Of a stretch of DNA of 64,000 bases, positions 1-64,000 are shown one piece after another. The notes below the pieces were generated by a model, which saw only the letters and a program-made list of their open reading frames with translations, did not search any database and was not told the DNA's origin. Position numbers and translations under genes: made by a program. Every line of letters starts with the position of its first letter. Within the stretch, counting starts at the first letter, position 1. This DNA comes from Gordonia sp. X0973. GTDB taxonomy: Bacteria; Actinomycetota; Actinomycetes; Mycobacteriales; Mycobacteriaceae. The stretch lies in contig NZ_CP054691.1 in assembly GCF_013348785.1 (NCBI RefSeq), positions 2,728,001 through 2,792,000 of the forward strand, in the 5' to 3' direction.

Positions 1-39
1 AACACGGCCGGGTCGAACCGGCTCACCGACCGCCCCGGC

Positions 40-693
40 TCACCACGCCGAGTCCACCGGATGCGGACCGTCGTTGAATTCCAACTGCCGGTGAATCGTC
101 GCCTTGTCATGCAGCACCGCGGCGATGACCGCCGCCACCGCATCGCGGCTGACCTCCCCCTTCTGCTGCCCGGTCGGCTCCGCGCCGGGTTCGCTCACCG
201 AGATACCGCCGCCGGGGGCGTCGGTCAGCCGACTCGGCCCCAGGATGGTCCAGTCCAGGCCGCTCCCGCGCAGGAACTCGTCCGCCGCGGCCTTGGCCTC
301 CGCATAGGCGAAGAACGAATCATCTTCTGGCACACCGTGATCGAGCGAGGCGCCGAAGTAAGAGACCATGACGTAGCGCCGCACCCCGGCCGCCGAAGCG
401 GCCTCGATCGACCGAATCGCGGCATCGCGGTCGACCGCGCGCGTCCGGGTCGGATTTCCACCGCCCGCACCCGCGGACCAGACGATCGCGTCCTGCCCGA
501 GGAACACGTCGGCGAAGGCGGACTCCTTCGCCGCCTCGACGTCGAACAGCACGGGGTTCGCGCCGACTGCCCGCACGTCGTCGGCGTGCGCGGGGTTCCG
601 GATCAGCGCGACGACCTCGTCACCCTGCTCGGCGAGCCGTCGTGCGGCGAGCAGCGCGATCTTGCCGTGGCCCCCGACGATGACGACGCGCAC
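40..693 (-). CDS. NAD(P)-binding NmrA/SDR-like protein
   Basis: A 217-residue protein with a Rossmann dinucleotide-binding start (VIVGGHGKIA, residues 4-13), followed by a V-F-D strand end and a Y-x-x-x-K-like segment (YAEAKAAAD, about residue 129). This is the pattern of atypical short-chain dehydrogenases of the NmrA/NAD(P)H-binding family, which often act as redox sensors or epimerase-like enzymes. The substrate cannot be told from the sequence. The gene begins one base after the stop of the small membrane protein gene at 695-970 on the same strand, so the two probably share a transcript. The stop codon lies 40 bases from the left edge and the gene looks complete. Confidence 0.85.
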   Translation of the reverse strand: MRVVIVGGHGKIALLAARRLAEQGDEVVALIRNPAHADDVRAVGANPVLFDVEAAKESAFADVFLGQDAIVWSAGAGGGNPTRTRAVDRDAAIRSIEAASAAGVRRYVMVSYFGASLDHGVPEDDSFFAYAEAKAAADEFLRGSGLDWTILGPSRLTDAPGGGISVSEPGAEPTGQQKGEVSRDAVAAVIAAVLHDKATIHRQLEFNDGPHPVDSAW

Positions 694-694
694 G

Positions 695-970
695 TCAGCT
701 CTTCGACCGCGAGCTGACGGCTTCGTAGCCGAAGGTCAACAAGACGGCGGCGGCAACGCTGATCGCCCAGCGCATCCAGTCGACGCCGGAGGTGTCGCCC
801 ACGCCGAGTTTGTCGGCGACGAAATACCCGACCACGGCACCCAGCACCCCCAGCACGATGGTGACCAACGCCGAGATCGATTGCTTCCCGGGCATCACCA
901 CCCGCGCCAGCACGCCGATGACGGCTCCGAAGACGATCAATCCGATGATCCCGCCCACACTCAGGTCCAT
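695..970 (-). CDS. GlsB/YeaQ/YmgE-family small membrane protein
   Basis: A 91-residue hydrophobic protein with three predicted membrane helices (about residues 5-24, 32-52 and 64-83). Glycine-rich helices and the motif ARVVMPGKQ after helix 1 are typical of the transglycosylase-associated/GlsB family of stress-response membrane proteins (family knowledge). It is the first gene of a two-gene unit with the NmrA-like gene. It is divergent from the MFS transporter gene, leaving about 120 bases as a shared promoter region. The molecular role of the family is unknown. Confidence 0.85.
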   Translation of the reverse strand: MDLSVGGIIGLIVFGAVIGVLARVVMPGKQSISALVTIVLGVLGAVVGYFVADKLGVGDTSGVDWMRWAISVAAAVLLTFGYEAVSSRSKS

Positions 971-1056
971 TGCCCCAGCCTACCGACGGAGCCATCGGCG
1001 CAGCCGCCGCTTTACGATTCGTTTACCACGGCCACCGGCGCCTACACTGGACTTGA

Positions 1057-1075
1057 TACTTAGGCATATGAAGTA
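1057..1075. promoter_or_regulatory. Possible operator before the MFS gene
   Basis: An AT-rich imperfect inverted repeat, TACTT-N9-AAGTA, in otherwise GC-rich DNA directly ahead of the transporter start. It could bind a MarR- or TetR-type repressor controlling the exporter. Arms of only five bases make chance occurrence possible. Confidence 0.3.
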
Positions 1076-1093
1076 AAAGTGAGGCCTCGCTCC

Positions 1094-2890
1094 GTGACGA
1101 CCGCAACCCAGGCCGATTCCCACTACAAGTGGATCGCACTGTCCAACACCACGCTCGGCATGCTGATCGCGACGATCAACAGCTCGATCGTCCTGATCGC
1201 CCTCCCCGACATCTTCAAGGGGATCGGGATCAACCCGCTTCAGCCGGGAAACACCGGCTACCTGCTGTGGATGATGATGGGCTTCCTGGTCGTCACGGCG
1301 GTCCTCGTCGTCAGCTTCGGACGCCTCGGCGACATGTTCGGCCGCGCGAAGATGTACAACCTGGGCTTCGCCATCTTCACCTTCTCCTCGATCATGCTGG
1401 CCATCACGTGGTTCACCGGCGATGCGGCCGCCTGGTGGCTGATCGGCTGGCGAATCGTGCAGGGCATCGGCGGCGCCTTCCTCATGGCCAACTCGTCGGC
1501 CATCCTCACCGACGCCTTCCCGGCCAACCAGCGCGGCCTCGCCCTGGGCATCAACGGCGTCGCGGCGATCGCGGGCTCCTTCCTCGGCCTGCTCGTCGGC
1601 GGCATCCTGGCCCCGATCAACTGGAAGTGGATCTTCCTCGTCTCGGTCCCCTTCGGCCTGCTGGGCACCGTGTGGGCCTACCTGAAGCTGCGCGACACCG
1701 GCGTCCGCCGCCGGGCCCGAATGGACTGGTGGGGCAACGCGACCTTCGCGATCGGCCTCATCGCTGTCCTCGTCGGCCTGACCTACGGCATCCAGCCCTA
1801 CGGCCACTCGCAGATGGGCTGGGGTTCGCCACTCGTGCTGACCTGCGTGATCGGCGGCCTCGTCATGCTGGCCCTGTTCGCCTTCATCGAGACCAAGGTC
1901 GACGACCCACTGTTCGACCTGCACCTGTTCAAGATCCGCGACTTCCTGTTCGGAAACATCGCCAACCTCACCGCCTCCATCGGCCGCGGCGGGCTGCAGT
2001 TCATCCTGATCATCTGGCTCCAGGGGATCTGGCTCCCCCAGCACGGCTACGACTACTCACAGACCCCGCTGTGGGCCGGCATCTACATGCTCCCGATGAC
2101 CGTCGGGTTCCTGCTCTCGGCACCGATCTCCGGCGCCCTCTCCGACCGGTTCGGCACCAAATGGTTCACGACCATCGGCCTGTTGGTGACCGCGGGCACC
2201 TTCGCGGCCCTCATCGCGATCCCGGTCGACTTCTACTACCCGGTCTTCGCGCTCATCCTCGTGATCAACGGCATCGGGATGGGCATGTTCTCCTCGCCCA
2301 ACCGCGCCGAGGTGATGAACAGCCTGCCCATCGACCAGCGCGGCTCCGGCTCCGGCATGATGACGACCTTCCAGAACTCGGCGATGGTCCTCTCGATCGG
2401 CATCTTCTTCTCCCTGATGATCGTCGGCCTGTCCGCCCACCTCCCGACGGCCATGACCACCGGCCTGACCGCGCACGGCGTACCCGCCTCCTCGGCCGAG
2501 CAGATCGCCGATCTGCCGACGGTGTCGGTCCTCTTCGCCGCCTTCCTGGGCATCAACCCGGTCCAACACATCCTCGGACCGCACCTGTCGGCCCTCCCCG
2601 CCGCCGACCAGCACGCGCTGACCGGACTCGACTTCTTCCCGCGACTGATCTCCGATCCGTTCGCCGACGGGCTGAGCACGGCCTTCACCTTCGCGATCGT
2701 GTGCTGCGTGGTCGGGGCCGTCGCCTCGCTCTTCACCACCTCGCAGAGCACCACCGCGACCGCCGACGAGGTCGTCGACACCGACGACGCCTACGACTCG
2801 TCGTCGCGACCGGTCACCGCGGCGCGGTCCACGACCCAGGGTGACGACGGGCGGGCCGCGGAGCGCGGCAACGACTTGGCCCGCATGTAG
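1094..2890 (+). CDS. MFS drug exporter, DHA2/EmrB type
   Basis: A 598-residue major facilitator with about 14 hydrophobic segments, as in the 14-helix DHA2 drug:proton antiporters. Motif A is present (GRLGDMFGRAK, about residue 77), and the drug-antiporter motif C region appears as GSFLGLLVGG (about residue 159). A long extracytoplasmic loop precedes the last helices, and the C-terminal tail is acidic and Ser/Thr-rich. I chose GTG at 1094, preceded by GAGG at 1081-1084, over the in-frame GTG at 1079, which lacks a ribosome site. The 3' end overlaps the convergent gene at 2791-3276 by 100 bases. The substrate is unknown. Confidence 0.88.
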   Translation: MTTATQADSHYKWIALSNTTLGMLIATINSSIVLIALPDIFKGIGINPLQPGNTGYLLWMMMGFLVVTAVLVVSFGRLGDMFGRAKMYNLGFAIFTFSSIMLAITWFTGDAAAWWLIGWRIVQGIGGAFLMANSSAILTDAFPANQRGLALGINGVAAIAGSFLGLLVGGILAPINWKWIFLVSVPFGLLGTVWAYLKLRDTGVRRRARMDWWGNATFAIGLIAVLVGLTYGIQPYGHSQMGWGSPLVLTCVIGGLVMLALFAFIETKVDDPLFDLHLFKIRDFLFGNIANLTASIGRGGLQFILIIWLQGIWLPQHGYDYSQTPLWAGIYMLPMTVGFLLSAPISGALSDRFGTKWFTTIGLLVTAGTFAALIAIPVDFYYPVFALILVINGIGMGMFSSPNRAEVMNSLPIDQRGSGSGMMTTFQNSAMVLSIGIFFSLMIVGLSAHLPTAMTTGLTAHGVPASSAEQIADLPTVSVLFAAFLGINPVQHILGPHLSALPAADQHALTGLDFFPRLISDPFADGLSTAFTFAIVCCVVGAVASLFTTSQSTTATADEVVDTDDAYDSSSRPVTAARSTTQGDDGRAAERGNDLARM

Positions 2891-3276
2891 GCGAATCCGA
2901 CCTGGTCGGGTCCGGTGAAGCCGCAGCGCTGCCGGAACCAGCCGGTCATGAGGTCGGCGACCATCTCGGCCGATTCACTCACCAGATAGCCGTGGGTGCA
3001 ATCCTCGAACAGGTCGTCGTGGTGCCAGCAGTCGAGCGCCACATCCTCACCGTCGTACGCGTCGAGCAGCGGAATGATCATCAACGTCGTCGACAGCCGC
3101 AACAGGTATCGGCCGCGGTGCAGACGCTGGACCTGGGCGCACTCCACGTCGTAGCCGTGCGTCTGCGCGTTCGCACCCGACCGACCGGCATCGATCACGC
3201 TCGCGACGGGCATCTCGCCCAGGCGATCCGCGAGCCACCCGGTGAACCCGTCCCACTGCGCGTCCTCGAGTCCCAT
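2791..3276 (-). CDS. Uncharacterised protein with SOS-like box upstream
   Basis: A 161-residue soluble protein I do not recognise with confidence. It has alternating strand-like and helical segments and a central Trp/His/Asp-rich stretch (CWHHDDLFEDC, about residues 84-94). The general pattern resembles the YbjN/TY-Chap-like fold, but this is weak. ATG at 3276 is chosen because AGGAGG lies just upstream (about 3283-3288); a longer reading to 3360 has no ribosome site. Its 3' end overlaps the transporter gene by 100 bases. A LexA-type palindrome sits about 50 bases upstream of the start. Confidence 0.7.
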   Translation of the reverse strand: MGLEDAQWDGFTGWLADRLGEMPVASVIDAGRSGANAQTHGYDVECAQVQRLHRGRYLLRLSTTLMIIPLLDAYDGEDVALDCWHHDDLFEDCTHGYLVSESAEMVADLMTGWFRQRCGFTGPDQVGFAYMRAKSLPRSAARPSSPWVVDRAAVTGRDDES

Positions 3277-3322
3277 AGTCCCCTCCTGCCCTGCCAGAGA
3301 TCTGGTCGCCACCGACCGTCGG

Positions 3323-3336
3323 TGAACTGATGTTCG
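3323..3336 (-). promoter_or_regulatory. LexA-like SOS box
   Basis: tGAAC-TGAT-GTTCg matches the Gram-positive/mycobacterial LexA operator consensus CGAAC-N4-GTTCG at nine of ten defined bases. It lies 47-60 bases ahead of the start at 3276, where a promoter would be. Confidence 0.45.
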
Positions 3337-3380
3337 AAGTGAACCAGGGAGGTCGGACAATGCCCCGTCGCGGCTGCCGA

Positions 3381-3581
3381 TCAGTCGCCGTCGTCGCTGG
3401 ACCGTCGGCCACCGACGAAGTCGAGGAGTGCCGGCTGGGCGGACACGATGCGGTCGATCTCCTCACCGCCGTCGCACCGGAGCAGGCCGATCACCAGCGC
3501 CGGACCACTGCTGCCCAGGACGCGCCAGATCCCGCCCGAGTCCGCCCATCGACGCAGGATCTCGACGGGTTCGTCACCCAT
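3381..3581 (-). CDS. Small conserved protein linked to a DUF488 gene
   Basis: A 66-residue protein with a hydrophobic centre (residues 18-36) followed by an acidic stretch and a basic/acidic tail. Its ATG overlaps the end of the DUF488 gene by eight bases, implying translational coupling. I recognise no domain, and no catalytic motif is visible. The tight coupling suggests a partner role for the DUF488 protein (inference). Confidence 0.6.
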   Translation of the reverse strand: MGDEPVEILRRWADSGGIWRVLGSSGPALVIGLLRCDGGEEIDRIVSAQPALLDFVGGRRSSDDGD

Positions 3582-3930
3582 GCCCGTCCAGCTCGGCGAC
3601 GATCACCGGAACGTGGCTGGTGGCCGGATCCTTTGTCGCGGTGGCCAATTCGACGTCGGTCTCGGCGGCCGTCTCGGCGATCCCGGCGAGCGCCTGCGCC
3701 TGCTCTCCCGACTGCAGCTCGGCCCGATAGCGCGCGGCGAACTCGTCGTATTTGCCGGGCCCGGCGTGGTGATACCACTCGCGCAACTCCGTGCTCGGCG
3801 CGACCTCCTTGCACCAGGTGCCGATGCGCGGGTCGTCCTTGCGGATTCCGCGGGGCCACAACCGGTCGACGAACAGCCGGGTCACCCCCGGAGGCACATC
3901 GTCGTAGACCCGGCCAATACTGACGCCCAT
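3574..3930 (-). CDS. DUF488 family protein
   Basis: A 118-residue protein with the family hallmark VDRLWPRGI (about residues 22-30), followed by the conserved W-C-K-E-V-A-P-S-T-E-L-R-x-W-Y pattern of DUF488 (YeaO-like) proteins. The biochemical function of the family is unknown. I chose ATG at 3930, giving 118 residues as usual for the family. An upstream extension to 4059 would add about 43 residues that do not resemble the family and run into the divergent gene. There is no clear ribosome site at 3930, so the transcript may be leaderless. Confidence 0.85.
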   Translation of the reverse strand: MGVSIGRVYDDVPPGVTRLFVDRLWPRGIRKDDPRIGTWCKEVAPSTELREWYHHAGPGKYDEFAARYRAELQSGEQAQALAGIAETAAETDVELATATKDPATSHVPVIVAELDGHG

Positions 3931-3995
3931 ACTGTCAACGTACTCTCGGCCGGCTTCCGCCGGAACCGTGCCGACGGCAAGAGCGAGGAGCAGAA

Positions 3996-4943
3996 GTGGG
4001 CACCGACGAACCCCGAACCGTGCGCGCCATGGCCGCGACGTCCTACGGCGATCCCGCACGGGTGATCGCTCCCGTCGACGTCGCGGTGCCGGCGCCCGGC
4101 CCCGACGAGGTCACCGTGACGGTCCGGGCCGCCGGCGTCAACCCGATCGACGGAAAGATCGTGCGGGGTCAATTCGGCGACGACCCGGCCGCCCTGCCGC
4201 GGCGGATCGGGTCGGAGGCCGCCGGCGTCGTGAGCGCGGTCGGTGACGGATCGCGATTCGCCGTCGGCGACGAGGTCATCGTCTACCGGGCGATCGGCGG
4301 CTATGCCCAAGCCCTGCTCGCCGACGACGAGACCGTCTTCCGCAAACCGGCGGCATTGCCCTTCCCCACCGCTGCCGGGCTGCTGCTGACCGGTGTGACG
4401 GCCGCCGACCTGGTGGAGACCGCCGCCGTCACCGACGCGGACACGGTCGTGGTCCACGGCGGCGCGGGTGGCGTCGGCGCCATCGCGGTGCAGCTGGCCG
4501 TGCGCCGCGGCGCCCGGGTCATCGCCACCGCAGCGCAGCGCAACCACGAGTACCTGGCCGGCCTCGGCGCCGTTCCCGTCGTCTACGGCGACGGCCTGAC
4601 CGAACGTCTCCACCAGGCGGCGCGCGGACCGGTGACCGCGGCGCTGGACACGGTCGGCACCGACGAGGCGATCGACGCCTCGCTGGCCTTGGGGGTCGCC
4701 CCGGAGCGGATCGTGTCGATCGCCGCCTTCGGCCGCGGCGGCGACGGGATCATCCTCGTCGACGGGTCGACGCCGCAGAGCAAACGGCATCGCGCCGAGG
4801 CGATTCCCGGCCTGATCGCCGACGCGACGAGCGGCGAACTGACGGTCGAGGTGGCGAAGACCTTTCCGCTGGAACAGGCCGGTCAGGCCTTGGCGGAGCT
4901 GGCCGGAGCACACCCCCGGGGCAAGTTCGTCCTGCTCCCCTGA
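3996..4943 (+). CDS. NADP-dependent quinone oxidoreductase-like MDR protein
   Basis: A 315-residue medium-chain dehydrogenase/reductase. It has a GroES-like N-terminal domain (about 1-115, including the AAGVNPIDGK segment of quinone oxidoreductases) and a Rossmann domain with the dinucleotide motif HGGAGGVGAIAVQLA (about 154-168). No zinc-ligand Cys/His cluster is visible, consistent with the zinc-free quinone reductase branch. GTG at 3996 is supported by GAGGAG at 3985-3990. The gene is divergent from the DUF488 gene, with 65 bases between them. The exact substrate is unknown. Confidence 0.87.
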   Translation: MGTDEPRTVRAMAATSYGDPARVIAPVDVAVPAPGPDEVTVTVRAAGVNPIDGKIVRGQFGDDPAALPRRIGSEAAGVVSAVGDGSRFAVGDEVIVYRAIGGYAQALLADDETVFRKPAALPFPTAAGLLLTGVTAADLVETAAVTDADTVVVHGGAGGVGAIAVQLAVRRGARVIATAAQRNHEYLAGLGAVPVVYGDGLTERLHQAARGPVTAALDTVGTDEAIDASLALGVAPERIVSIAAFGRGGDGIILVDGSTPQSKRHRAEAIPGLIADATSGELTVEVAKTFPLEQAGQALAELAGAHPRGKFVLLP

Positions 4944-4986
4944 CGCGGAATGCGCGGCGACGCGTCACTCGAATCCTTTTCCGTCA

Positions 4987-5011
4987 ATACATGACAGGTT
5001 CTGACATGTAT
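4987..5011. promoter_or_regulatory. 25-bp palindromic operator upstream of the VOC gene
   Basis: ATACATGACAG-GTT-CTGACATGTAT is an inverted repeat with 11-base arms and one mismatch, unusually AT-rich for this region. It ends 47 bases before the start at 5059. The size and symmetry fit a dimeric repressor of the TetR, PadR or MarR type, but no such gene is adjacent. Confidence 0.65.
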
Positions 5012-5058
5012 TTGGGTTTTGCTGGACCTTGCCCTGGAAATCAGCGAAGGAGACCCAC

Positions 5059-5424
5059 GTGCCCGCACCGAATCTGACCCTCGTCTACGTCCGCGACGCA
5101 GCAGCGTCGACGGACTTCTACCGGACACTCCTCGAGATCGAGCCGATCTTCACCAGCCCCCGCTACGTCGCGTTCGACATGGCACCCGGCGTCCTGTTCG
5201 CCCTGTGGTCGGGTCGCTCGGATACGCTCGACGACGCCGGGACCCGCACATCGGAGATCGGCATCATGCTCACCGGGGGCGCCGCCGCGATCGACGCCAC
5301 CTTCACGGACTGGACGCGCAAGGGCGTCGAGGTCGTTGACGAACCGCACGACGAGGTGTTCGGCCGCACCTTCGTCGTCGCCGATCCCGACGGCAACCTC
5401 ATCCGGGTGTGCCCGGTGGACTGA
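5059..5424 (+). CDS. VOC family (glyoxalase/dioxygenase-fold) protein
   Basis: A 121-residue single vicinal-oxygen-chelate protein. It starts with the typical strand LTLVYVRDAAASTDFYRTLL and ends with FVVADPDGNLIRV, the diagnostic 'DPDGN' turn of the fold. The family includes glyoxalase I, fosfomycin and bleomycin resistance proteins and many of unknown function, and nothing here decides between them. GTG at 5059 is preceded by AAGGAGA. Its stop codon (5422-5424) directly abuts that of convergent gdhA (5425-5427). The palindrome at 4987-5011 suggests ligand-induced control. Confidence 0.85.
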   Translation: MPAPNLTLVYVRDAAASTDFYRTLLEIEPIFTSPRYVAFDMAPGVLFALWSGRSDTLDDAGTRTSEIGIMLTGGAAAIDATFTDWTRKGVEVVDEPHDEVFGRTFVVADPDGNLIRVCPVD

Positions 5425-6789
<1,365 letters not shown>

Positions 6790-6812
6790 TCAACGCTGAG
6801 GCCTCACAATGA

Positions 6813-6834
6813 AGCCCTCACAACTGCGAGGGCT
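6813..6834 (-). terminator. Hairpin between the Nudix gene and gdhA
   Basis: AGCCCTC-N8-GAGGGCT forms a 7-bp stem lying 102 bases past the Nudix stop and 48 bases before the gdhA start. There is no U-tract. It could be a weak terminator for the Nudix gene or part of the gdhA leader. Confidence 0.35.
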
Positions 6835-6935
6835 CTACTGAGCGTAAAACTGCCATATCGGTCGTTCTGGTGCCAAATCGCCGGAAACGGATAAACCCGA
6901 CTTCGGCTTTCGACAACCCGTTGCGAACTGCAACT

Positions 6936-7400
6936 TCACGAGTCGACGGCGGCCGCGAGTCGCCCGAGAAACTCCGCCTGCGCCGCGTTGATCTTCTCCG
7001 CCGCCCGCGCGAGCCCGAACCAGTCGCCTCGATCGACCTCGGGGAACTCCCGCATCTGCCCCGATCGCGGCGGCCACTGGATTTCGACGGTGTTCGAGAC
7101 CAGCGCCGCGGCGTCGACCTCGCCCCGCACAGCGAAGGCGCGCACCACCTTGCCGCCCCGCTGGCGTACCTCGCCCAGGTCGAGGACCTCCCCGTCGCGC
7201 GGCCGCTGCCCCGTCTCCTCGGCGAACTCCCGGCGGGCCGCGGCGAGGGGATCCTCGTCGGCCCCGTACTCCCCCTTGGGGATCGACCACGCGCCGTCGT
7301 CCTTGCGCGCCCAGAACGGGCCGCCCGGATGGACCAGGAACACCTCGATGCCGTCGGGACCGTCGCGATAGACCAGCAATCCCGCGCTATGCGCTGCCAT
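6936..7400 (-). CDS. Nudix hydrolase
   Basis: A 154-residue protein with a complete Nudix box, G-x5-E-x7-REFAEETGQ (about residues 43-66), the Mg-binding catalytic helix of enzymes that cleave nucleoside diphosphates linked to another moiety. The neighbourhood WARKDDGAWSIPKGEYG resembles small MutT/Ap4A-hydrolase-like proteins; the substrate is unassigned. ATG at 7400 is taken as start because the reading beyond it runs antisense through aroA. It is divergent from aroA with 34 bases between the starts. Confidence 0.88.
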   Translation of the reverse strand: MAAHSAGLLVYRDGPDGIEVFLVHPGGPFWARKDDGAWSIPKGEYGADEDPLAAARREFAEETGQRPRDGEVLDLGEVRQRGGKVVRAFAVRGEVDAAALVSNTVEIQWPPRSGQMREFPEVDRGDWFGLARAAEKINAAQAEFLGRLAAAVDS

Positions 7401-7434
7401 CTGACGATTATGGCCGCATGAGAGACTGGACCCC

Positions 7435-8742
7435 ATGACTGCCTGGCCCGCACCCACCGCCGTGAAACCGGTCACGGCGACGGTGTCGGTGCCCGGGTCC
7501 AAGTCGATCACCAACCGCGCCCTGGTCCTCGCCGCACTGGCCGACCAGCCGTCGACGATCCGCGGCGCGCTGCGCAGCCGCGACACCGACCTCATGCTCG
7601 CCGCACTCGTGGCCCTGGGCACCCGCGCCGACGTCGCCGCCGACGATCCCACGCGGATTGCCGTCACCCCCGGAGCGCTGCAAGGCGGTCGGGTCGACTG
7701 CGGACTCGCGGGGACCGTGATGCGCTTCCTGCCGCCGGTCGCGGCGTTGGCCGACGGCGTCGTCGAATTCGACGGCGACGAACAGGCGCGCGGGCGCCCA
7801 CTCGGCACCATCCTCGACGCTCTGACGCAGCTGGGCGCGGACATCAGCGGCGGCGGACTGCCGTTCACGGTCGCCGGGACCGGGTCGGTGCGCGGCGGCG
7901 AGGTTGTGATCGACGCGTCGGCGTCCTCGCAATTCGTCTCCGGACTGCTCCTCTCGGCCGCCCGGTTCGACGACGGGGTGCGCGTCGTGCACCGCGGCGC
8001 ACCGGTGCCGTCGATGCCGCATATCGACATGACCGTCGACATGCTCGCCGCCCACGGCGTCACCGTCGACGTCTCGACCCCCGACGTGTGGCAGGTCGCC
8101 CCGGGCGTGATCCGCGCCCATGACTGGGTGATCGAGCCCGACCTCTCCAACGCCGCCGCCTTCCTCGCGGCGGCGGCAGCCACCGGCGGGACGGTGCGCG
8201 TGCCGCGCTGGCCGGCGCAGACGACCCAGCCCGGTGCTCGATTCGTCGACATCCTCGCCGAGCTCGGAGCGACCGCGCAGCGCGACGACCACGGCGTGCT
8301 CACCGTCGTCGGATCCGGCGGGTTGCACGGCATCGACGTCGACCTGCGGGCCGTCGGGGAGCTGACGCCGACCATCGCGGCGCTGTGCGCACTGGCCGAC
8401 GGGGAATCCCGCCTCACCGGGATCGGCCACCTGCGCGGCCACGAAACCGACCGCCTGGCCGCACTCGCCACCGAGATCAACCGGCTCGGCGGCGACGTCG
8501 CCGAACTGCCCGACGGGCTGCACATCGTGCCGCGCCCGTTGCACGGCGGCCGCTGGGAGTCCTACGCCGATCACCGCATGGCGACGGCCGGCGCACTCAT
8601 CGGCCTGTGCGTCCCCGAGGTCGAGGTCGTCGACATCGGGACCACCGCGAAGACGCTGCCCGACTTCCCGCGGATGTGGGCGGAGATGCTGGGCGCCGGG
8701 AGCGGGTCCGACGTGTCCAGCACGGGAGCCATCGCGCGGTGA
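7435..8742 (+). CDS. aroA: 3-phosphoshikimate 1-carboxyvinyltransferase (EPSP synthase)
   Basis: A 435-residue EPSP synthase, the sixth step of the shikimate pathway, joining shikimate-3-phosphate and phosphoenolpyruvate. Visible motifs are [11 protein letters not shown] (residues 20-30, with PEP-site Lys23) and [13 protein letters not shown], the mycobacterial-type version of the glyphosate-region loop. [15 protein letters not shown] and SYADHRMA near the C-terminus are also family signatures. It overlaps rsgA by four bases (GTGA), so the two are translationally coupled. The aroA-rsgA order is conserved in mycobacteria. Confidence 0.96.
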
Positions 8743-9758
8743 GCCGCGGCGGGCGCGCCACGCGCGGGTACGACGAATCCGACGTGCGGATCCGCCCGGG
8801 CAAGGGCACCCGTCCGCGCACCAAGACGCGACCCGCGCACGCCGACGCGGCCGAGGCGATGGTGGTGTCGGTCGACCGGGGACGGTGGGGCTGCGCCGTC
8901 GACGCCGACCCGGACCGGATCGTCGTCACGATGCGCGCCCGCGAACTGGGCCGTACCCCGATCGTCGTCGGCGACCGCGTCGGCGTCGTCGGGGACGTCT
9001 CGGGCGCCAAGGACACCCTGGCCCGAATCGTACGCGTCGACGACCGCACCTCCGTGTTGCGCCGCACCGCCGACGACACCGATCCCTACGAGCGGATCGT
9101 CGTGGCCAACGCCGATCAACTGCTGATCGTCACGGCGCTGGCCGATCCGCCGCCGCGCACCGGCTTCGTCGAGCGAGCCCTCGCCGCGGCCTACGTCGGC
9201 GGCCTCTCGCCGGTGCTGGCGCTGACCAAATCCGACCTCGCCGACGGCGCGCAGTTCCGGGCCGCCTTCGACGGATTGGACCTACCCATCGTCGCCGCCG
9301 GGCGCGACGACGACCTGACCGAGTTGCACGCGCTGCTGGCCGGAAAGCTCACCGCCCTGGTCGGCCATTCCGGGGTGGGCAAGTCGACGATGGTCAATCG
9401 CCTTGTCCCGCAAGCAGATCGAGCGACGGGTGAGGTCTCGGGCGTCGGCAAGGGGCGGCACACGTCGACGCAGTCGGTCGCCCTCCCGCTGCCGGACTCC
9501 CCTGGGACCTGGGTCGTCGACACCCCGGGGATCCGCTCGTTCGGGCTCGCCCACGTCTCCCCCGACGACGTGGTGAACGCCTTCGCCGACCTGCGCGAGG
9601 CCATCGAGGACTGTCCCCGCGGCTGCACCCACCTGGGTCCGCCCGCCGATCCGGAATGCGCGCTCGACGAACTCGACGGCGCCGCCGCCCGCCGCGCGCA
9701 AGCCGTCCGCAACATCCTCGTCGCACTGCATTCCGGGGAGACCGACCCCGAGGGGTGA
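8739..9758 (+). CDS. rsgA: Small-subunit ribosome-assembly GTPase RsgA
   Basis: A 339-residue circularly permuted GTPase that checks late 30S maturation. It has an OB-fold-like N-terminal part, then G4 (TKSD) preceding G1 (GHSGVGKST, about residues 209-217) and G3 (DTPG), the permuted order that defines the family. The C-terminal zinc motif is C-P-R-G-C-T-H...C ([16 protein letters not shown]). The start GTG at 8739 overlaps the aroA stop, and the N-terminus is basic, as expected for rRNA binding. Length is normal. Confidence 0.94.
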
Positions 9759-9868
9759 GCTTCAGACTGGTCGAAACAGATCGGTCTGGGGGACAGATGA
9801 CGGCATTCGACAAGTGGGACGCACCCACTTTGCAGCGATCATGTCAGCAGTGCCGCTATTATGGCAGC

Positions 9869-10102
9869 ATGACCAGCATCACGATTCGTCATGTACCCGA
9901 TGAGGTGCGCAACGAACTCGCCGCCCGCGCCGCTCGCGCCGGTCAATCTCTGCAGGAATACATGCTGGCGGAGGTAACACGGCTGTCGGAACGTCCTTCG
10001 ATCGCCGACCTGATGGCTGAGGTCCGCGCCGAGAAGGAGCTTCACCCGAGTCGCGTGACCAGGGCGCAGATCCTCGCCGACCTCGAAGCAGATCGTCGCT
10101 GA
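9869..10102 (+). CDS. FitA/VapB-like ribbon-helix-helix antitoxin
   Basis: A 77-residue protein. Residues 1-40 (SITIRHVPDEVRNELAARA then Q-S-L-Q-E-Y-M) match the FitA-like ribbon-helix-helix DNA-binding fold. The charged C-terminal half would wrap the toxin. It ends nine bases before the PIN-domain gene, the classic antitoxin-first layout, and probably represses its own promoter in the 110 bases after rsgA. ATG at 9869 is used; a nearby ATG at 9861 hits a stop at once. The pair interrupts the usual rsgA-desaturase adjacency, suggesting insertion. Confidence 0.85.
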   Translation: MTSITIRHVPDEVRNELAARAARAGQSLQEYMLAEVTRLSERPSIADLMAEVRAEKELHPSRVTRAQILADLEADRR

Positions 10103-10111
10103 GGCGCCGCC

Positions 10112-10504
10112 GTGCAAGTCATCGATGCCTCGCTGGTCATCGCCGCACTCGTCGATCCGGGCCACGATGGCGCGTGGGCGGAAGCGGCGCTGGAGGCGAC
10201 AGAGCTCGCTGCACCGTCGCTCATGCACTATGAAGCCGCGAACGTGCTCCGCAAGGCGGTGGCACGTGGCGAACTCGACCCTTCAGCTGGCGCCGCAGCG
10301 CTTTCGCGACTTATGCGGCTAGCCGTCACGGCTCTCCCCTTCGAACTCACCGCGCAGCGGGCGTGGGAACTCCGCGACAACCTGACCTCCTACGATGCCG
10401 CCTACGTGGCGGCGGCCGAATTGCTCGGGTGCCGACTTGTCACCCTCGACGAGCGCCTTTCCCGCGCCAGCGGACCGAGGTGCGAAATCGTCACACCGGG
10501 CTAG
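10112..10504 (+). CDS. vapC: PIN-domain ribonuclease toxin, VapC family
   Basis: A 130-residue PIN domain with the expected acidic residues: Asp5 (VIDAS), Glu41 (HYEAANVL), Asp95 (TSYDAAYVAAAE) and Asp113 (TLDERL). These coordinate Mg or Mn in VapC endoribonucleases that cleave tRNA or rRNA. All four are present, so the toxin looks active. It starts with GTG nine bases after the antitoxin stop. Its last four bases overlap the end of the convergent desaturase gene. Confidence 0.9.
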   Translation: MQVIDASLVIAALVDPGHDGAWAEAALEATELAAPSLMHYEAANVLRKAVARGELDPSAGAAALSRLMRLAVTALPFELTAQRAWELRDNLTSYDAAYVAAAELLGCRLVTLDERLSRASGPRCEIVTPG

Positions 10505-11715
10505 CCGCGCACCCGTCGTCGGGAGCGACGGTTCTCCTTCAACCGCGCGATCGCGGTCTTGAGGCCGCGCGAACGCGGGACCAAACCGTCGAAGCGGTGC
10601 TCGGAGGCGGTCTCGGGGGCGTCGTCGACGGTGTCGCGCAGGAACCGGTCGGGCAGCGCCAGCTTGTTGATCGTGCGCAGGGTCTGCAGGTACTGGGAGA
10701 GCAACGATCCCGTCGTATAGGGCAGGTCGTACTTGTCGCACAGCTCGCGCACCCGCACCGAGATCTCCGGCAGCCGGTTGCTGGGCAGGTCCGGGTAGAG
10801 GTGGTGCTCGATCTGGTAGCTCAGGTTGCCGGAGAGGAAGGCCATCGTCGGGCCGGTGTCGAAGTTCGCGGTCCCCAGCATCTGCCGCAGGTACCAGGCG
10901 CCCTGGGTCTCCCCCTCGAGCGACTCGGCGGTGAACTTCTCGGCGCCGTCGGGAAAGTGTCCGCAGAAGATGACGAGGTAGGCCCAGACGTTGCGGACCA
11001 GGTTCGCGGTGAGGTTCGCGGTGAGCGTGTGCTTGAAGTTCGGCCCGGACAGCGCCGGGAACAGCACGTAATCCTTGCCGAGTTGGCGCCCGACCTTCCG
11101 GAGGAACTCCTTGATCTGTGGGACCGCCACCTCTTTGGACTTGCGCCCCCTGGCGACCTCGCCGAGTTCCAGGTCGTGCAGCGCGATGCCCCACTCGAAG
11201 CCGGCCGCCAGCAGGAGGTTGACAAAGGGCTGGGCGAGCCAGCGCGGCTCCCACGGCTGGTCGCGGGTGACCCGCAGCGTCTTGTACCCGACGTCGTGGT
11301 CCATGCCGACGACGTTGGTGTACTTGTGGTGGATGTAGTTGTGCGAGTGCTTCCAGTGCGGGGCGGCGCACACCATGTCCCACTCCCACGTCGCCGAATG
11401 CACCTCGGGATCGTTCATCCAATCCCACTGGCCGTGCATGACGTTGTGGCCCAGTTCCATGTTCTCGATGATCTTGGCCAGCGCCAGCGACCCGGTGCCC
11501 AGCCACCACAGCCCGCGACGGTGACTGCCGAGCAGCGCGGCGCGGCCGACGATCTCCAGCGCACGCTGGGTGCGGATCGTGCGCCGCAGGTAAGCGACAT
11601 CACGCGAGCCGAGGTCGGACTCGACTTCTCGGCGCAACGAGTCCAGCTCCGCTCCGAGCGCCTCCACGTCGGCGTCGCTCAGGTGCGCGTACTCGCGAAT
11701 ATCAGTGATTGCCAT
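10501..11715 (-). CDS. DesA3-type acyl-CoA delta-9 desaturase, copy 1
   Basis: A 404-residue membrane fatty-acid desaturase of the DesA3 (Rv3229c) type, which puts a cis-9 double bond into stearoyl-CoA. The three His boxes are intact: HNVMH (90-94), HSHNYIHH (123-130) and [14 protein letters not shown] in the C-terminal third. The N-terminal segment [16 protein letters not shown] is shared with copy 2. It lies downstream of copy 2 on the same strand, with 59 bases between them. Electrons probably come from the divergent reductase at 13176. The C-terminus is Arg-rich and slightly shorter than copy 2. Confidence 0.93.
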
Positions 11716-11774
11716 CGGTGTCCATTATGCGCGTCGGGAACCCGCCGCGCGCCTCGGAGTGCGCCAGGTCCCGA

Positions 11775-13088
11775 TCAGGCCGCGTTCGTGTCCTGGGTCT
11801 CCGCGGGTACCGCCCGGAGCGCGGCGCCGCCCTTACGGTTGCGGCGACGATGACGCAGGCCGGCGATCGCCGAGCGCAGTCCGCGGCGGCGCCCGCTGAC
11901 CGGGTCGACCGTCGCCACCAGGCGGCGCGTCGGGTCGTCAGCCTTGAACCGCAGTTCCGAGGCGGTCTCCGGGGCGTCGTCGGCGGTGGCCAGCAGGAAC
12001 CGGTCGGGCAGCGACAGCTTGGCGATGGTGCGCCACGCCTTGAGGTACTGCACCGGCAGCGATCCGGTGGTGTACGGGAGGTCGTATTTCTCGGCGAGCG
12101 CCTGCACGCGCACCGAGATCTCCGGCAGCCGGTTGCTCGGCAGGTCGGGGAACAGGTGGTGCTCGATCTGGTAGCTCAGGTTGCCCGACATGAAGCCCAG
12201 CACCGGGCCCGAGTGGAAGTTCGCGCTGCCGAGCATCTGGCGCAGGTACCACTGCCCCTGCGACTCGTCGTCCATGTCCTTGCGGGTGAACTTCTCCGCG
12301 CCGTCGGGGAAATGGCCGCAGAAGATGACGGCGTTGGTCCACAGGTTGCGGATGACGTTGGCCACCAGGTTCGCTCCGGCGGTACGTCGCGCGGCCGCGG
12401 GCGATCGGGTCAGCGCGCCCACCAGGGCCGGGTAGACCACGTAATCCTTGCCGACTTGGCGGCCGATCTTCTCACCGACGTCGCGCAGGTCCCGGCGGAA
12501 CTGTGCGCGCTCCTCGGGGGTCTTGCGCTTACGGCCGAGTTCGAGGTGCTGTGCGGCCACCCCGTATTCGAAGAACACCGCGAGGAAGGTGTTGTAGACG
12601 AGGTTGCCGAGGTAGAAGGGCCGCCACCGCTGGTCGCGCGTGACGCGCAGCAGCCCGTAGCCCACGTCGTCGTCCATGCCCAGCACGTTGGTGTACTTGT
12701 GGTGGATGTAGTTGTGGGTGTGCTTCCAGTGGGCCGACGGCCCGGTGTTGTCCCACTCCCAGGTGGTCGAGTGCACCTCGGGATCGTTCATCCAATCCCA
12801 CTGGCCGTGCATGACGTTGTGGCCCAGTTCCATGTTCTCGATGATCTTGGCGGTGCCCAGGGTGGCCGCGCCGGCCCACCACAGCGAGCGGCGGCTGCCG
12901 CCGGCGATCATGAGCCGCCCGGCCAGGTCGAGGCCGCGCTGGAGGCGGATGGTGTTGCGGATGTACCGCGCGTCGCGCTCGCCCCGGTCGGCCTCGACGT
13001 CGGCGCGGATCTGGTCCAGTTCGCGGCCCAGCGCCTCGACGTCGGCGGCGGTGAGATGGGCATACTCGGGGATGTCGGAGATCGCCAT
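11775..13088 (-). CDS. DesA3-type acyl-CoA delta-9 desaturase, copy 2
   Basis: A 437-residue paralogue of the neighbouring desaturase. It has the same His boxes ([33 protein letters not shown]) and an almost identical core. It differs by a short insertion around residue 225 ([11 protein letters not shown]) and a longer basic tail ending QDTNAA. The pair is clearly a tandem duplication with divergence. It starts 87 bases from the divergent oxidoreductase, and the intergenic region holds a symmetric operator-like element, so both directions may be controlled by one lipid-responsive repressor. Confidence 0.93.
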
Positions 13089-13097
13089 GTGAGTCCT

Positions 13098-13132
13098 AAC
13101 CTACGGTTACGTAACTTACGCCAGCGTAGGTT
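13098..13132. promoter_or_regulatory. Nested palindrome between desaturase and oxidoreductase
   Basis: An outer inverted repeat, AACCTACG (13098-13105) and CGTAGGTT (13125-13132), encloses a perfect 10-bp palindrome GTTACGTAAC (13106-13115). GGTTACG also recurs as a direct repeat 24 bases on. Placed between two divergent lipid-desaturation genes, it fits a TetR-family (DesT/FasR-like) operator. No regulator gene is adjacent. Confidence 0.65.
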
Positions 13133-13175
13133 ACGCTTATGGTGGTTGTCCAGCCCCCAGGAGGAGTCGAGAAAG

Positions 13176-14309
13176 ATGACTTGGCGCGAACGCTTCGAAG
13201 AACCGGTCCGCGACATCGCGGCGCGCAGCCGGGGCACCAACTGGGCCCGCGCGGCCATCGCACGGATCACCACTCCGCTGCTGCCCGACGACTATCTGCA
13301 CCTGGCCAACCCGCTGTGGTCGGCGCGCGAACTGCGCGGCCGCGTCGTCTCGGTCCAGCGCGAGACCGCCGACTCCGCGACGATCGAGATCAAGCCCGGC
13401 TGGGGCTTCTCCTTCAACTACCGGCCCGGCCAATACCTCGGGATCGGCGTCGACGTCGGCGGGCGCTGGGTGTGGCGGTCGTACTCGCTGACGTCGGCAC
13501 CGGAGCGCGCCGAGCGGACGCAGACGGTGGCCATCACGGTGAAGGCGATGCCCGAGGGCTTCCTCTCCTCGCACCTGGTCACCGGCCTCCAACCGGGGAC
13601 GATCGTGCGACTCGCAGCACCGGCGGGCGAATTCGTCCTGCCCGAACCCCTCCCCGCCTCCCTGCTGTTCCTCACCGCGGGCAGCGGCGTCACCCCGATC
13701 ATCGCGATGTTGCGCACCGTCGCCCATCGACGCAAGCGGACCGCGGCATCCACCCCGACGTCGATCGTGCTGATCCATTCCGCACCCGCCGCCGACGACG
13801 TGCTGTTCGCCGAGGAACTCGCCGGCTACGCCGCCGACGGACTCGTCGACGTCCACATCCATCACACCCGCACCCACGGCCGTCTCGACGCCGACGACAT
13901 CACGCGGATCTGCCCCGACTGGGCACAGCGGGAGGCGTGGGCCTGCGGCCCGGGCGGATTCCTCGACCTGGTCTCAGACATGTACCAGCGCGCCGGCGCG
14001 GCCGAGCACCTGCACCTGGAGCGCTTCGCCCTCGAACGCGGCGCGACCGGCGCCCAGGGCGGGTCCGTCACCTTCGCCCGCAGCGGCAAGACCGCCGACG
14101 TCGACGGCGCGACGACGCTGCTGGAGGCCGGCGAGGCCGCGGGCGTGCTGATGCCCTTCGGCTGCCGCATGGGGATCTGCCAGAGCTGCGTCGTACCGGT
14201 GGAATCCGGCGCGGTGCGCGACCTGCGCACCGGGGTCGAACACGTCGCCGGCGAGCGCATCCAGACCTGCGTCAGCGCCGCGGCGGGAGACTGCACGCTC
14301 GACGTCTAG
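13176..14309 (+). CDS. Ferredoxin reductase-like electron-transfer partner of the desaturases
   Basis: A 377-residue protein in three parts: an FAD domain with RSYS (101-104), an NAD(P) domain with [14 protein letters not shown] (about 168-181), and a C-terminal plant-type [2Fe-2S] domain. The Cys pattern of the last is C330-x4-C335-x2-C338...C365. This is the architecture of Rv3230c, which feeds electrons from NADPH to DesA3. ATG at 13176 has GGAGGAG at about 13160-13166. In M. tuberculosis the reductase and desA3 are on one strand; here they are divergent. Confidence 0.93.
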
Positions 14310-14325
14310 CGGGCGCCGGCCCAGG

Positions 14326-14826
14326 TCACAGCAACTCGAGCAGGAACGGAACCTCCTGCGTCGCATACCAAGCCAGGTCGAAGTCTTCGACGTCGCCGAT
14401 GGCCAGCTCCGCGTCGAGGTCGCCGAGATCGGCGGCGTCGACCGCCTCGATCGCCGCGCGCACGGCCGGCTCGGCACCGGCGCCGTCGACGTGTACCGAC
14501 GCGATCGCCCGCCGGGGAATCGGCCCGCCGACCTTCACGACCGCCGCGTCGAGATCGGGGCGCAGCGTCGCGTCGACATCGGCCGCCACGACGACCCGCC
14601 GCGGCGGCAGCGACTCGCCGTCGTCGGTCTCGTCGCCCAGGAGTCGCAGGCTCGCGCGCGCGGCCTCCCGCATCGCGGCCTCGGACAGCTCCTCGTCGTC
14701 GCCGGAGGTGTACGACTCGCGCAGCGCCGGGGTCAGGGCGAAGGCGGTCCCGCCGACCGGCAGGAACTCGCCCGTCTCGTCGAGCCGCTTGAGCATGGCC
14801 AGCGTCGCGGGGAGATACACCCTCAT
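14326..14826 (-). CDS. DUF6912-like conserved protein (Rv3231c-like)
   Basis: A 166-residue soluble protein starting MRVYLPATLAML, with an acidic second half and the pattern FALTPALRESY. Its size and position next to the desaturase-reductase genes match the small conserved gene Rv3231c of M. tuberculosis (synteny, from memory). Function is unknown. ATG at 14826 has GGGGAG eight bases upstream; a GTG at 14835 overlapping the previous stop (GTGA) is the alternative. It is coupled to the acyltransferase-like gene upstream. Confidence 0.75.
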   Translation of the reverse strand: MRVYLPATLAMLKRLDETGEFLPVGGTAFALTPALRESYTSGDDEELSEAAMREAARASLRLLGDETDDGESLPPRRVVVAADVDATLRPDLDAAVVKVGGPIPRRAIASVHVDGAGAEPAVRAAIEAVDAADLGDLDAELAIGDVEDFDLAWYATQEVPFLLELL

Positions 14827-14831
14827 CGTCG

Positions 14832-16277
14832 TCACTCCCCCGTCCCGTCACGGCCCGGCCGCAATTCGTCGAAAGCATCGTGCGTGTAGTCCACCATCGC
14901 GGGCAGGTCGGCGAGCACTCCGCGATCGCCGAGGTAGGCGAACTCGATCCGGTCGGTGTAGGTCACCACGGTAATCGCCAACGCCCGGTTGGCCAGTAGC
15001 GAGGGCACCAGGAACATGTCGCGCACCGGGGCGCCGTGCAACCAGCGCTGGCCGACCGGGGTCGGGGCGACGGAGATCGGCACGTTGTAGGTGTGCCGGT
15101 TCCAGCTGGTGAAGAACTTCGTGGCGACGTCGGCGAAGGGGGTGACGCCCAAGTCCGGGAGCAGCGGGTTCATCCGCCGCGACTGGCGCGACGCGGAGTT
15201 GGCATTGCGCTGCGCCAGACCCGCGACCTGCGCGAGCACCACCGACGGATTCGACTCCCCGACGGGCAGGTCGGTGACGAACCCCGGCCCGTCCTCCCCG
15301 GACCACGCGGTATCCGGGCCGTCGGCGGAATCGGGCGGGAGGTCGTCCGGGTCGGCCTGCATCGTCAGCGGCAGGACGACGCGCACCGCCGCTCCCGCGG
15401 CGAGGGTCTCGGTGAACGAGAGCAGCCACCGGCGCAGCACGCCGGTCAGGACGGCGAGTTGGACGTCGGCGCGGGTACACCCGTAGTGCTCGGCGATCCG
15501 GGTCGCCTCCGAGGCCGAGATGCTGGCGACGGCGAAACTGCGCGTCGACGTGGTCGCCCGGTTGAGCGGACTACTCGGCGCGGAGTTGGCGACCTGCGAG
15601 ATCGCCTCGGTCACCTGCGACACCGACGATCGCGCCAGCGAGCGCAGCCCCGCCACCGGTCCGTTGCCGCCGAGGATGGTTTCGACCATCTCTCCCGGGC
15701 GGGCCAAGCCCTCGGTGATGGCACCCATCGCGAGCTGCACGTCGCTCGGGGCCGTCTTGGGCATCCACAGGTCTTCGGCCGGTTCGGTCGACGCGGGAAC
15801 GCTGTCGAGCAGCACTTGCGAGAGCTCCGGCGAATCGGGCCCGAGCAGCGCCCGATGGGTCTTGGTGAGGACCGCGATGGCGCCGTCGGCGAGGCCCTCG
15901 ATCACGTACATCTCCCACAGGGGGCGGTTGTGGTCCAGCGGGCGGGACAGGACACGCCCGACGAGATCCTGGAGCTGTTCGGCTCCCCCGGGACGGGGCA
16001 ATCCGGCACGTCGGATGTGGAAGTTGATGTCGAAATCGGCGTCGTCCACCCACACCGGGCGGGCCAGCCCCATCGTCACCGGCTTCACCACCTGCCGGTA
16101 CCGCGGCGCGTACTGGATCCGCCCCTCGGTCAGGGTGACGAGCGACCGGTAGTCCACGGTGTCACCGGTCGCCGCGGCCCGCGGATCGACGATCATCAGG
16201 GTGCCGACATGCACCGTCGAACCCGCCTCGTCGAGGAAGTAGTACATCGCTTCGCGGGGGGTCAGCCGATTCACCAT
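14832..16277 (-). CDS. WS/DGAT-family acyltransferase homologue, degenerate active site
   Basis: A 481-residue member of the wax ester synthase/diacylglycerol acyltransferase family, similar in position to tgs3 (Rv3234c). The family frame is clear: LTPREAMYYFLDE at the N-terminus, PLDHNRPLWEM (113-123), and NVPIS plus the C-terminal domain. However, the catalytic HHxxxDG motif reads HRALLGP at 141-147: the second His and the Asp are lost. It is therefore probably inactive as a triacylglycerol synthase or has another role (inference). ATG at 16277 is used; TTG at 16283 is possible. Confidence 0.87.
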   Translation of the reverse strand: MVNRLTPREAMYYFLDEAGSTVHVGTLMIVDPRAAATGDTVDYRSLVTLTEGRIQYAPRYRQVVKPVTMGLARPVWVDDADFDINFHIRRAGLPRPGGAEQLQDLVGRVLSRPLDHNRPLWEMYVIEGLADGAIAVLTKTHRALLGPDSPELSQVLLDSVPASTEPAEDLWMPKTAPSDVQLAMGAITEGLARPGEMVETILGGNGPVAGLRSLARSSVSQVTEAISQVANSAPSSPLNRATTSTRSFAVASISASEATRIAEHYGCTRADVQLAVLTGVLRRWLLSFTETLAAGAAVRVVLPLTMQADPDDLPPDSADGPDTAWSGEDGPGFVTDLPVGESNPSVVLAQVAGLAQRNANSASRQSRRMNPLLPDLGVTPFADVATKFFTSWNRHTYNVPISVAPTPVGQRWLHGAPVRDMFLVPSLLANRALAITVVTYTDRIEFAYLGDRGVLADLPAMVDYTHDAFDELRPGRDGTGE

Positions 16278-16294
16278 GATCAAGCGATCCTATC

Positions 16295-16318
16295 GGTCCG
16301 CAACCCTTTGCGCGGACC
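16295..16318. other. Hairpin between divergent acyltransferase and lipase genes
   Basis: GGTCCGC-N10-GCGGACC forms a 7-bp stem in the 114-base divergent intergenic region. It may be a regulatory site or chance in GC-rich DNA. Confidence 0.3.
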
Positions 16319-16391
16319 CTCCCGCGGAGACCGGACACCGTCGTTTACGATCACCGCAGTCCCCGCCGACAAGCAACAGAGGAGTCGACCG

Positions 16392-17720
16392 ATGGCCTCC
16401 CGCACGACTCAGCTTTGGACGGCGATCGCCGTCGTTTTCGCCAGCGGCGCACTGCTGCTGGCCACCGCCCCGCCGACCAACTTGGTCAACGCACCGATCA
16501 ACCCGAATGCCGGGGCCCAGGGCGGTGACTTCGACACGAAGGTGACCCCCGCGCTCGCCTCCTTCTACGACACCCCGCTCCCTCCCGATGCGCACGTGGG
16601 CCAGTTGTTCGCCGCCCAACCGGTCGAGGAGGCCCCGGCCGACGTCAAGATGTTCCGGATCCTCTACGTGTCCACCGATCTGCGGGGGAACAAGATCGGC
16701 GTCTCCGGCCTGTACGTGGCACCGCGGGACGGCGCACCCGCCGCTGGCCGTCCGCTCGTCGCCTTCGCCCACGGGACCACCGGGGTCGGTCGGATGTGCG
16801 GCATCAGCCACACGCCCTTCACACCGTCGACCCCCGGGTTCACCGCGTGGGGTCCGCACCTGAAGCCGCTCGTCGATGCCGGGCTGGCCGTTGTCGCCTC
16901 CGACTATTCGGGCATGGGCGCCCCCGGTCCGTCGTCATACCTGGTCGGCCCCCTGGAGGCGCGCGGCGTACTCGACTCGATGCGCGCCGTCCTCAATCCG
17001 TCGCCGATGATCGGCGACATCCCGATCGACAAGGGCAAGCTCGCCGTCTACGGAAAGTCCCAGGGCGGCGAGTCGGCGACCAGCACCGTCGAGATCGCAC
17101 CGACCTACGCCCCGGACCTGCGGCTGTCCAGCGGCGTGATCCTCGCGCCGGGCTACACGCCGCCGATCCGCGGCATCCTGAGCGCCGTCGCGAAGAATCC
17201 GACGAGCACCGACCAGAACATGTTCATGCTCCTGATCGCCAAGTCCTACGCCGAGAACTACTCGATCGGCCTCGACGAGATCCTGACTCCCGAGGGCGTC
17301 AAGCGGGCGAAGCTCCTCGAGAACCATTGCGGTTCCGACCTCGCCGACCGCCTCTCCGACATCCCCCTCAACCAGCTGCTCAAGACCCCCGTGTCGAAGG
17401 ACCTGATCGCCGCGATGGGCCGGGCCATGCCCGGCACCAAGAGGCTCACCGCCCCGATCGGCGTGTGGCAGGGGCTGAAGGACAAGACGATCCTCCCCGA
17501 GGTCACGCACGCACAGGTGATGTCGCAGTGTGCCCTGGGCACCACCACGTTCTACGTGCGCTATCCCGAAGACGACCACGGATCGATGAACTACCAGGCG
17601 CGAATGCACCAGCCGTCGGCCATCGACTACATGAAGGGCATCTGGGCCGGCAATCCCGCTCCGAACAACTGCGCCAACCAGCTGCTCGGCACCGTGCGCA
17701 CCAACTCGAAGGTGAAATAG
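16392..17720 (+). CDS. Secreted lipase, secretory lipase (LIP) family
   Basis: A 442-residue protein with an N-terminal signal or anchor helix (about residues 9-27), then an alpha/beta-hydrolase of the secretory-lipase family. Visible features are FAHGTTG (oxyanion region), the nucleophile GKSQG with Ser223, a candidate Asp364 (GLKDKT) and His396 (EDDHGS). The enzyme would hydrolyse acyl esters outside the membrane. ATG at 16392 is preceded by GAGGAG. A membrane-protein gene follows after one base, so the two are co-transcribed. Confidence 0.87.
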   Translation: MASRTTQLWTAIAVVFASGALLLATAPPTNLVNAPINPNAGAQGGDFDTKVTPALASFYDTPLPPDAHVGQLFAAQPVEEAPADVKMFRILYVSTDLRGNKIGVSGLYVAPRDGAPAAGRPLVAFAHGTTGVGRMCGISHTPFTPSTPGFTAWGPHLKPLVDAGLAVVASDYSGMGAPGPSSYLVGPLEARGVLDSMRAVLNPSPMIGDIPIDKGKLAVYGKSQGGESATSTVEIAPTYAPDLRLSSGVILAPGYTPPIRGILSAVAKNPTSTDQNMFMLLIAKSYAENYSIGLDEILTPEGVKRAKLLENHCGSDLADRLSDIPLNQLLKTPVSKDLIAAMGRAMPGTKRLTAPIGVWQGLKDKTILPEVTHAQVMSQCALGTTTFYVRYPEDDHGSMNYQARMHQPSAIDYMKGIWAGNPAPNNCANQLLGTVRTNSKVK

Positions 17721-17721
17721 C

Positions 17722-18945
17722 GTGAACCACCACATCCCGGTAGAAGCTTCGCTCGGCCTGGCCATCGGTTTCCTCGTCGTCACCTGGGCCGCCTTCCGCA
17801 GCTCGGACGCGCCCAAGCCGGGCGTCATGAGCCGCGGCGGGATGGCCGCCGTCCTCGTCTACGCGGTGTTGGCCGTCCCGGTCTTCGCGACGAGCGGCCT
17901 GACCCTCCTGGGCCTGGTCGTGCTCCTGGTCGTCATCGCGCTGGCGTTCGCGGCCAACACCCTCTCCCGCGGCCGGGCCGCGCAGGATTCCCCGGGAACC
18001 CTTGAGCGGTTCACCCGGACGGCGGTGTCGATCGGCATCGCGGCGGTGCTGCTGGTGTCTGCCGCCCAGACGATTTCGCTCGTCGGCCGCCTCGACCCGC
18101 GCATCGTCGTCGTCACGGTCGCCGCGGTGGCCGCCTACCTGGTGTTCGCGCAGGGCCTCGCCGCCACGCATCGCATCGGCTCGACCACGATGTGGTTCAT
18201 GATCGTCCCGGTCGTGGTGGCACTGTTCCTCGGCCTCTTCCTCGGCGGCGCCGACGTCCTGGTCCCGCCCCTTCGGCCGGTGGCGGGTATCTCGGCGGCC
18301 TCCGCGGTCGGCATCGCGCTCGCGCTGATCGCCATCGGCTGGGCCGACAACACCCTGCGCACCAGCGCCCGGGTGGGCAAGTGGTCGCCGGTGCGGACCC
18401 TGCTGGGGCCGCTGGTCGTCGTGGCGCTCATCGTCGTCGGCCTGCTCATGTTCCTCGGCGGCGGCGTGCTCGTCCCGTCGTTGGAGTTCTTCACCGTCCC
18501 GGCGAACCTCGACAAGGTGCCCGGCGTCGCCGGCGCGGCCTTGCTCTTCCTCACGGTGTTGTTCACCGGGCTGACGGCGCACGCCTTGTCGGGCACGGCC
18601 ACGGGTGAGCCGGACGCACAGCTCTCGAAGACCACCACGACGACGCTCTGGGCGGCGATCATCGCGGCCGTGCTCGCGCTGGTCGGCCTCGGCGCCCCGA
18701 TGCTGCTGCTCCTCACCTCACTGGTGGCGGCGGCCCTGCTGGGCGCCCAGGCCGCCGGTCGCCACGCCGATCGCGGCTTGGCGGTGGGTCTGGTGGTCGC
18801 CTTGTTCGCGCTCACCGCCTTGCTGGTCACCGGCGAGACGGCCGTCGGATGGTGGACCGGGCTCGCCGTCCTCGTCACCGCGGTGGCGGCGTGGGCGGCA
18901 GCGGTCACCGGTACGGGCGAGTCCCGGGCGGTCCCCGCCGCCTGA
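17722..18945 (+). CDS. Polytopic membrane protein, unknown
   Basis: A 407-residue, very hydrophobic protein with about eleven predicted helices and no soluble domain. I recognise no transporter motif, and charged residues inside helices are few. It starts with GTG one base after the lipase stop, implying coupled expression and possibly a shared role in lipid handling (inference). It ends three bases from the convergent gene at 18949. Confidence 0.75.
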   Translation: MNHHIPVEASLGLAIGFLVVTWAAFRSSDAPKPGVMSRGGMAAVLVYAVLAVPVFATSGLTLLGLVVLLVVIALAFAANTLSRGRAAQDSPGTLERFTRTAVSIGIAAVLLVSAAQTISLVGRLDPRIVVVTVAAVAAYLVFAQGLAATHRIGSTTMWFMIVPVVVALFLGLFLGGADVLVPPLRPVAGISAASAVGIALALIAIGWADNTLRTSARVGKWSPVRTLLGPLVVVALIVVGLLMFLGGGVLVPSLEFFTVPANLDKVPGVAGAALLFLTVLFTGLTAHALSGTATGEPDAQLSKTTTTTLWAAIIAAVLALVGLGAPMLLLLTSLVAAALLGAQAAGRHADRGLAVGLVVALFALTALLVTGETAVGWWTGLAVLVTAVAAWAAAVTGTGESRAVPAA

Positions 18946-18948
18946 GCC

Positions 18949-19491
18949 TCAGTCCACCATCAGGCCCTGGATCCGCCAGGAGGGGGTCCGCGCTCCCTTC
19001 TTCGTGCGGACCCGCGCCAACCTGCCCGCGAAGGCGCGCACGCGCTCACCGCTGGTGTAGGTGCCGAAGAACTCGGCCTGGCCGTCGGCCGCGAGTTGGA
19101 TGTGTACCCGACGCAGGCGCAGTCCGGGGGTGGCCTGCCCGGCGCTCTGTGCCGCCAGCCGGGCGTCGTACCTCGACCTGCCCCGGCTGATGACGTGGTC
19201 GATCACCGGCGGCGCGACGAGCGGGCGCAGCGCGGTCACCGGCCGACGACGGTCGACGACCTCGAGCACGACGGTCATCGCGGCGACGGCGAACTCCCGC
19301 GCGGCCACCGCATCGGCGGCGACGGCACGTGCCGGCACCTCCGCTCGCCCCGGTTCGGGGGCAGGCGGTGCCGGGCGCAGGACGCGCGGCTGCGGCGTCG
19401 CGACCCCGTCGGCGCACTCACACGAGCGCCCCCACCGCCCCGGATGCTCGAAGGGCGGGGCGGGGCGAACGACGACCTGGCTGGTGTCCAT
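18949..19491 (-). CDS. DUF6459-like Ala/Arg/Pro-rich protein with ECF-type promoter
   Basis: A 180-residue protein with a Pro-rich, cysteine-containing N-terminal third and a compact C-terminal domain (about 75-180) containing RVRTKKGARTPSWRIQGLMV. This resembles the DUF6459 family found beside secA in Mycobacteriales; the assignment is moderately sure. Function is unknown. ATG at 19491 has no ribosome site, but the CGTC of an ECF-type promoter ends only eight bases upstream, so the transcript is probably leaderless. That promoter is nearly identical to the one of the ESX-type operon at 42740. Confidence 0.72.
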   Translation of the reverse strand: MDTSQVVVRPAPPFEHPGRWGRSCECADGVATPQPRVLRPAPPAPEPGRAEVPARAVAADAVAAREFAVAAMTVVLEVVDRRRPVTALRPLVAPPVIDHVISRGRSRYDARLAAQSAGQATPGLRLRRVHIQLAADGQAEFFGTYTSGERVRAFAGRLARVRTKKGARTPSWRIQGLMVD

Positions 19492-19499
19492 ATAAATGG

Positions 19500-19525
19500 G
19501 ACGCAGCACAGGGCCGAACGGTTCC
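19500..19525 (-). promoter_or_regulatory. ECF-sigma-type promoter, copy A
   Basis: On the minus strand: GGAAC (19525-19521), a 17-base spacer, then CGTC (19503-19500). This is the GGAAC...CGTC form used by ECF sigma factors such as mycobacterial SigM. Twenty-three of 26 positions match the copy at 42783-42808, including most of the spacer. Confidence 0.7.
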
Positions 19526-19558
19526 ACCGGAACCGAAATTCATCGCCGAAGCGATACC

Positions 19559-22339
<2,781 letters not shown>

Positions 22340-22414
22340 TTGGCAATCCCTTGTGTATAACCGTGAATGTCGTCGGGGCCCGAAACGGACCCCCTGACAT
22401 GGTACGGAACTACC

Positions 22415-22447
22415 GCACGCCCGGCACCGTTGAGGTGCCGGGCGTGC
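22415..22447 (-). terminator. Strong hairpin after hpf
   Basis: GCACGCCCGGCACC and its exact complement are separated by GTTGA, giving a perfect 14-bp stem. It starts 15 bases past the hpf stop, upstream of secA. There is no U-tract, as in many actinobacterial terminators. Confidence 0.7.
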
Positions 22448-22461
22448 CGTAGAAGGTGGGC

Positions 22462-23217
22462 TCAGACCAGCCGGATCAATCCGTAATCGAATGCGTGGCG
22501 GCGGTACACCACCGACGGGCGGTCGGACTCCTTGTCGTGGAACAGGAAGAAGTCGTGGCCGACCAGCTCCATCTCGTAGAGGGCGTCGTCGACGGTCATC
22601 GGCACCGCGGAATGCTCCTTGGTCCGCACGATCTGGCCGGGCTCATGGCCGTCGACCTCGTATTTCTCCTGGTCGCGGGCCGCTGCCGCCAGCGTGTCGG
22701 CGGTGCTGCCGGCCAGTGCCCCCGCACCGGTGGCGGTGGCCTCGGCCAACGAGGTCGGCGTGCGCAGGCCGTAGCTGATCTCCTTGCGCGACTTGGCCCG
22801 GCGCAGGCGCGTGCCCAGCCGGTCCAGCGCGAGCTCGAGTGCGGCGTAGAAGTTCTCGCCCCCCGCCTGCGAGCGGACCACCGGCCCCTTGCCGAAGGCG
22901 GTGAGCTCCACCTGCTGGCACGCCTTGGCCTGGCGGCGATTCCGCTCGTGGTAGAGCTGCACGTCGAAACGGGTGATCGTCGGGTCGTAGCGCTCGAGTC
23001 TCGCCAGCTTGTCCCCCACGTAGACGCGGTAGTGCTCGGGGATCTCGACGTTGCGCCCGGAGAAGGTCACCGAGGCATTCGGCTCGGCCGGTTCCGACGA
23101 GACCTGGGTGCCGGGCGGTCGTTTGAACGCGGCCGCGGCATCGAAGGAGGTGTCCGCCTCACGCGTGTGGTTGGCCTTGGACTCGCGATGGCCTTTGCGG
23201 TGGATGACAGTCGACAT
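22462..23217 (-). CDS. hpf: Long-form ribosome hibernation promoting factor
   Basis: A 251-residue long HPF. It has a basic N-terminal extension, an S30AE/YfiA domain (about 48-145, with [21 protein letters not shown] at its start), and a C-terminal domain ending [19 protein letters not shown] and [13 protein letters not shown]. The C-terminal domain dimerises to form 100S ribosomes in stationary or stressed cells. ATG at 23217 has a perfect AGGAGG five bases upstream. The roughly 230-base upstream region contains several stem-loops. Its position before secA matches mycobacteria. Confidence 0.93.
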
Positions 23218-23256
23218 ACAAACCTCCTACTGGCGGGGAAATCTCCGAAAGCTCAT

Positions 23257-23275
23257 GCCAGCCTGGGCGGCTGGC
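23257..23275 (-). other. Stem-loop in the hpf leader
   Basis: GCCAGCC-TGGGC-GGCTGGC, a 7-bp stem 40-58 bases upstream of the hpf start. A second pairing (GGCAGCG with CGCTGCC) lies just beyond. The leader may be structured, possibly for post-transcriptional control (inference). Confidence 0.35.
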
Positions 23276-23451
23276 ACCTGACGTGGCAGCGGCCTCACCT
23301 CCCTGTCTTCGCTGCCGCGAGGCGGTGGGGGGAACGTTGAAATCGACCGTAGTCGCAGTTGCACCGCACTGCCAGGTTTTGGTGCACGCAGGCGCGCCGC
23401 GCCGGCGAACGTGATGGGATGGCAATCGAGGGGACCGACGGGGGGATCGAA

Positions 23452-24144
23452 ATGAGGGAATCGGCGCGCCCGTTTGCGCCCGGACAACTGCTGCGCGCAC
23501 TGGCCGACCTGGTCGTTCCCCTCGAATGCGGCGGCTGTGCGACGCCGGGCACCCCGTGGTGCGCCGCCTGCGCCGCCCACCTTCTCGACGTGCCCCGGCC
23601 CGTCGATCCGCGCGTCCGGATCGGGGCACCGGTCTGGGCACATGGTCCCTACCGCGATCCCCTGCGCAGCGCTCTCATCGGCGTCAAGGAGCGCCACCGT
23701 CGCGACCTGGTGGACCCCCTCGCCGCGGCGCTCGCCCGGTCGCTGGTCACCCTGGCCCGGTGGGGCGAGCTGCCCGACGCCGGACACCTGGTCCTGGTTC
23801 CGGCACCCACCCGCACGCTGGCTGCCCGGCGGCGCGGCGGCGATCCGGTGTCGGCCTACTCGCGCGGTGCGGCCCGTCGGCTGGGACCGGGCGCCGACGT
23901 CGCCGCACTGTTGCGGACCGCCCCCTGGGTGCGCGACTCCGCCGGGCTGTCCGCGTCGGCGCGTCGGGCCAATCTGCGCGGCTCGATCCATCTGCGGCGC
24001 ACCCCGGACCTCCCGGCCGACGCCGCCGTCGTCCTCGTCGACGACGTGCTCACCACCGGGGCCACCGCGGCCGAATCGGTCCGCGTCCTCGCGACGGCGG
24101 GGATCCGCGTCGACCTCGTGCTGGTGCTCGCCGCAGCCGGTTGA
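23452..24144 (+). CDS. ComF family phosphoribosyltransferase-like protein
   Basis: A 230-residue ComF/GntX-type protein with an N-terminal zinc-binding cluster (ECGGC...CAAC) and a C-terminal phosphoribosyltransferase loop VVLVDDVLTTGATAAES (about 204-220). Family members take part in DNA uptake in competent bacteria, and their role in Actinobacteria is unclear. ATG at 23452 is preceded by a G-rich ribosome site; an earlier ATG at 23419 is possible. It is divergent from hpf and converges with lpqB. Confidence 0.85.
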   Translation: MRESARPFAPGQLLRALADLVVPLECGGCATPGTPWCAACAAHLLDVPRPVDPRVRIGAPVWAHGPYRDPLRSALIGVKERHRRDLVDPLAAALARSLVTLARWGELPDAGHLVLVPAPTRTLAARRRGGDPVSAYSRGAARRLGPGADVAALLRTAPWVRDSAGLSASARRANLRGSIHLRRTPDLPADAAVVLVDDVLTTGATAAESVRVLATAGIRVDLVLVLAAAG

Positions 24145-24169
24145 CCGGCTCGGTTGAGGACAACCGGGG

Positions 24170-25951
24170 TCAGGGCAGCACCGGCACCATGTCCGCGCCC
24201 TTGGCGGCGGGCACGTCCACCCACGTCTGGTCCCGGTCGCGCGTGCTGCTGGAGAGCATCAGGACCCCGCGGGTATCGGCGACATAGGTCGCCGAGAGGT
24301 TCGCGGCCACCGCGCGCACCGGCGGCGCCAGATTGCCGGTGACCAGTCCTGCGGCGGGCAGCCCGGAGATCGGCACCTGTGTCACCGGTGTCTCGGCGGC
24401 GTCCCGGCCGACGACGAGCGTGGTCGGGGACGCCCAGTCGAGTGCGACGGCGCGGTTGCCGATGTTGAACGCGGCGAATCGGGGGTGCGCCAGGACGAGC
24501 CGGCCGTCGTCGCCGGTCCCGATGACCGCGAAGATCACCTGGCCGCCGACGATGAGCGCCACCCGCACCCCGTCCGGCGAGACCTGCAGGTCGGTGATCG
24601 GGCCGTGCGCCAACGCCGCGAGTTCGGTGGTGTCGGCGACCGCGCCGCGCGGGTCGGCCCCGCCCGGCGCCCACCGGGTGGGCCGGCCGTCGACGACCGC
24701 CCAGATCTCCGAATCGGCGCCGAAGCTCGGCCGGGTGATGGTCGTCCCGGTGTCCAGCTGTGTGACCGCGCCGCCGTAGGGACCGGTCACCAGCGACGCG
24801 GTTCCGCCCGTCGACGGTTCATCCGTCACCTCGCCGACGTCGGGTGCGGCGGTGGGCCGGTCCGGGCGCGCGGCCCGGACCGCGGCGACCCGGGAGCGGT
24901 CGTGGCTCAGGCTCGCCGAGGCGACGATCCGTCCGTCGTTGAGATTCCCGCCGACCGGCCGCAGGGCATTGGGCTCCACCGACGAGAGCGTCCCGCCGCT
25001 GATCACGTCGAGCTTCTCGTCCTGCCCGGTCAGCGCGGTGGGCGAATACCGCTGCACCTGCGCCAGCTGCAGACCGTCGGGATGGTCGCGCAGCAGCGGC
25101 TGCCCGTCGAGGATCACCTCGTAGGGGGCCGGCGCGTCGGCGCTGCTCAGCGTCCACACGATCTGGGCCGCCATCAGTTGACGATCGGCGTCGGAGGGGG
25201 CGCCGCCGTCGGTGAGGTTGATCCGCACGCCGCCCTGATCGCGCCTGGTCACCTCACCGAGCTGCGTCTTGGGTCCGATCGCCGATCCCACCGACTGCTC
25301 CAGATCGATGCTGGGCCCGGCGAGCATGCGCGCGACGACCGACGACGTGGAGACCTGGCCGCCGAAGAACCAGCGCGGGTCGCCGACGAGGCGCTGGTGC
25401 CCCCGGTCGGTGAAGTACAAGGTGACCAGGCGATAGGTCGACTCGAACTGGGTGCGGTCCAACAGGACGCCCGTCGGCAACGGGCCGTCGATGCGCCAGC
25501 CGGCCGACGTGTGCGCGAGTTTGAGACTGGCCTCCACGCGCCCGGTGGCGGGCAGCAGTTGCCCGTTGACCTTGAGCGAGGCCGTGTTGTCCCCGACGAT
25601 GCGGACCCGCGCGTCGTTGTCGGTCCGCGACTCGAGGAGCACGTTGATGTTGCTCAGGACCGCGGTGTCGCCGCGGTCGTCCCACCGGGCCCCGCTGTCC
25701 TGGGTGAGGAAGGCGCGTGCCGCCGAATGCGCGGCCGTCGGATCGGCCGTCGCCCGCAGGAAGGCGTGAACGGCCGCCTCGGGGTCCATCGATGCGTCGG
25801 GACGCGGCGGCGGCGGGGCGGCCGGTCGGCGGTCGAAGGATTTCATCGGCTGCGGCGAGGAATCGGTGGGGATGGCGACGCAGCCCGCAGCCAGCACCGT
25901 CACCGCCGCGGTCAGCACGCCGATCAGCGCGCGAGTCGGCCTACGCTCCAC
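24170..25951 (-). CDS. lpqB: Lipoprotein LpqB, MtrAB accessory
   Basis: A 593-residue lipoprotein with a signal peptide and lipobox LAAGC (Cys24). A GerMN domain follows (about 180-310, with [14 protein letters not shown]), then a beta-propeller-like C-terminal half. In mycobacteria LpqB interacts with the sensor MtrB outside the membrane and modulates the MtrAB pathway that controls cell division and wall turnover. The GTG start lies inside the end of mtrB (11-base overlap), so the two are coupled. Confidence 0.94.
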
Positions 25952-27593
25952 TGTTCACCCCCGTCGGACGCAGCGGCAGCGGACTGCCGAGCACCTTGTG
26001 CCCCCGCTTGAGCGGCAGCGTCAGGCGGAAGTTGGCGCCCTTGCCCGGCTCGCCCCAGGCCTCCAGTCTGCCCGAGTGCAGATGCGCGTCCTCGACACTG
26101 ATCGCCAGGCCGAGCCCGGTGCCGCCCGATCGCCGGTACCGCGACGGGTCCGAGCGCCAGAACCGGTTGAACACCAGCTTCTCCTCCCCCGGCCGCAGGC
26201 CGACGCCGCGGTCGCGGACGGTGACCGCCACCGCGTCCCCGTCGGTGCGCATGGTGAGGGTGACCGGGCGCTGCTCGGAATGGTCGATGGCGTTGGCCAG
26301 CAGGTTGCGCAGGATGCGCTCCACCCGTCGCGGATCGATTTCGGCGATGACCGGATCCTCGGGGAGGTCGACGACGAGTTCGGTGCCGGTCTCCTCGGCG
26401 AGATGGCGCACCGTCTGCAGCGCCGCCTCGATCGGGATCGACATGGGCATCTGCTCGGCCGCCAACTCGGCCATGCCGGCGTCGTGGCGCGAAATCTCCA
26501 ACAGCTCGTTGAGCAAGGTCTCGAAGCGGTCGAGTTCCTTGTCGAGCAACTCCACCGAACGCTTGCGCACCGGGTCGAGTTCGTCGCGGCCCTCGTACAG
26601 CAGGTCCGAGGCCATCCGGACCGTCGTCAGCGGCGTCCGCAACTCGTGGGAGACGTCGGAGGTGAACTGCCGTTGCAGGCCGCCGAACTCCTCCAGGTGC
26701 GCGATCTGCCGCTGCAGGCTCTCGGCCATGTCGTTGAAGGACATGGCCAGCCGGGCCATGTCGTCCTCGCCGCGCACCGGCATCCGCTCGGACAGCCGGC
26801 CGCTGGCGAAGCGCACCGCGACCCGGGCCGCGGACCGCACCGGGAGCACCACCTGCCGCGACACCAGCCAGGCGATGGCCGCCAGCAGGCCCAGCAGGAC
26901 GACGCCGCCGGTGAGCAGCGTGCGGAACACCAGGTTGACGGTGTCCTGCTCCACGGTCAGCGGGAACACCAGGTACAGCTCGAGGCCCGCGATCGCCGAA
27001 CTCGTCGGCGTGCCGACGAGCAGGGCCGCGGTCCGAACTCCCCCGGCCGTCTCCACCGTCGAATACTGGTAGGCCACCTGGCCGCTCTGCACCATGTTCC
27101 GCAGGTTGGCCGGGATGGCCGCCACCGGTCCGACGCCGACGTCGCCGACGCCGTCGCTCCCCGGACCGCGCACCAGCAACACCGTGTCGAAGGCCCCCAC
27201 CGCGCGGGAGCCGGCACTGCCCGAGTCCGCGCTGTCCCGCTCGGTCAGCAGCGATCGGGTCTGGCGCAGACGCGTGGTGAGCGGGGTGCTCGGATCCGGG
27301 CTGGCCAGGTCGCGCTCGACCGAGGCGCGCGCACGGTCGATCTCCTCGCCCGCGGCGGCCAGCTTGGCGTCGAGCAGGCTGTTGGTGATCTGCGACATGA
27401 GCACGAAGCCCAGGATGACGAGCACGACCAGCGAGAGCGCGAGCGTCGAGCAGATGACGCGCAGCTGCAGGGAACGCCGCCACACGCCGCCGAATCGATG
27501 CCCCAGCTGGGACAGATTGCGGCGCAGACGAGCCGTCGGGCTGTTGGGCCGGCGCGGTCGGGCCGAGCGCACCCGGCCGGATCGGTCGGTCAC
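25941..27593 (-). CDS. mtrB: Sensor histidine kinase MtrB
   Basis: A 550-residue kinase with two membrane helices (about 45-67 and 225-244) flanking an extracytoplasmic sensor domain. HAMP follows (about 245-300), then HisKA with [11 protein letters not shown] (phospho-His about 316), and HATPase with [16 protein letters not shown] and GTGLGLA boxes. It phosphorylates MtrA. GTG at 27593 overlaps the mtrA stop by four bases (GTGA). A longer reading to 27731 runs through mtrA in another frame and is not used. Confidence 0.95.
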
Positions 27594-28276
27594 GGCGGTC
27601 CGGCTTTGTAGCCGACACCCCTCACGGTCAGGACGATCTCCGGGTTCTCCGGATCGGTCTCCACCTTCGCGCGCAGGCGCTGCACGTGGACGTTCACCAG
27701 GCGGGTATCGGCCGGGTGGCGGTATCCCCACACCTGTTCCAGCAGCACGTCGCGGGTGAACACCTGCCGGGGTTTGCGGGCCAGGGCCACGAGCAGGTCG
27801 AATTCCAGCGGGGTCAGGGAGATGGGCTCCCCGTCGCGGGTCACCTTGTGCGCCGGCACGTCGATCTCCACCGGGCCGATGGACAGCATCTCGGCCGGCT
27901 CGTCGTCGGTGCGACGCAGGCGGGCGCGGATGCGCGCGACCAGTTCCTTCGGCTTGAACGGCTTGACCATGTAGTCGTCGGCGCCGGACTCCAGGCCGAG
28001 CACCACGTCGACCGTGTCGGTCTTGGCGGTGAGCATGACGATCGGGACGCCGGAATCCTGGCGCAGCACACGACAGACGTCGATGCCGTTCATCCCCGGC
28101 AGCATGAGGTCGAGCAGGACGAGATCGGGGCGTATCTCGCGCACCGCGGTCAGCGCCTGGGTTCCGTCGGCGACATGGAAGGGCTCGAACCCCTCCCCGC
28201 GAAGCACGATCGTCAGCATCTCCGCGAGAGCGGCGTCGTCGTCGACGACCAGGACACGTGGCTTCATGCGGTCCAT
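27590..28276 (-). CDS. mtrA: Response regulator MtrA
   Basis: A 228-residue OmpR/PhoB-type regulator, the same length as M. tuberculosis MtrA and almost identical through the core ([22 protein letters not shown]). The phospho-acceptor is Asp56 in [10 protein letters not shown], with acidic pocket Asp12-14, and the winged-helix DNA-binding domain covers about 130-228. It controls genes of division, resuscitation and wall hydrolysis. ATG at 28276 fits the MDxM start of orthologues. Unlike in M. tuberculosis, tmk is not directly upstream. Confidence 0.97.
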
Positions 28277-28277
28277 A

Positions 28278-28293
28278 GTGACACTTCCGTGAC
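28278..28293 (-). promoter_or_regulatory. Candidate MtrA box (autoregulation)
   Basis: Two direct GTCAC repeats on the minus strand (28293-28289 and 28282-28278), 11 bases apart, i.e. one helical turn, immediately ahead of the mtrA start. GTCAC-type direct repeats are the reported binding pattern of mycobacterial MtrA, so self-regulation is plausible. Confidence 0.45.
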
Positions 28294-28441
28294 CTTTTGT
28301 TCGGGATGACGCGCCGGGGGACCCGGTGGCCGGCGGACCGAGGGTTTTCCCTCGATTCCCCACCCGCACCGGTCCTGCCTACCGTCGTCTTACCCGCCGA
28401 CGGAGCACCGCGCGGGACCGTGCGCGAGGAAGGGTCCAGTC

Positions 28442-30799
28442 ATGGCAGCCGAATTCACCGGGAGGATCGCCGCCGACGTCCGCGATTCGCAGCCCGATTG
28501 GACGCCGTTCCTCGAGCCGAGCGCCCCCGACGGCGCGCCGAACGTCTTGTTCATCGTCTGGGACGACACCGGCTACGGCGCCTGGGACCTCTACGGCGGG
28601 CTCGTCGAGATGCCGACGATGCGCCGGATCGCCGATCGCGGGCTGCGCTTCTCGCAGTTCCACACCACCGCGCTGTGCTCCCCGACGCGCACGGCGCTGC
28701 TCACCGGCCGGAACGCTCAGAGCAGCGGCATGGGGACGATCGGCGAGATGGCCGACGGCTTCCCGGGCCTGTCCTGTCTCATCCCGCGGGAGAACGGGCT
28801 GCTGCCGGAGATGCTGCGCGAGCGCGGCTACAACACCTTCGCCATCGGGAAATGGCATCTGAGCCCCGCCGTGGAGATGGGGATGGGCGGCTCGAAGCGC
28901 ACCTGGCCGCTCTCGCGCGGCTTCGACCGCTTCTACGGGTTCCTCGGCGGGCTGACCGACCAGTGGTATCCCGACCTGACCTATGACAACCACCCCGTCG
29001 AACCGCCCGCCCGGCCCGACGAGGGCTATCACCTCTCGACCGACCTCGCCGACAAGGCGCTGGAGTTCCTGCGCGACAGCCGCAGCGCCGCACCGGGCAA
29101 ACCGTGGTTCGCCTACGTCGCGCCGGGAGCGGGCCACGCTCCGCACCACGCCCCGCGCGAATGGTCCGACCGCTACGCCGGGAAGTTCTCGATGGGCTAC
29201 GAGCGCTACCGGGAGATCGTGCTGGCCAATCAGAAGGAGCTCGGCCTCCTCCCCGAGGACACGGAGTTGCCGCCGCTCAACCCGTATGGCGAGGCGACCG
29301 GCCCGGAGGGGCAGCCGTGGAGCGAGAGCGATCTGGTCCGCGCCTGGGACGACCTGCCGGAGAACGAGCGGCGCCTGTTCGAGCGGCAGGCCGAGGTCTA
29401 CGCGGGCTTCCTCTCCCACGCCGACCACCAGCTGGGCCGGATCATCGACTTCCTGGAGGAGACCGATCAGCTCGACAACACGATCATCGTCGCCATCTCC
29501 GACAACGGGGCGAGCGCGGAGGGCGGCGCGCTGGGTTCGGTCAACGAGAACCGTTGGTACAACGGCATTCCCGAGGATATGGACCTGAACCTGTCGCTGC
29601 TCGACGACCTCGGCCTGGAGAACACCCACCCGCACTACTCCAACGGCTGGGCGATGGCGTTCAACACCCCGTTCAAGATGTACAAGACCTACGCCTCGGT
29701 CGAAGGGGGCGTCGCCGATCCGATGGTGCTGTCCTGGCCGGCCCGCGTCCCGGCGCGCACCGAGCCGTGCGCCGCCTACGTCCACGCGATCGACGTCGTG
29801 CCGACCGTGCTGGAGGCCATCGGCATCGACGCCCCGGCAGCGTTGGGCGGCGTCGAGCAGTCGCCGGTGGAGGGGGTGAGCTTCTTCCCGGTGCTGCTCG
29901 ACGAGAACGCGGCCGTCGCCAAGGAGCACCAGTTCTACTCGATGCTCGGCACCCGCGGCATCTGGAGCGGTGGGTGGCATGCCTGCACCGTGCACGCGCC
30001 CACCCCGTCCGGCTGGGGGAAATTCGACGCGGACCGCTGGGAGCTCTACCGCCTGGCCGACGACCGCAACCAGCTCCACGACCTCGCCGAGCAGGAGCCG
30101 GCGAAACTGGCCGAGCTGCGCGACCTCTGGGATCGCCTGGCCACCGAGTACAACGGCTATCCCCTCGATGACCGCAGCTCCGAGGAGATCCTGGCCGTCG
30201 CGCGCCCGAACAACACCGGGATCACCGACAGCCTCGTGCTCTACCCCGGTTGCGCGCCCTTCTCCGAGCACGGCGGGGGCGTGGAACTGCCGCACCGGCC
30301 GTTCGCGATCACCGCGTCGATCACCGTCGACGATCCCGCGTCCGCGCAGGGCATCATCTTCTCGCAGGGCGGCCGATTCGGCGGTCACGCGCTGATGATC
30401 CGCGACGGGAGGATCCGCTACCTCTACAACTGGCTCGGCGAACTCGAGCAGGAGCTCGTCGCCGACACCCCGGTGGCCGGCGGCCCCGCGACGATCGAGG
30501 TGCGCTACGAGATCGACGAGATGGTCGACGGCTCCCCGCACGGGCCGGCGACGCTCGAGGTGAACGGGCAGACCGTGGCGCAACGGCGGATCCGCACCCA
30601 GCCCGGGTACTTCAGCATCTCCGGGGAGGGGTCGACGGTCGGTCGCGAGACGGGACAACCGGTCACCGCGGACTACGAGCCGCCGTTCACCTTCCGCGGC
30701 GGGACCATCGACCAGGTCGTCGTGCGGGTCGGCGCCCCCTTCACCGGCGAGGCGGCGGTCTCGGACACGGCCGTCACGGCGGGGTTCGCCCGGGATTGA
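28442..30799 (+). CDS. Type I arylsulfatase
   Basis: A 785-residue sulfatase. The formylglycine signature CSPTR lies at 79-83 (Cys79 to be oxidised), with metal ligands in WDDTGYG (Asp41, Asp42) and KWHLSP downstream. It hydrolyses sulfate esters. There is no signal peptide, so it is probably cytoplasmic. The C-terminal 200 residues form a beta-rich extension (from about 600) of the kind seen in large actinobacterial sulfatases. It converges with the LuxR-type regulator (six bases apart). It sits between mtrA and tmk, which are adjacent in mycobacteria, so this block looks inserted. Confidence 0.93.
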   Translation: MAAEFTGRIAADVRDSQPDWTPFLEPSAPDGAPNVLFIVWDDTGYGAWDLYGGLVEMPTMRRIADRGLRFSQFHTTALCSPTRTALLTGRNAQSSGMGTIGEMADGFPGLSCLIPRENGLLPEMLRERGYNTFAIGKWHLSPAVEMGMGGSKRTWPLSRGFDRFYGFLGGLTDQWYPDLTYDNHPVEPPARPDEGYHLSTDLADKALEFLRDSRSAAPGKPWFAYVAPGAGHAPHHAPREWSDRYAGKFSMGYERYREIVLANQKELGLLPEDTELPPLNPYGEATGPEGQPWSESDLVRAWDDLPENERRLFERQAEVYAGFLSHADHQLGRIIDFLEETDQLDNTIIVAISDNGASAEGGALGSVNENRWYNGIPEDMDLNLSLLDDLGLENTHPHYSNGWAMAFNTPFKMYKTYASVEGGVADPMVLSWPARVPARTEPCAAYVHAIDVVPTVLEAIGIDAPAALGGVEQSPVEGVSFFPVLLDENAAVAKEHQFYSMLGTRGIWSGGWHACTVHAPTPSGWGKFDADRWELYRLADDRNQLHDLAEQEPAKLAELRDLWDRLATEYNGYPLDDRSSEEILAVARPNNTGITDSLVLYPGCAPFSEHGGGVELPHRPFAITASITVDDPASAQGIIFSQGGRFGGHALMIRDGRIRYLYNWLGELEQELVADTPVAGGPATIEVRYEIDEMVDGSPHGPATLEVNGQTVAQRRIRTQPGYFSISGEGSTVGRETGQPVTADYEPPFTFRGGTIDQVVVRVGAPFTGEAAVSDTAVTAGFARD

Positions 30800-30805
30800 C
30801 CGGCG

Positions 30806-33031
30806 CTACTCCGAGGCGTTCCACGTGGCGACGCCGACGCGCGAGGTCACCCCGAGCTTTCCCATCAGGCGCGTGACATGTCCCTCGACGGTCTTCGGCG
30901 AGAGCTCGAGCCGCCGGGCGATCTGTTTATTCGCCAACCCTTCGCGGATGAGCGCCACGACTTCGGTCTCACGAGGGGTGAGTCCGACTCCGCCGTCATC
31001 GATCCGTCCCGGATCGTCGCCGCGGCGGGCATAGAGGAGCGCCTCACGGGCGGTCATCGACACTCCGAGCGCGTCGGCGCCCTCGGCGGTGATCGCCGCG
31101 AGGTCGGCCGCCACGTCGGGAGCCCGCGCGGTCGCCGGGTGCAGGCCGATCACATCGGCGTGCCCGGCGGCCGCGACCAGGGTGGCGGCCCGCGACCGAT
31201 CGCCCCACCGGTTTTCCAGCAGCGCGCAGGTGATGATCAGGTCGATATTCTCCGGGCGATCCGGGAAGTCCAGGGCGACGTCGAGCGCGGCGCCGACGTG
31301 TCCGAACGCTGCCGCACGGTCGTCTCGGCGCCAGGCGTAGAGGGCGAACATCTGTTGGGCGAAGCCGCGGTAGTAGCTCTCGTCGAACCGTTGTGAGAGG
31401 ACCACGATCTCGTCGCAGACATCGGCTGCCGCCCGGTAGTCGCCGCGCAGGTTGTGCGCGTACACCTGCAACTGCCGGCCGCGCATACTCATCCGGATCA
31501 GTCCCGGATCGGCGTCGGCGAGGGAGACCACGGCGGCCAGGGTGGTGATCGCCTCGGCCGTCTGACCCCGCTGGATCTGTCCGAATCCGGCGACGTAGCC
31601 GTGGGCGCCGCGGACGAACGGGTCGCCGCTGCCCGCGACCATCTCGGTCAGCTCGCGCAGGTAGGCGTCCCCGTCGTCGACCCGACGCATCCCGAAGGCG
31701 AAGGTGCCGGCCAGCACCAGGGTGCGCAGCCGCAGGTCCGGGGGCAGCCCCGGTTCGCGCAGCAGCCGCCGCAGCCAATACATCCCCTCGTCGAGGCGAC
31801 CGGTGGCCCACCAGAGTTCCGGCGCGGGCAGCAGGACGAGGCCGAGGAGATCCGCGTAGGCCCCGACGGCAAGCGACGAGCGGGCCGCCTCGCCGAAATT
31901 GGCGACCTCCGACTCGGCGGCGCGCAGCTGCCGCGCCTGGTGCGGTCCCACCCATTGCTCTTCGAGGCCGGCGCCGATCCGGGCGTACCACCGGGCGTGT
32001 GCCGCGCGGACCGTTCCGGCCTCTTCCGGCGTGCGGTCGAGGCGGTCGCACGCGAAGGCGCGGACGGTCGCGAGGAGCCGGTAGCGCATCGGCCCGTCGG
32101 TCCCGGCGACCGTTTGCAGCAGCGAGCGCCCGACCAGGGCGTCGACCAGATCGAGGGCGTCCCCGCCGACGCCGTGCGCGCCGAGCACCTCGGTCGCCGC
32201 GGCCAGGTCGAATGATCCGCCGAACACCGACAGCGCCTCGAGCGCGAGCCGTTCGTCGGCCGATCCGAGGCGGTGACTCCAGGCGATCGAATCGACCAGT
32301 GACCGACGGTTGGTCGACGCGCGCCCCGGGTTGGCCGCCAACACGGCCAGCGGGGCGCGCAGCCGATCGTCGAGTTCGACGAGCGAGAGGACCCGGGCGC
32401 GGGCCGCGGCCAATTCGATCGCGAGCGGTAGACCGTCGAGGCGGGCGCAGATCCGCGAGACCAGCTCGACGTCGCCGTCCCCCTCGCCGATGTCGGCTCC
32501 GCGCGCCCGCGCACGGTCGTAGAACAGGGCCACGGCATCGGCGCGGGAGCCGCGGTCGATCGCCAAGGGGGCGACGGTGAACACCCACTCCCCGGCCACC
32601 CCCAGTTCCGAGCGCGAGGTCGCGATGATGCGCAGGTGCGCGCAGCGGTCCAGCAGGGCGACGATCACCTCGCCGACGGTGTCGATGAGGTGCTCGCAGT
32701 TGTCGACGACGAGCAGTGCGGGCCGGGCGTCGAGGTAGCGGACGATGTCGGCGACCGTGTCGCCGCCGCGCGTCGGTGCGCCGACCGCCGCCAGGATGGT
32801 CGGGGCGACCAGGCCGGGCTCACCCACCGGCGCCAGGTCGACGAACCAGCACCGGTCGTCGAAATCGGCGGCCAGGCCGCGGGCCGATTCGACGGCCAGC
32901 CGGGTCTTGCCGACGCCGGGCGGGCCGACCAGCGTCGTCAGGGGATGCGCCGCCACTCGGGTCCGGATCCGTCGGAGTTCGGCCCGCCGCCCGACGAAGG
33001 AGGACAACGGGCGCGGCAGCATGCGGGTCAC
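30806..33031 (-). CDS. Large ATPase-LuxR regulator (LAL-like)
   Basis: A 741-residue regulator. It has an NTPase domain with P-loop LVGPPGVGKTRLAVES (34-49) and Walker B-like LLVVDNCEH, a helical repeat middle region, and a C-terminal LuxR helix-turn-helix (GLTPRETEVVALIREGLANK, about residues 680-735). This matches the 'predicted ATPase plus LuxR' family. GTG at 33031 overlaps the stop of the upstream DUF1905-like gene by four bases (GTGA). A longer reading to 33583 passes through that gene in another frame and is rejected. It probably controls neighbouring catabolic genes such as the sulfatase (inference). Confidence 0.88.
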   Translation of the reverse strand: MTRMLPRPLSSFVGRRAELRRIRTRVAAHPLTTLVGPPGVGKTRLAVESARGLAADFDDRCWFVDLAPVGEPGLVAPTILAAVGAPTRGGDTVADIVRYLDARPALLVVDNCEHLIDTVGEVIVALLDRCAHLRIIATSRSELGVAGEWVFTVAPLAIDRGSRADAVALFYDRARARGADIGEGDGDVELVSRICARLDGLPLAIELAAARARVLSLVELDDRLRAPLAVLAANPGRASTNRRSLVDSIAWSHRLGSADERLALEALSVFGGSFDLAAATEVLGAHGVGGDALDLVDALVGRSLLQTVAGTDGPMRYRLLATVRAFACDRLDRTPEEAGTVRAAHARWYARIGAGLEEQWVGPHQARQLRAAESEVANFGEAARSSLAVGAYADLLGLVLLPAPELWWATGRLDEGMYWLRRLLREPGLPPDLRLRTLVLAGTFAFGMRRVDDGDAYLRELTEMVAGSGDPFVRGAHGYVAGFGQIQRGQTAEAITTLAAVVSLADADPGLIRMSMRGRQLQVYAHNLRGDYRAAADVCDEIVVLSQRFDESYYRGFAQQMFALYAWRRDDRAAAFGHVGAALDVALDFPDRPENIDLIITCALLENRWGDRSRAATLVAAAGHADVIGLHPATARAPDVAADLAAITAEGADALGVSMTAREALLYARRGDDPGRIDDGGVGLTPRETEVVALIREGLANKQIARRLELSPKTVEGHVTRLMGKLGVTSRVGVATWNASE

Positions 33032-33465
33032 GCGAGCGCGGCGAGCACCGTGTCGATGCGCCGCTGCCTGGTCTCCGGCCGCTTCGCCTCGACGACGCCG
33101 CGCGCCGCCTCTTTGCGTTTGGTGTACGAGAGTGCGTCGAAGGCGGCCCGTGCGCCGGGCACGCCGTCGAGCGCCGCGGCGAGGTCGTCGGGGAGATCGA
33201 CCTCCCGCTCGGCGGTGTCGAGCGCGACCGTCGCGGTCACCTCGTCGCCGATGTCGACGCCGAGCTCGGCGCGCGCCGCCTTCGACAGGCCGATCAGATA
33301 GACACCGCCCATCGGGGCGACGCGCAGCCGCGCACTGCGGTTCCCGACGGTGACGACCACCGCGGCGCGCTTTCCCCCGCCCAGATCGTCGACTTGCCCG
33401 TCGGTCAGGGTGAGCGCGGTCGCCGGACCGACCGGTTCCAGCGTGGTGGTGATCGTCAGCGGCAC
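33028..33465 (-). CDS. DUF1905/YdeI-OmdA-like protein
   Basis: A 145-residue protein. A DUF1905 beta-barrel-like N-terminal part (about 1-85, with VGNRSARLRVAPMGGVYLIGL) is followed by the helical YdeI/OmdA tail (ALSYTKRKEAARGVVEAKRPETRQRRID). This is the usual two-part layout of these small proteins of unknown function. Its stop overlaps the start of the LuxR-type regulator by four bases, so the two are coupled. Confidence 0.85.
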   Translation of the reverse strand: MPLTITTTLEPVGPATALTLTDGQVDDLGGGKRAAVVVTVGNRSARLRVAPMGGVYLIGLSKAARAELGVDIGDEVTATVALDTAEREVDLPDDLAAALDGVPGARAAFDALSYTKRKEAARGVVEAKRPETRQRRIDTVLAALA

Positions 33466-33533
33466 GCCCCGAGTCTAGGCGCCGACAACGGCGCGGCGAA
33501 GTGAATGGCGGCGAGTCGGTAGTGTCGTGGATC

Positions 33534-34175
33534 GTGTCCACGTTCATCACCGTCGAAGGACTCGACGGAGCCGGTAAGCGCACCCTCGTCGACGGGCTGC
33601 GGCAGCAGTGGGCGGCCGACGGTTTGCGCGTCGCGACGATCGCCTTCCCCCGTTACGGCGAGTCCGTCCACGCCGATCTCGCGGCCGAGGCGTTGCGCGG
33701 CGGACACGGGGACCTGACCGACAGCGCCTACGCCATGGCCCTGCTGTTCGCCCTGGATCGGCGGGCGGCGCTTCCACGGTTGCGGGAGTTGATCGACGCG
33801 CATGACGTCGTCATCGCGGATCGGTACGCCGCCTCGAACGCGGCCTACACCGCGGCGCGCGTCGCCGACCACTCGACGGCGGCGGCGGTCGAGGCGGCCG
33901 AATGGGTGCGCGCCCTGGAGTTCGAGCGCTTCGGACTACCCGTACCGCAATGGCAGCTGTTCCTGGGCGTGCCCGTCGACGTCGCCGCACAGCGCGCCGT
34001 CCACCGCGCGGCGGCCGACGCCACCCGCGAACGCGACCGCTACGAGCGGGACGCCGCCCTGCAGGAGCGCGTCGACGAGGCCTACCGCGGCCTGGCGGCC
34101 GCACAGTGGGTGGCGCCGTGGCGCGTGCTGTCCGGCGACCCGGAGCCGGGGCTGGCAGCGGAACTACTCGACTGA
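33534..34175 (+). CDS. tmk: Thymidylate kinase
   Basis: A 213-residue thymidylate kinase, making dTDP from dTMP. The P-loop is EGLDGAGKRTL (8-18, with mycobacterial-type Arg17), and DRYAASNAAYTAAR is the thymidine-binding signature. GTG at 33534 gives the family-typical start MSTFITVEG and a length close to M. tuberculosis Tmk. No ribosome site is visible, and TAGTGT upstream suggests a leaderless start. Orientation is opposite to ahcY and mtrA, unlike mycobacteria, where all three share a strand. Confidence 0.94.
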   Translation: MSTFITVEGLDGAGKRTLVDGLRQQWAADGLRVATIAFPRYGESVHADLAAEALRGGHGDLTDSAYAMALLFALDRRAALPRLRELIDAHDVVIADRYAASNAAYTAARVADHSTAAAVEAAEWVRALEFERFGLPVPQWQLFLGVPVDVAAQRAVHRAAADATRERDRYERDAALQERVDEAYRGLAAAQWVAPWRVLSGDPEPGLAAELLD

Positions 34176-34181
34176 ACCGGT

Positions 34182-34248
34182 AAACCCAACACTTCGGGAC
34201 AAACCCGACGCCTCGCGGCCGCTGGGTTTGTCCCGAAGTGTTGGGTTT
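34182..34248. repeat. 67-base inverted repeat with perfect 25-bp arms
   Basis: Arms at 34182-34206 and 34224-34248 (beginning AAACCCAACACTTCGGG) are exact reverse complements around a 17-base loop containing GCGGCCGC. It lies between the convergent tmk and ahcY stops. It could act as a bidirectional terminator, but arms this long and perfect also suggest a mobile or dispersed palindromic repeat. There is no U-tract. Confidence 0.85.
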
Positions 34249-34257
34249 GCGCGGGGA

Positions 34258-35751
<1,494 letters not shown>

Positions 35752-35839
35752 CTGCTCCCCTAATCGATGATGTGCGCGGGTTCCGCCCAGGCTATCGTGC
35801 CGCCTCGGTCGGCCCGAGTCGGCCCCGCCGCTCGTCGGG

Positions 35840-37339
35840 TCAGGCTTCGCCCCGCTCGCGCCGCCCGACCATCGAGTGCCGGCTGCCGTAGGCGAAATAG
35901 ACGACGAACCCGAGGGCCATCCACACCAGGAACCGGATCCAGGTCAGCGCCGAGAGGTTCAGCATGAGCCAGACGCAGGTCACGATCGCGAGCACCGGGA
36001 CCACGGGACCGCCGCGCACGACGAATCCTCTGGGCAGGTCGGGTCGGCTGCGGCGCAGCACCATGACCGCGCCGGCCACCACGACGAAGGCGAACAGCGT
36101 CCCGACGTTCACCATCTCCTCGAGTCGGTCGATCGGGAAGAACCCGGCCACCAGGGCGACGACGGCACCGATGATCAGGGTCAGGCGGGCCGGGGTGCCG
36201 AACCGCGTACTGGTCTTGGCGAGGCCGCGGGGCATCAGGCCGTCGCGCGACATCGCGAACAGGACGCGCGATTGGCCGAGGACCAGCACCATGACCACCG
36301 TCGTGAGACCGGCCAGGGCGCCGATGGCGATCAGCTTCTCCGCCCACATCACCCCGTTGATGGCGAAGACGTCGGCGAGGTTCTTCGAATCGTCGCCCTT
36401 GCCGGCGAGCTGGTGGTAGTTGGCCATCCCGCTGACGACGAGGGTGACCAGCACGTACAGAACGGTGACGATGGCCAGCGAGCCGAGGATGCCGCGCGGG
36501 ATGTCCCGCTTGGGGTTGCGCGTCTCCTCGGCCGTGGTCGCGACCACGTCGAAGCCGATGAAGGCGAAGAACACCACCGAGGCCGCGGCGAGGACGCCGT
36601 ACCACCCGTACGAGGTGTTGCCCGCGCCGGTGATCAGCGAGAACAACGAGGAGTCCACCGACTTGGCCGCGTCGCCGCCGCCCTGGCTCGGCGGGATATA
36701 GGGCGTGTAGTTGGCCGCCTTGACGTAGAAGAAGCCGACGACGATGACGAGCAGCACCACCGCGATCTTGACGGCGGTGATGACGGCGCTGAACCGGGAG
36801 GAGAGCTTGGTTCCGACGGTGAGCAGGATCGTCACGAGGGCGACGACGGCGACCGCCCCCCAGTCGAATCCGATGCCGCCGATGGAGACCGAGTGCATGG
36901 ACTTGGGCACCGACGGGATGAACGCGTGTACCAGGTTCCCCAGGTAGCCCGACCAGCCCTTGGCGACGGTGGCCGCGCCGACGGCGAACTCGAGGACGAG
37001 GTCCCACCCGAGGATCCACGCCAGGAACTCGCCGAAGGTCGCGTAGCCGTAGGTGTACGCCGATCCGGCGACCGGCACCGTCGAGGCGAACTCGGCGTAG
37101 CACAGCGCCGCCAGACCGCAGGCGAAGGCCGCCATCAGGAAGGAGATCGAGATGGCCGGCCCGGCGTTGTTGCCCGCCTGCGACACCGTGACGGTGAAGA
37201 TACCGGCGCCGATGACGACCGCGACGCCGAAGACGATCAGGTCGCGGACCGAGAGGTCCTTGCGCAGCTGGTGGCCGGGTTCCTCGGCATCGGCGAGGGA
37301 CTGCTCGATGGATTTGGTGCGCAGCAGCGGACTGACCAT
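35840..37339 (-). CDS. APC-family amino acid permease
   Basis: A 499-residue permease with about 12 helices. [19 protein letters not shown] (about 38-56), the substrate-binding unwound helix 1, and the [20 protein letters not shown] segment are typical of the cationic amino acid transporter branch of the APC superfamily. It would import amino acids by proton coupling; the substrate is not certain. Its start lies three bases after the stop of the upstream cation-efflux gene, so they form an operon. Confidence 0.9.
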
Positions 37340-37342
37340 CGC

Positions 37343-38293
37343 CTAGACCTCCGCCGTCGTCGCGTCTGTCTCGTCGGTCCCGCGGTCGATATCGGGCTCG
37401 AGGTAGATCGGGCCGACCTGCGGCACCGCCTCGCGGATCCGGACCTCGGCGGCGTCGATGGTGCGCGCGATCGTCGATGCGTGCTTGGCCGCGGGGATGG
37501 CGATCTTGGCGGCGACGAGCAGTTCTTCGGGCCCCAGGTACTGCGTCTTGATGTGGATGACGCGCTCGATGGTCGGCTCGGCATCGAGGGCGGAGATGAT
37601 CGCCCGGTGTTCCGCCTCGGTGGCCCCCTCGCCGATGAGCAGGCTCTTCATCTCGACGATCAGCACGACGGCGATGATGCCGAGCAGGATGCCGATCGAG
37701 ACGGTGCCCAACCCGTCCCACAATCCGTCGCCGGTGGCCCAGGTCAGGCCGACGCCGATGATCGCCAACACGAGGCCGATCAGCGCGCCGCTGTCCTCCA
37801 GCAGCACCACCGGGAGCTCCGGGTTGCGCGAGTTGCGGATGAACCGCCACCAGCTGGCCCGGCCTTTGAGCGGTGACGACTCCTTCACCGCCGTGCGGAA
37901 GCTGTAGCCCTCCAGACAGATGGCGACGGCGAGGATCGCGACGGCGATATACGGCGACTCCAGCGTGTGGTCGTGACGGTGCTGGAGCTTCTCGAAGCCC
38001 TCGTACAGGGCGAACAGCGATCCCAGCGCGAAGATCACCAGGGCGACGATGAACGAGTAGAAGTAGCGCGCCCGGCCGTAGCCGAACGGGTGCAACGTGT
38101 CCGCGTCGCGCTTCGCCCGTTTCTGCCCCAGCAGGAGCAGTGCCTGGTTAGAGGTGTCGGCGACCGAGTGGACACCCTCGGCCAGCATCGACGATGAGCC
38201 GGTGATGGCCCAGCCGACGAATTTCGCGACGGCGATACCGCCGTTGGCGACGAGTGCGGCGACAATCGCCTTCTTGGATCCTTCAGCGGACAC
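37343..38293 (-). CDS. Cation diffusion facilitator (CDF) transporter
   Basis: A 316-residue CDF efflux protein with six helices. A metal site is visible as HSVADTSNQ in helix 2 (HxxxD), with a second D/E-rich site in LEDSGALIGL and a short C-terminal cytoplasmic domain with HIKTQYLGPEELLVA. It exports zinc or a related divalent cation, and the metal is not decided. GTG at 38293 is chosen for its GAGG five bases upstream; the GTG at 38338 has none. It is first of two genes with the permease. Confidence 0.9.
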   Translation of the reverse strand: MSAEGSKKAIVAALVANGGIAVAKFVGWAITGSSSMLAEGVHSVADTSNQALLLLGQKRAKRDADTLHPFGYGRARYFYSFIVALVIFALGSLFALYEGFEKLQHRHDHTLESPYIAVAILAVAICLEGYSFRTAVKESSPLKGRASWWRFIRNSRNPELPVVLLEDSGALIGLVLAIIGVGLTWATGDGLWDGLGTVSIGILLGIIAVVLIVEMKSLLIGEGATEAEHRAIISALDAEPTIERVIHIKTQYLGPEELLVAAKIAIPAAKHASTIARTIDAAEVRIREAVPQVGPIYLEPDIDRGTDETDATTAEV

Positions 38294-38370
38294 GGGTGCC
38301 TCACGGGTTCGGAAGATGGTCAGGGATGATTCGGACACAGCGTACCGTTGCCCGAATCATCCCGACCGTC

Positions 38371-38664
38371 TTACACGGCGAACGTGCGGCCCACCCGCAT
38401 ATCGGTGTTGCCCATCGTCGACGAGGCCTTGGTCACCGCCGAGCTCAGATTGTTGAGCCGGGTCCGTGATTCGTCGAAGACGCGGTCCCAGTGGTGCTGG
38501 GCGTCTTGGTATGCCTGCGCGCCCTGGGCGGACTGCCAATGGGTGGCCAACGCGTTCACCTGGGTCCGCAGCTGGCCCGACAACTGCTCGAGTCGGGCGA
38601 AGTTGCGGTTCAGATCGCCGGTCAGGGTGTCGAGCGCGGCGAAGTCGTACTGGATGAGACTCAT
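38371..38664 (-). CDS. WXG100-family protein, CFP-10-like
   Basis: A 97-residue helical-hairpin protein of EsxB type. The hairpin turn carries W43-Q-S in HWQSAQGAQAY instead of strict W-x-G, followed by Y52. The length, the leading helix (LDTLTGDLNRNFARLEQLSG) and the place beside another WXG100 gene support the family. Such proteins are exported as heterodimers by type VII secretion. It is the last gene of the eight-gene operon starting at 42740. Confidence 0.85.
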   Translation of the reverse strand: MSLIQYDFAALDTLTGDLNRNFARLEQLSGQLRTQVNALATHWQSAQGAQAYQDAQHHWDRVFDESRTRLNNLSSAVTKASSTMGNTDMRVGRTFAV

Positions 38665-38700
38665 GATTTCCTCCTTGTGGTTGTTGCTCTGGTCGGTCGG

Positions 38701-39009
38701 TCAGACCGCGAGCGAGCCGGTGATGGTCGCCGCCCCCGAGTCGTCCTCGTCGCCGTAGCCCGCGAACGACGAGGCGAGCTTCGCCTTGATGTCTTCGAGC
38801 GCGAGGTTGAGCTTCGTCGCGCTGGCGTTCCAGTCGGCGTGCGTCGAGTCGTACGCCCCAGATGCGCGTCCCTTCCAGGTGCCGGCCGCCGTCTGCGAGG
38901 CGGTCTGGATGGCACGGATGACCTGCTGCATCTCGTCGACGATCCCGGCGACCGACTTGGTCGACGCCATCGACGCCCCGACGTCGAGATTGAGCCCTGA
39001 TCCGGGCAT
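38701..39009 (-). CDS. WXG100-family protein, ESAT-6-like
   Basis: A 102-residue protein with strict W45-K-G47 at the hairpin turn and flanking helices (about 13-43 and 50-82), the ESAT-6/WXG100 pattern. The C-terminal tail is acidic then Ala/Thr-rich. It probably forms a heterodimer with the product of the downstream gene at 38371. ATG at 39009 is preceded by AAGGGGG; an upstream reading to 39108 is rejected as having no family similarity. Confidence 0.9.
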   Translation of the reverse strand: MPGSGLNLDVGASMASTKSVAGIVDEMQQVIRAIQTASQTAAGTWKGRASGAYDSTHADWNASATKLNLALEDIKAKLASSFAGYGDEDDSGAATITGSLAV

Positions 39010-39037
39010 GGTGTTCCCCCTTCTCTCTGGTGTCGGA

Positions 39038-40054
39038 TCACACGGTCGCGTGACCCGAGTCTGTGTCGGTCGGGCCGCGCACGACCCGCACCTCGTCGCC
39101 GACGGCAAGCTCCGCCCACGTCAACGCACCCGTCTCGCCGCTGCCCTGGCGGGTGACATCCGGCGTCGCGGCCGGGCCCACGACGGCCCCCGGCACGGCG
39201 GAGACACTCGCGCCCCGCGGTGCCCCGGAACCACTCGTCGGCGCCATCGCCCCGAGTCCGCCGCCGACCGGAGTACCCGCCGCCCCGACCCCGCGGGTGG
39301 TCGCCGACGGCTCCCCACCCGCGCCGCTAGACGGCTCCCCCGCAGGCGTTCGTCTGACCTGGGTCACCGGAGTCGCGGCGAAGGCCGTCAGAATCCGGGG
39401 TGGCGCAATCGCCGGCGGCATCGAAACCCCCGGGACTGCCCCGCTCACACCCGCCGCCCCACCCGACCCCGTCGACGTTGCCGGGGCCCCCGTGGCGCGG
39501 ACGAGCGCGGGTGGGGGAAGGTGTTCGGGGGCCGCCGTCGCCAGCGGCTCGGAGTCGCGTTCGTAGTCGGCCATCACCCGCGCCGCGGTCGCGCAGAGTT
39601 CGCGCTCGGCCCGCTCGGCACGAACCAATCCGCCGGTCATCATCGCCGACAGGCCGATGGTCGAGGTCAGCCGCGCGAGTCCGACCCGGGCCGCGTCGAT
39701 CGCCTCGGCGGCCGGCATCGCGAGCCGGGCCGTCTCCAGCGCCGACAGCCCGGCCCGGGCTAGCCTCTCCTGCGCCGCCGCCACGTCGGCGAGTCCGTCG
39801 ATCCAGCCAGGCAGGCGGGACAACACGGACGCCGTCGTCCTCGCCCCCGCCGAATCCCACTGCTCGCTCAGCCCGTCGAGCGTGCGTCGGGTCACCGCGA
39901 CCAGGGCGTCGAGGTCCGCGGCGAGATCGGCCCAGCCGTCGGCGCAATCGGCCAGCGGGACCGCTCCGGCACCGGCCATGAGGTCGGTGCGCAGCCGCTC
40001 GGGGGTCCGGGACTGCCAGTCGATGCCGGTGAAACCGGGTCGGATTCCGGTCAT
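39038..40054 (-). CDS. PPE-like type VII secretion substrate
   Basis: A 338-residue protein whose first about 150 residues follow the PPE-domain pattern: IDWQSRTPERL, G-A-G-x-x-P-L, GWADLAADLDAL, W near 68, and repeated Ala-rich helices ending AMPAAEAID. The rest is a Gly/Ala/Pro-rich tail with a short final strand-rich piece (LAVGDEVRVV). Its ATG overlaps the PE-like gene stop by four bases, the canonical PE-PPE arrangement. The match is by pattern rather than strict motif, so 'PPE-like' is a moderately confident call. Confidence 0.72.
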   Translation of the reverse strand: MTGIRPGFTGIDWQSRTPERLRTDLMAGAGAVPLADCADGWADLAADLDALVAVTRRTLDGLSEQWDSAGARTTASVLSRLPGWIDGLADVAAAQERLARAGLSALETARLAMPAAEAIDAARVGLARLTSTIGLSAMMTGGLVRAERAERELCATAARVMADYERDSEPLATAAPEHLPPPALVRATGAPATSTGSGGAAGVSGAVPGVSMPPAIAPPRILTAFAATPVTQVRRTPAGEPSSGAGGEPSATTRGVGAAGTPVGGGLGAMAPTSGSGAPRGASVSAVPGAVVGPAATPDVTRQGSGETGALTWAELAVGDEVRVVRGPTDTDSGHATV

Positions 40055-40341
40055 GGTCGGTGCGCGCCATCCGCCGCGGCCAGTGCGCGTGCGTGTTCCC
40101 GCAGTGCCGCCGCGGCTCCGACGGCCTGTCCGGCACCGGCGACGACATCCGCGCGAAACGCCCGCGCGGCGGCGTCCAACGAGGCCGCCACCCGTTCACT
40201 CACCTCGTCGTTGCCCGCGGCGGCCGGTGCGAGACGCGTGGTCCGCATGGTCACCGCCCGCTCCAGTCTGGTCGCGACCGACTCGAGTGCCGCTGCGACC
40301 CGCTCGAGTCCCGCCGGGTCGACGGTCAGTTTCGGCGTCAT
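40051..40341 (-). CDS. PE-like type VII secretion substrate
   Basis: A 96-residue helical protein. LTVDPAGLERVAAALESVA then LAPAAAGNDEVSERVA resembles the PE-domain pattern (P-A-A-x-x-DEVS turn between two helices). It lacks the exact Pro-Glu dipeptide, having Pro-Ala instead. EspC/DUF2580 is the alternative family. It overlaps by four bases with both neighbours, the large Ala/Pro-rich gene upstream and the PPE-like gene downstream, so the three are co-translated. Confidence 0.7.
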   Translation of the reverse strand: MTPKLTVDPAGLERVAAALESVATRLERAVTMRTTRLAPAAAGNDEVSERVAASLDAAARAFRADVVAGAGQAVGAAAALREHARALAAADGAHRP

Positions 40342-41753
40342 GACAACAGTTCCTCCCTCAACGCGGCGAGCCTGGCCCCCGCCGTCGACTTCTCGGGCGG
40401 TGCTGGTTCATCCGGCGCCCCGTCGGGGCCACGGTCGTCGCCGAACACCGCGGGCGCGTACGCCCGAGCGCAATCGGATACGGCATCGCTCGACTTGAGC
40501 GCCGCCAGTGGCGCGCCACCGGCCAGTCGCGCGACCGCATGCGCACCGCCCAGGGCACCGGCCGCGCCGACCGGGGCCATCCCGGTCCCCGTTGTCGGCG
40601 TGGCGCCCGCGGGCGACGGACTGGTCGTCGCGGCGAAACCCGCCGGCTCGGTTCCGCCCAGGACCGGTGTCCTCGCGGCGTAGCTGGCCGTGACTTCGCG
40701 TGGACCGCCCGCGCCGAGGCCGGCCCCTGCACCGCCGAGGCCCTTGGCAGTCGCTCCCTTTCCGCCGGCTCCCTTTCCGCCCTGACCGGCGCGCCCGGCC
40801 CCGGCGACACCCTGATGGTGGCGGTCGCCCTGTCGGCCGTCGTCCTGGGCGGGGCAACGACAGTCCCCGCCGCGATCCTTGGCCGTCGCGAGTCGCTTGC
40901 CCGGTGGTGTGGCCGCCTGTTTCGGCGCGGCCTTCGCCGCGGCGGTCAGCGCCGAGCCGAGGGCGCCGGTCGCCGCCTTGATCGGGCCGGCCGCGGCTTC
41001 CAGCACGCTCGCCGCGATCGCGAAGGCCGACCCCGCACCGGCCGGGGCACCGCTGACGGGCACCGGTTTGCCGTTCGCGGCCATCGACGCGGTCGGCGCC
41101 AGCAGCTGCGCCTTCGTCGCGGCGACCACCGCGCCTCCCTCGGCCAGACCAGCGCTGATGATCGCGAGCACGGCCGCCTGCCCGGGCGGGGTCGCGACGA
41201 ACGGCAGCGCCGCGGCGAGGAGCCCCACGGTCTTCGCGATGACGGCTTGCAACGCAGCCAGGCCGCCCGCGACCATCCCCGCTCCGACGGTGATATCGGC
41301 CGACATCTTCGCTCCCTGGGCCGACACCGCCCCGGTCTCGGCGCTAGTGCGGGCCATCTTGGTGGCGGCCCCGGTCGCGGCGGCACCGGCCCAGACCTTG
41401 TCCATCTCCTTCAGCGCCGTCGTGGTACCCGAGATGGTCAGGTCGAGCAGCGAGGAGAGGCCCTTGAATATCGCTCCCGGGTCGCCCGCGCCGGCCAGAT
41501 CCCCCGATCCGAACACACCGAGCAGATCGGTGAGCGGCTTCAACAGCACCGCCGGGTCCAGTACCGGAAGCGGCGGAAGACCCGGCAGCGGCGGTGCGGG
41601 AGGCAGAGCGGGCAGCGATGGCAGACCCAACGCCCGCAACACCGCCGGAACGGGGGTGTCGAGGATCGGGCCCAACCCGGCACCCCGCAGCGCGCCCTCG
41701 ACGGTCGGCGGACCGATCAGCACCGAGGCGCTACCGCCTGCTCGCGCCGTCAT
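40338..41753 (-). CDS. Large Ala/Pro/Gly-rich ESX-associated protein
   Basis: A 471-residue protein. It has a Pro-rich N-terminal segment (PALPPAPPLPGLPPLPVLD, about 48-66), a long Ala-rich helical domain (about 90-290) containing W-A-G (VWAGAAATG), and a hydrophilic C-terminal half rich in Gly and Lys. A short stretch near residues 298-325 has two Cys and a Gln/His-rich composition unlike its surroundings. It resembles secreted EspB-type proteins in general make-up, but no domain is recognised with certainty. ATGA overlaps join it to both neighbours. Confidence 0.65.
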   Translation of the reverse strand: MTARAGGSASVLIGPPTVEGALRGAGLGPILDTPVPAVLRALGLPSLPALPPAPPLPGLPPLPVLDPAVLLKPLTDLLGVFGSGDLAGAGDPGAIFKGLSSLLDLTISGTTTALKEMDKVWAGAAATGAATKMARTSAETGAVSAQGAKMSADITVGAGMVAGGLAALQAVIAKTVGLLAAALPFVATPPGQAAVLAIISAGLAEGGAVVAATKAQLLAPTASMAANGKPVPVSGAPAGAGSAFAIAASVLEAAAGPIKAATGALGSALTAAAKAAPKQAATPPGKRLATAKDRGGDCRCPAQDDGRQGDRHHQGVAGAGRAGQGGKGAGGKGATAKGLGGAGAGLGAGGPREVTASYAARTPVLGGTEPAGFAATTSPSPAGATPTTGTGMAPVGAAGALGGAHAVARLAGGAPLAALKSSDAVSDCARAYAPAVFGDDRGPDGAPDEPAPPEKSTAGARLAALREELLS

Positions 41754-42052
41754 CGCCCGATGCCGTCCGCGCCGGCGGCATCGGCACCGTCGAAGGCCGC
41801 GGTCCCGGCGAGCATCGCCGCGGCCGTCCCCGCATGCGCCGCGGCCAGGCCTCCGACCGACGCGAGGTGGGCGGCCTGTGCCAGCGCGAACGCCCCGACG
41901 AACTCTTGGCCGATCAGACCGAACACCGCGACCATCGCCGCGGTGTTGGCCGCCGCGTCTATCCCGCCCGCCGACGCCAGCGCCGTGCCCATCGTCGCCG
42001 ACGTGGCCGCCAATCCCTCGACCGCCTCGCCGATCATCACCACCAGACCCAT
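41750..42052 (-). CDS. EspC-like small helical ESX-associated protein
   Basis: A 100-residue Ala-rich helical protein (MGLVVMIGEAVEGLAATSA, then IGQEFVGAFALAQAAHLASVG). The helix-turn-helix pattern and length resemble the EspC/DUF2580 family of ESX-1-associated secreted proteins. Its ATG shares one base with the stop of the upstream YbaB-like gene, and its stop overlaps the next ATG by four bases. The function would be as a secreted partner or targeting component (inference). Confidence 0.6.
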   Translation of the reverse strand: MGLVVMIGEAVEGLAATSATMGTALASAGGIDAAANTAAMVAVFGLIGQEFVGAFALAQAAHLASVGGLAAAHAGTAAAMLAGTAAFDGADAAGADGIGR

Positions 42053-42393
42053 CACTCCCCCTCGTCGGTCGCGATACCGGCGAACTCGCCGAAGTCGCTG
42101 TTGAAATCCTCGGTGAGCCGGGCGCGCTGCGCGTAGGCCCGCTGCGCGGCGATCATCGCCGTCGACACGATCGACTCCCCCAATGCGTCGGCCCCGAGCC
42201 GCACCGCCGCGTGGTCGAGTTCCAGACCGACAAGCGCACCGGAGCCGTCGACCCGGGCGGTGACGGCTCCCTTCGGGTCCGCCGCCTCGGCGCGGATCGC
42301 CGCGTAGCCGTCGGAGAGATCGGCCATCCGGCCCACCGCCGTCGACACCCGCGCCAGGATCTCGTCGAGTTGTGGATTGGCCATCGGGATCAC
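42052..42393 (-). CDS. YbaB/EbfC-like protein (EspL-like)
   Basis: A 113-residue protein with a leading helix (LDEILARVSTAVGRMADLSD) and a beta-hairpin G-A-V-T-A-R-V-D-G-S-G-A-L. A closing helix follows, as in the YbaB/EbfC fold also found in mycobacterial EspL and EspD-type ESX chaperones. GTG at 42393 overlaps the upstream stop (GTGA); ATG at 42384 is an alternative. It may stabilise or chaperone the secreted substrates encoded downstream (inference). Confidence 0.68.
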   Translation of the reverse strand: MIPMANPQLDEILARVSTAVGRMADLSDGYAAIRAEAADPKGAVTARVDGSGALVGLELDHAAVRLGADALGESIVSTAMIAAQRAYAQRARLTEDFNSDFGEFAGIATDEGE

Positions 42394-42740
42394 CGGAGCC
42401 ACGACCGCGGCGCACAGCTCGCGTCGTCGGCATCGGACTGGATACGGGCGAGGTCGTCAGCGGTGGCCAGGCCCATCAATGCGAGCAACTCCTCGTCGAC
42501 CCCGTCGCACGTGAGCGTTTCCCGCAGCCGTACGCCCGCGCTGACCCGCCCCTGCTCGCACAGGGCCAGGACCTGGGCGGCGATGGCCCGCGCCCCGAGG
42601 CGCAGTGCCGATTCGGCGATCGTCACCTCCACCGGCAACCCCTGCGCCGTCGTCGTCACCGAGATCGCCCCCGAGCGCGACCGGGTGGTGATCCGGCTGT
42701 CGATCCAGTCGAGCACCCCGGGTGTCGTCCCGATTGTCAT
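42390..42740 (-). CDS. YbaB-like ESX-associated protein, first gene of operon
   Basis: A 116-residue protein with the hairpin GAISVTTTAQGLPVEVTIAES followed by a helix starting A-L-R-L-G-A-R, paralogous in pattern to the next gene's YbaB-like fold. The C-terminal third is unrelated and contains two Cys. Two tandem YbaB-like genes are unusual. ATG at 42740 has GGGAGGGG upstream and lies about 36 bases past the predicted transcription start of the ECF-type promoter at 42783-42808. Confidence 0.62.
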   Translation of the reverse strand: MTIGTTPGVLDWIDSRITTRSRSGAISVTTTAQGLPVEVTIAESALRLGARAIAAQVLALCEQGRVSAGVRLRETLTCDGVDEELLALMGLATADDLARIQSDADDASCAPRSWLR

Positions 42741-42782
42741 TTCCCCTCCCCCGAGCGGCGGATTTCACCGCATATGGGATTA

Positions 42783-42808
42783 GACGCAGCACGGCCCCGA
42801 ACGGTTCC
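42783..42808 (-). promoter_or_regulatory. ECF-sigma-type promoter, copy B
   Basis: On the minus strand: GGAAC (42808-42804), a 17-base spacer, then CGTC (42786-42783). The spacer shares CGTTCGG and GTGCTG with copy A at 19500-19525. It would drive the eight-gene ESX-type operon. SigM of M. tuberculosis uses this form and controls esx genes there. Confidence 0.72.
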
Positions 42809-42937
42809 ATCGGATCGGCGATTAATCGGCGGCGCTTGTAAACACCCTGCTAATTCGGTGATACGCCCGAGGCGCCGCACCTGCGGGCGGGGTTGACTGG
42901 GAGACGTACCACCGCTGCGGCCCCAGGGAGGATCACG

Positions 42938-43978
42938 GTGACCACCACGAACCGCATCCGGATGCGCTACCGGACGATTCACGGCTACCGCCGCGCCTAC
43001 CGCATCGCGGGCGAGAACCCCGACGACGGCTCGCGCCCCGTCGTCGTCCTCCTGCACGGAATCGGCGACAACTCGTCGACGTGGCAACCCGTCATATCCC
43101 GCCTGGCGAAATCGCATACCGTCATCGCCCCCGACCTGCTCGGGCACGGGTCCTCCGACAAGCCGCGCGCCGACTACTCGGTGGCGGCCTTCGCCAACGG
43201 TTTGCGCGACCTGCTGTGCGCACTCGGCCACGACCGCGTCGTCCTGGTCGGCCACTCGCTCGGCGGCGGGGTGGCGATGCAGTTCTGCTACCAGTACCCG
43301 TCGATGGTCTCCCGGCTGATCCTCGTCTCGGCCGGCGGCGTCACCCGCGACGTCTCCCCCGCACTGCGCCTGGCCACGCTGCCCGGCATGACGCAACTCC
43401 TCGGTCTGCTGCGCCTGCCCGGCGCACCCGCCGTCCTCGACGGGGTCGCCCGCACACTGGCCGCGACGCCGGAGCTACCCGGCCCGGCCGGACCCCTCTC
43501 GCCGCGCCGACACCTCGTCGACCGGCCCGACCTGCTGCGCATCCTGGCGGATCTGAGCCCGCGCGATTCCCGTGCCGCCTTCAGCCGGACCCTGCGCTCG
43601 GTCGTCGACTGGCGCGGGCAACACGTGTCGATGCTCGACCGCAGCTATCTCACCGCCGGCATCCCGGTACTGATCGCCTGGGGCACGGCCGACACGGTGA
43701 TCCCCTACCGGCATGCCGAGATCGCCCACTCCGCGATCACCGGCTCACGCCTGGAGACCTTCGACGGCTGCGGTCACTTCCCGTTCCGCGACGAGCCGGA
43801 CCGCTTCGCGACGATGGTGACCGAGTTCATCTCGTCGACGACGCCGCCCGCCTTCGACCGGCAGGCCTGGCGACACCTACTGCTGGAACCGCCCTATCCG
43901 CCGCAACAGCCCGAACCGCCGGTCACCTCGTCGGCGTCGCGGAGGTCACGGGTGGTCGCGTTGCGCGCGGCCCACTGA
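42938..43978 (+). CDS. Alpha/beta hydrolase
   Basis: A 346-residue alpha/beta hydrolase with oxyanion region [10 protein letters not shown] (about 39-48), nucleophile GHSLGG (Ser107), acid in WGTADTVIP and catalytic His in GCGHFPF. The triad is complete. A cap domain spans about 140-240. Substrate and role are unknown. GTG at 42938 is preceded by GGGAGG. The 3' end overlaps convergent truA by 85 bases. It is divergent from the ESX-type operon. Confidence 0.88.
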
Positions 43979-44784
43979 TCGGGCGGCGGATAGTCGACGC
44001 CGATCAGGCACAGACCCCGCGCCTGGGCCACCGGCACCTGCGCGCTGCGCTCGGTCTCCCGGAGCAGACCGGCACACCAGTCGACGTCCCGCCGACCCTC
44101 GGCGACGGTCGCCACCGCGCCGACCAGTGAGCGGACCATCGACCAGCAGAACGCGTCGGCACTGACCCGGCCGACGAGCACGCCGTCCTCCGCGCGGTGC
44201 CAGGAGAACCGCTGCAGGTCGCGGATCGTCGTCGAACCGGGCCGGAACCGGCAGAAGGCGGCGAAGTCGTTCAGCCCGACCAGGGTCGCCGACGCGGCGT
44301 TGAGCGCATCGAGGTCCAGCGGACGGGGCCAGTCGGCGGTCGTCCGGGCGGACACCGGTTCCGGTCCCCACGGCGCATCGGCCAATCGGTACTCGTAGTG
44401 CCGGCGCAGGGCTGAGAACCGCGCGTCGAAGTCGTGCGACACCTCGTCGACGGACTTCACCCGCACGTCGTCGGGCAGCAGTTTGGCCAGTCGCCGGACC
44501 AGCGTCGACGGGTCGCCGTGGATCGATCTCGTCTCCAGCGCCGCCCGCGGCACATCGAGGTGCGCGACCTGGCCGCTGGCATGCACCCCGGCGTCCGTGC
44601 GCCCGGCGACGGTCAGTCGCACCGGCTCGCGCAGCACCGTCGTCAGGGCGTCGGTCAGTACCCCGGCGACCGTCCGCCGCCCCGGCTGCAGGGCCCAGCC
44701 GCTGAACTCCGTGCCGTCGTAGCCGACCAGCAACCGGAGACGACAAACCCCGCCACCGGCTGGGGTGGCGGGGTCGGTCGGCAT
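43894..44784 (-). CDS. truA: tRNA pseudouridine(38-40) synthase
   Basis: A 296-residue TruA, which modifies uridines 38-40 of the anticodon arm. The catalytic Asp64 lies in [16 protein letters not shown], and [13 protein letters not shown] and SFxWHRAEDG-type segments follow. It is the last gene after rplQ on the same strand (30 bases), as in mycobacteria. ATG at 44784 is used rather than TTG at 44793. The overlap with the hydrolase is at the C-terminus, where the Gly/Cys tail (GGSGCCGG) is not conserved. Confidence 0.94.
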
Positions 44785-44814
44785 AGAACTCAAGCCTCGT
44801 CGCGGAGCGACGGA

Positions 44815-45642
44815 CTAGGACTCGTCGCGCTGCGACGGCGGCAGCTGGTACCCGGCGGCCTCCGCGTCGGCGTCGGTCGCGAACCAGATCTCGGCCTCGG
44901 TGCTCTCGTAGAAGCGGGTGCCGGGACGGTGGTACAGCTTCGAGGAGGCGTTGCCCTTGATCGGGAAGCCCTCGGGCTGCGAACCGTCGTCGAGCGGTGC
45001 GTGCGCACCGGCCGGCAGCTCGGCCGAGTCGGCGGCCTTGTCGGCCTTCGCCTCGGCCGCCTTGGCGGGCTTGGCCTCGGCGGCCTTCGCCGGCTTCTCG
45101 TCGGCCTTGGCCTTGGCGGCCTTGGCCGGCTTGGCGTCGGCCTTCGCCTCAGCGTCGACAGCCTTCGCCTCGGCGGCGTCGTCGGCCTTGGCCTCGGCAG
45201 CCTTCGCCGGCTTCTCGTCGGCAGCCTTGTCGCTCTTCTTCGAAGCGGCGACGCGGTTGGCGCGGTTGGCCTCGGTGGTCACGGTCGACTCGCGGACGAG
45301 TTCGATCACGGCCATCGGGGCGTTGTCGCCCTTGCGCGGCAGCGTCTTGATGATGCGGGTGTAGCCGCCGGGACGCTCGGCGAACGACGGGCCGATCTCC
45401 GCGAACAGGACGTGGACGATGTCCTTGTCACGGATGAACTTCAGCACCTGGCGACGATCGGCAAGGGAGCCGGCCTTCGCGTGGGTGATGAGCTTCTCGG
45501 CGTACGGGCGCAGCCGCTTGGCCTTCGACTCGGTGGTGGTGATGCGGCCGTGCTCGAACAGCGAGGTGGCGAGGTTCGCCAGGATCGCCTTCTGGTGGCT
45601 GGCCGACCCGCCGAGGCGGGCACCCTTGGTGGGCTTGGGCAT
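44815..45642 (-). CDS. rplQ: Ribosomal protein L17 with long C-terminal extension
   Basis: A 275-residue protein. Residues 1-120 are ordinary L17 ([20 protein letters not shown]...), which lines the exit-tunnel side of the 50S subunit. It continues with about 90 residues of Ala/Lys/Glu/Asp repeats (AKAAEAKAD-type units), then a final roughly 50-residue domain. That domain has [20 protein letters not shown] and [13 protein letters not shown], the pattern also found in small membrane-linked proteins of Mycobacteriales (SUNSET/ArfC-type). Typical bacterial L17 is about 120 residues, so more than half of this protein is an addition. Confidence 0.95.
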
Positions 45643-45701
45643 TGTCTTCTCCTCAGAGGTGACCGACTCTCACGAGTGGGTCGGGGGTTTGGTACAGCCG
45701 C

Positions 45702-46748
45702 TTACAGTTGCTCGGTCTCGGCGAAATCCTCGCCGTCGTCGGCGCCCGCGTCATCCGACCATGTGCCGGTGGCCGGGTCGTAGCCCGCCACCTGCGACGG
45801 GTCGAAGCTGGCCGGGCTGTCCTTGAGGGACAGGCCCATCGCGTGCAGCTTGACCTTGACCTCGTCGATCGACTTCTGGCCGAAGTTGCGGATGTCGAGC
45901 AGATCCGACTCGGTCCGCGCGACCAGCTCGCCCACGGTGTGCACACCCTCGCGCTTGAGGCAGTTGTAGCTGCGCACGGTCAGCTCCAGGTCCTCGATCG
46001 GGAGGTTGAACGACGCCATGTGGTCGGCCTCGATCGGCGACGGGCCGATCTCGATGCCCTCCGCCTCGACGTTGAGCTCACGGGCCAGGCCGAAGAGCTC
46101 GACCAGCGTGGTTCCGGCCGACGCCAGGGCGTCGCGCGGGCTGATGGAGTTCTTGGTCTCCACGTCGAGCACCAGACGGTCGAAGTCGGTGCGCTGCTCG
46201 ACACGGGTGGCCTCGACCTTGTAGGTCACCTTGAGGACCGGCGAGTAGATCGAGTCGACCGGGATGCGGCCGATCTCGGCACCGGTGGCCTTGTTCTGCA
46301 CGGCCGGCACGTAGCCGCGGCCCCGCTCGACGACCAGCTCGATCTCGAGCTTGCCCTTGTCGTTGAGGGTCGCGATGTGCAGGTCAGGGTTGTGCACGGT
46401 GACACCGGCCGGGGGCACGATGTCGGCGCCGGTGACATCCCCGGGACCCTGCTTGCGGACGTACATGGTGACCGGCTCGTCCTCTTCGGAGGAGACGACC
46501 AGGCCCTTGAGGTTCAGGATGATCTCGGTGACATCTTCCTTGACCCCCGCAACGGTGGTGAACTCGTGCAGCACGCCGTCGATGCGCACGCTGGTGACCG
46601 CCGCGCCCGGGATGGACGACAGCAGGGTGCGGCGCAGCGAGTTGCCCAGGGTGTAGCCGAAGCCGGGCTCGAGGGGCTCGATGAAGAACTTCGAGCGGTT
46701 CTCGGCGATGACCTCTTCGGACAGGGTGGGTCGCTGTGAGATGAGCAT
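45702..46748 (-). CDS. rpoA: RNA polymerase alpha subunit
   Basis: A 348-residue alpha subunit. The N-terminal dimerisation domain (about 1-230) includes [22 protein letters not shown]. The C-terminal DNA- and activator-binding domain (about 255-325) includes [20 protein letters not shown]-type helices. The acidic tail is usual for Actinobacteria. It follows rpsD, with a hairpin in the 103-base gap. Confidence 0.97.
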
Positions 46749-46819
46749 GTGCGGTGTTTTCTCCTTTGCCGCCCACTATTTGACGGCGTCGGTGGATGTG
46801 CTGTCCCCCGGAATGGGGG

Positions 46820-46846
46820 CAGTCGGGGGGCGGAGCCCCCCGACTG
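46820..46846 (-). terminator. GC-rich hairpin between rpsD and rpoA
   Basis: CAGTCGGGGGGC-GGA-GCCCCCCGACTG is a perfect 12-bp stem with a 3-base loop, starting six bases past the rpsD stop. A smaller CCCC-GGAAT-GGGG stem follows. It may be a partial terminator or an RNA-processing site that sets the ratio of ribosomal protein to polymerase transcripts. Confidence 0.65.
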
Positions 46847-46851
46847 GATGA

Positions 46852-47457
46852 CTACTTCGAGTAGTACTCGACGATGAGCTGCTCGGTGAGCGGCACCACG
46901 ATCTGCTCACGCTCGGGCACGTTGTGCACGAGGATGCGCAGGGTCGAGGGCACGACCTGCAGCCATGCCGGCACCGGCCGGTCGCCCTGGATCTCCTTGG
47001 CGATCTGGAACGGCACCGTCGCGAGCGACTTGGGTCGCACGTCGATGATGTCGTACTGACCGACGCGGTAGCTCGGGACGTCGACACGCACGCCGTTGAC
47101 GGTGAAGTGTCCGTGGCTGACCATCTGACGGGCCTGGCGGCGCGTGCGGGCCAGACCGGCGCGGTACACGACGTTGTCCAGACGGGTCTCGAGGATCTTC
47201 AGCAGCTCGTCGCCGGTCTTGCCGGTGCGACGGTTCGCCTCTTCGTAGTAGCGGCGGAACTGCTTCTCCATGACGCCGTAGGTGAAGCGGGCCTTCTGCT
47301 TCTCCTGCAGCTGGAGCAGGTACTCGGTCTCCTTGATCCGCGCGCGGCCGTGCTGCCCGGGCGGGTAGGGACGACGCTCGAACGCCTTGTCGTCGCCGAT
47401 CAGGTCGACGCGCAGACGGCGCGACTTCTTAGTTGCTGGTCCGGTATAACGAGCCAT
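46852..47457 (-). CDS. rpsD: Ribosomal protein S4
   Basis: A 201-residue S4, a primary 16S rRNA-binding assembly protein. The RNA-binding S4 domain is at about 92-155 (RLDNVVYRAGLARTRRQARQMV). The N-terminus, beginning MARYTGPATKKSRRL, lacks the zinc Cys cluster and is normal for Actinobacteria. In many bacteria S4 is the translational repressor of this operon. Confidence 0.97.
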   Translation of the reverse strand: MARYTGPATKKSRRLRVDLIGDDKAFERRPYPPGQHGRARIKETEYLLQLQEKQKARFTYGVMEKQFRRYYEEANRRTGKTGDELLKILETRLDNVVYRAGLARTRRQARQMVSHGHFTVNGVRVDVPSYRVGQYDIIDVRPKSLATVPFQIAKEIQGDRPVPAWLQVVPSTLRILVHNVPEREQIVVPLTEQLIVEYYSK

Positions 47458-47480
47458 TGTTTCTAGTCCTTACCTTCCCG

Positions 47481-47888
47481 CTAGACCCGGCGCCGCTTGG
47501 GCGGACGGCAACCGTTGTGCGGCTGCGGGGTGACATCGGAGATCGTGCCGACTTCGAGGCCGGCGGCCTGCAGGGAGCGGATCGCGGTCTCGCGACCGGA
47601 GCCCGGGCCCTTGACGAACACGTCGACCTTCTTGACGCCGTGCTCCTGGGCCTTGCGGGCCGCGTTCTCGGCAGCGAGCTGCGCGGCGAACGGGGTGCTC
47701 TTACGCGAGCCCTTGAAGCCCACGTGACCCGACGACGCCCAGCTGATGACGTTGCCGTTGGGGTCGCAGATCGAAACGATCGTGTTGTTGAACGTCGACT
47801 TGATATGCGCGTGGCCGTGCGGGACGTTCTTCTTATCGCGACGGCGGGTGCCCTTCTTGGGGCCAGCGCTACGTGACTTAGGAGGCAT
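47481..47888 (-). CDS. rpsK: Ribosomal protein S11
   Basis: A 135-residue S11 of the 30S platform, with the conserved [17 protein letters not shown] and [11 protein letters not shown] ends. Its ATG shares one base with the rpsM stop (TAATG), giving tight coupling. Confidence 0.97.
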
Positions 47889-48256
47889 TACTTCTTCTTC
47901 CCGGCGATGGTCTTCTTCGGGCCCTTGCGAGTGCGGGCGTTGGTCTTGGTGCGCTGACCGTGGACCGGCAGGCCGCGACGGTGCCGCAGGCCCTGGTAGC
48001 AGCCGATCTCGATCTTGCGACGGATGTCGGCCTGCACCTCGCGGCGCAGGTCACCCTCGACCTTCACCGACGCCTCGATGTATTCGCGCAGCTTGGCGAC
48101 ATCGGCGTCGGTCAGATCCTTGGCGCGCAGATCCGGCGAGAGGCCGGTGGCGGCGAGGATTTCCTCCGAAGTGGTACGACCCACCCCGTAGATGTAGGTA
48201 AGTGCGATCACCAGCCGCTTTTCGCGGGGGAGATCGACACCGGCAACACGTGCCAT
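47888..48256 (-). CDS. rpsM: Ribosomal protein S13
   Basis: A 122-residue S13 of the 30S head, contacting the P-site tRNA. It has [20 protein letters not shown] at the start and the basic tail [16 protein letters not shown]. Length is normal. Confidence 0.97.
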
Positions 48257-48431
48257 GTGTTCATTTCCTTCTCGTTGTCAGAGGTCTTCCCCCAGTCCGT
48301 CCCGACTCGGTCGGGCCCCGGCCTCTGATCCGGGGGTGGGCGGGTACTCGTCTGTGCCCGCTGGTGCTGGAGGTTCGTCGTATTCAGTTGTCAATCACTT
48401 GTCGGCCAAGCGACCGGTGGAAGGGCGCTGC

Positions 48432-48545
48432 TCAGCCCTGGCGCTGCTTGTGGCGCAGGTTTTCGCAGATCACCATGACCCGTCCGTTACGGCGGATCAC
48501 CTTGCACTTCTCACAGATCGGCTTGACGCTCGGCTGGACCTTCAC
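48432..48545 (-). CDS. rpmJ: Ribosomal protein L36
   Basis: A 37-residue protein read directly from the sequence: [19 protein letters not shown]..., then [13 protein letters not shown]. The zinc-ligand pattern C-x2-C...C...H (Cys11, Cys14, Cys27, His32) is intact, so this is the zinc form (C+), whose paralogue replaces it under zinc starvation in some bacteria. The start is GTG at 48545. It sits between infA and rpsM, as in mycobacteria. Confidence 0.96.
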
Positions 48546-48629
48546 GTCAGCTTCTCCTGTTTTCTTGTCACGGGCAGTGCGGTATCCCGCACCACGGCCG
48601 TTGCTGTTCCCCGGCGACGCCGGGAAGTC

Positions 48630-48851
48630 CTACTTGTACCGGTAGACGATTCGTCCGCGACCGAGGTCGTAGGGCGAGAGTTCGACGACCACGCGATCCT
48701 CGGGCAGGATGCGGATGTAGTGTTGCCGCATCTTCCCGCTGATGTGGGCGAGAACCTTGTGGCCGTTCTCCAGCTCAATGCGGAACATCGCATTGGGCAG
48801 GGGTTCGACAACGCGACCCTCAACCTCGATGGCACCGTCCTTCTTCGCCAT
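48630..48851 (-). CDS. infA: Translation initiation factor IF-1
   Basis: A 73-residue OB-fold factor ([20 protein letters not shown], then GRIVYRYK) that occupies the 30S A site during initiation. It is the first gene of the infA-rpmJ-rpsM-rpsK-rpsD-rpoA-rplQ-truA unit. A good sigma-A-type promoter lies about 155 bases upstream. Confidence 0.97.
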
Positions 48852-49006
48852 GTCCTCCGCGATTCCCGGCCCGATCAGGCCTGGTAGTCATCAGTCCGCC
48901 GTCGCCATCGCTGACGTCGGCGGTGTTCCGGTCGGTGCCGGGCCATCCCCGTCGCACATGCCGCGAAAGCATGCGGAAACGGGCACGACAAGCGCACCGA
49001 CGATCT

Positions 49007-49036
49007 ATATTACGGCACGCGGCGCGGCATTCCCAA
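49007..49036 (-). promoter_or_regulatory. Housekeeping promoter of the infA operon
   Basis: On the minus strand: TTGGGA (49036-49031), an 18-base spacer, TAATAT (49012-49007). This gives a leader of about 150 bases before infA, with room for translational feedback. The CCGC...GCGG pairing around 48961-48976 lies in this leader. Confidence 0.65.
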
Positions 49037-49064
49037 TTCGCCCGCCGGCGCCGCGGCCGGCCAC

Positions 49065-49571
49065 CTAGACTTTGACGCCCATCGACCGGGCCATCGCCCC
49101 CAGGTCGTCGAACCGCTCGCCGCGTGCGGCCAGGATCCATCGGTCGCCGTCGCGGCGCAGGTCGGCGTAGATCAGTGCCCGCTCGCCGCCGAACCGGGCC
49201 TGCAGATCGCAGCGGGCGAGCAGCCCCGCATCGGAATCGGACAGTTCCACGAACCCGGCCGGATAGTCGCCGAAGGTGGTCTGACCGCCGTATGAGCTGA
49301 CCCCGATCGCCACCCGGTCGACGGCCGCCGGCAGGGCGGCGGTGTCGACGGTCAGCTCCTCGCGCCAGCCGGTGCGCACCGAGCGGTCGGAGTTGAGGCG
49401 GACCGCGCCGTTGTAGGCGGCCAGGTTGTTGAAGAACACGAAGTCCGTATCCGAGGTGACCACCGCGCTCGTCGGCAGCACGAAGGCCGCGAGGTCGAGA
49501 TCCAGGGCGACGCCGGGGGGCTGGTCCCAGCCGACCCCGACCGACACCTGCTGCAATCCGGCGCGGCTCAT
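49065..49571 (-). CDS. TerD-family (calcium-binding stress) protein
   Basis: A 168-residue TerD domain: GVGWDQPPGVALDLDLAAFVL (about 9-29), then SDTDFVFFNN, SSYGGQTTFGD and DLQARFGGERALIYADLRRDG. These are the strands and Asp-rich calcium loops of the tellurite-resistance/TerD family. TerD proteins occur with GTPases and vWA proteins in stress and conflict operons (established knowledge). Its ATG overlaps the GTPase gene stop by four bases, making it the terminal gene of the 15-kb operon. Confidence 0.9.
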   Translation of the reverse strand: MSRAGLQQVSVGVGWDQPPGVALDLDLAAFVLPTSAVVTSDTDFVFFNNLAAYNGAVRLNSDRSVRTGWREELTVDTAALPAAVDRVAIGVSSYGGQTTFGDYPAGFVELSDSDAGLLARCDLQARFGGERALIYADLRRDGDRWILAARGERFDDLGAMARSMGVKV

Positions 49572-50716
49572 CGGGCCCCCTCCACCATGACGTTGTTGGC
49601 GGCGAGCACCCAGCGGACCGGGTCGGTGACGCGGAACGGGGAGATGCCGCGGTCGCTGAGCTTCTCCCCCTCCGGCGGGGCGCCGAGCGCGGAGACCGCG
49701 AAGAACCGGTGCTCGTACTGCCGTCCGGTGACCTGGTTGACCATCGTCGTCAGCGCCGGACCGGCGTCGAGACGGGTGAGCAGGCTGCGCACCTCCTCGT
49801 GCAGCCGCAAACCCTCCTCCTCGTCGTAGCCGCGTTCCAGCAGCCCCGGGTCCCGGTTGTAGGCGGCCCCCGGCTGCCCCATCACCTGTCCCCACGAACT
49901 GGCCTGGACCGCCGACAGCGCCTGCAACGCGTCGAACTTGGAGAGGATCACCGCGAGTTTGGGCGACCCGTCGCCGATCAGGTTGGTGACGGTGTGCAGC
50001 ACGTGGCGCGGGTCGCCGCCGACCGTCGTCGACGCGGGGACCAGGTCGCGCAGCTGGTTGGCGACCTCCCCGACGCGCAGCGGGTCGAAGAGGAACAGCA
50101 CCGCGTCGGCGCGGCTGAAGAAGTCCCAGGCAACGCCCCCGACGTCGGCGGCCTCGAGGTCCTCCCCCGCCACGTCGCGGATCACCAGGTACTGCCTGGT
50201 CCCGCCCCATTCGCCGAGGTTGAAGATCAGCGGGTCGTGTTGGTAGCTGCCGTGCAGCGAGGCCCGCGGCGTCGGCTGCAGGATTCCCCGGTCCTCGAAC
50301 AGCGGCGTCTCGTACTCGTCGCGGAACCGGCGGACCGTCTCCTCGTTGGCACCGAAGACCTCCCGGTCCAACCGGGCAGCGAATCGCTGCAGCTGTTTGA
50401 CCAGCACCGCGATGTACACCGTCTTGCCGGTGGCGCGCGCCCCGGCCATCGTGATACAGGTGGCGTTGCCGAAGTACCAGTGCGACGGCAGCACGAAGTG
50501 GCAGTGGGGGCACGCCGCGTCATACGGGTGCTCCGGCGAGGGCGGCCATTCGCCGCTCCACTCCGACCGGTTGGCCACCGTGACCGGCCCCATCCGCACC
50601 TCGCGACCGGCATAGGCCGACGCGACGGGATCGGCGACGACCTGGCGCGGCTCCTTCTCGACCCAGGCGAACACGTCCAGGTGCAGCGGCGAGAAGCACC
50701 GTGGGCACTTGGTCAA
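49568..50716 (-). CDS. Zinc-ribbon TRAFAC-like GTPase (double-GTPase type)
   Basis: A 382-residue protein. Two zinc-binding knuckles, C4-P-R-C7 and C69-P-H-C72, form a split ribbon. A P-loop GARATGKT (92-99), DVAGE as G3 (181-185) and SKFD as G4 (259-262) follow. These fit the GTPases (DO-GTPase/'TRAFAC clade') seen beside GAP1 and TerD proteins. The start is TTG at 50716, overlapping the stop of the vWA gene (TTGA), a rare codon that may set low dosage. The ribbon may bind a partner or membrane complex (inference). Confidence 0.82.
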   Translation of the reverse strand: MTKCPRCFSPLHLDVFAWVEKEPRQVVADPVASAYAGREVRMGPVTVANRSEWSGEWPPSPEHPYDAACPHCHFVLPSHWYFGNATCITMAGARATGKTVYIAVLVKQLQRFAARLDREVFGANEETVRRFRDEYETPLFEDRGILQPTPRASLHGSYQHDPLIFNLGEWGGTRQYLVIRDVAGEDLEAADVGGVAWDFFSRADAVLFLFDPLRVGEVANQLRDLVPASTTVGGDPRHVLHTVTNLIGDGSPKLAVILSKFDALQALSAVQASSWGQVMGQPGAAYNRDPGLLERGYDEEEGLRLHEEVRSLLTRLDAGPALTTMVNQVTGRQYEHRFFAVSALGAPPEGEKLSDRGISPFRVTDPVRWVLAANNVMVEGAR

Positions 50717-51693
50717 CGCGCACCCCCCAGTCCCACGGGCGCCAACAGCGCCGCGACGACCCGCCCGATCCGGTCGGGCTGGGCCACCAGGGCGGTCCCC
50801 GGGTCGGCGACCGGCGCCAACACCGCCCCGCGCAGTCCGGGTCCCGCCGCCGCCGCCGACTCGGAGAGCACCAGCAGCACCTGGTCCGCGGCCGGTTCCA
50901 CCGCGCCGACCGAATCAGTGAGCAGCACGGTCAACGTGCCGGGCGCCGGTGCGACCGCCAGTCCGCCGCTCAGGGCGTAGCCGGCGGCCGGAGCGGCGGC
51001 GAAAGTGCTGCCGACCCGGTCGGCGGGCACCGGGGCGGGCGGGGGCGAGGCCGGGGAGGCATACCCGACGGAGACCTCCGGGGTGCCGGCGACGACGGCA
51101 CCCATTCCCGCGACGATGTCGGCGGCGGCCGCGACCATCCCGGAGGAGAAATGCGCGGCCATCGACGCCGAGGTGTCGACGAGCAGACGGACCGGGCGCG
51201 CCTGCGATTCGGGCACCCGATCGGCTCGGATGACGCCGCGGGTCGCGATCCGGGCCGCCGCGGCCACTGGCGGCAGTGTCCCGTCGGGGACGGTCAGCCG
51301 GGTCGTGACCGACAAGGTGTCCCCCGCGCCGGGGGCGATGCTGGCCAACTCGATGAAGCCGAGACCGGATACGTCGCGCGGGGTCAGTTGGGCGATGTCG
51401 GCCTCGTAGTCGGCGGTGCCGTCCGGCCCGATCGACACGTGCACGGTCGTGCCGCTTGCGAACAACTCGCTTCCCGCGGGCACCGCCGCGATGACGACCT
51501 CCTCGGCCACGCGCGGCAGGATCAACAGCGCGGGCGAGGTCTCGACGACCCCCGCCGCCGGTCCGCCGGCCCGGGTCCGCGCCACCAGCCGCACCCCGTG
51601 GGGATTGGGGGCGCCCGACACGGCGAGGCTGACCGCCAGCGGGCGCCGGGCCAGGGTCGCCGCCGATTTGCCGTCCAACACATAGGTAGCCAC
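50713..51693 (-). CDS. von Willebrand factor A domain protein
   Basis: A 326-residue protein. An N-terminal beta-rich domain (about 1-155) is followed by a vWA fold with the metal-ion site LLVDTSASM (DxSxS, about 171-179), GYASP and LTVLLTDS. The vWA domain would bind a partner through Mg. GTG at 51693 shares its first G with the stop of the preceding gene (TAGTG). A longer reading to 52869 runs through that gene in another frame and is rejected. Confidence 0.82.
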   Translation of the reverse strand: MATYVLDGKSAATLARRPLAVSLAVSGAPNPHGVRLVARTRAGGPAAGVVETSPALLILPRVAEEVVIAAVPAGSELFASGTTVHVSIGPDGTADYEADIAQLTPRDVSGLGFIELASIAPGAGDTLSVTTRLTVPDGTLPPVAAAARIATRGVIRADRVPESQARPVRLLVDTSASMAAHFSSGMVAAAADIVAGMGAVVAGTPEVSVGYASPASPPPAPVPADRVGSTFAAAPAAGYALSGGLAVAPAPGTLTVLLTDSVGAVEPAADQVLLVLSESAAAAGPGLRGAVLAPVADPGTALVAQPDRIGRVVAALLAPVGLGGAR

Positions 51694-54422
51694 TAGCCGA
51701 GTCCTCCCAGTCCGGAATTCGCCGCGATGCCCGTGCGCGCCAACCACTCGGCCGCGGCCGGCCGGTAGTCGGCGAAGAATTTCTCGGCGGCCGCGGGACC
51801 CAGGCCCCGCACCACCAGCCAGCCGGCGTCGCGCAGCCCGGCCACATCGGCCGGTCCGCGATAGGTACCGGCCTCGACCCGCTGGTCGACCAAGGACTGC
51901 GACCATCCCACCGCACCGGCACGATCGTCCGCGAGCGGGCCGGCCCCGGCACCCGCGATGCGCAGGAAAGCCGTGAACGCGTGCCCCGCGACCCATGCCG
52001 GGTCGAGCAGCCAGGCCCATTCGGCGCGCGCGAGTTCGTCGCGGACGCGCTGGTCCAGCGACGTCATCCGGCCGCGCAGCGAGGCGCAGAAAGCCGATTC
52101 GGGATCGGCCCACGGCGCGCCGTCGCTCTGCCCGAGCACGAAACCGGCCGCGGCCATGACGACGAGTTCGTCGGCCGCCTGCCCGACCCAGGCGACGGTG
52201 CCGTCGGGTGCCGGGGTGCTGGCCGACGAGGTGGCCAGCGTCGCGACGCTGGCGCACCACCCGTCGCGGTCGGTGGTGGCGGTGCGGGCCCCGCGGCGCA
52301 ACCAGGCGGCGGCGACGAGTTCGGGCGTCGCCGAGTCGCGCGCGTCCACCACGGCCTGCAGTGCGGCATCCTCCACCTCGCCGTAGAACACCATCGAGTC
52401 GAGGAGCTGCGGGGGCACCCGACCGCTGTCCGCCGAGAAGCGCAACAGATCCTCGGGCGGCGGGGTCGCCAGCGCCACGATCGCACCGACCAGGTCGCGA
52501 CAGTCGTCGTCCTCGAGACGCGCGGCACCCAGCGCCGCGTCGATCGCTGCGCCGGCCAGCGCGCCGCGCGCCGACGGATCCAACCGGTTCGCCGACGATG
52601 CGGGGTCGGCGAGTACCGCTCGCGTCGCGAAACCGAAGAGGTAGTCGTCGTCCGGGGTGGCCGGAGTCGGATGGACGTAGCCGAACGGTCCAAGCGCGCC
52701 GAACAGCCATCCGGCGACGTCGCCGGGCAGCCCCACCAGGCTGGGCACCGCCAGCCGCGCGAACAGCGGGCGGACATGGGCGGCCAGCGTCGGCTCGCTG
52801 ATCGCCGCGGCGTCGAACCGCTCGATCCATCCGGGATCTCCGATGCCGAGGAGCCCGGAACTCGTGCATGCCTGTGTCAGGGCGGCGCGCGCCGCCGTCA
52901 GGTCGGCGTCGGGTGCGGCCAGGCGTTCGACGATCTCCGCCGTGCGCAGCAGCGGCCGCGTCGCCTCCTCCCCCGCACCGGCGAGTTCCCCGGCACGTTC
53001 AGCGATCCGGTCGCGCAGCGGGCCGAGGGGGACGGACTCGACGGCCGGTACCCCGGCGAGGTCGCAGGCGTCGAGCCACGCCGGGTCCGCGCAGGCCGCC
53101 GCCAACACGCAGCGGGCCAACGCCGGGGTGGCCCGGCGGCGCAGCGCCGCCCGGCGCAACCGTGCGAGCGCCTCGTCCGGGGTCGGCGGATAGCGCCGCA
53201 GCGTCGTCTCGACGAGGTCGGCGGCCCACGGCAGCGCGCCCAGTCCGTCGGGGGCGTCGTCCACGACGACGGCGGCGGCATCCGGGTGGAACTCCGCCAG
53301 CTCGGGGTCTTCCAGAACGGCGACGGCGATCGGCCACTCCGGGGCGAGCCGCGCCGCGGGAGCGGCGTCGGCGATTTCGGCGGCGACCCGGTCACGGCGC
53401 GCGAGGATCCGCCGCGCCACGTCGTCGTCGGCCAGCACGGCCTCGGCCAGCACCGAGAGCGCAGTCACCGGCACCGGGCCGGAGGCCACCCGGTGCCCGG
53501 CGGCGGCGCTGTCGCCGAGGTAGGGCTCCTCGTGCTCGTCGACGACGACGCCGGGATACCCGGCCAATTCGCCGAGTCGCGCACGCGGCACCGCGACCAG
53601 GTGCAGTGCCGAACCGGCACCGGCCAGCACCGCGTCGGGGGCATCGTGGGTGCTCCAGGAGAACCGGCGCGCCCCCTGCGGGGTGAGGAACCGGCTGACC
53701 GCGGCGATCCAGGCGGCCGCGCGGTCGTGGTCGTCGACACCGAGGACGACGGTCCCCGGCGCATCCCCGGACAGCCGTGCGGACACCGCGTCGAGCAGGA
53801 CGCGCAGCACGCTGACCCGATCGGCCGCCGGGTCGAGGAGGAAGTCGAGGGTCGCCGCCTCCGACAGCGCGGGATTCGGCGCGGGAGCGGTGCCGCCCGC
53901 GGGCAGGGCGGCGGCGCGCACCTCGTCGGGCCCGTACGGCGAACTCCACCCGGACCAGCGCCACAGTTCGACGGGGAGGAATCCGGCCGGGTCGTCGGGT
54001 GCGTCGTCGGCGAGGACGTGCGCGAAGACGTTGCCCGGGCGCCCGGTGGCGTCGCGCCCGGCGTCGACGGTGTGCCAATAGGCGGCCCGTCCGGTCCCGT
54101 CGGGTCCGGTCGTGTACAGGTAGCTCAGCCGGGCCGGCCTGGTCGCGATCTGCTCGGGCGTGGGGAAGCCGGGCAGGGCCGGCTCCAGGTCGAACCGGGT
54201 GACGATCCGCGCGACCAGCTCGTCGAGGTAGGCCGGGTCGAGGGTGCCGACCACCTGCTTCACCTGCCATCCGCCGCCGTGGCCGCGACCGCCCGGGGCG
54301 GCCATCGCGCTGACGGGCGCCCCCTCGTCGAAGGAGGTGTACGTGAACTGTGCGTAGCGGTCGGCGGCCACCGGTGCCGGGGTGACTCGTCGCGCCGCCT
54401 GGTGTTTGGTCAGGTCTGCCAT
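51693..54422 (-). CDS. GTPase-associated protein 1-like
   Basis: A 909-residue protein. The N-terminal RYAQFTYTSFDEG (22-34) and GGWQVKQVVGTLDPAYLDELV (about 50-70) fit the N-terminal domain of actinobacterial 'GTPase-associated protein 1' (GAP1), including a later RPARLSYLYTT. The rest is helical with Ala-rich repeats and no recognised enzyme motif. It is expected to work with the GTPase encoded two genes on (context). ATG at 54422 is four bases past the preceding stop. The GAP1 assignment is by pattern memory and is moderately sure. Confidence 0.7.
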   Translation of the reverse strand: MADLTKHQAARRVTPAPVAADRYAQFTYTSFDEGAPVSAMAAPGGRGHGGGWQVKQVVGTLDPAYLDELVARIVTRFDLEPALPGFPTPEQIATRPARLSYLYTTGPDGTGRAAYWHTVDAGRDATGRPGNVFAHVLADDAPDDPAGFLPVELWRWSGWSSPYGPDEVRAAALPAGGTAPAPNPALSEAATLDFLLDPAADRVSVLRVLLDAVSARLSGDAPGTVVLGVDDHDRAAAWIAAVSRFLTPQGARRFSWSTHDAPDAVLAGAGSALHLVAVPRARLGELAGYPGVVVDEHEEPYLGDSAAAGHRVASGPVPVTALSVLAEAVLADDDVARRILARRDRVAAEIADAAPAARLAPEWPIAVAVLEDPELAEFHPDAAAVVVDDAPDGLGALPWAADLVETTLRRYPPTPDEALARLRRAALRRRATPALARCVLAAACADPAWLDACDLAGVPAVESVPLGPLRDRIAERAGELAGAGEEATRPLLRTAEIVERLAAPDADLTAARAALTQACTSSGLLGIGDPGWIERFDAAAISEPTLAAHVRPLFARLAVPSLVGLPGDVAGWLFGALGPFGYVHPTPATPDDDYLFGFATRAVLADPASSANRLDPSARGALAGAAIDAALGAARLEDDDCRDLVGAIVALATPPPEDLLRFSADSGRVPPQLLDSMVFYGEVEDAALQAVVDARDSATPELVAAAWLRRGARTATTDRDGWCASVATLATSSASTPAPDGTVAWVGQAADELVVMAAAGFVLGQSDGAPWADPESAFCASLRGRMTSLDQRVRDELARAEWAWLLDPAWVAGHAFTAFLRIAGAGAGPLADDRAGAVGWSQSLVDQRVEAGTYRGPADVAGLRDAGWLVVRGLGPAAAEKFFADYRPAAAEWLARTGIAANSGLGGLG

Positions 54423-54426
54423 CGGT

Positions 54427-56796
54427 TCACCACCCGGGCTGCGCGGCCGGCGGCGGAGGCGGGCTGATCCACAGCGATGCCATCGGCGGGTCGAGCATGC
54501 CGATGGGCGGGCGGGCATCGCCGCGCGCCGGGTCGGCGACGAAGATCCGCACGAAACCGGTCAGATTGGTCAGGTCGACGACCCACGGCGTGACGGTGCG
54601 CCCGGCCGGGATCTCGCCGTAGATCTGACAGTGCGGCCGTTCCTCGCCCATATCCGAGCCGAAGCGGAGGGTGCGCCCGTCGGAGGCGTCGAGGGGAAGG
54701 CGTTCGGGCCGGTGGACCGCGACGAGCGGCGGGAGGTCGCTGACGGCGACCTCTGCGTGCAGCACCAGGCGGACGACGGTGCGCCCGGGCCCGGCCGCCA
54801 CCGGCTCGAACTGGTAGGCCATGCGGATCAAGCCGCGGTAGGGCAGCCCGACCGCTTCGCCGGTGATCTCCCGACCGGCCGAATAAGAGACCGGGACCAG
54901 GTAGACGTGGCATCCCTTGGGGGTCAGTGGCCGGGTGAGGATCAGCGCGCCGTCGCGTTCGTACTGCTCGGCGCTGACCTCGCCGAAGGGCTTGCCGGTC
55001 AGCAGTTGCTCGCTCGGGATGGATGCCGGTCCGATGTAGGCGCGCACCGCGGCTGCACCGCGCGGCCACCCGAAGGTGATCATCTCGCAGTGGAAGCGCT
55101 CGACGATCTGCGGCTCCACCACGCCGGGCAGCGGTCGGGCCAGGACGCGGGTCGTCCCGATGCGCGCCCGCCCGGCGGCGACGGTAACGGGGGTGAGGTA
55201 GGCGCGATCCCACCCGCTGGGCCACGGCACCCCGGTCATCTGCGAGAAGGTCGGGTCCTGGCCGGCCTTCGCCGGATGGCGCACCCGCGTCTCCTCGGTG
55301 AACCCCTGCACCGACAACGCCTCCAGCGGCAGGTCCTCGCGCTCGAGCCCGGCCGGGGGCGGCTGCTGGAATCGGTAGACCCGCACCTCCTGCCCGCTCT
55401 CCGGGGTGGTCCAAGCCAGGTCGAACAGGGAGCCGTTGTCGTTGATTGCGACCTGCAGGTCGGCGATGGACGCCAGGTCGACCGAGACGAGGATCTCCTG
55501 CTGCGCCGGGCGCGAGAGGCGCAGCGATTCGCCGACGGGCACCTCGGCCAGGGCGCGGTACAGATAGCGGCGCCCGCGCGGCACGTCGGCGTCGACGAAG
55601 CCGGTGAGATTCGCGTCGTCGACGCAGATCTGGAAGCGCGGGTCGGTGGTCGCGGGGCCGCCGGCGTCGAGCGGGATGCGGAACACCCGCACCGCCCGGG
55701 TGCCGGGGAACACCGACCACTCGCCGACGACGCGGCCTGTGTCCTCGGTCAGCACCATGTCCTCGACCGGGCTGATGTCCTGCCCGATCGCCCACTGCAC
55801 CGGCTGTGCCGCACGGGCGGCGGCCTCGCTGTCGCCGACATGCGCCCACACCTGGTAGTGGCGCACGGCGCTGGTCAGGAAGCGGTTGTCCTCGGCCGCG
55901 GTGGCCGCGGTGACGCCGACCAGCTCGCCCGCCTCCGGTTTGTACGGTGGCACGTCGTCGCCGGACACGACGCGGTAGAGGACGACGGGGCCGCCGGGAA
56001 ACGGATCCCAGGCCAGCCGCACACCGTCCGGGGTGGTCGCGATGCGCAGCGCTCCCGGTGCGATGTCGGTCTCGGGGTACTCGTAGTCGCAGAAGTCGGC
56101 ATGCGTCAGCGGCAGGAGGCTCGACGCCGGGGGCGCGCTCCGGGTGACGGCGGAGGGAGTCGGCGACGGCGCGACGGCCGGCGCGGGGGGCGACGGCGCG
56201 ACGGCGGCGGTCGGCTCCGGCGGAGCCTGCGACGGCGCGGAGGACGGCGCATAGCGGGCGAACAGGGCCGCCAGCTCCTCGACGAGGTCGGCGGCGCCGG
56301 GCAGCTTCTTGCGGATCTGCTCGGCGCTCACCGGCGCACGCTTGGCCAGGTTGCGCAGCGTGATGTCCTTGATCGTCTCCGCCCCTGGCGCCCCCTGCGC
56401 GATCTTCTCCCCGCGCCACGCGATGAGGGCCGCGGTCAGCGCGGCGAGCGGGTCGGCACTGCCCGCCCGCGCCGCGGACCCCTCGTCGTCGACGGTGGGC
56501 GCACGGTGGGCTCCGGCGGTGCCCGATGCGGGCGGCGGACCCGCGGGTGATGCCAAGCGGTCCGGCAGGTGGGCGACCGCGATCGCCGGCAGCACCCCGA
56601 GCTCGACCTGACCGAGCAGGTGGTCGATGGCGGCACCCCACCACTGCGCGACCGGCGAGGCGCCGCTGTCGCGCCAGGTGCCGGGGTGCTCGGCGATCAG
56701 GTGCAGCTCGTCGGCGGCGGGGACGGGCACATCCCGTGCCGCCACCCCCTGTGCCCACAGCTGCAGGGCAGCCGTCAGGTCCGAATCGGACGCCAT
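54427..56796 (-). CDS. Helical plus fibronectin-III-like protein
   Basis: A 789-residue protein. The N-terminal helical part (about 1-190) contains a SAP/SAM-like stretch (DITLRNLAKRAPVSAEQIRKKL). A Pro/Ala/Ser linker (about 190-230) follows, then several beta-rich repeats. The first repeat reads like an FN3 domain (VRLAWDPFPGGPVVLYRVV then RHYQVWAHVG). No signal peptide is present, so it is probably cytoplasmic, forming a scaffold with neighbouring products (inference). ATG at 56796 is two bases from the preceding stop. I cannot name a precise family. Confidence 0.68.
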   Translation of the reverse strand: MASDSDLTAALQLWAQGVAARDVPVPAADELHLIAEHPGTWRDSGASPVAQWWGAAIDHLLGQVELGVLPAIAVAHLPDRLASPAGPPPASGTAGAHRAPTVDDEGSAARAGSADPLAALTAALIAWRGEKIAQGAPGAETIKDITLRNLAKRAPVSAEQIRKKLPGAADLVEELAALFARYAPSSAPSQAPPEPTAAVAPSPPAPAVAPSPTPSAVTRSAPPASSLLPLTHADFCDYEYPETDIAPGALRIATTPDGVRLAWDPFPGGPVVLYRVVSGDDVPPYKPEAGELVGVTAATAAEDNRFLTSAVRHYQVWAHVGDSEAAARAAQPVQWAIGQDISPVEDMVLTEDTGRVVGEWSVFPGTRAVRVFRIPLDAGGPATTDPRFQICVDDANLTGFVDADVPRGRRYLYRALAEVPVGESLRLSRPAQQEILVSVDLASIADLQVAINDNGSLFDLAWTTPESGQEVRVYRFQQPPPAGLEREDLPLEALSVQGFTEETRVRHPAKAGQDPTFSQMTGVPWPSGWDRAYLTPVTVAAGRARIGTTRVLARPLPGVVEPQIVERFHCEMITFGWPRGAAAVRAYIGPASIPSEQLLTGKPFGEVSAEQYERDGALILTRPLTPKGCHVYLVPVSYSAGREITGEAVGLPYRGLIRMAYQFEPVAAGPGRTVVRLVLHAEVAVSDLPPLVAVHRPERLPLDASDGRTLRFGSDMGEERPHCQIYGEIPAGRTVTPWVVDLTNLTGFVRIFVADPARGDARPPIGMLDPPMASLWISPPPPPAAQPGW

Positions 56797-56798
56797 GC

Positions 56799-59492
56799 TC
56801 AGCCCTGCCCCATCTCCGGCGCCCGGAACCGGTCCGGTGTCGCCCCGAGCCCGCTCGGGTCGGCCGCCCCGGACTGGCGGACCGGCGACTGCGGCACCTC
56901 CCACGTCGTCCCGGACGCGGCGGCGGCACTGCCCTGCGCCCGCAGGTAATCCAGCCCGATGGCCTCCGACAGTTGGGTCGCGACGCAGACGATGCCCAGG
57001 CCGGTGCGGACGCGGTGGCGGGTGTCGACGCGGACGGCCGCCGCCCCGTTGGTCACCGCGATGTCGGTGAGCAGGGCGTGGTCGAAGGACCCGCTCGGCG
57101 CGGCGTCACGGTCGATCCCGGCGAGGAACTCCGCGAGCGGCAGCGGGGCGCCGCCAGACACGGCGACCGTGCCGACCAGGCGGGGGACGAGTTCCCCGAG
57201 GGATCCGCCCAGCGAGTGCAGCGCTTTGCCCCACACCAGGTCGGCCCCGGTCGAACCGATCACGCCGCCGAACAGATCGGTGGACCAGCGGTCCAGCGAG
57301 GTTCCGCTGCCCATCCCATGGTCGAGCCACACCGGCGACGCCTGCGCCCCGACCTCGCGCGAACCGACGCGCGGCGGGATGTAGGTGGTGATGATCGAAT
57401 CCCACGACTCGGTCAGCCAACCGGGCCGGAACAGGTCCTGGCGCAGGTAGCCGACCGCCTCGTTGACGTCGCCGCCATTCGGCTGGGCAGTCCCGAGACC
57501 GGTGGACAACGGCAGGCCGGAGGTGATCGGCAAACCGGTGGCGGCGGCCGCCGACGGGGTGCCGAGCGGCGCCTCGAGGTAGGCGCCGAGGGCCCGGTTC
57601 CAGGAGAGGAATTGGCGGTACGCCTGCGAGAGCCGCCGGACGTCGCGCAACGCCTGGCGCAGGTTGTGGCGGTCCACCTCCAGCCGGTCGATGCTCGCGC
57701 GCCGTTGGTGCAGCATGGCGAAGATGGTCCGCTGGGATTGGATGAACCCCCACAGGCAGAGTCCGAAACCGATCAGGACCGCCGCCACGATCACCAACAG
57801 CGACACCCACCACTGCACGTCCCACTTGACGGTGAGGTACACGAACAGACCGGTGAGCAGGAGCAGCAGCACGACGGTCAGCTGGACGGCGCGGCCCAGC
57901 GACTTATTGCGCTGGTCGGGCTCCGGCGGCGGTGCGACGGCGGTGTTCACCTGGTGCAGCAACTGCTGCACCTCGTTGTAGGCGCCGTAGAAGGCGTCGG
58001 CGAGTCGCTCGGCGGCGGCCACCCCGAAACTGCGGCCCAGGGTGCGCCGCCAACCGGACAGTTCGGTGAGCGTCGAGCGGGCCGCCACCCCCTGGTCGGA
58101 GCTGGATTCCAGTTCGGTCAACCGGTTGGACAGGTCGGCGGCGCCCAGCACGTCCACCGGGTCGACCGACGCGCAGTCGACGGCGGCCTGCACCGGGCCG
58201 GGAATGGCCCGGAACGCCGACGCCGGCCCCGGCACGACCTGCGCCGCATACTTGACGATCCCGCGCGCCGAGCCGACCTGGATCGGCGGCAGGTCGCGGC
58301 TGCGCGCCCCGGCGTCGGCGAGGGTGAGCGCCGCCCTGGCATAGTCCTGCCACACCTGCGAGAGGTCGGAATCGGCGTCGGCCAACTGGCCCGTCGGATC
58401 GAAGAGCGCACCGGACAGCGCATTCGAGGCGGCGCCGATGTCCTCCCACCCGGCGACCCGGCCCGCCGAGGTGCGGCCGTTGACCACCACCTGGTAGGCG
58501 GCGGGCTGACCGGCGAAGACCGCCTCTTCGACCCCGACCGCGATCTTCGACGACACGCTGTCGACGACACTGCGGTACCAGGCGCCGGGGGCGTTGCGGA
58601 TCGACGCCCATACGAATCTGGCGAACATCCTGAGCACCGCCATCGCGCCGATCTGCTGCGGCGGGGTGGCGGAATAGGACTGTCGCGGACCGCGCAGCAC
58701 GGCGGCGTATTTGCGCCAGAAGCCGTCGGCCATCGCGGTGGTGGCCGTCGCCGCGTCGGAGACGTACACCACCTGAGAGCGCTGGTCGCTGGGCAGCGGC
58801 AGCACGCCGTCCGAACTCAGCAGCGACGTGCTCAGCTCGGACTCCACCTCGTCGGTGCGCAGGCTGCGGTAGAAGGAGCGGGCCAACCGGACCGACTCCC
58901 CCGGGACGACGGGCAGCGCGTCGAGGGGCGCGTGGTCGACGCCGGCCCACAGCCCGGCCAGGCCGGCGACGACCGGAGCGCTGTAGCGGCCCAGGTCGTC
59001 GGGGCCCACCCCGGCTGGCAGCGGAATGCGGCCGTAGTCCGGGCCGCGCGAATCCTCCGGGGAGATCGCGATGTTGTGCCAACCCGGCACGGCCAGCTCG
59101 GCGGGGGCGCCGGCGACCTCGGTGCCGCGCACGAGCAGCGCGCGAATGCGGACGACCGAGCCGGCGCCCGTCGCGGAGATCAACTTGTCGGCTACGCCGG
59201 TCTCGTCGGCCACTGACAGCCGCCGCGCACCGGGCAGTGCCGGGACCACCGAGCACACCCGCAGCACCTGGGTGCGCCGCGCCGAGACCAGATCGGGCAC
59301 GGTGACGTCGCGGGCGATCCCCTGCGAGACGAGCACGACCGTGGACAACGGCGCCTGCCCGTCCGGGTCGCCGATCCACAGGAAGTCGTCGACCATGCCC
59401 GCCGCGGACAGATCGCACAGCGCGGAGAACACGCTGTGCGCGAGCCCGCTCGGTGCGAGGAGCGCGGTCAGCGTCGTGGGCCGCGACGGCAT
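56799..59492 (-). CDS. Two-helix membrane protein of the tubulin-like operon
   Basis: An 897-residue protein with a soluble N-terminal half, two adjacent membrane helices (about 533-553 and 557-582) and a further soluble domain of about 300 residues. A coiled-coil-like stretch (RASIDRLEVDRHNLRQALRD) follows the second helix. I do not recognise the family. It could anchor the system at the membrane (inference). Its ATG overlaps the stop of the tubulin-like gene by one base (TGATG). Confidence 0.75.
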   Translation of the reverse strand: MPSRPTTLTALLAPSGLAHSVFSALCDLSAAGMVDDFLWIGDPDGQAPLSTVVLVSQGIARDVTVPDLVSARRTQVLRVCSVVPALPGARRLSVADETGVADKLISATGAGSVVRIRALLVRGTEVAGAPAELAVPGWHNIAISPEDSRGPDYGRIPLPAGVGPDDLGRYSAPVVAGLAGLWAGVDHAPLDALPVVPGESVRLARSFYRSLRTDEVESELSTSLLSSDGVLPLPSDQRSQVVYVSDAATATTAMADGFWRKYAAVLRGPRQSYSATPPQQIGAMAVLRMFARFVWASIRNAPGAWYRSVVDSVSSKIAVGVEEAVFAGQPAAYQVVVNGRTSAGRVAGWEDIGAASNALSGALFDPTGQLADADSDLSQVWQDYARAALTLADAGARSRDLPPIQVGSARGIVKYAAQVVPGPASAFRAIPGPVQAAVDCASVDPVDVLGAADLSNRLTELESSSDQGVAARSTLTELSGWRRTLGRSFGVAAAERLADAFYGAYNEVQQLLHQVNTAVAPPPEPDQRNKSLGRAVQLTVVLLLLLTGLFVYLTVKWDVQWWVSLLVIVAAVLIGFGLCLWGFIQSQRTIFAMLHQRRASIDRLEVDRHNLRQALRDVRRLSQAYRQFLSWNRALGAYLEAPLGTPSAAAATGLPITSGLPLSTGLGTAQPNGGDVNEAVGYLRQDLFRPGWLTESWDSIITTYIPPRVGSREVGAQASPVWLDHGMGSGTSLDRWSTDLFGGVIGSTGADLVWGKALHSLGGSLGELVPRLVGTVAVSGGAPLPLAEFLAGIDRDAAPSGSFDHALLTDIAVTNGAAAVRVDTRHRVRTGLGIVCVATQLSEAIGLDYLRAQGSAAAASGTTWEVPQSPVRQSGAADPSGLGATPDRFRAPEMGQG

Positions 59493-62400
59493 CAGAAGCC
59501 GTCCGGCTTCCCCGGTGCCTGCGGCGCCGTCGGGTCGGGGGCCGCGGACCCCATCGGGGGCGGGTTGAACGAGTCCATCGAGGGGGCCGCGAAGGTCTCG
59601 CCGGACTGGAAGGTCGGGGCCGTCGTCGGCGCCGCCCCGCCCTGCTCGGCGAGGGCGACCGCCGCGTCGAGGACGCCCAGCAGCTCGTTGGTCGCCCAGT
59701 AGATATCCGGCGCGATGTCGCGGTAGATGGGTGTCTTGGACGCCTGCTCGCGCACCGTGATGCGGGCGAACACACCGGTCCCCTCCGCCCCGGACTGTCC
59801 CGGTCCGGCGCCCTCACCGGGCTCCATGTAGTTCTTCGACACGAACTCGTGCTGGTAGGCCAGGTAGGCGCGCAGCCGTTCCGCGCGATCGCGAATCGAG
59901 ACGCCGGGGCCGGTGTCGGCGATGACCGACGCCACGCCGGTGCCGGTCTCCCCGGTGCGCAGCCAGTTGGCCATATTGGTGACCGCGGCGAGTTGGCGCT
60001 GGTCCAGCCCGGTCGACGGGTTCTCCGCGCCGGCGTCGAAGATCGCGCGCAACGCGCGGTAGGGGGCCATCGACGCCATCACCGGCGGCTGGTGGCTCTG
60101 CGCGATCGCGACGAGCAGCGACTCCAGCACGGCGGGCAGCCAGTCGTACTCGGCGAGGAATTCCGACGGCGGGGTGAGCAGTGGGTTCGGGAAGGGCAGC
60201 CAGCGACTTGCCTGGGAGTCCCACACGTGGACGGCGTCGGCGAACGGCGGCCCCGGAATCTGGACCTGACCGATCGCCTGGCCGAGCAACCAACCGCCGA
60301 CCATGGCCCGCCGCTCGTTCTCGTGCATCGGCAGGCTCGCCTGCAGCGGCCGGGAGCGGCGCATCGTCCAGAACGCCTTGCGCTGCCCGGGCGACGACGC
60401 CAGCCACTGGCGGGCGGCCGGTTCGATCACCGCCTCGTAGGCCAGCGGCGAGTAGTTCGGATAGGACCCGAAGATGTCGATGCGCTTGATCTTGGCCTCG
60501 TCGGTGAGCGCGTTGCCCAGGGCGTCGGCACTCTTCTTGTCGACGCGCGCGGTCGCGGCGAGAGCGGTCTTGAGGTCGCCGGCGACGGACAGGCCCAGGA
60601 ACGGGATGGCCGAGAACTTGTACCGGTAGGTCATCTCGGCGACGCCGTGGATGGCCTGCATGGCGTTCTCGTTGACGCTCGCCAGCGGGCGGGCCAGGTT
60701 GACCGCCTCGCCGAAGCGCAGCTCCAGATCGGTGCGGCGCGCGGCGCGCTCGGACTCCGGCGCGTCCTCGCCCTCGACGTATTGGCGCAGCGAGACCGAG
60801 CAGAACCGGTCGAAGGACTCCCCGGTGCGCGCGACGAAGCGGCGCGAGCGCCCCAGCAGCTCGGCCGGGCGCAGGTGGACGTCGTAGGTCGCGCGCTGCG
60901 CGATGAGGCCGTCGCCGGTCTCCGGGTGGCGCGGGAAGGCCCGCGAGACCCAAGTCGTGGTGCGTTCGACGACGGGCTGCTCGGCCGCCGGGCTCGTGCT
61001 GCCGTCGACGGTGGTCCAGAAACCGGTGATGACGTGCCCGGCCGCGCGCGAGATGCCCTCGCCGAGGAGCCGCGGGTCGCTGGAGGTCGCCCCTACCGAG
61101 GCGGGCAGGTCCATCTCGTAGCGCTGCTTGAACTCCGCCGACCGGGTCAGCATGACCTCGTTGTCGGCCTCGGAGAAACGTTCGGCGACGAGTTCGTCGG
61201 TGTCGGCCGGCCAGGCCGCGTACTCGTCGGTCTGCAGCAGGGCCAGGCCGACCTGCTGCCGGTTGGCACCGGCCGCCTGGCGCAGCAGGGTCTGGGATTC
61301 GTTCAGCGCGTCGACCAGCGGGTCGAACACCTCGGTGATCATCGCGCCGACCGCGTTCCCGACGTGGTGGGCCAGGGCCGCGTAGACCTGCCGCTCGACG
61401 GTGCGCGCCGAACCGGCGAACACCTCGTCGGCGATCGGGGCCGGGTTGGCGATCGTCCCCGAGAGCGAGGCCAGCGTCGCCTTGACCTCGGGCGGCAGGT
61501 CGGCGATGTCGGGCGGGCCGTACTTCGACAGGTCGGTCATCGCGGGCAGGATCACCTCGTCGAGCAGGCGTGCCACGCGCTTGACCATCCCCGTCGCGTA
61601 CGGCAGGCCCTGGGTGGCCAGCGCGCGGGCCGTCGCCTGCTCGAGGGCCCCGGCGAAGTGCAGGTGCCAGTTGAAGGCCTGGTGGTAGGCGACCGAATTG
61701 GCCCCCTCGGCCAGGGCGTGGCGGCGCTCGGCCAGGACCTGTCCGACTCGCGCAGCCCACTGCTCGCCGTTCACCCCGGGCGTCTGGTCGATCATCGGCC
61801 GGACCGCGGTGTTGACGACCCCGCGGGCCTGTGCGAAGACCTGGTCACCCGGCAGCACCGAGGACATCAGCCACTGCGCCAATCCGGACGACGATCCGTC
61901 CGCCCCCTCCGGCAGCCCCAGCGAGTAGCAGATGTTGCTCCACTGGTTGTCGAGGATGGCGTTGACCTGCTCCTCGTCGGAGGCGTCGTTGCCGGGCTGG
62001 AGGTGTCCGCGCAGCAGCTTGTCGACGCTGCTGCGGGCCAACCGCTGCGACGAGTACTCGGCGTAGCGGTCCCGGCCCATCGACAGGCTCGCGTAGCCGA
62101 AGGTGCCCCAGGGCACGTTGTTCCACTGCTTGTTGCCCCAACCCAGGTACTCCAGCGAGCCCTGATCGCCGACGGCGTTGGTGAGATCCCATTCGACGAA
62201 TTGCTGGGTGGCCGACCCGGACAGCATCAGCCCGGCCAGTCCGCGACCGAGGCCGCGGTAGACCGCGCCCGGCGTGCCGTCGCCGAAGATGGTGCGCTGC
62301 GCGCCGACATACCGGCCGACGGGGAAGACGCGCGCGAACGGGATCAGTGTCCCCTCGCCGTGCTCGTGGCCCAGGGCGCGCAGGAGAGCGACGTCGGTGG

Positions 62401-63142
62401 CGCGGGCCGAACCGGTCTGGCTGGCCACGATCTCACCGAGCATGGCCAGCGCATTGGCGCGGGTGCCGGTGATCGCCGAATCGGGCAGCGTCTCGAAGAT
62501 GTCGGGGGTCACCATGAACACACCCATGAGGCGCGGGTCGACGCCCTGCACGAGGGTGAGGATGCGGCAGACGTCGAGCGCCATCGACGCCCCGGCGCCG
62601 CCGGCCATCGAGGAGACGACGAGCACGATCGGCTGGTCGTTGGAGCTGTAGGCCCCGGCGCCCGGGATCTTCAGCGAGCGCATCTCGGTGTCGGTGGGGT
62701 TGGTGAACAGTTCGTCCCAGGCGCGCTGCAGCGCCTTGCGGACGGTGTCGACCCGGCTCAGCGTGATCATCCGGCCCAGTGCGCGGTATTGGCCGGCGCC
62801 GGTGGACAGCGGCGTGTAGACGGTCTCCGGGTCGCGCGGCGCCCAGGTGGCGATCGTGTCGAGTTCGTTGTTCGCGACGAGGCGCTGGGTCATGGCGTTG
62901 TCGAGGACCTTGTAGCTGTCGCTCTCCGGGCCGGTGCCGACGTAGACCCCGCCCTGGTCGGGCACGGTTCCGACGCCGGGGACCCCCGACGGCGACGTCG
63001 GGACGTCGAGGTGCACGAACTGCCAACCCGAGGGCAGTTTGTCGATCCCGTGGGCCCGCAGGTCCGACTTCAGCTGATCCATCATGTAGGCCAGCGCGGC
63101 TCCACCGGAACCACCGCAGCCGACCACCAGAAAGCGCTTCAT
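59492..63142 (-). CDS. Tubulin-like protein (Tubulin_2 family)
   Basis: A 1216-residue protein. Its first about 300 residues fit the bacterial tubulin-like domain. The start is a nucleotide-binding MKRFLVVGCGGSGGAAL (1-17), GAGQYRALGR lies near 116-124, and the tubulin/FtsZ signature loop appears as MAGGAGASMALD (179-190), a variant of GGGTGSG. The long remainder is helical and unrecognised. Such proteins sit in operons with GTPases, vWA and TerD proteins. It may form filaments or a nucleotide-dependent platform (inference). ATG at 63142 is used. Confidence 0.82.
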   Translation of the reverse strand: MKRFLVVGCGGSGGAALAYMMDQLKSDLRAHGIDKLPSGWQFVHLDVPTSPSGVPGVGTVPDQGGVYVGTGPESDSYKVLDNAMTQRLVANNELDTIATWAPRDPETVYTPLSTGAGQYRALGRMITLSRVDTVRKALQRAWDELFTNPTDTEMRSLKIPGAGAYSSNDQPIVLVVSSMAGGAGASMALDVCRILTLVQGVDPRLMGVFMVTPDIFETLPDSAITGTRANALAMLGEIVASQTGSARATDVALLRALGHEHGEGTLIPFARVFPVGRYVGAQRTIFGDGTPGAVYRGLGRGLAGLMLSGSATQQFVEWDLTNAVGDQGSLEYLGWGNKQWNNVPWGTFGYASLSMGRDRYAEYSSQRLARSSVDKLLRGHLQPGNDASDEEQVNAILDNQWSNICYSLGLPEGADGSSSGLAQWLMSSVLPGDQVFAQARGVVNTAVRPMIDQTPGVNGEQWAARVGQVLAERRHALAEGANSVAYHQAFNWHLHFAGALEQATARALATQGLPYATGMVKRVARLLDEVILPAMTDLSKYGPPDIADLPPEVKATLASLSGTIANPAPIADEVFAGSARTVERQVYAALAHHVGNAVGAMITEVFDPLVDALNESQTLLRQAAGANRQQVGLALLQTDEYAAWPADTDELVAERFSEADNEVMLTRSAEFKQRYEMDLPASVGATSSDPRLLGEGISRAAGHVITGFWTTVDGSTSPAAEQPVVERTTTWVSRAFPRHPETGDGLIAQRATYDVHLRPAELLGRSRRFVARTGESFDRFCSVSLRQYVEGEDAPESERAARRTDLELRFGEAVNLARPLASVNENAMQAIHGVAEMTYRYKFSAIPFLGLSVAGDLKTALAATARVDKKSADALGNALTDEAKIKRIDIFGSYPNYSPLAYEAVIEPAARQWLASSPGQRKAFWTMRRSRPLQASLPMHENERRAMVGGWLLGQAIGQVQIPGPPFADAVHVWDSQASRWLPFPNPLLTPPSEFLAEYDWLPAVLESLLVAIAQSHQPPVMASMAPYRALRAIFDAGAENPSTGLDQRQLAAVTNMANWLRTGETGTGVASVIADTGPGVSIRDRAERLRAYLAYQHEFVSKNYMEPGEGAGPGQSGAEGTGVFARITVREQASKTPIYRDIAPDIYWATNELLGVLDAAVALAEQGGAAPTTAPTFQSGETFAAPSMDSFNPPPMGSAAPDPTAPQAPGKPDGF

Positions 63143-63208
63143 CTCGTTATCAATCCTCTTCGCGAACTATTTGTCCATCTGCGGCCCACCCCGAACCGGG
63201 CGGCAGCC

Positions 63209-64000
63209 TCACCGTTGGAACGGGTTGAAATCCGTCCCGGCCTGGCCCGGCTGCCCCGCCGGACCCGGTTGCGGGTTCGGTTGCGGGTTCGATTGTGCCG
63301 GATCGGTCGGAGCGGCCGTCGGTCCGGCGGGGGATGCGGCCGGCGGGCCGTAGGGATTGACCGGCCCGGCTCCGCCCGGTCGCGGCGGGCCGAATGCCCC
63401 CGGCGCGGGCGGCGGCACCGGAGCGCCGAACGGATCGGCACCGGGTCCGCGGCCACCGCTGCCGAAGGGATCGGCACCGGCGGGTCCGGCCGCGGCGGCA
63501 CCGGCCTGGGCGCGCAGCGTCGCGAGCCCGGGTCCGAGGTGCTCGGTGATCTCCTCGGTGAACCGGGCGAGCACCGGCTCCCCCGCGTCGGCACCGGCCA
63601 GCACGACCACCGTCGCCCGGTCCGGCGCGCCGTTGGGGTCGTGCAGGATGAACCACCGGTTGTGGACCGCCAGTGGCAGCTTGGCATCCGGGTTCGGCCC
63701 CACCGTCTCGCCGCTCTTGCCCGCGGCGCCGACCGTCCCCGGCGCACTCGCCTGCACGTATCCGGTACCGAACGGCGACCGTCCGACGCGGGTGTCCAGA
63801 CTGATCCCGTCACCGAGGTCGAGGTGCCGCGACGCAGCGGCCGTCCCCGGCACCATGCGCACCAGATCGGTGTCGGCGAAGGCGAAGGGCTCGCCGTCGC
63901 GCAACACGCTGGAGCCGCTGATCGTCACCGGAATCGCCTGGGCGCGCAGCGACCGGGCCGGGATGCGGGCCGTCCACCACTTGGCCAGGTAGGCCAGGCC
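63209..64000 (-). CDS. First visible gene of the operon, partial at right edge
   Basis: An open reading frame that continues beyond the window: the 24 codons upstream of the GTG at 63928 stay open and read like protein (LAKWWTARIPARSL). The visible 263 residues comprise a beta-rich region and a helix, followed by a Pro/Gly/Ala-rich tail of about 90 residues ending FNPFQR. I do not recognise the fold. A vWA or secretion-linked protein upstream of the tubulin-like gene is possible. The stop is 66 bases ahead of the tubulin-like gene. Confidence 0.7.
   Translation of the reverse strand, partial: GLAYLAKWWTARIPARSLRAQAIPVTISGSSVLRDGEPFAFADTDLVRMVPGTAAASRHLDLGDGISLDTRVGRSPFGTGYVQASAPGTVGAAGKSGETVGPNPDAKLPLAVHNRWFILHDPNGAPDRATVVVLAGADAGEPVLARFTEEITEHLGPGLATLRAQAGAAAAGPAGADPFGSGGRGPGADPFGAPVPPPAPGAFGPPRPGGAGPVNPYGPPAASPAGPTAAPTDPAQSNPQPNPQPGPAGQPGQAGTDFNPFQR

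What the first reader, a model, noticed from the sequence alone, without database searches (positions are those of the whole stretch)
49065..64000. Fifteen-kilobase tubulin-like/GTPase/vWA/TerD operon
Seven complete genes and one partial gene run on one strand with gaps of at most 66 bases and several 1-4 base overlaps. The products are a tubulin-like protein, a two-helix membrane protein, an FN3-like protein, a GAP1-like protein, a vWA protein, a zinc-ribbon GTPase and TerD. Related assortments are known from comparative genomics as putative stress or conflict systems, but the biochemical role is not established. Two different nucleotide-binding folds plus a membrane component suggest a switchable assembly at the membrane.
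Basis: partly seen in the sequence, partly recalled or inferred. Interest (0 to 1): 0.85.

Follow-up and report, generated by a model that had tools for sequence, protein, structure and literature searches.

The report
Membrane-tethered tubulin and GTPase operon
A Gordonia bacterium carries a nine-gene kit, described before from genome surveys but untested as far as I could find, that appears to build a tubulin-like scaffold on the inside of the cell membrane; across many relatives the tubulin and its membrane partner end in the same short tail that changes in step, a first handle on how the kit is wired together.

Summary
A tight minus-strand operon (gaps -4 to 66 bases) encodes TerD, a zinc-ribbon DO-GTPase, a small vWA protein, GAP1, an FN3-like protein, a two-helix membrane protein (2TM), a Tubulin_2 protein (TUB) and, past the window end to 66712, a membrane vWA protein and a three-helix membrane protein. 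It is of a kind known from genomics: the actinobacterial tubulin theme of GAP1-N2 GTPase-centric systems (Kaur 2020), within the FtsZl1/vWA/GTPase system (Makarova and Koonin 2010). My searches found no experimental paper.

New here: (1) across 29 genome clusters the last residues of TUB and 2TM match within a genome and co-vary between genomes (z 10.5, 0 of 20000 permutations; 14 control pairs null). In the window's own genome this match is absent. (2) 2TM sits where other actinobacterial classes have a membrane-hairpin Tubulin_2 paralogue, and its model resembles tubulin weakly: perhaps a hidden, membrane-anchored tubulin. (3) In Gordonia the operon lies 8-23 kb from a ter-cluster gene (7 genomes) or, in one clade (7), next to infA with its own degenerate TerD. 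Best reading: a GTPase-controlled, membrane-coupled tubulin scaffold for stress or conflict.

The parts
49065..49571 (-). TerD-domain protein (168 aa), short form lacking the first hairpin and the GDGDDE motif of canonical TerD
   Evidence: Pfam TerD 2.5e-28; alignment with 5 canonical Gordonia TerDs; the only TerD match in the genome
49568..50716 (-). DO-GTPase with N-terminal CPxC...CPxC zinc ribbon (382 aa)
   Evidence: DO-GTPase2 28.0 bits vs cut-off 27; P-loop GARATGKT, RDVAGED and SKFD region conserved
50713..51693 (-). vWA2: small vWA protein with MIDAS (326 aa), no signal peptide seen
   Evidence: D173, S175, S177, D260 invariant in 12 of 12; VWA_2 in 3 and vWA-TerF-like in 2 of 12 relatives, best E 0.0019 and 0.0032; no family for the window protein itself
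51693..54422 (-). GAP1 (GTPase-associated protein 1), N2 type (909 aa)
   Evidence: GAP1-N2 1.8e-18, GAP1-M 6.7e-9
54427..56796 (-). FN3-like protein (789 aa)
   Evidence: fn3 weak in 3 of 13 relatives; designed FN3 protein at E 0.21 in the PDB profile search
56799..59492 (-). 2TM: membrane-hairpin protein, possible degenerate tubulin paralogue (897 aa); tail 856-897 modelled as disordered
59492..63142 (-). TUB: Tubulin_2 (FtsZl1-type) protein with long helical extension and low-complexity C-terminal tail (1216 aa)
63209..64000 (-). vWA1: membrane vWA protein, 3' part inside the window (whole gene 63209-66052, 947 aa): N-terminal hydrophobic signal (read), MIDAS vWA, one TM, Pro-rich tail with DPF/NPF motifs
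   Evidence: VWA_2 1.7e-9; hydrophobic segments 17-35 and 669-687; NPF/DPF counts

Best explanation
A membrane-coupled tubulin machine of the GAP1-N2/DO-GTPase kind. Inferred working: vWA1 puts its metal-dependent vWA domain outside the membrane as a sensor; its cytosolic tail and the MP tail carry repeated (N/D)PF motifs that gather the inner parts. The zinc-ribbon DO-GTPase with GAP1 is the switch. TUB forms or nucleates a GTP-dependent assembly. 2TM, a membrane-hairpin tubulin relative, holds that assembly on the membrane: in many relatives TUB and 2TM end in the same short tail, read by one fast-evolving partner encoded by the system (which one is unknown). TerD and vWA2 act as ligand-binding adaptors. 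The output is a membrane scaffold or remodelling event under stress or invasion. Shown: gene content, sequence families, tubulin fold of TUB, hydrophobic segments, co-varying tails across the family, ter linkage in Gordonia, purifying selection. Inferred: topology, assembly, sensor role, reader, output.
For: Family content and recurring order. Tubulin fold of TUB 1-378. Hydrophobic segments: vWA1 two, MP three, 2TM a hairpin; flanking positive residues of 2TM read by eye, so both ends probably cytosolic. TUB/2TM tails, 68 loci in 29 clusters (some loci are the same species under two names; one value per cluster): last 6 residues own 11.1 vs other -2.2, z 10.5, 0 of 20000; 14 other protein pairs z -1.5 to 1.8; z falls to 7.0, 5.7, 3.0, 1.2 for 6-mers ending 2, 4, 6, 8 residues before the end. 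2TM has the best-matching end among a median of 79 open frames in 16 of 29 clusters. 109 of 189 identical residues use different codons, which speaks for protein-level selection. vWA1/MP tails resemble each other more within than between genomes (z 3.5, 3 of 20000; 12 controls z -1.4 to 1.3); (N/D)PF: 49 and 16 copies in 13 Gordonia vs 1.3 and 0.7 in shuffles. In other classes of the phylum a gene with a strongly hydrophobic hairpin or segment directly follows TUB; one matches Tubulin_2 over cut-off (36.8 bits vs 27).
Against: In the window's own genome the C-terminal match is absent (GKPDGF vs PEMGQG, score -9, rank 84 of 153) and the local tail match is no better than shuffles (46 of 100); only a looser [WFY]x[AVPT]P motif, chosen after looking, is shared in 14 of 14 Gordonia, and it is hardly enriched outside Gordonia in TUB (7 vs 5.3). 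In 13 of 29 clusters 2TM is not the best-matching end; own pair is the best of its row in 13 of 29. Of three further distant genomes one fails and by eye four deeper ones show no clear match. 2TM and TUB show no profile similarity (E 0.13); Foldseek finds nothing for 2TM, or for TUB, at E<=0.001. The T7/H8 stretch of TUB is poorly modelled (323-377 under pLDDT 50) and no acidic pair there is invariant, so hydrolysis-driven polymerisation is unproved. The scan for a co-varying reader gave no clear winner.
Confidence: 0.5

Rival explanations
1. Anti-phage or other conflict system (Kaur et al.): FN3 proteins sense an invader, the DO-GTPase/GAP1 pair sets a threshold, the tubulin assembles to contain the invader or kill the cell.
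For: Same family (PMC7159879 section 29, read). Patchy: TUB in 14 of 59 Gordonia, 74 of 242 Corynebacterium, one of them a fragment, 7 of 298 sampled genomes of the order. Presence/absence between sister species: 18.3 kb in G320 against 29 bases in G340.
Against: No PADLOC match for any of 9 proteins (the 2023 library need not contain it). The same core parts recur in the 30 loci; variable effectors were not searched for systematically. Kept in 7 of 7 members of one clade at a core locus.
Confidence: 0.35
2. A branch of the Ter chemical/envelope-stress response: the operon is the membrane and scaffold module that works with TerD/TerC products.
For: In 7 of 7 Gordonia with the operon away from infA, a PRTase_2 gene of the ter cluster lies 8-23 kb from TUB on the same contig (places). 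Flanks of G301 hold StiP-PELOTA, PRTase_2-TRSP, C-C bond lyase, AIM24 x2, TerD, TerC-like; G320 TerC-like, StiP/PRTase_2 and TerDs, G339 a double TerD. TerD in the fetched stretch of 14 of 14 Gordonia. vWA2 relatives hit vWA-TerF-like (2 of 12, E 0.0032).
Against: 0 of 7 infA-site genomes have PRTase_2 near TUB: G304 and G309 have it on other contigs, G000 and four relatives have none over cut-off and a single TerD each, so the operon persists without a ter cluster. Of 45 Gordonia without TUB, 25 have TerD, so ter does not need it. No TerD seen at the 16 non-Gordonia loci (most stretches short). The operon TerD lacks the GDGDDE motif.
Confidence: 0.3
3. Constitutive membrane remodelling or envelope growth machinery (Makarova and Koonin): vesicles, poles or septa rather than stress.
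For: Tubulin_2/vWA/GTPase context described as membrane remodelling (PMC2875224, parts 1-2 read). In this clade the operon is fixed between a holin-like gene and infA in 7 of 7 genomes.
Against: TUB not found in 45 of 59 Gordonia, so not essential to growth in the genus.
Confidence: 0.2
4. The matching TUB/2TM tails are an artefact: ribosome-binding sites of the next gene, gene conversion, or a general degron.
For: Both genes end at tight junctions with the next gene; many tails are Gly/Phe-rich; two of the 29 clusters (G651, G819) rest on weak 2TM assignments.
Against: GAP1, vWA2 and GTPase end at equally tight junctions in the window and show no effect. Codons differ at 109 of 189 identical positions (loci not independent). 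A general degron would be conserved rather than switch between lineages (PGEDLF, PGLD, PRSRA, TGIL, LDETF).
Confidence: 0.07

Closest known systems
[quoted passage not shown]
   Same: GAP1-N2 + GAP1-M, zinc-ribbon DO-GTPase, a Tubulin_2 protein with helical C-terminal extension, FN3-like protein, membrane vWA protein
   Different: Section 29 describes a single tubulin; here the adjacent membrane protein may be a second, degenerate one. TerD occurs once in the main text, in another system; 'C-terminal tail', 'tellur' and 'Corynebacterium' do not occur in it. I saw no mention of the MP protein or of ter clusters in the passages read. The HRDC fusion was not detected. Figures and supplements not seen.
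FtsZl1 / vWA / GTPase membrane-remodelling system (Makarova and Koonin 2010, PMC2875224)
   Same: Tubulin_2-type FtsZ-like protein with long helical C-terminal part, MIDAS vWA proteins, P-loop GTPase, TM proteins (that FtsZl1 is Pfam Tubulin_2: passage)
   Different: None of the nine proteins matches an OmpA or kinase model; GAP1 and TerD present
Ter-dependent stress response clusters (Anantharaman, Iyer, Aravind 2012; paper not held, known from its citation and from recall)
   Same: TerD domain; in seven other Gordonia the operon lies 8-23 kb from PRTase_2, with StiP, C-C bond lyase, TerC-like or TerD genes identified in the flanks of G301, G320 and G339
   Different: The window's genome has no PRTase_2 match and one TerD only; that TerD is degenerate
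FtsZ C-terminal peptide and its membrane tethers (recalled)
   Same: A tubulin-family protein with a disordered tail ending in a short peptide that could dock to a membrane partner
   Different: Here the membrane protein carries the same peptide rather than its receptor, and the peptide changes from lineage to lineage

Membership tests
GAP1-N2 GTPase-centric system, actinobacterial tubulin theme | GAP1 with N2-type N-terminal domain and GAP1-M | tested here: met
   67.3 and 36.3 bits, cut-offs 24
GAP1-N2 GTPase-centric system, actinobacterial tubulin theme | DO-GTPase with N-terminal zinc ribbon(s) and conserved Glu in Walker B | tested here: met
   28.0 bits vs 27; CPRC and CPHC in the sequence; G184 invariant, D181 and E185 near-invariant although one of 11 rows was a wrong stretch
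GAP1-N2 GTPase-centric system, actinobacterial tubulin theme | tubulin fused to a C-terminal alpha-helical domain | tested here: met
   Tubulin_2; helices in 389-599 of the model; residues 601-1216 not modelled
GAP1-N2 GTPase-centric system, actinobacterial tubulin theme | FN3-repeat protein | tested here: inconclusive
   fn3 in 3 of 13 relatives at best E 0.016, none for the window protein
GAP1-N2 GTPase-centric system, actinobacterial tubulin theme | HRDC domain fused to the FN3 protein | tested here: inconclusive
   no HRDC model hit at E<=0.1 in 13 members
GAP1-N2 GTPase-centric system, actinobacterial tubulin theme | membrane-bound protein with vWA domain | tested here: met
   vWA1: VWA_2 38.7 bits vs 27; hydrophobic segments 17-35 and 669-687
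FtsZl1 / Tubulin_2 family | Tubulin_2 profile over cut-off and tubulin/FtsZ fold | tested here: met
FtsZl1 / Tubulin_2 family (2TM protein) | Tubulin_2 profile or significant profile similarity | tested here: not met
   no Tubulin_2 hit, hhalign E 0.13 to TUB; only fold resemblance and paralogues in other classes point there, so it is not filed as a member
Polymerising, hydrolysing tubulin/FtsZ | T7-loop catalytic acidic residues | tested here: inconclusive
   region modelled under pLDDT 50; no invariant acidic pair there
Ter stress system | TerD domain | tested here: met
   99.3 bits vs 25.3
Ter stress system | ter biosynthetic gene PRTase_2 in the genome | tested here: not met
   no match in G000
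Catalogued anti-phage defence system (PADLOC) | match to a PADLOC-DB 2.0 model | tested here: not met
   0 of 9 proteins at E<=0.1
Anti-phage conflict system | protects against phage | not testable with these tools
   needs experiment

The most novel reading that the evidence does not exclude
A bacterial two-tubulin machine in which a soluble tubulin and a membrane-hairpin tubulin carry the same lineage-specific C-terminal 'password', read by a single self-encoded receptor, so that assembly is tied to the right membrane sites; a second password ((N/D)PF-like) on the vWA1 and MP tails wires the sensor side. The passwords drift in step, as in an insulated, fast-evolving signalling or defence module.
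Probability: 0.35. Interest if true: 0.87.

Novelty: new variant of a known kind. Interest (0 to 1): 0.7.

Why it matters
The system was named twice from genome context (2010, 2020), and my searches of an open-licence library showed no experiment on it. The co-varying tails turn a list of domains into a wiring hypothesis with a simple test, and the control panel shows a Tubulin_2 gene over the cut-off in Corynebacterium glutamicum, a common laboratory species. If 2TM is a membrane-anchored tubulin, bacteria have a tubulin pair of a kind I have not seen described, held in the membrane by a hairpin. The ter linkage offers stress conditions to try first.

Tried and rejected
TerD as evidence of tellurite resistance: set aside (lone, degenerate copy). 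vWA2 N-terminal half as a TerD domain: looked alike by eye, but hhalign of vWA2 to TerD gave E 0.8, so dropped. 2TM-TUB homology by sequence profile, whole and by domain: no match. Co-variation scan for the tail reader: best windows lie in the DO-GTPase (r 0.31 and 0.29) and TUB (r 0.20) among 230 windows of mean -0.06, sd 0.10; no permutation test was made, so the GTPase is a lead, not a result. PDB profile searches of vWA2, FN3 and TUB gave nothing at E below 0.03, TUB's fold showing only by structure. Foldseek hits of 2TM at E 0.038 or worse, many to long-helix pore proteins, were taken as chance; the viral library gave nothing at E<=0.001. Promoter/terminator scan uninformative: 0 and 1 found against 0.5 and 3.9 in shuffles. 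Whether the operon is a mobile element was not pursued beyond (no tRNA in the window); mutual exclusion with VMAP systems was not tested. In one search the FN3 row of L013, the GAP1 rows of G266 and G339 and the vWA1 row of L016 were mis-extracted or cut; one search filtered by length. Several MP starts are uncertain, which weakens. The G339 row is a canonical TerD, not an operon copy.


Full report
WHAT IS THERE. The window is bases 2728001-2792000 of a 3.75-Mb single-contig genome. The nearest named TUB relative is in Gordonia araii, 87 percent identical. GC-frame and start-codon analysis gives nine genes on the minus strand in the order MP, vWA1, TUB, 2TM, FN3-like, GAP1, vWA2, DO-GTPase, TerD, with gaps 0, 66, -1, 2, 4, -1, -4, -4. 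MP and most of vWA1 lie beyond the window end. The listed ORF 49065-50513 is longer than TerD: TerD begins at 49571 and the GTPase occupies another frame. Upstream lie genes that read as secY, adk, map, dtd and three small ones including a divergent holin-like one; downstream infA starts 213 bases after TerD. These flanking names come from reading the sequences, not from profiles.

FAMILIES. Pfam gives Tubulin_2, GAP1-N2, GAP1-M, DO-GTPase2, TerD and VWA_2 (vWA1) over their cut-offs and nothing over cut-off for vWA2, FN3-like, 2TM and MP. NCBIfam has nothing near a cut-off and PADLOC nothing at E<=0.1. vWA2 has a MIDAS in 12 of 12 relatives and is hit by VWA_2 in 3 and vWA-TerF-like in 2 of 12. 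dN/dS is 0.09-0.14 for TUB, 0.13-0.15 for the GTPase, 0.29-0.34 for GAP1, and up to 0.36 for the rest, in four pairs of genomes (the TerD of the pair G301/G341 was not the operon's).

DISTRIBUTION AND PLACE. TUB is found in 14 of 59 Gordonia, 74 of 242 Corynebacterium, one of them a short fragment, 7 of 298 sampled genomes of the order and 7 of 345 of the class; the Tubulin_2 family in 17 of 396 of the phylum. These tallies include the window's own genome where it was in the sample. In 30 loci 2TM starts within 150 bases of TUB in 29 (in G087 it is 2.3 kb away) and FN3 hits within 200 bases of 2TM in 23; in G051, G087 and G198 the FN3 and GTPase hits share one ORF, and L013 is a mis-extraction. 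vWA1, GAP1 and DO-GTPase are each seen in 29 of 30; the misses are at contig ends (G308, G339) or near the end of the fetched stretch (G087). On a SecY+Adk+Map tree the seven Gordonia with the operon between the holin-like gene and infA form one clade (SH-aLRT 96) with no member lacking it; the seven with the operon elsewhere need five changes. Of 32 other Gordonia in which both neighbours were found on the fetched stretch, 25 have a gap under 1 kb and 7 a gap of 1.2-9.3 kb; in the remaining ones one or both neighbours were not on the stretch.

THE TER LINK. In all seven 'elsewhere' genomes a PRTase_2 gene lies on the same contig 8-23 kb from TUB (places); at the infA site 0 of 7 do. The G301 flanks hold StiP-PELOTA, PRTase_2-TRSP, C-C bond lyase, two AIM24, TerD and a TerC-like gene; G320 a TerC-like gene, a StiP/PRTase_2 fusion and TerDs, G339 a double TerD. 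The sister species G320 and G340 differ by this block: 18.3 kb against 29 bases inside the ter cluster, with flanks 92-94 percent identical. TerD was found in the fetched stretch of 14 of 14 Gordonia: overlapping or abutting the GTPase in G000, G346 and G309, 590-778 bases after it in seven, inverted about 1.9 kb after it in three (of which G301 also has one directly after the GTPase), and upstream of the operon in G339. None was found at 16 other loci, but eleven of those stretches end within 1.7 kb of the GTPase. G000 and its four closest relatives have no PRTase_2 over cut-off and exactly one TerD each. In 10 operon-side TerDs aligned, the first hairpin and the GDGDDE stretch of canonical TerDs are missing (that this stretch binds calcium is recalled). 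Read together: the operon was a ter-cluster neighbour in Gordonia, moved once to the infA site with a TerD, and kept it where the other ter genes are gone. The direction of the move is inference. The TUB tree largely follows the species tree, except that G308 groups with the G329 group; the root forks of the species tree are weak (56), so vertical loss and transfer within Gordonia are not separated.

THE TAILS. While reading C-termini I saw that TUB and 2TM often end alike in one genome: PGEDLF/PGEDLF, SLDDTF/DLDETF, PGQGEF/PGEGEF, QMPGLD/KLPGLD, FGDGLV/FGEGLV, KPRSRA/TPRSRA, DTTGIL/DPTGIL. A first test used 13 clusters (0 of 20000 for TUB/2TM; the lowest control value, 376 of 20000 for 2TM/FN3, did not recur, and the FN3 row of L013 was mis-extracted). 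I then fetched 40 further genomes (38 gave both proteins) and repeated it on 68 loci in 29 clusters at 60 percent TUB identity: mean BLOSUM62 score of the last six residues 11.1 for own pairs and -2.2 for others, z 10.5, 0 of 20000 permutations, own pair best in its row in 13 of 29; 14 other protein pairs gave z from -1.5 to 1.8 over three word lengths, with 19 to 29 clusters each. Sliding inwards the z falls to 7.0, 5.7, 3.0 and 1.2 at 2, 4, 6 and 8 residues. 2TM is the best match among all open frames of the fetched region in 16 of 29 clusters, where by my arithmetic about 0.4 would be expected. Of 189 identical positions in 408, 80 use the same codon and 109 a different one (loci related, some duplicate). 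In three more distant genomes examined afterwards two match (G1362 +14, G678 +15) and one does not (G1435 -8); by eye four deeper ones do not. Against: in the window's own genome the ends do not match (-9; rank 84 of 153) and the other 13 Gordonia are weak, ranks 3 to 109. Gordonia tails share instead [WFY]x[AVPT]P: in TUB 14 of 14 genomes, 21 copies against 5.2 in shuffles; in 2TM 14 of 14, 21 against 3.2; vWA1 17 against 8.4, MP 11 against 7.4, FN3 6 against 3.7, GAP1 0 against 1.5; with one genome per cluster TUB 7 against 5.3 and 2TM 10 against 4.5. These genomes are related and the motif was chosen after looking.

A SECOND CODE. The vWA1 tail and the MP N-terminal region, both probably cytosolic, carry (N/D)PF in 13 of 13 Gordonia each, 49 copies against 1.3 and 16 against 0.7 in shuffles; with one genome per cluster 20 against 1.8 (10 of 29) and 9 against 0.8 (7 of 21); Gordonia TUB and 2TM tails have 4 each against 0.7 and 0.5. 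Aromatic motifs in the vWA1 and MP tails resemble each other more within than between genomes (z 3.5, 3 of 20000 over 23 clusters; 12 control pairs -1.4 to 1.3). This is weaker evidence than the TUB/2TM tails, since the motif was noticed first and some MP starts are uncertain.

HOW IT PROBABLY WORKS. An outside metal-dependent vWA sensor, a GTPase/GAP1 switch, and a tubulin assembly docked on a membrane-anchored tubulin partner through a common tail reader. The tails argue for a reader that evolves with them, hence probably system-encoded; a scan for it did not settle on one, the DO-GTPase being the best lead. Whether the output is defence, stress tolerance or membrane remodelling is open.

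KNOWN OR NEW. The gene set is the actinobacterial tubulin theme of Kaur et al. 2020 (outline with abstract, section 29 whole, and passages seen) and falls within the FtsZl1 system of Makarova and Koonin 2010 (first two of five parts read). Two further papers were seen as passages only; the rest as search listings. In my searches the listings showed no experimental study of the system and no title or abstract start on shared tails, a membrane-anchored second tubulin or ter linkage of this theme; the library holds open-licence papers only, listings were capped, and the 2012 Ter paper was not held.

Noticed in passing
L012:1-23582: In Corynebacterium sp. TAE3-ERU12 the same operon lies between genes that read as rpoB-rpoC and rpsL-rpsG, again inside a core information-processing gene block (named by reading, not by HMM).
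   Followed up: no
L093-L094 (G109): This non-Gordonia relative has several small proteins with NPFG-rich N-termini flanking the operon on both sides, besides the MP copy, as if the small membrane protein were amplified.
   Followed up: no
L154 (G351), between the holin-like gene and infA: A 9.3-kb gap of unexamined content sits at the very junction that the operon occupies in the window's clade: the infA junction may be a hotspot.
   Followed up: no
L087:5879-9346: Two AIM24-family genes and a 403-aa gene without Pfam match precede the operon in G301; a 395-aa gene without match lies in the G320 cluster too.
   Followed up: no
L218, L219 (G1392, G1222): Tandem short ORFs (about 500-573 aa) with Tubulin_2 matches beside an ORF that reads like a CobW-type GTPase: a different arrangement of paired tubulins.
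   Followed up: no
G051, G087, G198 (L099-L104): FN3-like and DO-GTPase hits fall in one long ORF, as if the two proteins were fused in these families.
   Followed up: no
window:48852-49064: The spacer between TerD and infA holds a TAATATAGAT stretch on the coding strand, a possible promoter of infA, so infA need not depend on the operon (sequence; not covered by a reported site).
   Followed up: no
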